Shown in pieces: positions 1 to 64,000 of a stretch of DNA of 64,000 nt. Made by a program: the position numbers and the translations under genes. The notes below the pieces were generated by a model. It did no database searches. It was not told the DNA's origin and saw nothing but the letters and a program-made list of their open reading frames with translations. The first letter of the stretch is position 1. The number at the start of each line of letters is the position of its first letter. This DNA comes from Asterias amurensis (taxonomy: Eukaryota; Echinodermata; Asteroidea; Forcipulatida; Asteriidae). The stretch lies in NCBI RefSeq assembly GCF_032118995.1, contig NC_092665.1:12814512-12878511 (forward strand), read 5' to 3'.

Positions 1-76
1 AGGTTTGAAACTTTAGGTCATTAACTATTATTTGCATTAATAAAAAGAAAATGCTTTACCGATTTCCCTGCTGAAG

Positions 77-145
77 TTCAAACTGCTAGACTGCATCAAT
101 GAAGTAGCATCACCTTCGGTATCTGTGCTAATGAAGATGTTCTGA
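77..145 (+). other. Exon-like ORF, unknown function (copy 1)
   Basis: A 23-codon reading frame follows a possible acceptor (CTGAAG) and ends in TGA. It encodes FKLLDCINEV near its start. A related frame, LKLADYVNEE, lies at 746-832, and a decayed form, KLP-CINEE, occurs twice between 1186 and 1450. The shared start and nearby stop suggest repeated copies of one terminal exon, but I do not recognise the domain. It could equally be a non-coding repeat that happens to stay open. Confidence 0.3.
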
Positions 146-581
146 AGACAAACAAGGAAAAGCTGATAGTTATAAAAATTAAACTATATATTTATCAACT
201 TAAACTTTTTCCAGTTGCTCAAGAATTTCGGTCCAATGCCTGTGAATTTATCTGTGGACTTTCTAATGTTTAGCAATAATATATCCAAACAACTTGAGAT
301 GAAAGGTATAGTTTTTTAAATAGATTTTAGCAAAACATTTCATCAAATTATTTCTATTATAAACAACATCAACTTTAGGGTTGCTCCTTTGAAGATTTAA
401 AGTCCAATGAGTGAGAGCATAATTTTTGTTATGATTGCCTCCAAATTTGTGTACCAATGTAGCTTAGGCGAGAGATATTTTGGAGAAAAAAAAACTCTTT
501 TGATAATTTACACCTGTGAAATAGTCTGTAGATTTTTTTGGGGGAAAGGAGAACTTTAGAACTCATTAAATTCGATCCAAG

Positions 582-671
582 CTTTTCACAGCTTTGTTAT
601 TTTGTGCTTATGTTAAGATACACCAACTGTGAAGGCTAGTCTTTGACAATTACCAATAGTGTCTGTTGCCT
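582..671 (-). repeat. Partial TTAA-flanked 380-bp element (end fragment)
   Basis: The reverse complement matches the start of the element described at 62718-63097, with AGGCA..GACACTATTGG at the terminus and TTAA at 672-675 beside it. Only about 90 bp of this end remain. Confidence 0.6.
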
Positions 672-745
672 TTAATAATTCTTTTCCAGTCAAACCTTGT
701 CATACTTATAATGATACATTACCAAATTCCTTGCCAGGCCCACAG

Positions 746-832
746 TTGAAACTGGCAGACTACGTCAATGAAGAGCAGTCCTTGAGAAGTCCATCAGCTC
801 AGATATTCTATCTGCCAATGAAGAAGGTCTGA
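746..832 (+). other. Exon-like ORF, unknown function (copy 2)
   Basis: This 29-codon frame starts after a CCCACAG acceptor-like site and ends in TGA. It begins LKLADYVNEE, related to the frame at 77-145, and ends LPMKKV, recalling the VLMKMF end of copy 1. The two copies keep their reading frames and stop positions while the DNA has diverged, which gives weak support for coding. No upstream exon or domain was recognised. Confidence 0.3.
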
Positions 833-1180
833 AGAAGTTTTTGAAAAAAGGGTACATTTATAAACCATCTAGACCAATCGTGATGAACGTAAATTAGTTG
901 CTTCTGGAAAGATTTTCTCAGTCCAATGCCAAAGGACTTATTGTGGAGTATTGCTTCCAAGTGCATCAGATAAATCTTAACAACTTGAGATGAGAGATAG
1001 TTTGTAGAATCATTTTCAGTTAAAAGAAAGTATTTTAGAACTTACAATTGTACCATCATAATTTAATAAAAGCAGCTTAGGGCCAGAGAAGGTTCCTAAA
1101 AGCTCCTTTGTGGTCAATCACCAACATTTTATAATAACCTTGTAACTTAAACTGATACAATACCCAACTTCCTGCCACGC

Positions 1181-1450
1181 TTGAAGTGAAAACTGCCAGG
1201 CTGCATCAACGAAGAGTATCTGAAAAAAAAAAAGTTCAGAAGAATTATAAACCATGTCAAGTTGAACTTCACTGTAACTTACCCAAACTTATACGTTACC
1301 CAAATTCCTGCCACCTTGAAGTGAAAACTGCCAGACTGCATCAACGAAGAGTATCTGAAAAAAAACCAAAGTTCAGAAGATATTATAAACCATGTCTAGT
1401 TGAACTTCCCTGTAACTTACCCAAACTTACAAACTTAGCTGCAGGCAGTG
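1181..1450 (+). repeat. Two tandem copies of a 135-bp block
   Basis: The block beginning TTGAAGTGAAAACTGCC at 1181 repeats at 1316 and is about 90 percent identical. The copies are degenerate relatives of the exon-like frames at 77 and 746 and now carry stops in that frame. Confidence 0.75.
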
Positions 1451-1753
1451 AATGAGATAACTGTAATTATGTGGTAGGAGTAAGGTTTAAGGGTTGGCTA
1501 AACCATACTATTACCTCATGCCTTACTAGTCATCTCTACCTGTCCTACAACCTACAAGGTTGAAGTTCCATCTGCTGAATGGAATCAAGTTGCAATCTGT
1601 AAAAAAAAAAAAACAATTATTAGTTGTGAAAATGGAAAGTGATTTCTTGAAATGAAAGGGGAAGAAACGGGGGTTACTGCTGCGAAAAGAAAGGTGGTTA
1701 TTGCTGTGAAAAGAACGGTTGTTATTATAGGAACGTCTATACCCTGACCCTAC

Positions 1754-1830
1754 TCCTAGAACTATTTCGGTTTTGTCCGCTATCGTCTCCCATAAGACGA
1801 TTTAAAGACAAAACTGAAATAGTTCTAGGA
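1754..1830. repeat. Fold-back repeat, 24-bp arms
   Basis: Arms at 1754-1777 and 1807-1830 are inverted and match at 23 of 24 positions, with a smaller nested hairpin between them. CCTGACC occurs on both sides (1743-1749 and 1831-1837) and might be a target duplication. It is probably a tiny non-autonomous element. Confidence 0.7.
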
Positions 1831-1951
1831 CCTGACCTTACCTATGATCAGGTGATACTTAACCTGTTTGGCAATCAATGTGGACTTCCGGTTGTTCAAA
1901 ACATCTCTATCTGGTACATCATTAAGGCCCGGTCAAACAGGCCCCGATAAT

Positions 1952-2052
1952 GAGAACGATAAAAATGCACGCCCTCGATTGGTTGAAATGCTCCACGCAG
2001 AATAAGCCCACGCTCATTCAACCAATCGAGGGCGTGCATTTTTATCGTTCTC
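1952..2052. repeat. Perfect 36-bp inverted repeat
   Basis: The arms at 1952-1987 and 2017-2052 are perfect reverse complements around a 29-bp loop. A GGCCCCG / GGGGCC pairing outside continues the symmetry loosely. The perfect arms imply a young fold-back element or recent gene conversion. Confidence 0.85.
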
Positions 2053-3035
2053 GTTTTTGGGGCCGGTGTGACCACCCATCTTTAGCCCTCAATGAAGGCA
2101 AAGGTGTCATGGAGCTGTTGAAAAACAACACTTAGGTTCTAGGCCTTCTCTAGGCTTTACTCTATGCCTTCTGTAACCACCTACCATTATACATACCATA
2201 ATCACCTTTACATCATGGGATGTCTTCTTCATCTTTGTTTGACGTTTCTTCTTCAGTTCTTGTTTCTCGAACTTTCTTTTTTGTTTTTTTGCTCGCTTTG
2301 CAACATAATTATTGCCTGCCTGCAGCACAGTGCTTTTAAAAGTATTGGATTTTTTTTCCCCTAAAAATTAACTGTGATTACTGTTTATTTCTCTCACAAT
2401 CAATCGATACAATTTATTCAGCAGAAATATTTGATGATTAATTTACCTCAAATAAATTAGCCTTTAAAATATCACTAGCTGAAAGATTTATTGACTGATT
2501 AGCGCAAACTACAAATGTGACATGTTGACATGGTTTGACACTAATGGGGAGCACCTTAAATGTGGGAAATAATTTTGTTTTTGTCAAGCTCAACTTGAAT
2601 TCTTATTTTGTTTCTAGTAACACAAAGCTTAGTCAGTTTGTGCGCTAGTCACATACTGATTTATCATTGTGAATAATTTGCGCTTTTATGGACCTTTTTT
2701 GTTGCTTTGAAAAAAAAAAACTGTTAGTGAAAATACTCTGATAAGCCTATTACTTCATTTAGAAGTTCATTACTGGGTGTTTAATAATGCTTTGTCATAG
2801 AAAAACTTTACACAAAAGGTTATTCATTATAGAGAACCTACTATTTTGAAACAAGTTCTTGTGAGTTGCATTTCCTTAAGACTTTTTAAAATAATTCTCA
2901 AATTTAATAACTGAATGCAATAAGGGTCCCTATTACTGAACATTTTAATGCTAAATTATCAAATTAATTATGCCAATGTACTCTAAAATGTCAACAAAGT
3001 AAGGTCGTCATCGGAATCTTCCAAACCCAGGGGAA

Positions 3036-3179
3036 ATGCTCCAAGAGAAATTATTTTACTCTTTAAGGCACCACTCTGGCTACGACCAAAATGCCCTCAA
3101 AATCATGAAAACCGGATCAGAAAAACTGTGGATGGCTTCACCATTGACAATATTAGTAGACAACATCAACAAGTACTGA
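3036..3179 (+). other. Small ORF in tandem block, copy 1 (47 aa)
   Basis: The frame runs from ATG to TGA and contains SGYDQNALK, then GSEK.WMASPLTIL and VDNINKY. The second block copy at 4395-4571 conserves this peptide far better than the surrounding DNA. It resembles a last exon with no recognised family. The flanks are not clearly splice sites. Confidence 0.35.
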
Positions 3180-4394
3180 AGCGAGTAAGGATAAGAAAAG
3201 AACCCTGCTTGTTATTATTGGGGGAAGAATGTGGTTATAGATCTAGATGCTTACCAAAAATCCATGCCTTATTTTGAGGGCTGGAGAACTTTGAAGTCTT
3301 TAAAAAGATCTTAAAGTTTTCCACTCCTCAATGGTGACATATTGAAACTGTTATGGAGCTGTTGAAAAACAACACATTAAGTTCTAGGCCTATTCTATGT
3401 CCCTCTAACCACTTACCATTATACGTACCATAATCACCTTTAACATCAAGGGGTGTGTTCATGTTGTCTTTATCTTCGTTTGATCTTCCTTCTGCTCCAT
3501 TTTTTACTTTGAGGCGTGTCTTCTTTGGCCTTTTCTTTTTTGTCCTTAATTTTTGTTTTGCTCACTTCTCAATGTAGTGCCCTAAAAATATTTTTATTTT
3601 TTGTGTGACAATTTAATTTTTATATAGTAATATTGTCTATTCAATTTGATGAAATTGTTTTCATCAGAAATATTAAACGATTAATTTAGCATATCTAAAT
3701 TAAACTTTTTAATATTCCTTACTAAAACAATTCATCATCTACTAAGGTGTACTAATATTTGTTTTAGTCTTACATGATTTTAAACTAATTTCGGGAGCTT
3801 AATGGAAACTGTTGCCTGGGCCGAGTTGAAGTCTTTGCTTCTCTTTTTTTATGGGGGGGGGGGGGGTGGGGCTCACTTCTGAATGCCTGCAAGCAGCACT
3901 CTGGTAACAGTTATTTTTAATTTTATTTTGCTCAATAAATCTATTTCACACATTTAATTGATGAAATTTATTCATCAGAAATATTAACTGTTTAATTAAG
4001 CTTATGTTAATTACACTGGTGTTTTTTTTTACATTTTGTTTTTACAAAACTTAATTCTGGAAAAAAAAAAATGATTTAGGCTAAACTTTTTTTAGTAATG
4101 TATTTAATATTCCCATTTTATTTAGAACTTCAGTAGTTGGGATGTTTTTATGAAAACAAACTTTATAATTTCTGGGAAAAAAAACAATTGAGATGATTTT
4201 CAATGTTTCTTTATTTGAATTGGGAACTGACTATGAACTGTTTAAAACTATTTTTTTCTTTTTGGTATAAATCAAACTTTGAAGAAACTTTAAAGAGTCT
4301 CTAAGTGAAATATGTTTTTCAGATTTAATCATGCCAATTTAAAGCTTTAGAATGACAACAACATGAAGTCACAAGCTTCTTCCAAACCCGGGAA

Positions 4395-4571
4395 ATGTTC
4401 CAAGAAGTTATTGTTTACAGGCATCACTCTGGCTACGACCAAAATGCCCTCAAACTCAAGAAAACCGGATCAGAAAAAGAGTGGATGGCATCACCATTGA
4501 CAATATTAGTGGACAACATCAACAAGTACCGCGATGAAAATCATGTTATTATTGGGGAGGAATGGGGTTAG
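4395..4571 (+). other. Small ORF in tandem block, copy 2 (58 aa)
   Basis: This is the counterpart of the frame at 3036, sharing HHSGYDQNALK and WMASPLTILVDNINKY and extending further to VIIGEEWG before TAG. Most differences between the copies in the shared part are single substitutions that leave the frame open. It may be the terminal exon of an unrecognised gene or a pseudogene of one. Confidence 0.35.
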
Positions 4572-4599
4572 ATTTTCGCTTACCACTTAACGTCATCTT

Positions 4600-5222
4600 A
4601 ATGATCTTGTCTTCTTACCACCTTTGACGACTTGTTGTAGCCACACACCCATACCACACAATCCATAGATAAAAGTTTCAAAGTTCTGACAACAGTCGGA
4701 CAAAGTGTTCAGTTCTAAAACTCAAACTAAAGAGTCACTTTTTACAAGTTCTTTTTTTTGTCACTGAGACGACTTCTTTTCACTGGGACGACTTCTACCA
4801 ACTCGGACAACCTCAAGCACGTTGGACGACTTCGCCGAACCCATACCACACAATCCATAGATCTTCTGTCTTCACCCATTGGGCATAACCGCTTCAAAGT
4901 TCTGACAACAGTCAGCAAAAAGTGTGCATAAGAGAACAGTTCTCAAATTCAATATCGCAAGTCCCCTTTTCAGGGTAAATCAGTTATTCTGTCCAGGGTA
5001 GAGCTTCTCATACCAACTTGACGGAGCTCAACAGGAGAGTGTGAGTCCATTTGAAAGAAGCTCATTTCATACAGTTCTCTGGTTGTCTTTATAGCAGAAT
5101 TTAAACAAACTCCTGGAACTTTCCAGCCCTACTCGCAAGCTCAACATCGAAGTCAGGTCATGACACCAGCAGGTTGGTTGAATATGCCGGTGACAATTAT
5201 TCTGTCTAACTTCGAGGAATTC
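4600..5222. other. Gene-poor stretch with an internal duplication
   Basis: The stretch CCATACCACACAATCCATAGAT occurs at about 4652 and 4844, each followed by a shared TTCAAAGTTCTGACAACAGTC segment. GACGACTTC-type short repeats lie between. No gene is supported. Confidence 0.55.
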
Positions 5223-5648
5223 TCAACCCAGCGAAAACTCCGAGGGAGTTCTCAAGCGGGTCGTAAACTCGACTGCAAAATTAGACCAATGTGAGATTTT
5301 GCTCATAAAAAAGACTCTAGTGAAACTTGACCAAAAGTCTTCATATTCAGAAGTCATTTTTACTAAAGTTTTACCTTCAGAATTTCGTAGGTAATGTCCA
5401 CAATATGCAAAGGGTCTATTACAGTTTGTTTCAGTAAAAACAACTGTGAAAAAGTTCATCCGATAAACGAGGTCCAAATTATCCAGCCACGAAGAGTCGC
5501 CATGCTTCCCGTCCGCTGTCCCGTGCAAAACTAAACCATGCGGTCTTTGCTGTGCCTGGATTTCTATGCTAAAAGCACAAGGATTCTTTTCTATGCTAAA
5601 AGCGCAAGGGGCGATAAATTTGCATAACAATGAAGACTGCTCTGGCAC
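5223..5648 (-). CDS. Open frame of 141 codons, unknown
   Basis: This is one of the longer uninterrupted frames in the window. It begins MPEQSSLLCKF and has a duplicated CAFSIE hexapeptide near residues 16 and 25. I recognise no domain, signal peptide or membrane segment. The 100 bp before its ATG are GC-richer and hold three CCAAT-type boxes, which gives weak support for transcription in this direction. It may be a chance frame or part of a repeat. Confidence 0.25.
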   Translation of the reverse strand: MPEQSSLLCKFIAPCAFSIEKNPCAFSIEIQAQQRPHGLVLHGTADGKHGDSSWLDNLDLVYRMNFFTVVFTETNCNRPFAYCGHYLRNSEGKTLVKMTSEYEDFWSSFTRVFFMSKISHWSNFAVEFTTRLRTPSEFSLG

Positions 5649-5649
5649 G

Positions 5650-5750
5650 CGCGCACCTGGATTGGTTTAGTAGCAGTCTCGACCAATCACAACGCGTATC
5701 TGGTCCAATAACAACGTGCGGAGTTTCTGGGGAGTGAAGAAATCTCAACC
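5650..5750 (-). promoter_or_regulatory. CCAAT-box cluster, possible promoter
   Basis: Three CCAAT/ATTGG pentamers lie within about 60 bp (GGATTGG, GACCAATCAC, GTCCAATAAC), in DNA richer in CG dinucleotides than its surroundings. The spacing resembles NF-Y site clusters in animal promoters. No TATA box is evident. Confidence 0.35.
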
Positions 5751-7043
5751 CAAAAAGAATAATTATTAGCCCCGCCCTGTCTGTCTAACGAGGCAATTTA
5801 CATGCAATTCAGTTTCAGGCAATGCAGCCATTGAATCGACTCTTCAGTTGTCATTATTTTCCTGGGGATTAGTGAGTTACAGTTTAAAGAATGTCCATTG
5901 TACATAATCCGAAGTGTTCATTGTGCATTCAGTGCAGTTCGGGTTGCCTTCAAGTTGACCTGACATAAGTCATGGCAACGTTGTAGGATACAAGCTTCTT
6001 CGTATATGGACCATTCAGTGTCATCACTAGTTATGGTTAACACTCACAAATGGAAGAAAACACAAAGTCTTACATTTTTATATTTAATTAGCAGAGAGTT
6101 TGCACTGTCTGTTTTTCGAGGGGCACGTCTCAAACCATGTTCACATATTATTTTATAACTCAAAATTAAGGTGGAAATTGTGAAACACTGTAAACATTTC
6201 CCTTTCGATCAGTTTAGTATATCGCCTGCCACAAAAGCTATGGAATGAACAGAGTCACTCTTTGTTAGCAAAATATTTAATACTCGTTCTATAACCGTAC
6301 CAAAACATCGCGTCTGTAAAACTGTCCATTGCAAGGGCCCAACAAAATTGGGTAAATATAGAACAATATAGTTTGAAACATTGAGTTATACCCCACCATT
6401 GCTACATACAAGTTTTCTATATCGTTATATACATGTATTTCATTTGTTGGCGGGGTCTGGGAGGGCACATCGCTTTGATGACAGTTTTTTTTTTTTTTTT
6501 TTTTTTTACCTGCCAACAAAGATTTATGTCCGTAGGTTTAAAATAACTAAATAACAACAAACTTGAACAGCATGTATCCAGACTGAGCTCATTTTCATGA
6601 AACTGCTTTCAGAATACAATTTAAGTTAAACAGTTTATTTGAAAAACGCAAATAATGGGATACAGTTAATATTAATTTACGTATAGGCCCTAGTGGTTTT
6701 CTAATAGCCCTTTTTACGCTCGGCTCTGCTTCATGAAACTACTTTCAGGTAACAATATTCAAACAAAAATTTGAAAAGGTAATTCAATGGATCCAGTCAA
6801 GATCAAAGTCTCGGTATTTGGCTGGTGACCCATTTTTGTAGGGCAAAAATATTGTACTCTTCGTGCAGATTTGTAATTATTTCCTAGATATAGGCCGTTT
6901 CCGAATGAGTGGCCTACGGCTGTTTATACGGCTAGATCACCATATTACTACGCGTTGGAAAGTAGGCTTGCCTTAGCAACGCCCTTAGGAACAGACACAG
7001 CCGCAGCCGCCTGAGTGCGGATAAGGCCCAATCAAGAATGAGA
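5750..7043. other. No gene seen
   Basis: AT-rich sequence with a long poly-T run at about 6485-6508 and no splice-bounded frames of note. It probably includes the 3' flank of the death-domain gene on the minus strand. Confidence 0.5.
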
Positions 7044-7381
7044 TTAAACTCTGTGATAAACTACCTGGTTACATTTTTTTAATGTCAGGTTGACAAGCGT
7101 CTCTATCAATCTGTCTTCAGCCTCTTTTTGGCTTGTTTGTGTCCTGACCCAATCAAGCAGCATTTGATAGATCTGCTCTCTGACGTCATTTGGGTGGTCA
7201 ATTGGGTATGTGTCAATCTGTGCAGCTTTAATGCCTAAAGAAGTGCCGAGTTGCTTCCAATCCTTTCCAATATTCTTGGCTACGTCTCGTAACTTCTCAT
7301 TAATACCTGATGCATCGGATGTTGACTGATGTTCCGGTGACTGCCTCTTGCTACATGCTCTTGGGGAGTGGGGTACATAAC
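7044..7381 (-). CDS. Death-domain terminal exon (DD1)
   Basis: After a TTCTTATAG acceptor the exon starts in phase 1 and runs 338 nt to TAA. The first 35 or so residues are a Ser/Pro-rich linker (SPRACSKRQSP). The rest is a death domain: an EKLRDVAKNIG helix, KDWKQLGTSLGI with the usual core Trp, then QIYQMLLDWVRTQ and a last helix. Death domains pair with others in apoptotic and NF-kB signalling. The upstream exon with a matching phase-1 donor is either a cassette exon (7508-9193) or the third exon of the ubiquitin-like gene at 10912-11008. It could therefore be a distal alternative 3' end of that gene, or the last exon of a separate gene whose start I cannot see. Confidence 0.85.
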
Positions 7382-7507
7382 CTATAAGAAGAATGACAAT
7401 CACACAAAGGGTTTATCTTAAAATCTTATTAATAAAATAACCTGCCTGCCGCGATGTTTTACTTGTTTCATCGTGGTGATGACATACTTCATGATTGGAA
7501 GGTTTAC

Positions 7508-9193
7508 CTGAGGTTTGTGGCAAATCAGTCCTGTCTGCCTCAGGGACTCGTAGTTTCTTCTCATCAGTATCTGATGCATCCGGCGACTTCCCTTTGTTAC
7601 CTGCTCTTGGGGATGTGGGTTCGTAACCTTCAAGAAGAATGACAACACATAAAGGGTTTTATTGTAAACAATCTTACTAACAAAATAACATGTCACTAAC
7701 AAAACAACCTGCCTGCCATGATGTTGTACTTGTTTCAACGTAATAATTCATGAGTGGAAGGTTTACCTGAGGTTTGTGGCAAATCAGTCCTGTCTGCCTC
7801 AGGGACTCGTAGTTTCTTCTCATCAGTATCTGATGCATCCGGTGACTTCCCGTTGTTACCTGCTCTTGGAGATGTGGGTTCGTAACCTACAAGAAGTATG
7901 ACAACACACAAAGGGTTTTATTGTCAAATCTTCCTAACAAAATAACATGCCACTAATAAAAAACCTGTCTGCCGTGATGTTTTACTTGTTAGAACGTATT
8001 AATTCATGTTTGGAATGTTTACCTGAGGTTTGTGGCAAATCAATCATGTCTGCCCCAGGGACTAGTAATTTCTTCTCATCAGTATCTGATGCATTCGGTG
8101 ATTTCTCTTTGTTACATGCTCCTTGGAATGTGGGTTCGTAACCTACAAGAAGTAAGACAACACATAAAGGGTTTATTGTAAAATCTTTCTAACAAAGTAC
8201 ATGCCACTAACAAAATAACCTGCCTGCCGTGATGTTTTACTTGTTTCAACGTATTGATGACATAATGCAGTACTAGAAGGTTTACCTGAGGTTTGTGGCA
8301 AATCAGTCCTGTCTGCCTCAGGGACTCGTAGTTTCTTCTCATCAGTATCTGATGCATCCGGCGACTTCCCTTTGTTACCTGCTCTTGGGGATGTGGGTTC
8401 GTAACCTTCAAGAGAATGACAACACATAAAGGGTTTTATTGTAAAAAATCTTACTAACAAAATAACATGTCACTAACAAAACAACCTGCCTGCCATGATG
8501 TTGTACTTGTTTCAACGTGTTGTTGACATAATGCGGTACTGGAATGTTTACCTGAGGTTTGTGGCAAATCAGTCCTGTCTGCCTCAGGGACTCGTAGTTT
8601 CTTCTCATCAACTCCTGATGCATCCGGCGACTTCCCTTTGTTACCTGCTCTTTGGGATGTGGGTTCGTAACCTACGAAGAAGGTGTGACAAAACACAAAG
8701 GGTTTTATTGTAAAATCTTACTAACAAAATAACATGCCACTAATAAAATAACCTGCCTGCCGCGATGTTTTACTTGTTTCAACGTATTGATGACATAATG
8801 CGGTATTGGAAGGTTTACCTGACGTTTGTGGCAAATCAGTCCTGTCTGCCTCAGGGACTCGTAGTTTCTTCTCATCAACTCCTGATGAATCCGGCGACTT
8901 CCCTTTGTTACCTGCTCTTGGGGATGTGGGTTCGTAACCTACATGAAGTATGACAACACACAAAGGGTTTTATTGTAAAATCTTTCTAACAAAATAACAT
9001 GCCACTAACAAAATAACCTGCCTGCCGTGATGTTTTACTTGTTTCAACGTATTGATGACATAATGCAGTACTGGAAGGTTTACCTGAGGTTTGTGGCAAA
9101 TCAGTCCTGTCTGCCTCAGGAACTCGTAGTTTCTTCTCATCAACTCCTGATGCATCCGGCGACTTCCCGCTCTTGGGGATGTGGGTTCGTAAC
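7508..9193 (-). repeat. Array of seven 120-bp cassette exons
   Basis: Seven copies lie at 7508-7627, 7767-7886, 8023-8142, 8286-8405, 8552-8671, 8819-8938 and 9084-9193, in repeat units of about 257-268 bp that include the introns. Each is bounded by AG and GT (CCTCAG/GTAAAC) and is phase 1 at both ends, so any number can be included without shifting frame. A full cassette adds 40 residues beginning YEPTSPRAGNKGKSP and ending LPQTSG. The 7508 and 8286 copies are identical, while the 8023 copy is diverged but open. The 9084 copy, first in transcription order, lacks 10 bp and would shift the frame. The cassette resembles the first third of the DD1 exon, its likely parent. Confidence 0.88.
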
Positions 9194-9239
9194 CTACAAG
9201 AATGACAACCGCGTATCTTAAACAGCTACTTCAGCGAAA

Positions 9240-9357
9240 ATGGCCAGGGCGGGAATGCTATTTAATCTTGTTTATGACGTGTTTGTTTACCATTTAAATG
9301 TAATTGTTCGTAATTATCGATTCAAAAATTAGGCCCCAACCTCCAGGGTTTCAAAAA
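9240..9357. other. Short spacer, no gene seen
   Basis: This lies between the cassette array and an antisense SINE fragment. No signal was recognised. Confidence 0.4.
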
Positions 9358-9547
9358 CAAGGTGCTACGGCGCATCAGCCAGGAACACCGGGGCGAACCC
9401 CTTCTTATTTCGAAAAGTGCACTGGTTCTTTGGCATGTGTTACCTACAACACATGGGGGACCAACGGCTCTACGTCCGAAGGATTCGAACCCACACTCTG
9501 CTGATCAGAAACACCAGAGTGCTCTTAACCGCTCGGCCACGACACTT
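9358..9547 (-). repeat. tRNA-Ser-derived SINE, antisense, 3'-truncated
   Basis: The reverse complement starts GTCGTGGCCGAGCGGTTAAG (A box) and contains GTGGGTTCGAATCC (B box). It then has the same body as the SINE at 13753, but with an internal deletion just after the B box and loss of the 3' third. Confidence 0.8.
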
Positions 9548-9726
9548 CCAAGGCAGCTGTACGAAATTGGAGCTCCCAAGTCTGACGTAACATGAGTGAT
9601 GACGTTATTTTTTTATTGATTTAGCATTTCAAATGAAATTCAGCAAAGATCACGACTTGCCATTTTCGCTCAAGTATCTGTTTGAAATTGTTTTAATAAA
9701 ATACTGCTGCAATACCAATACAGATC

Positions 9727-9905
9727 AGGGATCGATTTCACAAAGGTAGCCCTAACTTAGGACTAGTCCTAAGCTAAGCAATGCTAAGAGATAGGACTGG
9801 TCCTAAGTTAGGACCAGTAACTCATCCTAACTTAGGACTGGTCCTATCTCTTAGCATTGCCTAGGACTAGTCCTAAGTTAGGACTACCTTTGTGAAATCC
9901 ATCCC
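9727..9905. repeat. Palindromic MITE, ~179 bp
   Basis: AGGGAT.GATTTCACAAAGGTAG at the left is matched by CTACCTTTGTGAAATCCATCCCT at the right. The whole interior is built from inverted repeats of CCTAACTTAGGAC and CCTATCTCTTAGCATTG, and the two halves fold almost end to end. It is a non-autonomous DNA element of unknown superfamily. Confidence 0.85.
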
Positions 9906-10204
9906 TGGGTTGAAGAGAGCAGTGCTCAGTTCATGCCAAATAACTACACCACTTCAAGACCGCCTCACCAATAGGCCTACCTACCCACATCAGTCTGCCC
10001 CTCATATTATGTTGTCAATTTTCATTTGTCATCGCTGTGTGCATATTAATTTAGTAAAACAAAGAAAACAAAGCAAACCTTTTGTCATCAATAATATTGT
10101 ATTAATGTAAGAATAAAACATAATAACATGCACGGATTCCTCTTTCTCGACAGAGAGACGGTTATGATGTTTCATATATAAAAATAAAAATAATCCAACC
10201 CGCC

Positions 10205-12200
10205 CTAACCAGGGATCCTTGCAGCCAAATCTCGACGACCTATTTGAGTCAAAGCACTTCTCAACCATTCTCCCGCTTCTCTGTCACCAGCTTGCTGCTC
10301 ACTCAACCAAGAAACTAACATCTGGTAAGCCTGTTCCTCTGGGCTGCTCTCAGCGAAGCGTTCAAACTTGCTAATCTCTGCTGGTCCGAACTTAAGCTTG
10401 ACTGCGAGTTGCTGCCAGTCCTTGCAGAGGTTTACCGCTAAAGTCCGAAGCAGTGTCTTGTCTACTGCTTTAGGCCAAAATATTTTAGAGAATAAAACAC
10501 TAATGAACAACCTTATATTGGAATATTAATGTCTGTCTCAAATACTGTTGCATGTAAGAATGCAAGAATGTAAGATTTTTGTAAACACAAAATAAATCAA
10601 TAGGGATTGGAATTACTACAAAATGTAAATATATGTTTCCATCTTATGAACGTTATCTCTGCGCAATCCTACAAACTTCCTAGCACAAAATGAACCTGCC
10701 AGTCGTTCGGGTAATTGTTTCAGATAATGTTATGAAAAATCAAATGCAGCTTGAACAAAACAACGTCACTGAATTTGAGATTTCGTTCCTTAGTTTCATT
10801 TCATTGATGATAAATCAATTAAAAGGTGTAAACAAAGACGAATTTCATTTATTTGACTATGTGGAGAAAAACAACACAAAGACTGACACGTCATGAAAAT
10901 GCACTACTCACGTGTTGGGGCGCCACCAAGCAAACCTTCTGCTAGTGTTAGATCAATGTTTGTCTCCGGTTTAATGCCAAGATCAAGAAGAGTCAAAGCG
11001 TCACATAACTGGGAAAATAATGGGGGGAAAATTTTTGTAAAACTTATATGAACGATGGTCCCTGAATTCTCACATTTCTGCTCGGATTGCTTCCGTTGTT
11101 TTCAGTACGGGTTTCATTCTTGTTCTATATCTTCGCAGATCAACTTTTTCTTTTCATATTTTATTTCAAGATATAACACGAGCCGTCGTTGTAACCATCC
11201 AGTATTTGTTCTTCCATTTTGTAACCTTTGTGAAAACAACTCTTGGTCCCATCTTGTCCCTTCCCTGAAGTGAGATAAAACGAACCATGGTGATTCATTA
11301 AGACAAATTTATAAATGCAAAGGTGAATGGTTCATGAATAAAAATTAGTTTTACGTAGACCAATACCTTGAACCTTTTGTTGTTTGTGTACAGATTTTGC
11401 AATGCAGGACGAATGGCCAAATTCCTGTGAATGATGTGTTTAAGGTCGGAGACGGTTGTTTTATGATCGAGTCGTAGACAGAGGGTTATGGGGTTGGTGG
11501 GCGTCTTGATAAAGATCTGTATCATGTGATGAGTTTCTTTGCTTCTACGGGAGGAGGCTTCGTCTCTGTAGGGATGAGAATTACAATTTTGATATCCATT
11601 ATTTCTGATATCAGACGATAAAGATAATGATGGTCGTATTAACAATGGATCTTAAATAAGTACACGTTTAGAAAAAAACTTTCGTAGAGCAATTTGAGCT
11701 GAAAAGCATTAATTAACATGCATTTGCTAACGGATATTTTTGTCTCATTGACTTGAGTTCTTGCATAAAAAAAATAAGCGTCTTCTCAGTTCCCTAGGAA
11801 TGATGGTTACTAGGTTGGAAAAGTCTCACGTCATGCACAGAGTGACTGCTTTTAAACCTCGGTTTGCTGTGACGGCAAAAGCTTTGAACTCCTTGAAAAC
11901 TCCACATACGCCTTCCCTCTACTCTCGATATTCTGTTCGGGTGAATGCACCAAAGCTACGGTACCTTTTTGCTTGTGCTCCGCATTGTTCTTTGCCCAAT
12001 GATGAATCTGACGTGTTCGTCTTAGCGTCTTGATGCTGTACCGATGGCTTTGTCCTCTCTGCTAATGCAGACTTGAAAGCCGCCTGTCTACTCTTCTTGA
12101 TTTTGGTCTTCATCTCTACTGGTTTTGCCCTGGAATGATCATAGACGACCCTTAACCTCTTCCGGTCTTCATACCACTGTTTTAGAGATGGCTGAGACAT
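10205..12200 (-). CDS. Ubiquitin-like / death-domain protein (264 aa)
   Basis: Exons 12200-11965, 11565-11367, 11008-10912 and 10467-10205 join with agreeing phases (2, 0, 1) and GT/AG borders to give 795 nt including the stop. Residues 1-92 are Lys/Arg/Ser-rich and probably disordered. Residues 93-174 are ubiquitin-like, opening MIQIFIKT (compare MQIFVKT of ubiquitin) and closing with LLGG at 171-174. Residues about 180-262 are a death domain (LLRTLAVNLCKDWQQLAVKL, then YQMLVSWLSEQ). LLGG is followed directly by APT and the death domain, so it is not a free tail unless it is cut. The likely role is a cytoplasmic adaptor linking ubiquitin-type contacts to death-domain signalling. The exon-3 donor (phase 1) also fits the cassette exons and DD1 downstream, so two alternative 3' ends are possible. 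A non-coding 5' exon was not sought. Confidence 0.85.
11646..11964. other. Intron 1 of the UBL/death-domain gene
   Basis: The intron begins GTACCG on the minus strand at 11964 and ends CCCTACAG at 11566. I see nothing else in it. Confidence 0.6.
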
Positions 12201-12639
12201 GTTTGGCGGCGCTTTGGGATGTAATCACTGAAGAGAGATCAATGCTCAATATTCTGAAAATTTAAGTAATTTTAGTAGAATTCAGTATAATTGTGATAAC
12301 ATTTCTTAAAACGGTGATGCTGACCAAATTGCAATTCACATTTTTTATTTATTCATGTATTTATTTTTAAATTGTATTTTATTTCTTTTTATTTTATCCC
12401 CCCCCTTTTTGAGTCAAGTTTTTGACTCCATAAAATGGCCGACAGTGTTAGTTCGCAAAGTAAAGGAAAAACCGTGCACTTTGCATATTATATTATATTT
12501 GTATATTGTATAACCGTGCATATTGTGTGGATCATTATATTGTACTTTTTAAACATCTTTCTAACCATATCGATTTCATAACAAACGGTTCAAATGCTTT
12601 TCATAACCAAGGGTTTCAAACGTTTTACATGGACCAACT

Positions 12640-13752
12640 CGACCAATTCAAGGCAATGTGTTCCTTTAACATACATGGCCCCGTATCTAAACCTAAAAGA
12701 CTTGCACACGTACCTCAAACTCATATATGAGTAACAAGTTAAGTTTATTGAAGATTGTTGTAAAGTGTTGTTTTTCGATCCTCTCCTGAAAAAGGGACCT
12801 ATAACCGAATTCAGGATTATATTACAAAGAGTATATCCATTTTCTTTCGCACATAAAAGTTTTCAGAACTCTATGCCAAGGAAGGGTGTTTTAATTTATT
12901 ATTTTTACCGGGGACGAAGATGGCTTATTATTCTTATTATTATTATAATTATTATTATTTATTCGGCATAAAAACACATACAAAATAACAAACATAAACA
13001 AAACAAAACAAAAGCCAGGGACATATGCCTGGAATACGAAAATTTTACCTAAAAACCTGTAGCCCGAAGCCCTCAAATCCAATATCTCTGGCCATATATT
13101 AAAAATCTATAATTATTTACAGTCAATATTATAAGCACGAATGGGCGTATCTTAACTCAAAAGACTTGCAAACACTCTAGGCATTAAAATATTGTTGTAG
13201 GTAGACTTGTTTTGTTTATTTACACATTACAATAAAATTATTAGGAACTCTATGCCTAGGTGTGGCACTCCAAAGATGAACTTTTTACCAGGGACGAATG
13301 TGGGCTTATTAACATAAAATAAGGGGCTTATCTTAACCCAAAAGACTTGCGCACGGTTGTTGTATGTAGACTTGTTTTGTTTATATAAGTGTTGATATTA
13401 TTATTGTTAACAGTAATCAGAACTCTATATGCCAAAGTGTGGCGGTCCAAAGATGAGCTTTTTACCAGGGACGAATGTGGCTAATTATTAACATAAATGG
13501 GCGTATCTAAACCCCAAAGACTTGCGCACGCACACCCCCCTCGTAGAATGTTAATGTAAAACTTGTTTTGTTGCTCATCTCCTGAAAAAAGATACCTACT
13601 TGTTCAGGATTACAAGTCCATGTCCATGTGTATTGCTTGGGCACATAACAATAAGGAACTCTATGCCAAGGTGTGGCGGTCCAAAGATGATATTTGTTTA
13701 CCAGGGACGAGAAGGTCCCTGGGCTTATCTATAAACCCAAACGACTTACGCA
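12640..13752. repeat. Degenerate tandem array with ACCAGGGACGAA motif
   Basis: The pair TTTTTACCAGGGACGAA ... TCTAAACCCCAAAGACTTGCGCACG recurs at about 12666 (second half), 12905 (first half), 13143, 13285-13355, 13460-13530, 13695-13750, and again at 15145-15205. Spacing is about 175-240 bp and the intervening DNA is AT-rich. The SINE at 13753 has landed inside one unit. Confidence 0.7.
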
Positions 13753-14139
13753 GTGTCGTGGCCGAGCGGTTAAGGGCACCTAATTCAAACTCTGGTGTTT
13801 CTGATCAGCAGAGTGTGGGTTCGAATCCCCAGCCGTGACACTTGTGTCCTTAAGCAAGACACTTAACCATTGCTTCGTCCTTCGGATGGGACGTAAAGCC
13901 GTTGGTCCCATGTGTTGTGTAACGCATGTAAAAGAACACAGTGCACTTTTCGAAAAGAGAAGGGGTTCCTGGCTGTGGCTGCTGTATGCGCCGCACCTTG
14001 TAAACCCTTATAAGGTGCTAAATAATTGGGTCTCAAAATTCATCACTGCAATGACCTATCTTTCTGAAAGTTTGTATATACTCAGCGCCTTGAGTGCCTT
14101 GTTTGGTAGATACGTGCGCTATATAAGACTTGAATATTA
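13753..14139 (+). mobile_element. tRNA-Ser-derived SINE, complete, with 7-bp TSD
   Basis: The head GTGTCGTGGCCGAGCGG..GGTTCGAATCCCC has RNA polymerase III A and B boxes of tRNA-Ser type. The body contains CTTCGGATGGGACGTAAAGC and the tail is GCGCTATATAAGACTTGAAT plus ATT repeats. TTACGCA at 13746-13752 and 14140-14146 is the target-site duplication. Related antisense copies lie at 9358-9547 and 61767-62045. A partner LINE is not visible in this window. Confidence 0.9.
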
Positions 14140-14146
14140 TTACGCA

Positions 14147-15110
14147 CGTAGGCCTTCACCACGCTCATCATGTTTTTCTTCAGATTTACATCACATATGT
14201 TATGTCTACTGGCTAACGCACATAAGTACCTTAAAAACACCTGAAGTAACTGTGATTGCACAATGCCAACGGGAATGTCCCTTAAAAAGCCCGGGTGGTG
14301 GGATTAATAATTAATTATATATATATATTTTTATAGATTTATATTTGCGTGTCTATCCTGCTGAACGTACGAACCGACACCACACAATAATTATGAAAAT
14401 AATGTGGAATATACCATATTTTTCGGGTGTTTTCAAAAGGTTGGTCTTGAGAATGAATTACTTACCTGTAAGAACTAAAATCTGCCTTGTTGAAATCGAC
14501 TGTCCTCCAGCGAGTCAGTATCTGCGAGTCAGTGACAATCAATGCATTATACTCAACATCGTAAAGCAAACTATAGCTAACTTAGAAGATAATCATTAAT
14601 AATACCCTTCTGCATTCTCAAATCGTTCTTTGAAATAATTCTGACTTAAATTGATCATCGAAAATTACAGAACTGGTTTTGCTATCAAAAGAGTTGCTGG
14701 CAGTGTAAGCACTTTATGTCATCCACCATATACATAAAACTGACAAACCTGTAGAAGTTTGAGATCGATCGGCCATCTGGGTCGCGAGAAATAAAACCGA
14801 TTACTTATTTTGCATGACATTTGGTGCAAACAAAACAAATGAATAAAACGCTCACTGAGCGATAAACTCCAAACGCAAAGTTAAATTATTTATTTGTCAT
14901 CAAATATGGCATTTCAGGCAGAAATATTTCAAGGGATGTTTTCTACTATCATCATCATTAGACCGTGTAAGTTTGATGTAAATCTATGGTCATCACGATT
15001 TTGTTTTCTTACCAATTCTGTAACGTTCCTTAAGTAACGTCGTCACTGTTCAGTTTCCTTCGGGATATGTTACCGTAGGCTTCTTTCTTGTCGTTCCGTA
15101 ACTTCACTCT
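14147..15110. other. No gene seen
   Basis: AT-rich DNA with a TA run near 14315 and short open frames without recognisable content. Confidence 0.5.
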
Positions 15111-15566
15111 ACGCCAAGGTGTGGGCGGTCCGTCCAAAGATGAACTTTTTACCAGGGACGAATAATATAAAATGGGCATATCTAAACCCCAAAGACTTGC
15201 GCACGCACACCCTGCTCGAATGTTGTTGGTTTTTTTCTCCGCTTTGCCATAATCAAAAGACTGTAGATGATTTTTAAAACTATTATATTCACGCGACTGA
15301 CAAGTGATGGGGGGAGGGGGGGGGGAGGGTGGGGGTTTGTAATTTTGCCAGAGCCGTGATGTTTTAAATCACTGATACTGCTCTTAACTTTGCGATCGTA
15401 GACTGCCCTCTTGTGACGTCTATAAGACCAGTCGTGTCCGGGCTATGCAAAAATCATCCGGCGGACATGTACATGACTGTACATGTATGACCAATGATAA
15501 TAACTGTGGCTAACATAAGTGTTTAGTTTGCCAATGGTTGCTTGCCTCAGCATCTGGCGTTACACT

Positions 15567-15724
15567 CTAGACTTGATTCAAGTCCCGTTCTCGTGCGAGA
15601 GGTCCCTAAGCATTATTCACCGTCAAAATGTAGCTATTTTGGTCCAATGCAGAGAATGCAGAGCATCACAAAACATTCGTTTTCTGGCGATGGCACGGGA
15701 TTGGGACTTGAGTCAAGTCTAGTC
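15567..15724. repeat. Fold-back repeat around AGACTTGA.TCAAGTC
   Basis: CTAGACTTGATTCAAGTCCCG at the left is mirrored by CGGGATTGGGACTTGAGTCAAGTCTAG at the right. Each arm is itself nearly palindromic and the spacer is about 100 bp. Confidence 0.65.
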
Positions 15725-15839
15725 TACACACTCCAGGCTCGTGAATTACGCCTACGTCAATTCCTGTCAGTATTATCACCTTTGAAAACACAAACAGTAC
15801 AAAGCACGCTGCAGTCACACGTGGCAACCGAAATTGCAG

Positions 15840-16165
15840 CTGACATCCACCTTTGACCAATCAAACCACAGATAATTATATGGAAGCTAATACGTCACTG
15901 CACGTTTATCCAATGAAATTATTGTATCTATAGCAAATTAATACTGGTTCTGTAAAACCTATCTTTATCCTTGCGGATAAAGACAAGGGACCAATCTGAG
16001 GGTTGCATTGGTTAAGTGTAGCAGGGCGCCACCTTGTGATTAATCCTGCCTAATACGTTTGCATTAATAACAGTAGCCAGGTTAGACTATAGGCCTGGAT
16101 AAAGACAGGTACTAGCTTTTTAGAACCAGCGATTTCATTGGATACAATCATTTCAGTTACAATTC
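15840..16165. repeat. Dispersed repeat with GGATAAAGACA
   Basis: The segment with ATACGTCACT.CACG..ATCCAATGAAAT.ATTGTAT and CTTTATCCTTGCGGATAAAGACA recurs at 20776-20925 and, inverted and shorter, at 38480-38560. A second small piece follows at 16095-16160. It is probably a non-autonomous element just upstream of the MSP130-like gene. Confidence 0.55.
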
Positions 16166-16232
16166 TCGTCATCCGTGCCGTAAATATCATTTGGCACGGA
16201 CACGGTTTGTTGTAAAGTCTCCTAGCAACAAA

Positions 16233-19200
16233 ATGTGGACTCTTAAGGTAGCGATCCTTCTGTCCTTGGTGTTCTTTGCGGAAGCTGCGATGACACTCTG
16301 TGAGCTGTCGACTGTCTACCTACCGTACGGGTACGCACCGAGCGGGGACGGACTTTTCGCCCGAGATACTGGTGCCGCGGAACAGTGCGTGTACGACGCA
16401 GCGACGGCGACGGTGTACACTGTCGGTGAGTTTTTTTTTTTTTTTTTTTAGGTCATCATCATGCAATTTGAAATTTGTTTTTTGTTTTTTTGTGGGGAAA
16501 TCGAAGTTAAATTTGCATCGGGGACAAAGAATAAAGATAACTAGAGATTGAGTGTTTGTGTGGGTATTCGTCGGCTAAGATATGTCGTCAGTGCTTGATT
16601 TAATGAAAAGAATGTTGATCAACTGCCTAAGCCCTCTGTTCATCTGCAGAGTTTGCGTGCCCAGTCTATAGGAAAGATCATCAGCGCAAAGAACACAATG
16701 GGATTTGTTTTAATCTTGCTCGAGCATTATATGAATGAAACGGCCGGCGCACATTTCCAGCGATTTTCAACATACTGACTCAAATAACAAAGTAGATAAT
16801 ATAAATTATCAAAAAACTGATTCCAGCAATTTTTGAGGCATTGTAAGTGAGCATGGAGAAGCGATACTGCGTGCCTATCCCCAGGCGCTTCCTAAAAGCT
16901 GTGTTATTATAGGTAATGGGAAACGGTGGGCGCATCCAAAAGCTGTATGTATTAGAAATGGTGGGTACAGATCAAAGCCGTTTTCATGCGTTTTAAAGGC
17001 AGTGGACACTATTGGTAATTGTCAAAGACTAGCCTTCACAGTTGGTGTATCTGAACATATGCATAAAATAACTAACCTGTGAAAATGTGAGCTCAAGCGG
17101 TCGTCAAAGTTGCGAGATAATAATGAAAGAAAAAACACCCTTGTCACACGAAGTTGTGTGCGTTTAGATGGTTGACTTCGAGACCTCAAGTTCTAAATCT
17201 GAGGTCTCGAAATCAAATTCTTGGAAAATTACTTCTTTCTCGAAAACTATGGCACTTCAGAGGGAGCCGTTTCTCACAATGTTTTATACCATCAACCTCT
17301 CCCCAATACTCGTCACCAAGTGAGGTTTTATGCTAATAATTATTTTGAGTCATTACCAATAGTGTCCACTGCCTTTAAGTGAGGAAAGCATGCAGTGGTG
17401 CACAATTCAGGCCGTTTCGAGACTTTGTAAGTTTTGAATTTGGTGTAATTACGCTTGTCGGAGCGATCTTTGAAGAAGATGTCAGAAAACGTAATGAATA
17501 AAAAAAAAATATATTAGCTCTTGGCCCATATCGTAGCAATTTGTTTTTACAGAAACAGCAATTTTGGCACATCCAAGGGAAATGTCCGACTGATGAGCTA
17601 TAAGAAAGATCAAACAATACGACTCCATGACACGTGGTCACTTCCTTTCAGGAGAGATCTTTGGCTACCTAATAAGAATTGAATTAGCGTGACCTGACAT
17701 CTAATGATGTCATGGTGAACAAAATTAACTAACAATTATAATTAGGTCTCTGTTCTACAAACTGGAGTTAAATCAAACTTCAGCTTGCACTGCTGTTCGA
17801 CATACACTGTAAAAAAATTGGGTAAAAAAATGCCCAACTTTTTACCCAATTAAGGGCGAATAGTGAACTCCTCCAACTTTTGGGCAAAATATTACCCATC
17901 AAAGTTGGGCACTCTGATTGCCAAATAATTGGGTAATATATCCTTATCAATAGTTGGGTATATTTTGCTAACCAACAGTTGGGTAATATTTTGTTTACCC
18001 ATTTTCTGGGTATTTAATACATTATCAATAACACACTTATTGGGCGATGATTTTATTAATGATTTAACCCTTTTCGGTGTTATCCAACAAATGGTGAATA
18101 TATTTAACCCTTTGATTTACAGTTTCTCCTGTGATACGTCATACAACCAGGCATAGAAAATATCTTTTCCACGTTGGCAAACGGTAGTGAGCTGTGACCT
18201 CGACATCTCTCTCAAAATCGAGAGGGTGCTCAGTGGTTTGTAGATGCTTTGGAAGGTTAGTTTTCAACTAAATACAGTTTGTTGCCTGTTCAGTTGTTGT
18301 ACACGGTCGTGACAGTTGCAGCGCAAGCACACGCATACATGCCACAACCGGCATTGCACATAATGGCATGATAAAACTGAAACAAAAAACTGAAACTAAT
18401 TCAACTTGTGTCACTGTGTTGCTCCCTCTGCAACTGTCACGACTATGTACGACTGAATAGAAAACACAACTTCATATTTAGTTAAAAACTAACCTTCAAA
18501 TTGGATCTATATCTACTGGACAACCCCGCTCGTCACAGCCACTCCTCCACTCGCCATGTTGGAAAATATCGTTATGTTTTTTATACCATACCCAACTTTT
18601 GGGCAACTCTTTGATCGTAGTGCGCATGATTGGATGATTTTGACCAACTAATGTGCATTATTTTAACCAACAATCAAAATTAATTAAAATTACCAAAAAA
18701 GTTGCCCAATAAATAAGCAAAAGTGTAACCAACAGTTATGATAAATTCAGATTACGAATTATTTGCCCAACACTTGCCCAACTTTTATTCCGCTTTTTAA
18801 ACAAAAAATTGGCAAACAAAATGTTTGCCCAACAACACCAACTACTGGTTTTGTTGGGCAATTATCGACCAATAATTGTTGAAGTTACTTTGCCCAACAA
18901 ATGATTTGACCAACGTTTTTGCAGTGTAATTATCCCAATTACTGCACTTTGATGGCTTTTATATTTATGAAAACAGATGTAAACAATTAAATGGGGGAGC
19001 TTATTGTTTGTAATGTCAAAAGTTACACTAAGAGTTGCTAGCTCATAAATGACAATACAAAACATCCACACCAGCTGTTGGAACCCTTAATTAACAATGC
19101 TCTAAACATGAATAATTCACCATTATAAACTAAGGTGCACATTTTAGCATGTGAACTTTTAGTGCACCCCAGTTTAAATCCAGGGACGAAAGCTTGAATC

Positions 19201-22044
19201 GTGTGGATTGATTGTTCAGACCCTACGTGATTGTTTGAGGTTTCCCTCTATAACGGTTGCCTACCACATCTAAAACTGACATTTCTTAACCACTACACGA
19301 GTATCTTCATGTAATAATGGTTCTTTCAAAAAAGATTTATAAAGAAAAACTTCACATGTATAGTGGTTGTATTTTTTACAAACACGGTGTACACAACTCA
19401 TGTTTGTATCAGAACTTAACCCCTTCAATCCTTACCCAATGTGTTTTATAAAACGGGTGGGATTCGAACCTACTAGGTTTGCCTTGCTGGAGCAGATCGC
19501 TAACCACTGCGAAAGCAGATCTCTTACCATTAGACCACCGAACTCGTGTGTCTTTGTTGTGACACCCTACGCTTTTGCGAATAATATAACAAGCCTCGTT
19601 CCAGATCGGGTCTTGTATGTGGTGATATCATCCGTTTAAACACCACCACGTGATGTCCTCTCAACCAATCAAAATAGAGAAACTGTCCAATGTATATTTT
19701 ATGAATAGCACTTTATTCAAGTTAAAGTGCTATAACAGTATGATAATGTATCCGTGTTTTTCTTCAAAAGGTGACAGTTTCATTCACGTCACGGATTACT
19801 CTGACGTCACACAGCCCGTTGTCGTTTACCACGAGGCACTTCCCGCTGTAGGAAATGACGTAGAATTATGCGGTAATGTGGTGGGCGTGGCTCTGGATGG
19901 ACATCCGGGCACTGTTGGATTGTACAGAGTTTACGACGCACAGAGTGGTCAGCTGGAAACACTGGCAATGATAAAAGGTACGTAAATAGAGGCCCATTCG
20001 CGAAACGTCACTACGAATTTCCAAATAATCACAACCTGGCCATTGATTCCCACATAGGCCGTCTCTAATTATGTAACATACTGGCTCTGATAGTACCGTA
20101 CAACGGAGGCCTGGAAGTGCCATTTAACATGTTGAGAATTACTGCTGGATGGTGACATCATAAACGTAAGATGGCCCACGTTAATTTTCCATATGGGGGG
20201 ACAGAATTTCCGGCGGACAGAACTCCCTGGGACCGCCGGATGTGTAATACAATAAATTAGCGTTTTACTTCTTTCAGTTGGTGATAGGCCAGATATGCTG
20301 CAATTCACCGAGGACTGTGGTACGATCGTGGTTGTCAATGAAGGCGAGCCGTACGAGGACTCGGGCTACATCGTTGACGCTGAAGGGTCCGTCTCGCTCA
20401 TCCACGTTGATGGCGTCAACTCAAATGTCGTGAACTTAGACTTCAAGTCGTTCAATTCCAGGTATATAGACAAAATAATATTTTATATCTCACAATATTT
20501 TCCGTGTATCACAGGTGGGAATTATTTGACAGGGCCTTTGACTACAGTCTACTGAAACCATGTATTGATTGAGACTGAACCTCTGACGTCACTCTTCGAT
20601 GCTTGCGACTTAAGCGTATTGACCTTGCATCCATCACATGGCCATATTTGCAGTCAAATCATACGTGCATGTATACATTAACAGTTGTGCAAACACGTAT
20701 GTACTTTATAAAATTATACCAGCATTGGTATGTCCGCTGCATGCAGACAACCGACAAAACAGCTGACAATGATCACTTCGGACCAATCAAGACACGGAAA
20801 GCTATACGTCACTCTACGTTGATCCAATGAAATCATTGTATCAAAATGAAATTCAATGGCCCGTAGACCAGTGCCTACTGTCTTCATCCTTACGGATAAA
20901 AACAGGGAACCAGTCTTGTCTTGGATTGCCTCATTATGTGAAGTTGTTTGACAAAAACATCGAACTGTAGACAAAAGCAGAGTCAAAACTCCATTGTGAA
21001 TGAAGCGTTAGTTATTTATAGGACAAGAATTAGCATTGCATTACAGTGAACGGGAAGGTACACGTTTGGTAATTACTTAAAACAAAAATTTACTTAAAAA
21101 CTGTCTTGGAAAGCTGTTGGTAGTATAAAACATTGTGGGAAACGACTCCCTCTGAAATTACGTAGTTTTTGAGAAAGAGGTAATTTCTCACCAAAATATT
21201 AAAAGACTTCTAGCTAGAAGTCTGTTATTCTCATCTGAAAGCACACAAATTCGTCCAACAATGGTGTTTTTTCTTCCATCATTTTCTCGCAACCTCGATG
21301 ACCGATTGAGCCCAAATTTCCACAGGCTTATTATATTGTGGTTATGAAGGGATACACCAAGTGAGAAGACTGGTCTTTGACAATTACCAAACGTGTACAG
21401 TGCCTTTAATAAGAAATAAGAAGGCTCATCTGAAAAGCATTGGTAAAGTGAGTTTTTATTACAAATATTTATTCGCTTGCAGGGCGGATCAATACGTTCG
21501 TCAGGGAGTCAGGTGGCCGTATAAAGGAGAGTTGGGTCAGAGTTCAAACAATCTATCCCAGTCTCTGGAACCGGAGTATATCGCTTTAAATCATGACGAC
21601 ACCAAGGCCTACATAGGTATGATAAACCTGTGGAAATGATAAACCTGTGGACATTTTGGGCTTAATTGGTCATCGAAGTTGCAAGGAGAATAATGAAAGA
21701 TAAACCAACCAAATTGTTGCAAACAATTTTGTGTGGTTTCAGATGACTAGGCTTCAGGCGTGAAGTCTTTTAATATTTAAATTAACTCTTTCTCAAAAAC
21801 TGTATGTTGTTTTTGTCAAGGAAGAAATTTCATGCTAAGCAAATTTTTGTGCTTAGAGCCTCTATAAAATTGGGCCCTGGTGGCGATGAAATTTTTTTTT
21901 CCAACTGCCTTCCCTGCTGTTTTTTATAGCAAAACAATGCAATCGCCGTTATCGACCTGGTATCCGAGACGATTGTTGATATCTATTCCCTGGGTTTCAA
22001 ATCCTGGCGTAATCTCCTACTGGATCCCAGCGATATGGCTGGAG
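16233..22044 (+). CDS. msp130-like: MSP130-like secreted glycoprotein, 5' exons
   Basis: Exons are 16233-16425, 19771-19977, 20278-20461, 21483-21616 and 21930-22044. The first four agree in phase (1, 1, 2) and give 239 residues. The protein starts MWTLKVAILLSLVFF, a clear signal peptide ending near AEA, so I prefer this Met over the in-frame one at 16191. It continues with VGDRPDM and FTEDCGTIVVVNEGEPYEDSG, then LEPEYIALNHDDTKAY and NNAIAVIDLVSETIVDIY, all typical of MSP130. MSP130 proteins are cell-surface glycoproteins of echinoderm skeleton-forming cells and share a fold with bacterial choice-of-anchor proteins. Exon 4 ends in phase 1 while exon 5 reads in phase 0, implying a one-base lesion or a missed microexon. 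The middle third of the family length was not found downstream. Confidence 0.85.
16997..17374 (+). mobile_element. TTAA-flanked MITE, 378 bp (in MSP130 intron 1)
   Basis: Terminal inverted repeats begin AGGCAGTGGACACTATTGG and TTAA lies on both sides (16993-16996, 17375-17378). The interior is non-coding and carries the GAGACCTCAAG / CTGAGGTCTC hairpin also seen in the other copies. Confidence 0.92.
17805..18926. mobile_element. Non-autonomous DNA element, CACTGTAAAAA termini
   Basis: Ends CACTGTAAAAAAATTGGGT and (reverse complement) CACTGCAAAAACGTTGGTC lie next to TA on both sides. Subterminal TTGGGTAA/TTGGGCAA words recur in opposite orientations. A central inverted pair (GTCGTGACAGTTGCA / TGCAACTGTCACGAC, with AAGGTTAGTTTT outside) makes the element fold back over most of its length. 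It has no coding capacity. The superfamily is uncertain; a TA target would suit Tc1/mariner or PIF. Confidence 0.7.
19452..19545 (-). repeat. tRNA-like sequence (pseudogene or SINE head)
   Basis: The reverse complement has TGGTCTAATGGTAAGAG, an A-box-like stretch, and GGTTCGAATCCCACC, a good B box, but about 60 bp separate them with a partly duplicated middle. That is too long for an ordinary tRNA. A tRNA-derived repeat head is more likely than a working tRNA gene. Confidence 0.5.
20776..20935. repeat. Second copy of the GGATAAA-type dispersed repeat
   Basis: It shares GGACCAATCAA..ACA, ATACGTCACTC.ACG, ATCCAATGAAATCATTGTAT and TCCTTACGGATAAA with 15840-16000. Confidence 0.55.
21051..21405 (-). 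repeat. Diverged relative of the TTAA MITE
   Basis: The ends pair as GTACACGTTTGGTAATT / AATTACCAAACGTGTAC and TTAA follows the right end. The interior shares CTTTCTC..AAACTA and GAGACTTCA-like blocks with the 380-bp family in reverse orientation, but is much changed. Confidence 0.65.
21640..21880 (+). repeat. Fragments of two dispersed repeats
   Basis: Up to about 21810 there is internal sequence of the TTAA MITE family (GGTCATCGAAGTTGCAAG.AGAATAATGAAAGA). After that comes GAAGAAATTTCATGCTAAGC .. TAAAATTGGGCCC, a repeat also present at 31428-31485 and 41168-41207. Confidence 0.6.
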
Positions 22045-22084
22045 GTAGGCCGTTGTGTTTTACTTCTTTGACACTCCCTATTTT

Positions 22085-22460
22085 AGTGGACACTATTGGT
22101 AAAGTGTCAAAGACTAGCCTTCACAGTTGGTGTATCTCAACATATGCATAAAATAACTAACCTGTGAAAATTTGAGCTCAATCGGTCATCGAAGTTGCGA
22201 GATAATAATGACAGAAAAAAGCACCCTTGTCATACGAAGTTGTGTGCGTTTAGATCGTTGATTTCGAGACCTCAAGTTCTAAATCTGAGGTCTCGAAATC
22301 AAATTCGTGGAAAATTACTTCTTTCTCGAAAACTATGGCACTTCAGAGGGAGCCGTTTCTCACAATGTTTTATACCATCAGCCTTTCCCCATTACTCGTC
22401 ACCAAGAAAGGTTTTATGCTAATAATTATTTTGAGTAATTACCAATAGTGTCCACTGCCT
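22085..22460 (+). mobile_element. TTAA MITE, left tip damaged
   Basis: Same family as 16997-17374, about 95 percent identical through the hairpin and right half. The right terminus CACTGCCT is followed by TTAA (22461-22464). The first few bases of the left terminus are lost. Confidence 0.85.
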
Positions 22461-23053
22461 TTAAGAGTTTGGGTACTTTTGGGGCTCAATCCGGATACCA
22501 CTTTGAAGTGCGAATGGTGATTGTTTAAATCACGGATCGCCGAAGCACTAAACCACGCAGCACAAACGAGACGTTTTTTATGTCCCGTTTGTAATTTCAC
22601 GAAGTGAAAACAAGAGCGCCTGAGTCCACGGCGTCTAACAAGACGTCGAGAAAGAATAAATAAGGGTGGATTCAGTAGTGTTAGTAACCGTCGATGTAGT
22701 TTGTACTGATTTTATTTAAAGACCGTACAAAATGGTAACAATAAATTTCACCATTTTAAACATTGTATATTTACTAGTACAAATGACCCAAATGATTATG
22801 TGTAACAATTTTTAATTTCCCGGAAAAAAAATATGAAAAAGTGCTTTGCGTCTGCCTGCGCGCAGCCAAAACTCAAACAAAAGCCGTCGGGTGCATTTTG
22901 AGAAAGGCCCAAACGGTGATGTCACTGGACGTGGGAGATAAGCAAACGACTGTTTACTGCGCCGGGGACAGATGCCATGTAATACACGTCGCACACGCAA
23001 GCATGCAACACACACAACACTATAATAACAGCGAAAGTAAAACCAACTGAAGC

Positions 23054-24650
23054 ATGTCGTCGTCTGAAAGCGAACTCGATTTTGAAGAAGTATCGAGTGC
23101 AAGTGGTGAACAGTTATATTGTTCATCTTCTTCATTCGATGAAGAGGATTCTGATCTGGAACAAAATGAAATTCAGGGGATTGAACCATACCAATTCGAA
23201 CCCGAATTGCCCGATGATGAACCTGAGGACCCCGAAGACGATGCGGATGCCGACGATCTTGAACACCGGCGGAACAACACAGATTGGTAGGCACATTTAC
23301 CTTTTCTTTTTCTGAAATTTTTACGACAAAACACGCACAAAGGTCACCATGAATATTTGCAAACTTGACTCACAAGTTTCATGAAGTGTAAGTGTTTGTC
23401 TATAGTGAATTTCTCATGGTAGTGTCTAGGAAAATATCTTTGTTTTTTGTTTCGCATAAACAGTACAGTTGTGGCGACCTTCGCCTTGTGTGTGACACCA
23501 GACTACATGTATGTACCACACGCACAACGTGCAGTGTGTATGTACACTATACATGTACATCATGTACTTTATGTACACGTTGTCTGTGTATGAGAACCTT
23601 GCACTAACATGAAGGCTATTCGTGATTTAAAATAGTCGGCTTGTATTTAAACCCGTTTCCTGTTGTCTGTCTTGAATTTTATGTTTAATGTTTTTGAATC
23701 TTTTGACCTTATTGCAAATTACTTGCCATGCGTTAATCATCATTTAATTGTTTACAATAAGAAAAACAGTTTCGACAACTTCTTGTTACATTGATGTTTT
23801 CAACAGTTGCGTGACACAATAACAATGTGGAATGCATTTTTTTTTACATTGACACATATTACTACTCGTCCCTGTACTTTTATTTTTACACACCTTTTCG
23901 AGCTAATAATTTATAACAACTGAACTTTTCTTTCACGTTTTGTTATTTATTTATAATATTTTCACTTCAGAATAAATACACATGACAAAACAAGTTTGAA
24001 ATAGGCATCCAGTACAGTAAAACATATTATTTTTTATTTGGTTTGTCCCTGAGGCGTTTAACTCTTTTTTTAACTCGAAATTTCCTCTATGGGTTATTTT
24101 TGTTGAAGGTGTACCTGTGGCGAATGCGCAATAATGGACAACATCCAGAACCACCGATGCTGCAGAGAGGAGGAGAAGATGGAAAAGAAGTTCCAGGAAA
24201 TTGACCAAACACTGGACCCAGGCGTGTGTTTTACAACCCACCCATTTTTCGATGCTGTTTGTTTGAACACTGCCGTTTTACAGACAGCATACTTACAATA
24301 TCGTCAACAATACAATAACCCAGTTCTTGGTGATTTGGCCAGGTAAAACACAATGCTATTTATTTAATACATTTTGGGGGACAAATGCTTTGCCCCTACC
24401 CATTTTAAAATAATCATTAACCTCAAAACCCGGTCATATTAACTTAATATTTGTTCCATTTTTCTTAACACTCTACAGCAAATATCGCCATGTGGCATAT
24501 CGCCAAGTAGTTCGGTGGTGCTGGGGATTCCTCGGCCGTCACAACCGGGTACCGCTACCATCGTGTGTGATGTTGAAAATCAGAGCCACCCATCCTGATG
24601 TCAACAGCACCTATAAAGGTTTTAGATTTCCGCCCTTAGATGATTATTAG
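23054..24650 (+). CDS. P2X7 intracellular-domain-like protein (212 aa)
   Basis: Exons 23054-23286, 24109-24342 and 24479-24650 join in phase 2 and phase 2 to a 212-residue frame. Residues 1-76 are very acidic and Ser-rich (runs of Glu/Asp). From residue 78 comes WCTCGEC, then HRCC, VCFTTHPFFDAVCLN, SKYRHVAYRQVVRW, LGRHNRVPLPSCVMLKIR and YKGFRFP. This is the order of Cys and Trp motifs in the P2X7 receptor C-terminal domain, which in vertebrate P2X7 binds zinc and guanine nucleotides. No channel segment is present. Such free-standing domains are common in invertebrates. The gene lies inside the TTAA element and faces the transposase, so it is probably the transposon's second gene. Its role in transposition is unknown. 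Confidence 0.87.
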
Positions 24651-25084
24651 AATTCAGAGTAACATACTGCTTACTGGAAAACATATAATGGCAGAATGTT
24701 GTGTTAGAAATATGCTTACTTTTGTAAATAAACTTGTAAATACTGTAAACTTCACTCCTGGAACAATTTCACCCTGTCAGAGGCACTGTTCATAATATTT
24801 TTGATTGTAATTTCAAAGTTTGCCATAATGAGGCCAGTAATGTTTTTTAAGTTTTGTTTTCTTTATGGCCATGGTTATTACTCTTGCAATCATTATTACT
24901 GCCTTATTATTAATTATTAACTAGTTTCTGCTTTTTGGAAGTGATATGGGCCGAATTAAACAGAGCCATGATACTGAGCCCTGCTTCCCTGTCCTATAGG
25001 ATTCTCAAAGCGCACACATGTGTTTCATAATCATAATGTACATCTTATACACCAACTTTGTCTGAAAACTGTGTACAACTTGAT

Positions 25085-28000
25085 TCAGTTGTTTGTATTA
25101 AAACGGGATGTTAAGTTGCTAATGGCATCTTCCTTGGTGGGCTTCTGGTATTTTGAACAGACGGGTAGTGGTTTCTTTGCCAATATTGGTGTTCTCTGCC
25201 GTAGTGTTTTGTCACCGCCTGAACAGTTTTCTAATGCTAAAACTGTGACCTGATCGGCATAATCTGAAAAGAAAGAAAATATTTAAACATAATGTTGCAT
25301 AATGTATTTGTGCATTAACTCGTATGCATTCCAACACAGTTTTTGTTTATCTCTAGTGTGAAACAAGCTTGCATAACAAAATACTTACTAAATGTTTCAC
25401 CTTGAAGAACTTTCACGACAGTGTGGCCTCCACTCTTCGCTCGAGGATATTGTATTCCATACTGTAGTTTTCCGTCTTTGCTCTTTGCCTGAACCCTCCC
25501 AGCGTTTTCGTTGTAGTGAAGAGCAGACAAATATAACCTTGAATGTATAAGGGGAAAACCTTCTAAGATATTGTCTGATTTTATAAAAAGGTAACTGAAA
25601 TACAGTAAATGAGACTATTGTTCACGAAAGATTACCTGCATGTCATTCCTTCATATGAAAAGGCAACCATTTTGGGGGCGAACTGGTTTATCAGTGAATG
25701 GAATCCCTCAATTCCCGACGTCTGCATGTAGGGGGAGAGCTTGTAGATGGCTTTCTGCATTCTCGTATTGTCGAATATTTTGGTAACCAACAATTCATAT
25801 GGTTTGGAACCTGTGTATTAAAAAAACAAAATATTTAATTAAGGTTTTTACATAAAATAAACAAAATGCATTTATACATTCATCTACATCCCTGGTTGTT
25901 TGAGGTTTTTAATCACCTACTCCCCCCATGACTACCCCCTGACTAATTCAAGAGTACCACATCTAAAATTACCTGGCTGAAACCATTTTTTTTTTCGTTG
26001 TCCAGTTAGTGGCCCATGTGCACAGACCGGGTAGGGCTCGTCATGTTCTTCGTGCACATTTATGATGTGACGGCTTGTGGATTTGAATTTAGCTGCCATC
26101 AGTTCTCCGTCCCCGGATGAAGTGGATGAAGCTATCCAGTATATCTGTTAAAAATAGTCAAATTTGATTGAACTTAATTAAATCCCATTTTAACAGACTC
26201 CACGTGGTTTTCCCAATGCTGACTGGGTGGGAAAGGAGTGTAACGCAATTTACAATACCATTGGAAAATAATTCTTAATTCATGAAATCTGAACATTTCT
26301 CACCTGCCAAAGGAATCACATTATTTAATTATTTATATAAGCTTGTGATGCATGCATGCCCTATGCATTCACAATAAAATTAATAAGTTCATTAGTAAAG
26401 AGCAAGTTGTCGAATAATTAACTTACTTGGCTCACAATGGCTTTAATCCAGTCCACAATGATGCCACAGTCCTTCTGTCGGCCACAAGCAACCATCTTCT
26501 TTTTTATTCCTGTGAACAACATTATGTGAATCCTTTATAATGATTGTTGTCTCCTGAAACACTTGAAACATTCATGAAACTTGTTGAACTGACAACAAGT
26601 GAACACCTGTGCCATGATGCCCAAGTTTCTGCATTTTTTTATTTATTTTTTTTATTTTATAAAAAAAAAAAAAAAAAAAATCCGGCGGCGATTTCGAAAG
26701 GCCTTCTAAATCTGACGATTTTTTCCGGGGGTGGGGGGGGGGGGGGGGGGGGGGTGGAGGGGTGGTGGTGAGCTTTGAAAAATCTCACGCAAAGCTGGCC
26801 TCTGGACGTGGCATCTCTGCAAACGAACCCAATAAACAGAAGTAATAGGATTACCTTTAGCGATGTGCCAAACATCGAAGTAGTGTGACACCCCATTTTC
26901 ACAAAGGTTCTCCCGAATCCACTTGGCGACCTGTAGGTGTCTGTCTGTCACGATGGTGTCTATTTCCACGTTCTTTGATGCCATCCATTTGACGGAACGT
27001 TTTAGACCTTCAAGTTCCATGGCGTTTGAGTTTTTCACCTCATTGCTCTGAAATCGAGTATATAAAAAGCACACGATAACGCACATGAATGTTACAATTG
27101 ATGCAAGGTTTAAGCCAGGAGGTGCCGGCTAATCTACAATCAAAAACGTATTTCTCAAAACAAGCGTAGCGTTTTCACAACGTGGGTCAACACCTTTTCA
27201 CCAAATTTTACCATGATTTTACCAAGGAATATTCATTCGATTAAATTCGAAACTCATTTATCCCAGAACAAATGAAAAAGTGGTGGCAGGTTATGACAAA
27301 TAATTGTCCAAGTTGGCCTTGAAGCATGCAGGCCAAATTTTGGAGAGCACTTATGGAAGCCAACGCCAAAAACGTTCCGTCACACAAAACCAGGGAGTTC
27401 AGCAAAGAACAAAGGCGCCGCGCAAGGCGGCTGGTCTTCTGAGTGAAGTAAGAGTTTTACAATGTATAGCAAACTCAAGTAGTGAATAACAAAATATCGA
27501 TTATTAGTATTTGTTTTGGTACTAAAATAGATAGGCGAGTAGACAAAATAAAATTTTAACCAAGTGCTAGAAATAAAAAAAGGGATACGTTAAATATAAA
27601 GTTTACCTGTACAAGTTGTACATCCAATACTTTGTTGGCTCCAAGATCCATAACACTATATGATCCAAATTTAGCGCAGTGACCCATACTATCACATCTT
27701 CCGTCTCCGCCAATTATAATTTTCTGTCCTCGCTGGTTTCTAACTAGCTTCGTTTGTTCCGTTTGCCACACCTGGAGTACATTATATCGAATACTTGAAT
27801 ATTTTACCAAGTTGATAAAAAAAAATATAGAGTCAATTTTATGTATATTAATTATTATTTTAATTAAATCAATATTTTCTTTGTTTTAGTGTACAAACAT
27901 CGATGAAGAAACGTATACCTTCACAATAGCAGGCTGGATATAGTACCGTTGGTGGTTGAAGTAGGTATTTTCCGTCGTGCATGCCAATCTAAACTGGTTC

Positions 28001-30600
28001 AACACTCGCAATACTTTTCTAACAGATGCCCCAGAAGTCAGTATTGCCGTCGAAAGCAGAATATTCCCTGCCGGTGTGTCCCGCACATAGGGCTGGCTCT
28101 CCCACTTGGTGACGGATGTGCAGTTGGTACATGTTTGCACTACAACAACCATTGTACCAACTGTCCGATCAACTTTCCCTTCAGCAAGGGAGGCACAACT
28201 CATGCACCTTCGGAAGAGCACAAGAAGTTTCGACCTGAATACGGTGTACTTTGGCTCGAGGTGCAAAGGGGCGTCCTCATCAGGGCCTGAGTCACTGCAA
28301 AGAGACCACAATTAATTGTATTTAGCGCCATTGGCACTTTGATGGATTTGTGCACTTGACAAGTTTTCGTTATCAGTATTATTATTAATACTAATTATTA
28401 AAAAAACTTTAAAATAAATAACTTATTTAATGAACATATTTAAAATATTTAAATCATAATTACAACTTTAAATCAACATTTCAATGACAATAAAATAAAA
28501 TAAATAAGTTTGCAAGCCGAAAAAAGTTTTTATTTTTGTTTTGTGGGGGAGGGGCGTTTTACTACACTGCAATGGCATTTTTCCAACAAGCATGAACTTA
28601 CAGGGCACATTCGTTACTGCCGTCATCGCTTGATGGTTGGTAGTCATCATCACTCTCATACTCGCAGTAATCACTGTCGCTAGTGTCACTGTCCATTTCA
28701 CAATCACCATGGTTCATATCTTCATGTGCTTTTATCTGGTCGTCAGGAGCAATAGAAATGGGTCTAAGCTCCAGCTTCGGAGCACTGATCAACTCACATT
28801 GTATTGAAATGTCTTTTCGTTTAGGGGACCACTGAACACCTTGAAAAATATAAGGAAAGAAATAATTAAACAATTTCATTTGCAACAAAGATAAAATAAA
28901 AATAATTATAGTAGTTAAAACAACTGTGTATAGCTTAAATTTTGTCCATGATGCACAAACCTCTGCTAATTCTTGGATTTCGAATCTTAACTTGCACACT
29001 CTTGGATCGTTTCTTGACTACCCTGCGTTCAATGGATGTTTGACAGCTTTTATCTGAGTCGGCCGTTTTAATGTCGACCTGAATTCCTCCATCTACCTGT
29101 TTGTATCGGATCACGAACACGTAAATTATTATTATTATTGCATTATAAAAAATATAAAAAAAATAAATAAAAACATATATACAAGGATTGTCTCTGTGTG
29201 ATGTTTTAGTATAGAACAATGATACACCCCCCCCCCCCACACACACACACACACGCCCACCAAACATAATAGAGGTGCAAACATTTAATAATAATAATAA
29301 TTTCTTATATAGCGCATTTCACAATAAACCGTATCAATGCGCTTTACATTAGTCCCCTGGTCATTGGGCCAATAAACATCCCTTTAATCTTTCTCAGCTC
29401 CCATTTTATACCTTGCAAATCACAGCGGGGTTAGCTTGAAGTTGTCCTTTAGTGTGGACCGGATGTGGCGCTTTAGAAACCGGTAAATGGCTCCCTGCAT
29501 TAGAGCAGCTTGATGAGGGGCTAAGAAGTTCATCCAATTCCTTTACACAGGAACAGAAACGTGTGATTTAGTTTCGAATTTGAAGTTTGTTCTCTTGTGT
29601 TCTATGGTATCATGGAGGTGATATATAGCCCCCCTTACATTTCATTATTTTGTCTGGAACGTATTTATAACATAACCCTTAACCAAAATGTAGGGTCATT
29701 AATTCAATCTTGTTTATTTTTTGGATGTAAGCCTACCTTTTTAATTTTTGATTTAGATAGATTGACCCTGCACCCCCAATCGTTGCATAACGTCGGGAAC
29801 TAATTAAAGACACTATAAAAAAAAAAAACGAAGGACTAAGCCGGCACTGTACAGTGGCCTAAGACTATTATTATCCAGTGACCTGTGAAAGCATGATACT
29901 GAAAATGACCATCAAGCCGGGGCACCCCTTCCAAGGACACCTACTTGGAAATGGGCGATGCAGTCCTCAATAATGATGAGCAATGCAAGGTCACTTTGGT
30001 TTGTTTCCGTGTTGTGTAAGAATTAATGGCAAAAAAGAAACCCAAGCACTAAAAGGAGATAAGGAGATTGTATCATTAGCTGACGAGTGTGCAAAGTCTT
30101 GGGTTGAGGTTGATCTGTAGTCAATCTTACTCTATTATAAACGGTTGAGTCAAAAAATAAAAGTAAATGATGTTGTCAAAGTTTTAGCGTGATGTGTCTA
30201 CAGTACATTTAAAAGTAATACGAGGAGTCCTTACCCGCTTTCGTACCCACGTATTGCTTCGTCGAATACGTTTGGCAGGAATACTACTACTACTACTAGC
30301 AGTATCGACGGCAGCCATAGATGGGTTCTTTTCTGTAGGAATGGCAGTTGGTGTGAGAACCATTCGAACAGGTATTCCCAATTTCTTTTTCATGATACAC
30401 GTATCATCAAATACATCGTCCAAGAAGTGGGCTTTGCAAATCCTTGAATATTTAGAAAGTATGAAGTCTGATCTTGTAAGGTCTACAAACTTCACCCATT
30501 GACGGCGGATAACATTATCTTTGGGAAATCTGTAAAAACCCAACTCGGAATCATCCCTCTGATTTCTATTGCAGCCACCAACAACACAAAATATTGGCAT
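25085..30600 (-). CDS. THAP-domain DDE transposase, Kolobok-like (743 aa)
   Basis: Eleven exons agree in phase and total 2232 nt: 30600-30235, 29096-28961, 28839-28602, 28294-27919, 27771-27607, 27047-26855, 26509-26427, 26144-25973, 25810-25636, 25537-25389 and 25263-25085. Residues 1-90 are a THAP zinc finger with C5, C10, C55 and H58, plus YRFP and W35, which bind DNA. An acidic linker follows (residues about 190-250). The catalytic part shows GGDGRCDSMGHCAKFGSY, VTDRHLQVAKWI, HYFDVWHIAKG and SGIEGFHSLI, which I read as the DDE-type core. The expected role is cut-and-paste transposition into TTAA. No stop or phase break was found. Poly-G and poly-A runs near 26.65-26.76 kb fall in an intron. 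A domesticated host gene is the alternative, but the flanking terminal repeats argue for a transposon. Confidence 0.87.
29287..29540 (-). repeat. SINE-like 3' fragment inside the transposon
   Basis: ATAATAATAATAATTTCTTATATAGCGC and a following GCGCTTTACATTAGTCCCC read, on the minus strand, as a repeat tail ending in GCGCTATATAAGAAATT plus ATT repeats. It lies in the first transposase intron, so it came in after the transposon. Confidence 0.55.
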
Positions 30601-31306
30601 ATTGATAATGGAAGAAAGCTTTAAAATAAATAACAAAAGAGCGACTAACTTTCAACCACTAGCACATAACCACAGCGAAACGTAATAACAAAGAGTATTG
30701 TGTGTGTGCATTGAAAAGTTCAGTACAACTATGTACGCACGACGGGAACTAGAAGTTCAGTCAGCCGTGCTAAGTGTGAGTCCGCAACCAGACCGTTGCT
30801 ATGCGGGGGGCGCTTACACAGGCAGAAAGATCCACACGTCCAGCTACGTCACTATTTTTGGCAAAATGTTTGCTGCCACCATCGGTGAAAGGCGCTCGTG
30901 TTTGGGGAAGCCCTGATGTTGCGGGGTAATTTTTCGCCGCGAATTTCGTTTTTTTCTCAAATACAAGATGAGTGTAAAAATCTAGGAAAATTGTAGGGTA
31001 CTTATTAATACATGATCTTTTAAATAGCGAAAGCTGAAGGGGGTATTTTGCATGGTCTTTAAGATATGTGGGGTCGTCATACGCCTCTCTTAATATCCAT
31101 GTATGACGTCACAATTCTAACCCAACATGAGGCAATTAGTTGCTTCACCACTGTATTACGTCTTCACCTTTTCTTCTTCGTTTTCATAGATCATATCATG
31201 TGTTTATTTATCACGTTCGTCTCCCCGGAATTGGGATGGATGTGATTACTGTTAATGTGGTTCATGAACCTCCTTCCAAAAAGTAGTTTATAGTACGCCA
31301 TTCATA

Positions 31307-31423
31307 AAGACAGGATTACCAACCAAATTTCCGTTTGTTGCATACTGCTTGTTACATAGTACTCAGCTGTTGTTTGCTTATCCTGAAAATCACTCGGAAA
31401 TTTGGTTGGTAATCCTGTCTTTA
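31307..31423. repeat. Fold-back repeat with 28-bp arms
   Basis: AAAGACAGGATTACCAACC at 31307 is repeated in inverted form ending at 31423. The 28-bp arms match fully around a loop of about 60 bp. Confidence 0.8.
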
Positions 31424-31621
31424 TCAAGGAAGAAATTTCATGCTAAGCAAATTTTTATGCTAAGCAGCTCTATGAAATTGGGCCCAGATGGTGGACTGTA
31501 CTTTTACGGAAGAAGAAGAAGAAGACTCTAAACCACCCCCGCCAACTATAACTGCGCCCTCTTAGCCAACCGGTGTGTTTTGTTTTGTTTAAGAAGCTCT
31601 GATGAGCAGTAAACACTCATA

Positions 31622-31774
31622 GGGTGCGTTCGTTTAGCTTCCCTGGGTCGACCCCGGTGTGTGGCGTTTTTTTTTCCAGGACGAACGTGGGTAATTATCT
31701 GCACACGTTCGTCCTTGAAAAAAAAAAACCGCCACACACCGGGGTCGATCCGGGGAAGCTAAATGAACGCACCC
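31622..31774. mobile_element. Palindromic MITE, 153 bp
   Basis: GGGTGCGTTCGTTTAGCTTCC at the left and GGAAGCTAAATGAACGCACCC at the right begin arms that pair almost to the centre (GGACGAACGTG / CACGTTCGTCC). The homologous region of the downstream duplicate (about 62365) lacks it, so it inserted after that duplication. Confidence 0.85.
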
Positions 31775-31820
31775 ACAGTCGCTGTGTTTATTTTAAACGA
31801 ATACCCCTGACCATCCATAG

Positions 31821-32318
31821 GTTTATCAAAGCGTCGGAGACCCCATACGGTAAACCGTTACTAGTCGTCACTAGCGCTCAAAGTGGGACAGTGAGTATGT
31901 ACGAAGTCATCGATAGTAATGACCAAGAAACAACTACCGGCACCAGCGACGGCTACACGGGTAAGTCTGTTCATGGAGGTAGGCCTACCACTTTTGTTCA
32001 ACAATCGACAAGGGCTCACTGTTTATTTTCAAACCTCATGTGCCGGACATACCATTAGAGTCACTACCAAGTATACACTTTCCACTTTCCACTATAAAAC
32101 AAGCAATGCAAACCTATTTGTTAAACCAGGCACACTGTCCATGCAAATCACTAACAAATATTCTCATTTTCCTTCTTCTTTTGTGTATAGTTGGCAGTCC
32201 ATAACGTACGTCAGCAATGGCATGGGTTGTCTCAGCATTAGTGTACGCGGTCACCATGTTATAAATAATCATCTCTGCACGCCACAGACAGCTGTTGGAA
32301 AGGATCTCCAAATAAAAT
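31821..32318 (+). CDS. msp130-like: MSP130-like late exon and 3' end
   Basis: The exon at 31821-31960 follows CCATAG and encodes FIKASETPYGKPLLVVTSAQ then SGTVSMYEVID, the C-terminal strand region of MSP130/choice-of-anchor proteins, ending at ACGG/GTAAGT in phase 1. A last exon after TTTTGTGTATAG (32190) meets a stop within five codons in the expected phase. An adjoining frame in another phase runs to TGA at about 32318. About half of the family's length, expected between SDMAG (exon 5) and FIKASE, is missing from the 10 kb between them. The gene may be broken, or the middle may lie elsewhere. Confidence 0.7.
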
Positions 32319-33029
32319 GAACCTCAGAATTTGTTTCACAAACCTTCTAAAAAAACAAGTCCATATCGAAAATTATAGTCGGTTATGATTATTCGGCCCT
32401 GGCTTTTTAAATCGGTGTTTTTCTTAATTTGTTTCTCTCCATTATTCGGGCGGGAAATTTGAATTGTGTCTCAACTCCACGTGTGTTGATAGGGTAGGCT
32501 TACTTGTACTTTACATGTGTCCAACTACACGTTTTATTTGTGTGCCGCAGCACACCCATTCACTGCTGTGCCCATTAATGTTATCCATGGTCATCAGCTA
32601 CAGGCTCTGCTACAATACAGAGCGTCGGTCGAAGGTCAGGAATAATGAATACATTATACTTATTTTATTATTGTATTTTGTTTGTAAAGAAGCAGCGCAA
32701 AACAAAATCTACTTTTTAAAAATGCCATCGAAAGTCTTCCATTTTATCGGGGGTAATGTTATCCATGCATGGTCAAGTGTAAGATGAATCGGCGATGCTC
32801 TGTTACATTACCGAATGTCGGTCAAAGGTCATGGAAGGAATAAACATTTAAATTTCTTGGTTTATTTTGTAAATGAATATTACAAAACAAAACCGACATT
32901 TTATAAATGTCAGCAAGTCCACTCTACCCCCGAGGATTTTAAATAGAAAAGAATCTTTAATACGTATGCTTTCAATGTTGGTGATTGCACATGTTTTCTT
33001 CCAATACATGCGTAATTCTTTAATGATCC

Positions 33030-34640
33030 CTAATTGATTTGGGAGTGTTAATTTTGTCGGTAAAGATTTTCTAAAATGAACATTTTTCGTTGGAAGGAAA
33101 TGCATTTGAGGTGTCCAAAAAGTTACTAACCACAAAAGGACTTATTCCACAATTAGACTAAAATACATCCAAACATCATAGAGTAAAACCCTGAACCAAA
33201 TTAATGTACAATTTAGAGACTATAATAATAGAGATTAAATATAAAATTTAAAAATTGTTTGAAGATACACAATAAACACATTTACACAATGAATACAATT
33301 ATCTACAGGCCATTAAAATTATTAATGATTTAGCAACTCAATAGTGCGAGGATGCAACTTTTTCTGATGCAACTTTTTCTGAACCGGTTTGTCCTGCACT
33401 TGGGCTTATAACTAAATTAAGTTATTCAGTATTTCTCAAGTTCTTATTTCTAAGTGGGGGGGGGGGGGCGCATTGTTTATATCTGTCAGAGTTGAGGAGT
33501 GATTTACCAAAATTAATGAAGAGCTGTTCAAGCTGGGAATATATTTCTGCAAAAGACTTAGTTTTACAGTAATTGGTAGGGTCGACAACGAAGAAATAGA
33601 GAACTCACACCCAGTCTACATGTATGTATGAGAGATCATTTTATTGATCACCATTCAATTCTGTAAAGTAATGAATATGAACAGTTTGAGTGGATTGAAA
33701 TTCACTCTACATAGACTCTCTACATAAAATTAAATATTGTAAACAAATAAATTAGAAATAACACAACCTTCCATATATTACTGAATAGTTCTCAAATCAA
33801 TAACAAATCAATCATCGAAACAACTTATACTCAAATTCCAACAGTGTGCTTGAAAATTATTATAATCACTGAATTACTTCAATTATCTTAAATCAGTACA
33901 ATAAACTTACTACTGTGACCGGATGCAGTCAAAACTTCTCTGGGGAACACCGATGTGGTAACTGTCACACAAAGGTCATCAGTACAAACAGTCTAATAAA
34001 TTACCTTTACATATCTGAGGTAAATACCCCCAAAACTGTATTTTCAGCTAAACTCATTCCCGTAAACCTACACGTCTGGGACGCGCCATCTTGTTCTCAC
34101 TTAGAACCTGAATTTGAAGAGCGCCCTCTGTTGAAATTAAATAAATCCAAGTTTCACTCGAAACAGTTATCAAAAGTTGTTTTTTTCGAAGGGCCTTGCA
34201 CTGCAACTTTTCTAGGCATCCAAGCTGAGACTTAAAGACCTGCTTGAACGATTTATAATTGAAGGCTTTGCACATTGAAAAGATATTACATAAAGACTTT
34301 GTATACTCAACCACCGAAATTGTTATCATTATTAAAATATCTAGCATACTTTATCAGGGAAATTTTATATTTGTTTGTACAAAAAATCAAAAGGTAATTC
34401 AAATCTCAAATGACGACCAATGATCTTTATAACCTCATAACAAAATCGAAAGTTATGGAGAATGAGTCTAATGCTGAATGAGAAAATCTAGTAATGTTCA
34501 TAGTAATGTTCATTCTCATGTTCATTCTTATTTTCTTCAATTGTTTTCTTCTTCATGTAATGTGTTCTTCTGTCTTTCCATATACCTTGAATAAAAACTC
34601 CGGATGGAAGCTAATCAAATAAGCAATTTTGAGATGTGGC
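33030..34640. other. No gene seen
   Basis: AT-rich, with a short direct repeat GATGCAACTTTTTCTGA at about 33352 and a poly-G run near 33456. Frames are short and without recognisable content. Confidence 0.5.
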
Positions 34641-34663
34641 GGACACACTCGTATGTCACTAAT

Positions 34664-34985
34664 AGGTTTGGGTAAATTTGTCTGTATATACCCGAACCAA
34701 ACAGTGCAAACTTTTAGTTTTTGGTAATTTTTTTTATTATAATAATATACCCAAACCACAGATGCTATCTACTAGGTTTGGGTAAATTTGTCTGTATATA
34801 CCCAAACCAAAGAGTGCAAACTTTTAGGTTTTGGTAAATTTGTTTGTATAATATACCCAAACCACAGATGCTATCTACTAGGTTTGGGTAAATTTGTCTG
34901 TATATACCCAAACCAAAGAGTGCATAGGTTTTGGTAAATTTGTCTGAGTGTATACATGCCACCAAACCAAACAGTGCAATCATTA
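34664..34985. repeat. Three tandem ~108-bp units
   Basis: Units start with AGGTTTGGGTAAATTTGTC at 34664, 34774 and 34880. Each unit also contains internal inverted TTTGGGTA / TACCCAAA pairs. The third has a small deletion and diverges at its end. Confidence 0.85.
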
Positions 34986-35159
34986 GTGTCTGCCATAGGC
35001 CTACCTCAAAAACGCTAATTATTTGCATGTGGTATATAGTAGATGGTGGACATTTTTCCAAGAATAGGCTTTCTTCAAGTTCTTCTTCACTCTGCGACGT
35101 TCAAGATGTATGAAAATGCAGCTTTCGGCTTCCACTCAGGTCGCCCTGTTCTCTCAAGT

Positions 35160-35631
35160 ATAGACCTTTTCGCAAATACCCATTGCGCAAGCGCTAACTG
35201 TTGAAAAAGGTGCATGCTGGTTTAGCTAGCAATCAAATTTGACCACTAGCTAGACTAGTATGTTCCTCATTTATGGTGTTCTAACGTCACTCGTCACGTA
35301 GTCCGTCACGTCGTCCGTCGCGTCGTCCGTCGCGTCGCCCATCGCCCGTCACGTTGCCCATCGCGTCGTCCGTCGCGTCGCCCGTCACGTCGTCCGTCGC
35401 GTCCCCCGTCGCGTCGCCCGTCGCGTCGCCCGTCGCGTCGTCCATAGCGTCGCCCGTCGCGTCGCCTGTCGCGTCGCCCGTCGCGTCGCCCGTCGCGTCG
35501 CCCGTCACGTAGTCCGTCGCGTCGTCCGTCGCGTCGCCCGTCACGTAGTCCGTCGCGTCGTCCGTCGCGTCGCCCGTCGTCCGTCGCGTCGTGCCGTCGT
35601 GTGTGTACCGAGTATTTGCGACAAGGTCTAC
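35160..35631. mobile_element. MITE expanded by a minisatellite
   Basis: The termini TAGACCTTTTCGCAAATAC (35161-35179) and GTATTTGCGACAAGGTCTA (35612-35630) match those of the 152-bp element at 38041-38192. Here the interior is about 300 bp longer because of the 12-bp repeat at 35290-35595. The right half overlaps the last OAS exon. Confidence 0.85.
35290..35595. repeat. GC-rich 12-bp minisatellite
   Basis: About 25 copies of a GTCGCGTCGCCC-like unit with single-base variants. The 12-bp period keeps reading frames open: on the minus strand one frame reads RRDG repeats (the OAS frame) and another reads GDAT repeats. Confidence 0.9.
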
Positions 35632-38600
35632 ATGGCCACACTGTGACGTTTTCCATGAGGTTTGTCTGAAGGGTTCTTTCGACAGCGTCGGCCAATACCT
35701 GCATATAGATGGTTAGATTGAAAACACTACGTGAGTCCCATTGCAGCTGAACAAACTTTGTCTGGTATGATGAGAGCACCCTCTTTTGAATCCTCCTCTA
35801 GAACCCCCAACCCACGTTTATGGTGGACATAATCTCTGGGGGCAGATTTCGCCATAACACTAGCCTTTAATCAAGGCGCACGCTTCGGCGGCACCCCCAG
35901 ATGTCACACGAAAAAATACCAGCGCCTTGAGCAACTCGTTTTTATCTAATCAGTTATTCATATGCAGCTTCTGTGTATGTGTTGCTCTCAGCACGTGACT
36001 TTTTAGCGCACCATTATGTGTGTGTGGGTAATGGGGAGTGCACGCGGCATGCAATTAAACCAAAAAGTAAAGAAAAACATAAGGCCCCAAAACGAGTTGC
36101 TAAAGGCGCTTCGCAGCTTCGCACTGGTCTTTTTTCGTGCGTGATATCTGGGGTCGTGCTTGACACCCGGGGGTGCCGCGTGCGCCTTGACTAAAGGCTA
36201 CCATAATACATGTACATTGTTCGTTTAATTATCAGCGCTATGATTTCATTGGCTTACCTGTATGTAGTCCCACAGATGGTAGCAAACATTGTTCGTCGGA
36301 TTTGCCGGGTCCAAAACGATTGGTCTGTGGGTAGGGGGAGGGGAAGACGTTAGCATGGTTGTGGTTACAAGTACTAGGTACAGGTACAAGTACTCAATGG
36401 GAGACTTTTGTGACGCTTGGTGGCAGCAGACTTACCAGGTAAAATCCATTGTTCGCGGTAACGTGCGCATGCTCAGAACTACATAAACAATATAAATTTA
36501 CCTGGTAAGTTCGCTGCCACCTAGCGTTCCAAAGTCTCCCATTGTTTCTCTTTGCATGAACAATGAAGGTGGTACCAGATATCTTATGAATAGGGAGCGG
36601 CATGCTTGTTCGCAAGCAGCCTGTGCGTGGGGTTTCTGGGTACTAGACTTTACTCAGTGATTCTGTTTTCGTGTAAATGATGTCAATTAAGCAAAGTCAG
36701 CAAAGTATTATATAACATTTTTATGTTACACGGTCCATTGCTTTTTGCTAATGCAAATTTCCATGCAAATGTTTTGTCAGGCAGAAATTTCAAAGACGGT
36801 TGCATAGATATGCAAAAAAGGAAGACAATGTCCTTCATTTGTTTATTTTTTATTCGCGCAAAGCACAATTCTTAGTTTACCTTTTCATGTCGAGTTTCCT
36901 GATGATAGTTTCGTTGAGCTGATCATCGACACTGGGCATGTAGTTCCAATAAACACGCAGCTCGTCCAGATTGGTCAAAACCTCCAAGACGCTCCTCAAA
37001 CCCTGGGCTTTATCAAGATAACTTGGCTTCCCTGCCTTCTCCCACCGGTAGATGGTGATCAACTCCAGAGGGTAGGACTTCTGGAGATACTTAGGAAGGA
37101 ATCTAGACGCCCAATACTTCACCAGGCGTATTAACTCCTTCACGTGGCCGGGTTGTCCCTTAACAAACCGCACTTGGTGATGAACGAATGATGCAGAATA
37201 AAGCTGTCTTGTTCCGTTCCCGACTTCTAGCATAGACAGAAAGAGTTTGCGAAACGCTGAAGGAAGAAATAAGAATCAGAAAGAAACACTGTTGGACATT
37301 CCCTTTCTGAAGATGACAACATTATTCAAACTAAACACCATTGGCCGATGGATTAATTTAACTGAGAATGGTAATGTTGAAATGCAGGGATTAAGGGACA
37401 CCGTCTTCGGACTGGGCGCTTTGGGCTTTATGAACTATTGTTGGAAAAGGTGTTTTATAAGTAAATAGGCCTACATGTATACCTCGAAAGTTATTTTATG
37501 TGGTTTGCCTTTTTCTTCGTGAACACACACAGTCTGACATCAATTTTGCAACACCAATTTTGTTTACTCAACTCACAAAAAACTATTGCCCAATCCGAAG
37601 AAAACTTATGTTTATCACTGCGTTCTCGATTCACTACTTACGCATCTGACATTTTAGAATGTTCTCCGTCGTGGGAAGAAGATCGAAGTCAATCCACCGA
37701 CTGCCGACTCTTATCTTGAAAGTCAACATGAAACGATTGGATCGTATGATTTGGATGCTCGGCGAACCATCTAATAATGACTCTACATCGGAAATTATTC
37801 CCGCCAAAGTTTCCCTATACTTTTCTTTTCCAATCACTGCGATGGGTTGTAGGTATGGCTTGTTGACAAACGCAACCAGATCCACGTCCGATAGATCTTT
37901 TACCATAGTGCCCTTTCCGAATGATCCACCCTGCGAATGATACAAAACAGCTGATCACATACACTTCATTATATACCAACTCAATCTTCAAACTATTCCC
38001 AATGTCATGGAGCTGTTTAAGTACAACATGTGGTTAATAATAGACCTTTTCGCAAATACTGGGGCGCGCGCGTAAAGCTTGGAATTTGGTGCATTGTGGT
38101 CTAGCTGGTAGCAAAATTTGATGCATATCTATCCCACAATGCACCTCATTCAACAGTCTGCGCTTGCGCATTTGTATTTGCGATAAGGTCTATGTAAGGA
38201 TCGCAAGTGCGCCCTCGACGGTGTTGAACTTGTCAAAAGTTAACTTTGGGTTCGTTACGTGATAATCCATCTCTTTTGTCCAAAGCTTCGTTCCTCTGAG
38301 TGGTATTACTCTCTATATTTTGTGGCTCTGGCCATGCTCCAAAAACTATTTATCTGGAAGGGATAAGCTCACATAGCCTTTTGTGAGTGTCACAAGTTTA
38401 AACTCTAATTGTTGTAAGACTCTATTTGACGAACAGCGCCATCGTGCCTTTTTCAACGCCTCATAACTCAATGTAGACTGGGCCCCTGTCTTTATCCGCT
38501 TAATGTAAGATCCAGTGATTCCATTGGGTACAATATAATAATAATTATACGTGCAGTGACATGAGCTTTCCATAGTAGATGCCCGAGCAGTACACTGCTG

Positions 38601-41600
38601 TCACGTCTGCAATAGAATTTGACTGCGTATCTCTATGTGAAATGAATGGGGTCAAAGGTGAAAGTACACGCCGGTTCGAAGGCAGGTCTCTGGCGTTATC
38701 ACACGAGCCTCGAAGTGTGACGTCAGATGTTCAGGCTAAACTCAATGCGCTTATAAGATCCCATGACTTAACGAATTTCACATGATAGAGCTTGCAACCC
38801 TAAAACAAATTTAAGTGCAAAATGGGTAGGATCTTGTTGATTGGTACAGAGAGATGATAATAAAGATCAAAGGTCAAATTTTACCAATTGCATTTTCACA
38901 TCTATGTAACCTCACGCGCCAACATAAAAAAAACTGTTTACTGAAAACCAGATGAAGAAACAGCTTTCATCTAATGACAGATGAAAAAAAGAATCATGGG
39001 ATCTCTGCAATTTATATGTCAAAAGATTTGTTGAAAATGTTCTACGTATTGCCATTCCACACGCATTAGTCTAGAATTGGCACAACATTCACTTTACTCA
39101 ACACGATCCCATCAATGTTTTCTTCTTAAACAGATTTCAAGTGAAACAACTGGGATCACGTTGGGGCACAAAACTAATAAAGGTCAAAGGTCATTCAAAA
39201 CTACACTATGTTGTGGCTGCCCTGGCTAAGGATTGATGTTTGTTATCAACCACTTGACTAGGCTCGGCCAAGATTTATGTGTACAAACATATAGAGAAAG
39301 GACGAACAACCACCCCACCACAGGTTTGGTAACTAGATTTTCAAAGTGAATGAACCCACCATGTGCAAAAAACAACTGTCATATGTTTATCCTATTGACT
39401 GCCCAAATGTACTTTAAAAAAAAACTAACAATGCATGGGCGGATCATTATTAAAGAACAAAATAGCAAAAACCTATACACAGACTGTAGAGCCGCCCTTT
39501 AGCCGGAGGGTTCAACAGCTATAAGGCCTATGTAAATAGGCCTGGGTGATAGCCAACAAGAAACAAACTGGTTGTGTACTTTAGGACAACAACAATGTCC
39601 TCAGAAAACTATTAAAATATAAATATAAATATTAAGAGTAAACTTGCGGGTACAACCATGTAATGGGGAAAATCTCTTTTGAAGGAGTGGTGGCTCTGAA
39701 AAGAGCCGGTTTGGTCTCAACGTTTTGAACAGTATACTCTGTTCGTCTTCAGGAGAATGCTGGACTAGTGGTGGTGGTGGAGCTTTTGTATGGCTGGAGG
39801 GATGCACTTTTGGGCGGGAAGGATCGAAGCTGTTCTTGTCCGGTGAAGGGTGTGAGTTGGTTTTAATATTTATATTATAGTTGCTCTTATTCTCCACACC
39901 ACACTCATATCCATATTGGAGTCGAATTACTCTGTACGCAGAGTAAACAACATTTTACTCTCATTAAGGGTCAATTGGACTACAATCAGAGTCATTTTGG
40001 CTCCGGCCCAGAGTCGTATTGGCGGGCTTGCAAAGTTAGTGAACTTTTGTCAGAAATTTCGCGCGCGCGCAGTAGCCGTAGTGGTCTGGTCACTAACTCT
40101 ATACCTAATCTAGCAATGAGAGCTGGCAGCGGTATCCAGACGTACGTTCGTTGCTATGTTGGTTGACATCTTGGATTTCCGATGATAAGAAGAAAGTCAT
40201 TGCCAATGTCATTGCTGTAACTCAAACTACTTGATTGTCGGTGGAGTCAAATTGCACTTTTTGTAAGTTATGAAAAAACATGTAATTGTTATGTGGTGTT
40301 GAGTAGGCCTAGCGTTTAGACATGTTAGAGTAGAAGTGGTGGGAGACAAACAAAATATCCTGGGTACGATCGGTAGGATTCGATCTGGAGCTAGCCTTCC
40401 GGATGGACACACACAAGGCATTCATGCAGTCTTGCATTGTCATTGCCACAGCTAACGTTCATGACGTTATGCTTATTATTTAATAAGTTAATTACGGGGA
40501 TGTTTTTATTTAACATTTAGGCTGACAAGGCTGAGCATTTCATTCAAATAATGGCCCAGCCCCGTACAGTACCAGTTTTTAAAGGCAGCCATTGTACATA
40601 CACACTACCCGTCAATTCAAGTGTATGTTGAAACATTATGACCTTGTACACACAACAGAACGTAACTTTAAATTCAGTTGTGGGGTCACAAATTGTCCAA
40701 AGATGTATAAAAGTGTGCGATCACATTGTAAAAAAAAAAATTGTAGCAAAGGGGGGGGGGGGGTGTCAAAATGGTAGTCTGATTTTATATAGGGGAGAGA
40801 TTTTTTTGACTAGATTTTAAGAAACTTGTATGTAAATCTGTGCTCAGTTTTACGGTGCTGCTTACTATAAGCCAAAAATAGGTGCTTATGTATAAATGTA
40901 AGTATATTTCATGGGTCAGTATGGAATGTTCACTTGTGTATGGTGTGTACTTCACGATACCCGGCTTACTGCAGAACTTTGGCTCTAACCCTCTACTAAG
41001 TGAAGAATGATTAAGTCATTGCCCTTTGCCCAATTTTCTTAGAGCTTTTAAGCATTACATATTGCTTGAAATTTATTCAAAGTAAGTAAAACAATTGCGG
41101 GGAACCAGTTACATGGCATTTTGACTGGTAACCTCCATCTGCTGAGTAACATTTTTCTGTGCTTTGCGAACTTGTGCGCTTAGCCGCTTTATGAAATTGG
41201 GCCCTGGTAAGCAAGCAATCTTGTATGAAAACTGGTTTCCATATTGTTTACTTGAAAAATAGCTACCTGGACAACACAGAGTACAACATCATCGCTCGTT
41301 CAATTTTGCAAGATTACCCACACTTGACGGAGGGATTGAAATATACAGATACAGTGGTAAGTATTGCAAAAGCTTGCTGTGAAGTCTCTTGGGTTACCCA
41401 TGTCTATGTAATTAAAAAGATTACATTTGGTGGGTTCTAGATAAATAGAAAAATAGCATGACCTTCAGCATTTTTTTTATTTGTGACATAAATGTATGTC
41501 AAGATCTATAACAAAATAGTGTATGGAATAAATCGTGATGGAAATTGGTCTCATGCATTTAGAATGTGTTTGGCAGAACAAAGCCAGCGTATTAAGGAAA

Positions 41601-44034
41601 AGCCATAAATTATGTTTACTGTCCAATGCTGCTGGTTTTCCCTTCACAAAAACATCTAACAGGCTTTTCAATCATAGCAGATTTAAGCTTAAGATCTCCA
41701 TCTTGTTTTTCACTGTGCTTTAATAGAGAGGATTGATTACCCAAAAAGCTGTCATGACATGGTTGGTACTTATCTTTTCTGTTACAACTCCAAAATAACA
41801 TGTTTGTTTTTCATTTTGTATCATTTAGTACATGTGGCATCAACGTATAAAGGACAAATTTAAAAATTCCAGGAAGCGTGGAGACAGAGATCAACCACAA
41901 GTTGTTAAACGTCTTGCTGCCTCATCAGCTACACCAAGTGGCAAGAGTGCTGTGAAAAATGTATGGGGACTAGTTCATTTTCTACCTGAAAGGAGTGCAG
42001 CTGACAGTGACGATACAATACAACAATTCATCAAGCAACTCCAGGTACAGTACATATTATGCAGGGCATTTTGTTAATAGTATTGTTCGCAACGGTGTAA
42101 CTGTATTTTGCATTGGGTATTTTTTTCCCCAATATTATTGTTGGATTGTTTGAACCAGTGGGAACTATATATATTTATATTTTTTTCAACAACTTCACTC
42201 CTCCTTATACCTCTTACTTTGCACCAAACTGCTGACACAATGAACCCATTTACTTGCCTGTTTTCTTCTTCCTACCACCAACTCGGATACTTAAAAATCT
42301 TGTTCCCGCTTCCTACATTGTACCTTGACTTTCTAGTTTCTACTCTTTCTTTTGTTCATCTCTAGGCAGTTCTTCCACTTCAGTGTATATGCACCTGCAG
42401 TCCATAGTTGTTATGTAAAGTTCCAGTAATACTTTACTACTTACAATTACATTTTGTCTTTTTATTTGGTGACACACTCTGGACCAATATAATGAGTAGA
42501 ATTTATGGATGATGTGGTATTTTGTAACAATGAAAATATTATTAAGTAATGGTTGTCTTTACTTTATTCTTATTTAGAGACAGAGCCAACTGAAAAAAGA
42601 CAAACGTGACCAGGAACTAATAACATCAAGAATGGACAGTACCTTCGCTGACAGACGTCAAGAAATAGTTGTTAAGAATAAGTCGGTGGCATCTATCAAG
42701 GTCACCTATCCGATTTTATTCAATGAGCAAGAGGTAAGTTTTGATTGATGTATCAAAGGTGTGTGTGTGTGTGTCTTGCATTTGATTTGCAGATTTAGGG
42801 TATATGTGCTGCTTGAAATAATACAAGTCCAACCTCGTTCTCATTTTCAAAACAGATCACCAGAGAATTTATGAGACTATCAGAGAGAAGCTTGGGAGAT
42901 TTTACCAATGGTGTGAAGAAGTATTCAGACAGACTGATCTGCTTGAAGTCGGCAAGGGGGAAACTTTCAGAGTTAGCCACTGAATGTATGGAAATGGCCC
43001 GGACTTCAGAGCCACCAATAAAATAATTCCAATGAAATCATTCGAATACAAAAACTGGTGCTGTATTTAAATTTTAAGATAAGAGCAATGGCACATTATG
43101 CTTATTTAACTTATTTTTATCCAAGCAACCAATGAAATAATTCAAATGAAATAATCCAAATACAAAAACTTGTGTTTTTATTTTATTTTAACAATATGTA
43201 AGAGCCATGTCACATTTTAACAAAGAGCAATGTCACATTATGCTAAAAGTAATTTTTGTTTCGTGCAATTTAATTTTCCCCTTAGCATTACTTTTTAATT
43301 TGTACAATGTTAGTTCTAACATCGCATTTGAAGTTAATGCAAACAGTTATAATAAAACCATTGAGAGCTATGTATAAGTTAGCCGAAAGAAAATGTTGTT
43401 CATATGTCACATACTTATGATTTGCCCCATCCAAAACTATATAAGAATATTATGTGTCACTAGTATTGCAAAATGTTCGCATCATGATTCTGTGGTCCAT
43501 GTCCCCCCCCCCCCCCGTTACCCCGTTACCACCCCCCGGTTCTTTTGCAAATGCAATTGACTCCACTAGACAAGTCACCATGACTCGTGAACAGAGTCAT
43601 TTGACCCCTAAAAGGAATCGCTGAAGAGAGTTACCATGACTCTTCAAGAGTCGTTATGACCCTTCCAAAGGAATGGCACTTGACTCTAATGAGTGTCAGT
43701 CGAACCTTATAATAGAGTCATTTTAGACATAGTTGCTGGACTCCATTTAGAGAGTAGGCTTGACTCTGTTTTGGATATGAGTGCATGCAAAGCTTCAAAC
43801 ACCATTTGTCCTCACCTTGACAATTTTACCAACACTGAAGTCGAGAATTTCAGGGATACAAACAAGTTGAACGAATGTGACCAGACCGTTAACTGCTGAT
43901 CGACAGTCCCTCGCGTAGGCGTCCGTTCCACGCTGTATATTGTCGTTATACCAACCACCTAGTTCATCCTGAGGCAAACACCAGGGCTCTGCATGCTCCT
44001 CCGCATCAGGGGCCAACGACCACACACCGCCCAT
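35306..44034 (-). CDS. OAS-like: 2'-5'-oligoadenylate synthetase (437 aa)
   Basis: Exons 44034-43816, 37930-37642, 37226-36881, 36324-36258 and 35698-35306 agree in phase (0, 1, 2, 0) and give 437 residues. The nucleotidyltransferase core has GGSFGKGT at 74-81, the Asp pair SDVDLV (D88, D90) and the third Asp in WIDFDLLPT (D156), so the catalytic triad is complete. The OAS C-domain follows, with FVKGQPGHVKELIRLVKYW, YPLELITIYRWE and RPIVLDPANPTNNV. OAS makes 2'-5' oligoadenylate from ATP; vertebrate enzymes do so when bound to double-stranded RNA. Residues 308-329 close the fold. From C330 the frame enters a MITE and reads an Arg-Arg-Asp-Gly-rich tail of about 108 residues to TGA. Intron 1 (5.9 kb) contains an opposite-strand gene remnant. 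No signal peptide is seen, so it is probably cytosolic or nuclear. Confidence 0.92.
36395..36544. mobile_element. Palindromic MITE in OAS intron 3
   Basis: CAATGGGAGACTTTTGTGACG is mirrored by CGTTCCAAAGTCTCCCATTG. The arms also share GGTGGCAGC and CTTACCAGGTAAA and meet around a loop of about 35 bp. Confidence 0.85.
38041..38192. mobile_element. MITE, 152 bp, in OAS intron 1
   Basis: The termini TAGACCTTTTCGCAAATAC and GTATTTGCGATAAGGTCTA are inverted. The interior also folds (GGTGCATTGTGG / CCACAATGCACC). It shows the normal size of the family expanded at 35160-35631. Confidence 0.88.
38200..38370. repeat. Dispersed repeat also present at 60960-61140
   Basis: GTGTTGAACTTGT.AAAGTT, GAGTGGTATT and CCATGCTCCAAAAACTATTTAT occur in the same order in both places, about 75 percent identical overall. 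Confidence 0.65.
38800..39600. other. No gene seen (inside OAS intron 1)
   Basis: AT-rich intronic DNA without recognisable features beyond short homopolymer runs. Confidence 0.45.
39692..39707 (-). promoter_or_regulatory. Histone-mRNA-type 3' stem-loop
   Basis: The minus strand reads GGCTCTTTTCAGAGCC followed by ACCA, the exact 6-bp stem and 4-base loop of metazoan replication-dependent histone mRNAs. A purine-rich CAAAAGAGA lies about 10 bases further on, as a histone downstream element would. No histone coding sequence lies upstream, so it is either a fragment or part of a repeat. Confidence 0.6.
39715..39755 (-). ncRNA. Hammerhead-like core, degenerate
   Basis: On the minus strand CCTGAAGA is followed by a GAACAG / CTGTTC hairpin and then AAAACG. 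This resembles the CUGANGA..stem II..GAAAC core of hammerhead ribozymes found at the ends of some retroelements, but with AAAAC for GAAAC. Stems I and III are not convincing. Confidence 0.25.
39916..40250. repeat. GAGTC/GACTC-rich repeat
   Basis: GAGTC-type pentamers and near variants occur every 10-30 bases to about 40015, and again at the TGGAGTCAAATTGCA end near 40235. A similar block is at 43556-43760, starting GCAATTGACTCCAC. They look like two copies of one element. Confidence 0.45.
40551..43026 (+). pseudogene. C2H2-type gene, 3' exons intact, 5' part decayed
   Basis: Nested in OAS intron 1 on the other strand. Near 40580-40730 the DNA encodes pieces of C2H2 fingers (FKCMLKHYDLVH, then FSCGVTNCPKMYKSVRSH) but in shifted frames and running into poly-A and poly-G. 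Exons 41263-41356, 41829-42044, 42578-42733 and 42856-43026 agree in phase 0 and encode 211 residues to TAA: SYLDNTEYNIIARSILQDYP, MWHQRIKDKFKNSRKR, then MDSTFADRRQEIV and SIKVTYPILFNEQE. This order matches a large family of zinc-finger/SAMD3-like proteins in fish and marine invertebrates whose function I do not know. The finger region looks broken, so I call it a pseudogene; a shorter transcript from 41263 on remains possible. Confidence 0.6.
43556..43760. repeat. Second GAGTC/GACTC-rich repeat
   Basis: At least eight GACTC or GAGTC pentamers lie in about 200 bp (ACCATGACTCTTC, CAAGAGTCGTTATGACC). See 39916-40250 for the related copy. Confidence 0.5.
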
Positions 44035-44099
44035 TTTGTTTCTAGGAGGAAGTTTTAAAACATAAAATTGAATTCAATCAAGTGAGTATGGGATTTTTA

Positions 44100-44200
44100 A
44101 CCCATCTCACGCAAGCCAGACGCTAAACATAAAATAACAAATCTGTGAAAATTTGGGCTCAATAATTGGTCATTGAAACAGCAAGGGAATAATGAATCAA
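44100..44200 (+). repeat. Internal fragment of the TTAA MITE family
   Basis: CATAAAATAACAAATCTGTGAAAATT..GGGCTCAAT..TTGGTCATTGAA matches the family interior. The ends are missing. Confidence 0.6.
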
Positions 44201-44605
44201 TGGCCTGCTTTTATCTAATTGATGTTCAGATTTTAATTGGCCTTTTCCTTGTTTTTCTTGAATGTAACATTTTAAACTCTTGTCTGCTGTTTTGTTGTAT
44301 TGTTTCACCTTTTTTGAGTAAAATTAATTTCAATTTCATCGGCAATTTTCAATGTGTAAATTTAGGGGAGTGGCTCATCTATTCCACATATTTTTTTTAT
44401 TTTGTATTACCAATTTGCCTTCTATTTAACTTTAATTTTTTTAATTAATGTAAAATTGTTGTAATTTATTCAGCCTTTGTGCTGCGAGGACAGTTTTTTA
44501 ATTCCTTTTATCACCATAAAGGATAAAAGGCCTTATACTCAGCGCAACCTTCATCGTACTTGGCATGTTCCCAGCTTTACACACAGGGCATATATATATA
44601 TATAT

Positions 44606-45783
44606 ATAAACTGCGCCAATAAAGTATCTAAACACTTACAAATGGTCAGATATATCGGAACCTGAAATAGTATGCCAAAAAATAATTATTCATTTCTATT
44701 CACCGTTAATTTCTGCACATTTTGACACATCTTATGTTGCGCTACGATGTTGTTTGGTGGATTTATGGGCACTTGAGTGGCTTAAGGTCGAATTTCAAAA
44801 GTTGCAAAAGCCCCTATTCAAGCTAAATCGTTGTATTGTGACGAGTAAGATCAGCGTTTCTTTTGCCCGCCCTTTATAAATGATTTTTTTGTCGCGTTTT
44901 GGATAAATCGGTTGCGATGAACATCAGCAATAATTGTCAGTAACCAAGCAAAGGGGTCAAAGATGGGTGGCATACAACAAAATGGGTTAAGAGCCAGAAT
45001 CCCTGATTATGGTAAGACAGGGAAAGGTGTTTCAAGATAACAGGAAAGATGGCCATAACAGGAAAGATGGCTCAACTGACCAAACAGGAAAGAGGACGGA
45101 TCGTTGGTTTGATAGAAGCCGGTATGTCGATTCGAGCTGCAGCTCATCAAGTTGGAACGTCACCAGCGACGGTCAGTAAAATGGTGGAATGGCTACCAAG
45201 CTCAGGGAAATGTGGACAACCTGCCAAGGAGTGGCCGCCCGAGTGTGACTTCTGCAGCAGAAGAAAGTGAACAAGTCCATCAAGCCTGACACCACTCTCG
45301 AGGGATTGCGACGCATCCTGATCAGGAAATGGCAGGGGATTGACCAGGGACAGATCAGATGTCTCGTTGGGAGTATGAGAAGACGACTCATTGCCGTTAA
45401 CAGTGATGGAGGACACACCAAGTATTGAGGACAGGATATCAGCAGTTTTAGAGTTAAAGATACGGCCATAAATTTCATGGTCAAGTAAACGAAACGGGTT
45501 TGTGTCTTTTGTCTTGATTTTGTCTGTGTGTGAGGCTTGTGTGAGTTCCCTTCTGGATCGAATTGGGGTGAATAGAGGCTTTTGCAACTTTTGAAATTCG
45601 ACCTTAAGCCACTCAAGTGTCCATAAATCCACCAAACAACATCATAGCGCAACACAAGATGTGTCAAAATGTGCAGAAATTAACGGTGAATAGAAATGAA
45701 TAGTTATTCTTTGGCATACTAATTCAGGTTCCGATAAATCTGACTTTTCGTAAGTGTTTAGATACTTTATTGGCGCAGTTTAT
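44606..45783 (+). mobile_element. Tc1-like element, internally deleted, long TIRs
   Basis: Terminal inverted repeats of roughly 210 bp (44608-44820 and 45570-45782) start AACTGCGCCAATAAAG and are flanked by TA, the Tc1/mariner target. They pair closely, including the GGTGGATTTATGG.CACTTGAG stretch. Between them lie only the start and the end of a transposase (45049-45428). Confidence 0.88.
45049..45428 (+). pseudogene. Tc1 transposase remnant (N and C ends joined)
   Basis: MAQLTKQERGRIVGLIEAG then AAAHQVGTSPATVSKMV is the paired-like helix-turn-helix of Tc1 transposases. A frame shift follows (the next frame reads QAQGNVDNLPRSGRPSVT). From about 45310 another frame gives WQGIDQGQIRCLVGSMRRRL and GGHTKY before TGA at 45426-45428, the usual Tc1 C terminus. 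The DDE catalytic core of about 200 residues is gone, so the element can only move with outside transposase. Confidence 0.85.
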
Positions 45784-46309
45784 ATATATTGCAAGCATTA
45801 AGTTGTTGTTTCCCCTGTGCTGCATAGTGCAGAGTTCCAAACTCATTGCTGTGTTTCTGGGTCATGCTGTATTACATTTAGGTAGCAAATCGATGTATTA
45901 CATTGTTTTTGTTTCAACCAATCAAAGCGCCAGAAGTTTTGTTTTGGCGGGCTTGTTAACTTTATCTACTCACTTTGTCACAGTCATTCGTTTGGAATAG
46001 ATGTTTTTAATTTTGTGCTCTTCGTTTTGGTCGTTTATTTGAGCGTTTGTTGTTCTTCTAAGATATGTACTCATAGTACTATTTTTATTAAAAGGACTAC
46101 AATATGTTGTAGTCTTGATACTATTTGTGGGTTTTTACAACTATTACTATCCGGTCGCTATAATAAGTTCGGAGAGGGTGTTTGTGGAAGGAAGGAGAGA
46201 CGGCAGGACGGACGGTCGATCAACTTTCACATCAGCCCGCCCATGGACGGAGCGGGAAACATCGAACAAGGTGATGTTCGCTTTGGTGCAAAACATTGGA
46301 AGGAACGTT

Positions 46310-46375
46310 GACGGTACTCGGAGTCCGCTGGGAGTCGAACGACTCGTTCTGCTATAACATTGAGCTAAGTAACAT
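46310..46375 (-). repeat. Short tRNA-like fragment
   Basis: The reverse complement has TTAGCTCAATGTTATAGCAGAACGAG near a GTTCGACTCCC B-box-like stretch. It is too short and poorly paired for a functional tRNA. Confidence 0.25.
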
Positions 46376-46465
46376 GCTTGTTCTAGTTTTGGCACCGCAA
46401 TTGCAAATAATGGATACTAAAATGGTTGTTTTTGATTGTATTGTAGCCTTAGGCTAGTGTAGTAG

Positions 46466-49400
46466 TTGTAGGTTGTATGCTTTGCCAAGATTTGGTGTTC
46501 GGTAAAGTTGGGCAATATTTTTTAAAAAACTGTTGTTTATTGTCCTTTCTCTGCAAACCTTCATGACACTACCTACGTCATGTGTCATACTGTCATGTAT
46601 TTGTTTTGGGTTTGTGTGCTGTTATTTATTAAATTCTATGGCAGACATGAGCGAACAATTGTGTTGCAATTCAACACAATTTTCATGAGCCACGTCAGGA
46701 TTTCGTTGGATGTCCGCTCGTCTTCGGGTACATTTTTTATTATTTGTACAGTCTAATTCTGTTCTCTGTGCATTGCGTATTTGTTGGATTGTGGTAATGT
46801 GTTTTTCCTTTGATTTGAAAGTGATCCAGTTTTGGTCATTTGTTACTATAATTATTCTTATCTAGCCAGCCTCTTCTTTTAATTTGAGGCAACAAGCAAC
46901 AAGTGGTTGCTTAATTCAATTCGGTCATTATCTGACCTATTTTAGTAGGCCTAGTTAGCTGCAGGCAATTCGTGTTTGTTTTGGAGTCAATTTCATTTAT
47001 GGATTAGGCTCAAGGATTATTTCATTGTTTTGGTTTATTTTCGGCCAGTGCACAGTTTTTGTGAGCTGCAACCTAAGGTCTACTGCTCAGAGTTTCTTGC
47101 GCAACGTTTTTAATTATGTATATTATTTACGCTTCTGCACACTCAGTTTTCGCTGTGTACGTATACTGTTGTTTCCCGGCTGGCTTACGCTGTGGTTAAT
47201 GCGTTTTTAGTTTTAATTAAAATTGTCAATTGCAGGTAATTTTAATGTTTTGGTTGGTTATAACATGCAGTGCACAAGGCACCAGCTATTTATTTCGTCT
47301 GGTTGCTTTTCTCAATCAAACGGTGTAAATCCAGTTTAGTGTAAGTTCTGTATTGTTATACTATTAGTTAGTCTGCATGTTCTGCATTTATAATAAATTA
47401 GCCTGCCCACGACGGGATATAATTTTCACATCATGGTGGAAGGCAATTTGTTCGTTTATTTGTTTCCATACAACATGTATGTAGCAATTAGACTCGCTGG
47501 GTTAGCGGAATCTTTGCAATGGTTGATCCGTTTGTGGTGTGGTTTAATTTTAGTGTTACTTTATGTAAGTGTTGGCCTCAACCCGCTATAACAACTTCAT
47601 ACTTCAATGCATAAATTATCGGATACATTATACATGTAAGTAGTTTATAGTTAGGATAAATGTTGTCCGGATTTAATGGACATTACATGTACCTATGGAG
47701 GTGGGTGCGCAATGTTATGTGTTTGTGGCTGATATACACTTGGAAATCATACGTGAGTGCATGCTTTCATGGTTATTTTAGGTAGTCAATATTTTAGGGT
47801 AGCCATGTTTTCCTACATGGTGGGACAAATAAAACATTGAATTGAATTGAATATCAAGTTTAAATTGACTGGAAAATTTTAACAAGTTTTATTTTATTTC
47901 TTCCTCCATACATGAACAAGCAACATGGCCATATTGACGTTTGCTACATGCATGTGGGGTTTATTTGACCGTGTTCCAGTACCTCGGGTGGTGTTTTGTC
48001 GTCATATCCTTTAATGTTTCACAAAGGTGGTTAATTGTTGGTGGTTCAAGCTGGTGGTAGACAGACAAGTTCTACGGACAGTCAGACGAGAGTTTGGTTC
48101 CGGGAGTGCCTCCCTCGCTGGCGTTAAGTGTAAACAAAATTGAGAGTAAACAAAATTGGAACAAATCGCTGGAATTCGTCAACGCACACCGGGACTAACT
48201 TGCTAATGATGTGGAGTTGTGGTATTTGAGTTGACTCTAATTTGATGGACGTTTAACTGTCTTTAAATAGTGATGTCCAGTTTCATGTACCAGGCCTCAT
48301 CATCTTGCGCCAATTGACGCGATGGCTCATGCAGCATGGGAAGCAATTTCAGTAGCCGTTAATAGGGTCCAGTCCAGGATGTCCTTTCGGCAATTTGCAA
48401 AGTAAATTATTTGGCCCGTAGCCTACATATTGTTTGTAGGCACTGTAGGTATCATTTGTAAGTGAAACTTGGGGTATTAATTGGTGCATTTTGTATAGCG
48501 TTTTGCCATGCCTTAGACTTCTACCATGGGGGCTTTTTGCTTTGTTATAATTTTTAGTTGGCTCAAGAATTTTGGGCCTTTTCTCTATATGGGTTGTTTG
48601 GTGGCTCGAGGTTAATTTTTTCTCTAGTTTGGGCCTTTATACTTATACTATTCAGTTGGCTCAAGGATAAATTTCTCCGATGTGGGGGCTTTCTCAAAAT
48701 TAGTTACGTGAGTTTTTTTCTCCAGTGTGAACCTTTTCCTTGTTGTTGTTGCCCGGTAATTGTTAGCTCCAGGTGGGGCTTTCTTGTATATTATTTACAT
48801 GTGGTTGGCCCGAAAAATGTTTTCTCCAGTTTGTAGGTTGTATGCTTTGCCAAGATTTGGTGTTCGGTAAAGTTGGGCAATATTTTTTAAAAAACTGTTG
48901 TTTATTGTCCTTTCTCTGCAAACCTTCATGACACTACCTACGTCATGTGTCATACTGTCATGTATTTGTTTTGGGTTTGTGTGCTGTTATTTATTAAATT
49001 CTATGGCAGACATGAGCGAACAATTGTGTTGCAATTCAACACAATTTTCATGAGCCACGTCAGGATTTCGTTGGATGTCCGCTCGTCTTCGGGTACATTT
49101 TTTATTATTTGTACAGTCTAATTCTGTTCTCTGTGCATTGCGTATTTGTTGGATTGTGGTAATGTGTTTTTCCTTTGATTTGAAAGTGATCCAGTTTTGG
49201 TCATTTGTTACTATAATTATTCTTATCTAGCCAGCCTCTTCTTTTAATTTGAGGCAACAAGCAACAAGTGGTTGCTTAATTCAATTCGGTCATTATCTGA
49301 CCTATTTTAGTAGGCCTAGTTAGCTGCAGGCAATTCGTGTTTGTTTTGGAGTCAATTTCATTTATGGATTAGGCTCAAGGATTATTTCATTGTTTTGGTT

Positions 49401-52400
49401 TATTTTCGGCCAGTGCACAGTTTTTGTGAGCTGCAACCTAAGGTCTACTGCTCAGAGTTTCTTGCGCAACGTTTTTAATTATGTATATTATTTACGCTTC
49501 TGCACACTCAGTTTTCGCTGTGTACGTATACTGTTGTTTCCCGGCTGGCTTACGCTGTGGTTAATGCGTTTTTAGTTTTAATTAAAATTGTCAATTGCAG
49601 GTAATTTTAATGTTTTGGTTGGTTATAACATGCAGTGCACAAGGCACCAGCTATTTATTTCGTCTGGTTGCTTTTCTCAATCAAACGGTGTAAATCCAGT
49701 TTAGTGTAAGTTCTGTATTGTTATACTATTAGTTAGTCTGCATGTTCTGCATTTATAATAAATTAGCCTGCCCACGACGGGATATAATTTTCACATCATG
49801 GTGGAAGGCAATTTGTTCGTTTATTTGTTTCCATACAACATGTATGTAGCAATTAGACTCGCTGGGTTAGCGGAATCTTTGCAATGGTTGATCCGTTTGT
49901 GGTGTGGTTTAATTTTAGTGTTACTTTATGTAAGTGTTGGCCTCAACCCGCTATAACAACTTCATACTTCAATGCATAAATTATCGGATACATTATACAT
50001 GTAAGTAGTTTATAGTTAGGATAAATGTTGTCCGGATTTAATGGACATTACATGTACCTATGGAGGTGGGTGCGCAATGTTATGTGTTTGTGGCTGATAT
50101 ACACTTGGAAATCATACGTGAGTGCATGCTTTCATGGTTATTTTAGGTAGTCAATATTTTAGGGTAGCCATGTTTTCCTACATGGTGGGACAAATAAAAC
50201 ATTGAATTGAATTGAATATCAAGTTTAAATTGACTGGAAAATTTTAACAAGTTTTATTTTATTTCTTCCTCCATACATGAACAAGCAACATGGCCATATT
50301 GACGTTTGCTACATGCATGTGGGGTTTATTTGACCGTGTTCCAGTACCTCGGGTGGTGTTTTGTCGTCATATCCTTTAATGTTTCACAAAGGTGGTTAAT
50401 TGTTGGTGGTTCAAGCTGGTGGTAGACAGACAAGTTCTACGGACAGTCAGACGAGAGTTTGGTTCCGGGAGTGCCTCCCTCGCTGGCGTTAAGTGTAAAC
50501 AAAATTGAGAGTAAACAAAATTGGAACAAATCGCTGGAATTCGTCAACGCACACCGGGACTAACTTGCTAATGATGTGGAGTTGTGGTATTTGAGTTGAC
50601 TCTAATTTGATGGACGTTTAACTGTCTTTAAATAGTGATATCCAGTTTCATGTACCAGGCCTCATCATCTTGCGCCAATTGACGCGATGGCTCATGCAGC
50701 ATGGGAAGCAATTTCAGTAGCCGTTAATAGGGTCCAGTCCAGGATGTCCTTTCGGCAATTTGCAAAGTAAATTATTTGGCCCGTAGCCTACATATTGTTT
50801 GTAGGCACTGTAGGTATCATTTGTAAGTGAAACTTGGGGTATTAATTGGTGCATTTTGTATAGCGTTTTGCCATGCCTTAGACTTCTACCATGGGGGCTT
50901 TTTGCTTTGTTATAATTTTTAGTTGGCTCAAGAATTTTGGGCCTTTTCTCTATATGGGTTGTTTGGTGGCTCGAGGTTAATTTTTTCTCTAGTTTGGGCC
51001 TTTATACTTATACTATTCAGTTGGCTCAAGGATAAATTTCTCCGATGTGGGGGCTTTCTCAAAATTAGTTACGTGAGTTTTTTTCTCCAGTGTGAACCTT
51101 TTCCTTGTTGTTGTTGCCCGGTAATTGTTAGCTCCAGGTGGGGCTTTCTTGTATATTATTTACATGTGGTTGGCCCGAAAAATGTTTTCTCCAGTTTGTA
51201 GGTTGTATGCTTTGCCAAGATTTGGTGTTCGGTAAAGTTGGGCAATATTTTTTAAAAAACTGTTGTTTATTGTCCTTTCTCTGCAAACCTTCATGACACT
51301 ACCTACGTCATGTGTCATACTGTCATGTATTTGTTTTGGGTTTGTGTGCTGTTATTTATTAAATTCTATGGCAGACATGAGCGAACAATTGTGTTGCAAT
51401 TCAACACAATTTTCATGAGCCACGTCAGGATTTCGTTGGATGTCCGCTCGTCTTCGGGTACATTTTTTATTATTTGTACAGTCTAATTCTGTTCTCTGTG
51501 CATTGCGTATTTGTTGGATTGTGGTAATGTGTTTTTCCTTTGATTTGAAAGTGATCCAGTTTTGGTCATTTGTTACTATAATTATTCTTATCTAGCCAGC
51601 CTCTTCTTTTAATTTGAGGCAACAAGCAACAAGTGGTTGCTTAATTCAATTCGGTCATTATCTGACCTATTTTAGTAGGCCTAGTTAGCTGCAGGCAATT
51701 CGTGTTTGTTTTGGAGTCAATTTCATTTATGGATTAGGCTCAAGGATTATTTCATTGTTTTGGTTTATTTTCGGCCAGTGCACAGTTTTTGTGAGCTGCA
51801 ACCTAAGGTCTACTGCTCAGAGTTTCTTGCGCAACGTTTTTAATTATGTATATTATTTACGCTTCTGCACACTCAGTTTTCGCTGTGTACGTATACTGTT
51901 GTTTCCCGGCTGGCTTACGCTGTGGTTAATGCGTTTTTAGTTTTAATTAAAATTGTCAATTGCAGGTAATTTTAATGTTTTGGTTGGTTATAACATGCAG
52001 TGCACAAGGCACCAGCTATTTATTTCGTCTGGTTGCTTTTCTCAATCAAACGGTGTAAATCCAGTTTAGTGTAAGTTCTGTATTGTTATACTATTAGTTA
52101 GTCTGCATGTTCTGCATTTATAATAAATTAGCCTGCCCACGACGGGATATAATTTTCACATCATGGTGGAAGGCAATTTGTTCGTTTATTTGTTTCCATA
52201 CAACATGTATGTAGCAATTAGACTCGCTGGGTTAGCGGAATCTTTGCAATGGTTGATCCGTTTGTGGTGTGGTTTAATTTTAGTGTTACTTTATGTAAGT
52301 GTTGGCCTCAACCCGCTATAACAACTTCATACTTCAATGCATAAATTATCGGATACATTATACATGTAAGTAGTTTATAGTTAGGATAAATGTTGTCCGG

Positions 52401-55400
52401 ATTTAATGGACATTACATGTACCTATGGAGGTGGGTGCGCAATGTTATGTGTTTGTGGCTGATATACACTTGGAAATCATACGTGAGTGCATGCTTTCAT
52501 GGTTATTTTAGGTAGTCAATATTTTAGGGTAGCCATGTTTTCCTACATGGTGGGACAAATAAAACATTGAATTGAATTGAATATCAAGTTTAAATTGACT
52601 GGAAAATTTTAACAAGTTTTATTTTATTTCTTCCTCCATACATGAACAAGCAACATGGCCATATTGACGTTTGCTACATGCATGTGGGGTTTATTTGACC
52701 GTGTTCCAGTACCTCGGGTGGTGTTTTGTCGTCATATCCTTTAATGTTTCACAAAGGTGGTTAATTGTTGGTGGTTCAAGCTGGTGGTAGACAGACAAGT
52801 TCTACGGACAGTCAGACGAGAGTTTGGTTCCGGGAGTGCCTCCCTCGCTGGCGTTAAGTGTAAACAAAATTGAGAGTAAACAAAATTGGAACAAATCGCT
52901 GGAATTCGTCAACGCACACCGGGACTAACTTGCTAATGATGTGGAGTTGTGGTATTTGAGTTGACTCTAATTTGATGGACGTTTAACTGTCTTTAAATAG
53001 TGATATCCAGTTTCATGTACCAGGCCTCATCATCTTGCGCCAATTGACGCGATGGCTCATGCAGCATGGGAAGCAATTTCAGTAGCCGTTAATAGGGTCC
53101 AGTCCAGGATGTCCTTTCGGCAATTTGCAAAGTAAATTATTTGGCCCGTAGCCTACATATTGTTTGTAGGCACTGTAGGTATCATTTGTAAGTGAAACTT
53201 GGGGTATTAATTGGTGCATTTTGTATAGCGTTTTGCCATGCCTTAGACTTCTACCATGGGGGCTTTTTGCTTTGTTATAATTTTTAGTTGGCTCAAGAAT
53301 TTTGGGCCTTTTCTCTATATGGGTTGTTTGGTGGCTCGAGGTTAATTTTTTCTCTAGTTTGGGCCTTTATACTTATACTATTCAGTTGGCTCAAGGATAA
53401 ATTTCTCCGATGTGGGGGCTTTCTCAAAATTAGTTACGTGAGGTTTTTTCTCCAGTGTGAACCTTTTCCTTGTTGTTGTTGCCCGGTAATTGTTAGCTCC
53501 AGGTGGGGCTTTCTTGTATATTATTTACATGTGGTTGGCCCGAAAAATGTTTTCTCCAGTTTGTAGGTTGTATGCTTTGCCAAGATTTGGTGTTCGGTAA
53601 AGTTGGGCAATATTTTTTTAAAAAACTGTTGTTTATTGTCCTTTCTCTGCAAACCTTCATGACACTACCTACGTCATGTGTCATACTGTCATGTATTTGT
53701 TTTGGGTTTGTGTGCTGTTATTTATTAAATTCTATGGCAGACATGAGCGAACAATTGTGTTGCAATTCAACACAATTTTCATGAGCCACGTCAGGATTTC
53801 GTTGGATGTCCGCTCGTCTTCGGGTACATTTTTTATTATTTGTACAGTCTAATTCTGTTCTCTGTGCATTGCGTATTTGTTGGATTGTGGTAATGTGTTT
53901 TTCCTTTGATTTGAAAGTGATCCAGTTTTGGTCATTTGTTACTATAATTATTCTTATCTAGCCAGCCTCTTCTTTTAATTTGAGGCAACAAGCAACAAGT
54001 GGTTGCTTAATTCAATTCGGTCATTATCTGACCTATTTTAGTAGGCCTAGTTAGCTGCAGGCAATTCGTGTTTGTTTTGGAGTCAATTTCATTTATGGAT
54101 TAGGCTCAAGGATTATTTCATTGTTTTGGTTTATTTTCGGCCAGTGCACAGTTTTTGTGAGCTGCAACCTAAGGTCTACTGCTCAGAGTTTCTTGCGCAA
54201 CGTTTTTAATTATGTATATTATTTACGCTTCTGCACACTCAGTTTTCGCTGTGTACGTATACTGTTGTTTCCCGGCTGGCTTACGCTGTGGTTAATGCGT
54301 TTTTAGTTTTAATTAAAATTGTCAATTGCAGGTAATTTTAATGTTTTGGTTGGTTATAACATGCAGTGCACAAGGCACCAGCTATTTATTTCGTCTGGTT
54401 GCTTTTCTCAATCAAACGGTGTAAATCCAGTTTAGTGTAAGTTCTGTATTGTTATACTATTAGTTAGTCTGCATGTTCTGCATTTATAATAAATTAGCCT
54501 GCCCACGACGGGATATAATTTTCACATCATGGTGGAAGGCAATTTGTTCGTTTATTTGTTTCCATACAACATGTATGTAGCAATTAGACTCGCTGGGTTA
54601 GCGGAATCTTTGCAATGGTTGATCCGTTTGTGGTGTGGTTTAATTTTAGTGTTACTTTATGTAAGTGTTGGCCTCAACCCGCTATAACAACTTCATACTT
54701 CAATGCATAAATTATCGGATACATTATACATGTAAGTAGTTTATAGTTAGGATAAATGTTGTCCGGATTTAATGGACATTACATGTACCTATGGAGGTGG
54801 GTGCGCAATGTTATGTGTTTGTGGCTGATATACACTTGGAAATCATACGTGAGTGCATGCTTTCATGGTTATTTTAGGTAGTCAATATTTTAGGGTAGCC
54901 ATGTTTTCCTACATGGTGGGACAAATAAAACATTGAATTGAATTGAATATCAAGTTTAAATTGACTGGAAAATTTTAACAAGTTTTATTTTATTTCTTCC
55001 TCCATACATGAACAAGCAACATGGCCATATTGACGTTTGCTACATGCATGTGGGGTTTATTTGACCGTGTTCCAGTACCTCGGGTGGTGTTTTGTCGTCA
55101 TATCCTTTAATGTTTCACAAAGGTGGTTAATTGTTGGTGGTTCAAGCTGGTGGTAGACAGACAAGTTCTACGGACAGTCAGACGAGAGTTTGGTTCCGGG
55201 AGTGCATCCCTCGCTGGCGTTAAGTGTAAACAAAATTGAGAGTAAACAAAATTGGAACAAATCGCTGGAATTCGTCAACGCACACCGGGACTAACTTGCT
55301 AATGATGTGGAGTTGTGGTATTTGAGTTGACTCTAATTTGATGGACGTTTAACTGTCTTTAAATAGTGATGTCCAGTTTCATGTAGCAGGCCTCATCATC

Positions 55401-55542
55401 TTGCGCCAATTGACGCGATGGCTCATGCAGCATGGGAAGCAATTTCAGTAGCCGTTAATAGGGTCCAGTCCAGGATGTCCTTTCGGCAATTTGCAAAGTA
55501 AATTATTTGGCCCGTAGCCTACATATTGTTTGTAGGCACTGT
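46466..55542 (+). repeat. Head-to-tail array of a 2365-bp unit (3.84 copies)
   Basis: Units start with TTGTAGGTTGTATGC at 46466, 48831, 51196 and 53561. Three are full length and the fourth stops at 55542, after TTTGTAGGCACTGT. I see only a handful of differences among them: GATGTCCAG versus GATATCCAG near 48270, 50637, 53002 and 55367, a C/A change at 55206, a C/G change at 55386, a T/G change at 53443 and one extra T near 53613. Small open frames inside are identical in every copy, and the unit has no recognisable gene. It includes an AAATAAAACATTGAATTGAA tail typical of a non-LTR or SINE 3' end (47825-47852 in copy 1) and a stretch of GGCTCAAGAA..TTTCTCCAG minisatellite (about 48555-48830). 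Confidence 0.97.
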
Positions 55543-56690
55543 TCTATTTTTAAGCACATACATGGTTGGCTAGAGTATGGTTTTTATTGTGTTATTCTAA
55601 AATGGCTAGAAGATATTTTTCTTCAGTGCGGGCCAGTTTTTTAGTATTATTTGGCTTGAGAACATTTTCCCCAGTGTGGGCCTAAACTTTATTGTTACTT
55701 GGCTCGATAAGTTTTTCTCCAGTATGAGCTTCAACTTGTTTAATAGTTGGCCCGAGAACATTTTCTCCAGTGTGAGCCTAACTTAATTACTACTTGGCTC
55801 GAGATAGTTTTCTTCAGTGCGAGCCTAAACTTTATTGTTACTTGGCTAGAGAACATTTTTCGCCAGTGTGAGCCTAAACCTTTTTTATTACTTTTGGCTC
55901 GAGGAGTTTTTCTCCAGTATGAGCTTAAACTTGCTTATTACTTTTTACTTGTACTTGTACTCAAGTACATTTTCTTCAGTGCGAGCCTAAACTTTATTAT
56001 TACTAGGCTCGAGAACATTTTCTTGAGTGTGAGACTAAACTTTATTATTACTAGGCTCAAGAACATTTTCTTCAGTGTGAGGCTAAACTATTACTAGACT
56101 CGAGAACATTTTCTTCAGGTGAGACTAAAATTTATTATTAATAGGCTCGAGAACATTTCTTCAGTGTGAGGCTAAACTTTATTATTACTAGGCTCAATAA
56201 CATTTTCTTCAGTGTGAGGCTAAACTATTACTAGACTCGAGAACATTTTCTTCAGGTGAGACTAAAATTTATTATTAATAGGCTCGAGAACATTTTCTTC
56301 AGTGTGAGACTAAACTTTATTATTACTAGGCTCAATAACATTTTCTTCAGTGTGAAACTAAACTTTATTATTACTAGGCTAGAGAACATTTTCTTCAGTG
56401 TGGGACTAAACTTTATTATTTCTTGGCTCAAGAACATTTTCTTCAGTGTGAGACTAAACTTTATTGTTACTTGGCTCAAGAACATTTTCTCCAGTGTGAG
56501 CCTAAAACTTTATTATTAATTTTGGCTCAAGGAGATTTTTCCAGTGTGTGCTTAAAACTTGTTTATTACTTGGCTCAAGAAAATTTTCTTCAGTGCGAGC
56601 CGAAACTTTATTTTTACTTGGCTCGAGAATATTTTCTCCAGTCTGAGCCTAACTTCTTTTCTATTGGCTTGAGGTTAAATTAGTTGCCAG
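55543..56690 (+). repeat. ~48-bp minisatellite (GGCTCGAGAACATTTTCTTCAG)
   Basis: About 24 copies of a unit with GGCTCGAGAACATTTTC, TTCAGTGTGAG and CTAAACTTTATTATTACTA, varying in length and sequence. A block of about 120 bp near 56090-56160 repeats at 56210-56290. Related degenerate units form the end of each 2365-bp repeat upstream. The open frames across it on both strands are products of the period and are not genes. Confidence 0.92.
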
Positions 56691-56699
56691 TGTAAGCCT

Positions 56700-57465
56700 G
56701 GACTATTGTTACTCGGCTCATGAATTTTTATCCAGTTTGAGCCTGGGCTTTTCTGGCTGTAGTTATTTTCTCCACGTCTCGATTATTATAACATTAAAAT
56801 ACTATTTATAGGCCTACCAAGGGTGGGTATAATGGTTGTGTTGGCAGCCCCCAACTGGCAACCAATTCCAACAACCACAACTTTCTATAAGGTCAGCGAG
56901 GGTCATTGCTGTGGGAAGGTTAGTTTAATTAACTTGGCAATCTCCTGGTGGAATGGTTTGGTCAGAGCTATTAAATTTGCGCTGGTTGTTAGTAATTGGT
57001 AGAAGGGGTTTTCTCACCTCGCAGTTGCTTTGCTAATGTGTACCTCCAAAGGTAATTGCTTAGCTAGGATGGTAAACTATGCTATAGGTTATTTATTCCT
57101 TCTGTAGGCTACTTTCTTATTGCCTGTTTTTAGTGTGTCCAAAAAGGAATTTTTTCCCTTCAACCAAAGCAATTTTTGCCTTTTCTCCCATACAGGATTG
57201 GTGCAGTAAAATGCCTGTACACGGACCCAGGGGATTTATCCACGAGTTCACAGTTATATAGTATCGTCTACCAGGAAGTATGCTACGACTATAGCTACAA
57301 TGCTAAATGGTTTCACCAATACGTATTAATACTACTTATTTAGTCATATCTGTCCAACTTACCCAAATCAAGAGACTGTAGAACTCCTATGGCCTTCTGT
57401 TAACAAATCCTGTGGCAGCCGTTCTTCAGAAGGCGGAAAGATGATGATAGAGCCAAAACGAATTA
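56700..57465. other. No gene seen
   Basis: Mixed-composition DNA. A possible acceptor TTCTCCCATACAG at 57196 precedes a 48-codon frame (LYTDPGDLSTSSQLY), but no matching donor or family was recognised. Confidence 0.4.
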
Positions 57466-57589
57466 CGCGGCTATGGCGTGTCAAACGTTGCATTATTCGA
57501 TAATGTACAATATATGTGCGATGTTTCTCATATATATGCGATAATTGTCACATATGTGCGATATTCATTTGATGTATGCAATAAATGTA

Positions 57590-57780
57590 ATATATATGCA
57601 ATAAATGTAATATATATGCAATAAATTGTAATATATGTGCGATAAATTGTAATATATGTGCGATAAATTGTAATATATGTGCGATAAATTGTAATATATG
57701 TGCGATAAATTGTAATATATGTGCGATAATTTGCAATATATATGCGATAATTTTTAATATATGTTTGATAATTTTGTAGT
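57590..57780. repeat. 21-bp tandem repeat, left arm
   Basis: Units of the type GCGATAAATTGTAATATATGT occur five to six times in perfect register (57620-57730), with looser 18-bp GCAATAAATGTAATATAT forms before them. Confidence 0.85.
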
Positions 57781-59819
57781 ATATTATATGCGATCATTTG
57801 TATGCGATGTTTTGTGACGGTATACATATGCGATAATTTAATATACATGTGCGATGTTCGTTCTTATATATGTGCGAAAACGGAATTGTGGGATATAGTA
57901 TGGCTTCCTGTCCACTTGATCCCCGTATCCGTAATGTTTTAGATCGGGCCAGACTATACTCTGGACGGTATAGTATGGTTCCTATGGTTCAATGAGATTG
58001 GCGTAGGGTTTATAGTGATGGTCAGGGTATGAGACTCGAGCAGCGTATTTCCGAAATAGCCAGCCAGCCGCGTATTCGGATAATAGAACACATACAGTAC
58101 AGGGAGGTGACAAAATGTTGCATTTTGCTCAAATCTGAAGGTGAAGATCTGTTTTACTCGAACGAATTCTGCAATATTAGCATAATTTAGAATTTTTAAT
58201 TGATTATATGTGAATTTCGTAGCTTCACATGATTAAAAAATAATTTATAAAAAGTGAAAAACATTAACAAAACGTCAAAAAATGACCCGCAAACAAAAAG
58301 GCAAAAATTTTTATTTTGTATTTTTTGCATTTTTTAATATGTCAAAAAACATCACTGTGAAATACAAAACCATAACTTGAAAAGAATTTATACCCTTCGT
58401 TAAAACAAAACATTTAATTTGTAATCCAGAACTTTCAAGACTAATATAGTGGGCGTATCAAATTTTGGAGCTGGGTAAATTTGGTTCACTATCTAGTGGT
58501 TAATTAACCACAGTTATTCTGACGCATTGTCAATGTACATTCCGCCCAATTACATAGACGGTGGACTTAAACACAATTTGAAAAGAATTTGAACCCTTCG
58601 TTAAGACAAAAAGTTGCTTTCTTGTTCCAGAATCTTGAAGGAAGATAGACTGGACGTATCAAATTTTGAGCTGGCTAAATTGGTCAACTATTATTGATTC
58701 TGCAATAAAAAGAAAATGTTTAAAGAAAATGTTTGAAGAAAATGTTTGTCTTATCGAAGGGTGTCACCACCTTTTGCTCGCGGCTGACATAACTATAAAT
58801 GTGGTGACTAATATTCCAAAAATTTGAAAAATGATTTTGCAAACAAGACACAGTTGAATTTTTATAGCACAAGAACTTTTAAATTTTATTGACAACAATT
58901 AAAAATAATCAATCATGAGTGTTTCAGATATAGCTCGGTAATTTACTAACTTTAACTGTTCTACAATTTAAAGTCACCTGGAAATAGAAGTGTTTTTCTT
59001 TCAAACATAAGAGTATATGCTTACGAACAATAAAACAATTTATTTAGTAATTGATAAGACAAACATTTTCTTTTTATTGCAGAATCAATAATAGTTGACC
59101 AATTTAGCCAGCTCAAAATTTGATACGTCCAGTATATTAGTCTTGAAAGTTCTGGATTACAAATTAAATGTTTTGTTTTAACGAAGGGTATAAATTCTTT
59201 TCAAGTTATGGTTTTGTATTTCACAGTGATGATTTTTTGACATATTAAAAAATGCAAAAAATACAAAATAAAAATTTTTGCCTTTTTGTTTGCGGGTCAT
59301 TTTTTGACGTTTTGTTAATGTTTTTCACTTTTTATAAATTATTTTTTTAATGAAATTGACATATTATCAATTAACATATCTAAATTATGCTAATATTGCA
59401 GAATTCGTTCGAGTAAAACAGATCTTCACCTTCAGATTTGAGCAAAATGCAACATTTTGTCACCTCCCTGTACTGTATGTGTTCTATTATCCGAATACGC
59501 GGCTGGCTGGCTATTTCGGAAATACGCTGCTCGAGTCTCGTACCCTGACCATCACTATAAACCCTACGCCAATCTCATTGAACCATAGGAACCATACTAT
59601 ACCGTCCAGAGTATAGTCTGGCCCGATCTAAAACATTACGGATACGGGGATCAAGTGGACAGGAAGCCATACTATATCCCACAATTCCGTTTTCGCACAT
59701 ATATAAGAACGAACATCGCACATGTATATTAAATTATCACATATGTATACCGTCACAAAACATCGCATACAAATGATCGCATATAATATACTACAAAATT
59801 ATCAAACATATATTAAAAA

Positions 59820-60075
59820 TTATCGCATATATATTGCAATTTATCGCACATATATTACAATTTATCGCACATATATTACAATTTATCGCACATATATTAC
59901 AATTTATCGCACATATATTACAATTTATCACACATATATTACAATTTATCGCACATATATTATAATTTATCGCACATATATTACAATTTATTGCATATAT
60001 ATTACATTTATTGCATATATATTACATTTATTGCATATATATTACATTTATTGCATATATGTTACATTTATTGCA
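59820..60075. repeat. 21-bp tandem repeat, right arm (expanded)
   Basis: The same unit in reverse (ACATATATTACAATTTATCGC) with about eight copies, then 18-bp ATTGCATATATATTACATTT forms. It has more copies than the left arm, so the arms have drifted in repeat number. Confidence 0.85.
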
Positions 60076-60184
60076 TACATCAAATGAATATCGCACATAT
60101 GTGACAATTATCGCATATATATGAGAAACATCGCACATATATTGTACATTATCGAATAATGCAACGTTTGACACGCCATACGCG

Positions 60185-60955
60185 GCACTCACCGTTCTTT
60201 GAGTAGACAATGGTTTTTCCCTGGTATCCGCTGCATGTTTGTCATACGGCGTACCAGGCAAAAGGGAACTGGTGCCCGGATGCTACATGGAAATCCCCCG
60301 ATGAGAAATCGAGCACGTTACCCTTTGACCTTCTGTAAAACGTCATTGACAGTTGCTCCCTAGCTCCAGTCGAATTATTCGAAAAAGACCGCCGCTGTAG
60401 TGTGTTTAAGTGTGTGTGTAATCACATCGCACGACACGGCGCCCCCACATGCGGATTATTGGTACGAGTATGTGGGCGTTCAGCGATGTGGACAGTGTAT
60501 ACGGGTGGGTCGTGCGCTGTGATTACACACACTACGCACAGTGTATACGGGTTGGTTTACAACGGCGTCTTTTTCGGAGTGAATATTGCGACTGCCTTGA
60601 GGAAGGCTAGTTACTCCCAAACCCTCACCTATAAGGACTGTTTTTTTTGTTGGAACCTGGGTGGGGACATGGGGAGGGGTTTGGGCGTAGGATGGAAAAA
60701 GTGTCATATTTCGTATTCGAAATCGGTTTAAAGGAGAAGAAAATAATATAAATAATGTTTCCATGGGACGAAATGCTGTTTATTGAGGAAATTAAACACA
60801 TTTTTTGAGGGCATAATTATTTCCTGTTTCGCTACCGGTCCATACTATACGAAGCTATTCAATGTTAGAAACTAGTTATCTTAAACCTTTAAAATCTACC
60901 TACATCGTACAATATTTCGGAACATACTAAACTTACTCATTAGAAAATAGGGATC
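60185..60955. other. GC-richer spacer with a hairpin, no gene
   Basis: GTGTGTGTAATCACATCGCACGAC at about 60410 is mirrored at 60509-60533. CAGTGTATACGGGT occurs twice (about 60493 and 60540). The open frames on both strands here seem to be by-products. Confidence 0.5.
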
Positions 60956-60959
60956 CGAA

Positions 60960-61145
60960 GTGCGCCTTCAGTGTTGAACTTGTAGAAAGTTTACTTTTTG
61001 GGGGTTGTCACGTGACAATCTTCCTCTTTTTCCATTATAGCTTCGTCTTTCCAAGAGCACAATTTATTTGAGTGGTATTTCTTTCTATTTGTGTAGGGGA
61101 GCTACCATGCTCCAAAAACTATTTATTTGGGAGACGAGTTATAGA
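60960..61145. repeat. Dispersed repeat, copy 2 (see 38200-38370)
   Basis: Shares GTGTTGAACTTGT, GAGTGGTATTTC and CCATGCTCCAAAAACTATTTA with the copy in OAS intron 1. Confidence 0.65.
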
Positions 61146-61766
61146 TATCAGTGAGTCTTATTTTTGTATGTTAACCAACATTGTATACTTGAATTATTGC
61201 GATTTGTAGGGCTCTATTTTGATCGGATTGCCGACCATTACTAGCCCCCCCCCCCCCCCCCTCCATGTGCGTGTATCATTCAAATCACGTGTGTGATGAC
61301 CCTTTTGTGACCTTTCGTTCACTGTCATTGTGTATACACCGTTTTTGTAACTCTTTGTATGTGTGCTATTGTATTGGATAAATTAAACCTTGTTCGTTTA
61401 AAATTGATAGAATTTTGGCGAATGCTTACCCTTTCGCGTGTGTCTCTACATTAATAACTGAACCAACTTATACTAAATTTAAGCTTAAGTTACTAACGGT
61501 ATAAACATGTTCTACAAATAAGCCACTTCGGAATGTCAGTGGCGCATGTCTGTTACTGCTGACAACGGATTTTGTCTTTCTCCCGTAACCTTTTGACAAT
61601 ACCCGCTGGTATTGTCAAAATCTCCGGCGGACGGATTTCTCAAGACACGGTTCCTCAAAAATAGGAGTCCACATCAGTGACATTTTGCTCCCATCCCCTC
61701 CCGACTATTGGATATCCTATATCTAAGGTCACATCCCCTATAACCCCTTATAGACTTGGGTCATCT
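61145..61766. other. No gene seen
   Basis: Contains a poly-C run near 61246 and a short inverted pair at 61592-61620 (TTTTGACAATACC / GGTATTGTCAAAA). Nothing else was recognised. Confidence 0.5.
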
Positions 61767-62045
61767 ATACGTATCTACCAAACAATGTACTCAAGGCGCT
61801 GAGTACATACAAACTTTCAGAAAGATAGGTTATATTGCAGTGATGAATTTTGAGACCCAATTATTTAGCACCTATTTAGCTATTTAGCTATACGGCGCAT
61901 ACAGCAGCCACAGCCAGGAACACCGGGGCAAACCCCTTCTCTTTTCGAAAGAGAACTGGGTTCTTTTACATGCGTTACACAACACATGGGACCAACGGCT
62001 TTACATCCCATCCGAAGGACGAAGCAATTGTTAAGTGTCTTGCTT
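61767..62045 (-). repeat. tRNA-Ser-derived SINE, antisense, 5'-truncated
   Basis: The reverse complement matches the body and tail of the SINE at 13753 (GCAAGACACTTAA, GGGATGTAAAGCCGTTGGTC, GCGCCTTGAGTA). The tRNA head is missing, as is usual for incomplete reverse transcription. Confidence 0.85.
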
Positions 62046-62200
62046 AAAGCCATTTTACACTTTCGGTAAACAGTATTGTCCAAGTCCCACACTTCGTGTA
62101 TCACAAGTTATATAAAACAACAAACCTGTGAAAATTTAGGCTCAATCGGTCATCGGAGTCGGGAGAAAATAACGGGAAAAACCCACTCCTGTTTACGCGC
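62046..62200 (+). repeat. Partial TTAA MITE family member
   Basis: CAACAAACCTGTGAAAATTTAGGCTCAATCGGTCATCGGAG matches the 380-bp family interior. The termini are lost. Confidence 0.65.
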
Positions 62201-62413
62201 GTTTCGCTGTGTTATCGCGTTTCGCCGCACTCTATGTTCACTGTTCACCTACATGCACATAATATCCACACCCTCGCATGCACACAACAACCACAGTTCG
62301 TAGTACATCAGATGGTGGACTGTACTTTTACGGAAGAAGAAGACTCTACCACCCCCAGTAGTCTATTATAGTCGCTGTGTTTATTTTAAAGGAATACCCC
62401 CGACCATCCATAG

Positions 62414-63193
62414 GTTTATCAAAGCGTCGGAGACCCCATACGGTAAACCGTTACTCCTCGTCGCTAGTGCTGAAAGTGGGACAGTGAGTATGTACGAAGT
62501 CATCGACAGTAATGACCAAGAAAGAACTACCGGCACCAGCGACGGCTACACGGGTAAGTCTGTTCATGGAGGTAGGCCTACCACTTTTGTTCGACAATCG
62601 ACGAGAGCTCACTGTTTATTTTCAAACCTCATGTGCCGGACATACCATTAGAGTCACTACCAAGTATACACATTACACTTTCCACTATAAAACAAGCAAT
62701 GCAAACCTATTCGTTAAAGGCAGTGGACACTATTGGTAATTGTCAAAGACTAGCCTTCACAGTTGGTGTATCTCAACATATGCACAAAATAACAAACCTG
62801 TGAAAATTTGAGCTCAATCGGTCATCGAAGTTGCGAGATAATAATGAAAGAAAAATAACCCTTCTCACACGAAGTTGTGTGCGTTTAGATGGTTGATTTC
62901 GAGACCTCAAGTTCTAAACTTGAGGTCTCGGAATCAAATTCGTGGAAAATTACTTCTTTCTCGAAAACTATATGGCACTTCAGAGGGAGCCGTTTCTCAC
63001 AATGTTTTATACTATCAACCTCTCCCCATTACTTGTAATCAAGACAGGTTTTATGATAATAATTATTTTCAGAAATTACCAATAGTGTCCACTGCCTTTA
63101 AACCAGGCACACTGTCCATGCAAATGACTAAAAAATATTCACATTTTCCTTCTTCTTTTGTTTATAGGTGACATTAGTGTACATGATCATTAA
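62414..63193 (+). pseudogene. msp130-like: MSP130-like late exon, duplicate
   Basis: The exon at 62414-62553 (140 nt, same borders and phase as 31821-31960) encodes FIKASETPYGKPLLLVASAE then SGTVSMYEVIDSND. After an intron holding the TTAA MITE, a last exon at 63168 adds GDISVHDH and TAA at 63191-63193. Changes between the two copies mostly keep the peptide open. No upstream exons are found between 57 and 62 kb, so this is probably an orphan fragment; a trans-duplicated 3' exon or the end of a second MSP130 gene interrupted by repeats are alternatives. Confidence 0.65.
62718..63097 (+). mobile_element. TTAA MITE, 380 bp, complete, with known empty site
   Basis: Perfect terminal inverted repeats of 24 bp begin AGGCAGTGGACACTATTGG. 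TTAA is duplicated at 62714-62717 and 63098-63101. The duplicate locus at about 32110-32140 has the same flanks (CCTATTTG-TTAA-ACCAGGCACAC) with a single TTAA and no element. Confidence 0.95.
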
Positions 63194-64000
63194 GATGTTA
63201 TAAGCATGACAACTGTACGCCACAACCAGCTGTTGGAAAGGATCTCCAATTAATAATTGCACCTGGGAATTTTGCTCACAAATCTTCCATACAAAACCTG
63301 GGCACCGTTCGTTAAAAATTATAGACAACAATTTTGGATCCTTTGACCTTGGCTAAAAATGTCTTTAGTTATTAAACTTGGGCGGGAAACTCGAATTCTA
63401 TATCAACTCCACGTGTCTAAATTAGCAAGCTTACTAATACGTGTGTCCGTCCAACTTATTATTTCCGTTGTGTCTCGCAGCACACCCTCTCACTGCCCAT
63501 TAATGTTATCCATGGTCCAGTGTAATTTGAACTGCTTTACATCAGCTGCTCTGTTACATTACGGAAAAGGGTCGAAGGTCATGTTAGGAATACATACTTA
63601 TATAATTGTTTAGTTTATTATGAACGGTGCAAAACAAAACCTACTTTACAAAATGGTATCGAACATTTTTCGTTTTATCGGGTGTAATGTTATCCACGGT
63701 GAAGTGCAAGTTGAATCGGCAAGGCTATAATGTCACACTACAGAGCGTCGGGCGAAGGTCATGGTAGGAATAAATACTTATTTAATATCTTGGTTTATTT
63801 GTAAATGAATAGTACAAAACAAAACCGACTTTTTAAAAATGGCAGCAAGTCCACTATACTCCCGAGGATTTTAATAGAAAAGCATATTTATATATTAAGC
63901 AGATACGTTGGCTTCGATTATTAGCTATTGCACATGTTTTATTTTATTTAACGAATACACTGCGTAACAATTTTATGATTCATAGAGTGATTGATGGATA

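Follow-up and report, generated by a model that had tools for sequence, protein, structure and literature searches.

The window, i.e. the whole stretch of 64,000 nucleotides of Asterias amurensis DNA analysed here, carries an intact-looking OAS gene of five exons on its minus strand. In the exon model that we built, 447 codons are joined in frame across GT-AG introns to give one spliced open frame. Exon 1 (43816..44034) starts with the ATG at 44034, ends in AAG before the donor gtgagg and is homologous to exon 1 of the A. amurensis proteins P0001 and P0003. Exon 2 (37642..37930) encodes a GGSFGKGT loop and the residues Asp88, Asp90 and Asp156; it matches the Pfam nucleotidyltransferase domain (NTP_transf_2, PF01909, 5.4e-06). 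Exon 3 (36881..37256), exon 4 (36258..36324; PIVLDPANPTNNVCYHLWDYIQ, GT-AG) and exon 5 (35306..35698) jointly match OAS1_C (PF10421, 4.8e-35), and both domain matches lie over the curated cut-offs. Exon 5 follows the acceptor atctatatgcag, begins with GTATTG and is composed of 68 native bases, 107 codons encoded by a MITE and a TGA stop at 35308-35306.

Judged by its sequence the gene is an OAS, as an earlier note on this DNA had stated. In addition to the OAS1_C match, a PDB sequence search with the window gene gave OAS2, OAS1, OASL and OAS3 as the best matches, while bacterial CdnC matched more weakly. The gene retains 48 of the 50 columns that are conserved among 32 homologs, with the Asp triad among the features kept. 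D88, D90 and D156, which we take to be the catalytic triad after mammalian OAS1, align to those of paralog P0001, and the GGSxGKGT loop is present.

The introns and the downstream flank of the gene contain further repeats. An inverted-repeat element different from the one in exon 5 (35861-36200; ends TAGCCTTTAATCAAGGCGCACGC, 96% complementary) fills more than half of intron 4, and intron 3 has a further inverted-repeat pair at 36395-36544, with its arms at 36407-36443 and at 36497-36533 (86%). Intron 1 has an Rfam match to the histone 3' UTR stem-loop on the minus strand at 39668-39712 (score 35.3, gathering threshold 34). Palindromic tandem repeats of 51 and 106 bp occur at 34657-34946, directly downstream of the gene; related sequence is found 3' of paralog P0001 at C18:12879512-12879598 and also at 13614162-13614260. 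Elsewhere in the window there is a foldback of about 2.7 kb (57472-60180), which has arms of up to 616 nt with 98% complementarity and 21-bp tandem arrays near both outer ends, and there are long tandem arrays at 7430-9168 (267 bp) and 55640-56652 (48/96 bp).

The element in exon 5 is 470 bp long (35161..35630) and consists of the family's usual element, some 154 bp in length, and an added tandem array, with TA at both ends. Its terminal inverted repeats are 19 bp each and 95% complementary; the left arm (35161..35179) is on the plus strand, and the right arm (35612..35630), on the minus strand, is inside exon 5. The element is short, has terminal inverted repeats and occurs in many copies, which places it in the MITE class. 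A search of the genome (491,506,623 bases in 23 contigs) gave at least 74 matches to the family; this is a lower bound, as are the 1059 first-look candidates, 40 of which were scored. Scored matches outside the window copy were 73-90% identical and none of them extended past base 114 of the 470. In 19 of 29 fetched loci the two ends were 149-160 bp apart. A second member of the family, of 152 bp and free of the array, is in OAS intron 1 (38041..38192). A TA target-site duplication would mark a MITE of the Tc1/mariner type. Since CA precedes the TA in 16 of 19 copies and TG follows it in 11 of 19, part of the TA flank seen at both ends of the exon-5 copy may belong to the element itself. At 45016-45270 on the plus strand the window also has an open frame that resembles, by eye, the start of a Tc1-type helix-turn-helix transposase.

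The tandem array (35292..35579) is composed of 12-bp units arranged head to tail and thus has the structure of a minisatellite, with 24.4 copies at 83% matches. The minus-strand unit CGACGCGACGGG encodes Arg-Arg-Asp-Gly. The earlier note had placed the minisatellite beyond the MITE, and this has to be corrected: both the array and the stop codon are inside the element, between its inverted ends. We also rejected the MITE and the minisatellite as separate neighbours, because the second inverted repeat is located at 35161, beyond the array. None of the 29 fetched MITE loci carries the 12-bp array, and the array-free consensus of the family aligns to both sides of it; by this alignment the array occupies a GC-rich variable hinge near one end of the element. 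A 33-base array probe, allowing up to 3 mismatches, was run over the whole 491.5 Mb. All 15 hits were in the exon-5 element and a reversed control gave none. By that test, which would miss strongly diverged arrays and covered one unit type, and with 29 other MITE loci inspected, the array is private to the exon-5 copy. A dispersed satellite of the genome was therefore rejected as an explanation of the array, which is part of the MITE and no satellite placed next to it.

The native part of exon 5 comprises 22 codons and two bases of a Cys codon (..ENVTVWPC), and the base that follows is the first base of the MITE. The last OAS exon thus crosses the right end of the element, at 35630, as had been claimed, and the frame indeed stays open through the Arg-Arg-Asp-Gly-rich repeat up to the stop. 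The predicted tail after ..ENVTVWPC starts with RPCRKYSVHTRRHDATDDGRRDGRRDGL; the earlier note gave about 108 residues, and the exact count is 107. The tail and its stop codon are wholly MITE sequence. Forty-four of the 107 residues are Arg, 21 are Asp and 20 are Gly. The net charge is +24 (about +0.22 per residue, 24/107) with a charged fraction of 0.62, and the computed isoelectric point rises from 7.0 for the core to 9.9 with the tail. With Arg and Asp dominant and a positive net charge, the tail has the composition of an Arg-enriched mixed-charge domain. The notion that it can grow or shrink freely applies to the middle of the array, where 19 clean units are in frame; the edges are irregular on both sides, and near the 3' edge of the array an off-period unit shifts the frame ahead of the stop.

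The open frame by itself is not proof of coding use, and we rejected it as such. Entered from the OAS side, two of the three frames are open for more than 100 codons (107 and 113) and the third stops immediately, so an open frame is unsurprising once the element sits there in its orientation. From the opposite side all three frames stop within 13 codons, and one minus-strand frame through the array region has eight stops.

Next we consider the end of the gene before the insertion. The downstream flank that would hold the old C-terminus and stop (35050..35160, minus strand) aligns to paralogs. When the flanks are joined with one TA kept, the frame reads VWP plus 25 residues and then stops, which agrees with the view that the element extends the frame. 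An alternative joint, in which four bases came with the insertion, gives VWP plus 19 residues, the first of them a Tyr as in two paralogs. In the two nearest paralogs (at 12.88 and 13.62 Mb) the DNA can be aligned to both flanks of the joint and lacks the four bases; the alignment is clear for the 13.62-Mb paralog and has many gaps for the 12.88-Mb one. The position of the old end is thus uncertain by 4 bp in these alignments. An end shared with homologs was rejected: their coverage of the joined-flank query was mostly 91%, which we read as ending near VWP. P0016 covered 100% of this query, but its end differs by eye. An A. rubens ortholog was not found in the protein searches, in which the A. 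rubens proteins P0002 and P0005 were 73% and 50-54% identical. A further protein, P0019, was 80% identical over 43% of the query.

The genome contains 18 OAS1_C matches, 17 on C18 and one on C21; those on C18 form three clusters at 2.17-2.20, 12.85-12.94 and 13.58-13.62 Mb. The earlier note had proposed that the OAS stop be compared where the MITE is absent. Twelve other terminal exons were read from the 18 family loci, and all 12 reach their stop 0-23 codons past the conserved Trp, which favours an extension by the element. A structure model of paralog P0001, built with 32 sequences, has a mean pLDDT of 88.5. Its best PDB matches are porcine OAS1 with dsRNA (top) and human OAS1, so the OAS fold is recovered on this paralog. 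The model is confident to about residue 361, and pLDDT is below 50 for residues 362-368, just after WPYF. Because confidence falls there, the MITE probably joined the enzyme at about the end of the fold, as judged on the P0001 model. The protein P0001 matches its exons at 92-100%.

Together, these results make it quite probable that a MITE inserted in the last exon of an OAS family member in a frame that reads into a tail of 107 residues; our confidence applies mainly to the insertion and the frame. That the tail is translated we hold to be possible, a shade short of probable. In the sequence of events that we propose, the element would have entered the last exon of one family member at the boundary of the folded core. 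The minisatellite of about 24 units of 12 bp sits in this copy of the element, in a GC-rich hinge close to one end, and the OAS frame reads through the inverted repeat and the larger part of the array until it meets the stop. The 107 residues would replace a short, poorly conserved native end. Transcription of the gene and translation of the tail would presumably give an intact enzyme core followed by a disordered, Arg-rich segment of mixed charge. If this segment behaves like Arg-Asp domains, it could bring the enzyme to RNA or nuclear bodies. Within the clean part of the array the frame would survive when whole units are gained or lost. Such a tail is most likely a change that a redundant, fast-evolving family tolerates; adaptation is unproven.

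A somewhat unlikely alternative is that the insertion silenced or crippled this gene copy, in which case the gene would be a paralog that is dying or not expressed, and no tail would be produced. Protein searches with queries of 291 and 447 residues found no A. amurensis record for the window gene, although they gave records for seven OAS clusters of the same chromosome (P0001, P0003, P0006, P0024, P0026, P0027 and P0072). These searches span proteins of 0.55 to 1.75 times the query length, and one of them scored only those 7987 candidates that had most words in common with the query. P0072 (707 residues), a public paralog model with two OAS units in tandem, was rejected as the window gene since it maps to 13.58 Mb. 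However, several other loci of the family likewise have no protein above 90% identity, so the missing record may reflect annotation. The gene itself also argues against silencing: all five exons are intact, as are their splice sites and 48 of the 50 conserved columns. For exons 2 and 3 (221 codons) dN/dS between the window gene and seven relatives was 0.42-0.58, inside the range of 0.37-0.83 for all 28 pairs of the eight members, and none of the eight has a stop codon in these two exons. The gene thus appears free of decay, albeit by a test that a recent loss would escape. Stops in other family members affect at most two of the 18 OAS1_C matches and may lie in introns.

It is unlikely that the gene is expressed but ends in the normal short form, the tail being bypassed through another last exon or through early cleavage. 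The A. amurensis model P0072 joins exon 5 to a further exon soon after the Trp, so the family may splice near this position. Two paralogs have GTGAGT or GTGAGA there, but the flank in the window reads TTGAGA and is located beyond the MITE. As to early cleavage, the minus strand from 35700 to 34738 contains no AATAAA and only a CATAAA at 35275, which is past the stop. The first AATAAA 3' of the tail stop, a possible poly(A) signal, is at 34733..34738.

More doubtful still is that the tail is produced and that selection maintains it as a transposon-derived, Arg-rich mixed-charge domain tuned by the number of repeats. Consistent with this idea, the array probe matches only the MITE copy that lies inside the OAS exon. 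The start of the tail coincides with the end of the fold, where in mammalian OAS1 a C-terminal prenylation signal sets localisation (PMC7612834), and net-positive Arg-Asp domains are described to gather in speckles and nucleolus (PMC9324279). Furthermore, of the eight CpG transitions counted in the clean units (19 in all), six are silent when read in the OAS frame, against one in each of the other two frames; four of them would produce stops in one of these other frames, and none would in the OAS frame. With a duplicated block dropped the count is five of seven (binomial p 0.013), and by variant type it is two of four (p 0.26). The test was made post hoc on units that are non-independent, and the silent bias may be taken as a hint only of coding use. 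Against selection, all array variants together look neutral in sequence: among the distinct variants of the clean units three are silent and five are replacements, where about 31% silent would be expected. In addition, the locus was chosen for lying in an exon, and other MITE copies were probed for one array unit only. The full claim, of a translated, selectively kept and length-variable RRDG tail that was born as a minisatellite in one transposon copy and steers the enzyme to RNA-rich condensates, is even less probable.

Least probable of all is that a faulty assembly produced the array or the insertion, or that either belongs to a rare private haplotype: one individual and one assembly stand behind it and the repeat is GC-rich, but the HiFi reads of this 491.53-Mb assembly (mean 12.51 kb; PMC10625585) easily span the 288-bp array, and both MITE ends are present.

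The preferred reading, a MITE insertion with an open frame into it, has its closest precedent in the OAS1 of horseshoe bats. There an LTR insertion at the C-terminal end removes the CAAX prenylation signal, and this insertion is reported as common to a bat superfamily (PMC7612834, PMC10683996). The earlier note had regarded the sea-star locus as a rare case; this view stands in part, since horseshoe-bat OAS1 also has a transposon at its C-terminus (PMC7612834). In both systems the OAS coding region has a transposable element at its very end, and this element changes the C-terminal tail while the rest of the enzyme stays intact. However, the bat LTR removes a signal, whereas the sea-star DNA MITE would add 107 codons, and the sea-star insertion is seen in one assembly of one species rather than in a superfamily. 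In the literature on mollusc and echinoderm OAS and on transposon-made C-terminal extensions, the sea-star case was not found to be reported.

Variation at the C-terminal end, after the folded core, occurs in other OAS proteins as well. OASL has a ubiquitin-like tail. The p46 and p42 isoforms of mammalian OAS1 differ in their tails (PMC8357416, PMC7612834). In these proteins the variation comes from splicing or domain fusion; in the sea star it comes from a transposon insertion.

Tandem repeats inside MITE-like elements are already known from Porphyromonas and Drosophila. The Tetris foldback element of Drosophila virilis contains tandem repeats that form long satellite-like arrays (PMC4079207), and BrickBuilt of Porphyromonas gingivalis is described with 19 occurrences that are always intergenic (PMC4596501). 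Both are, like the sea-star MITE, non-autonomous inverted-repeat elements with internal tandem repeats, but the sea-star array was found in one copy and in a coding exon.

Known Arg-enriched mixed-charge domains include those of SNRNP70 and NELFE and the synthetic (DR)50 (PMC9324279). According to the same source, nuclear speckles accumulate Arg-Asp domains, an effect that is stronger when the net charge is positive, and clustered Arg moves these domains to the nucleolus. The sea-star tail is likewise rich in Arg and Asp, with a net charge per residue close to the +0.2 that is said to raise speckle uptake. It differs in being built of RRDG with glycine and about two Arg for each Asp, with no alternation of R and D. 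A tail of this kind could by analogy relocate the enzyme to RNA-rich bodies. A change in RNA binding or phase behaviour, as the earlier note had suggested, would be a possible effect of it.

If the tail is untranslated, the locus would cleanly illustrate how a transposon can alter or end one copy of a gene within a redundant immune cluster. If it is translated, the sea star would join the horseshoe bats as a further, independent instance of a transposon that rewrites the C-terminus of an OAS protein. The length of such a tail could change unit by unit within a population, and the gene would then provide a direct way to ask how a dsRNA sensor is tuned by a tail that is both disordered and mutable.
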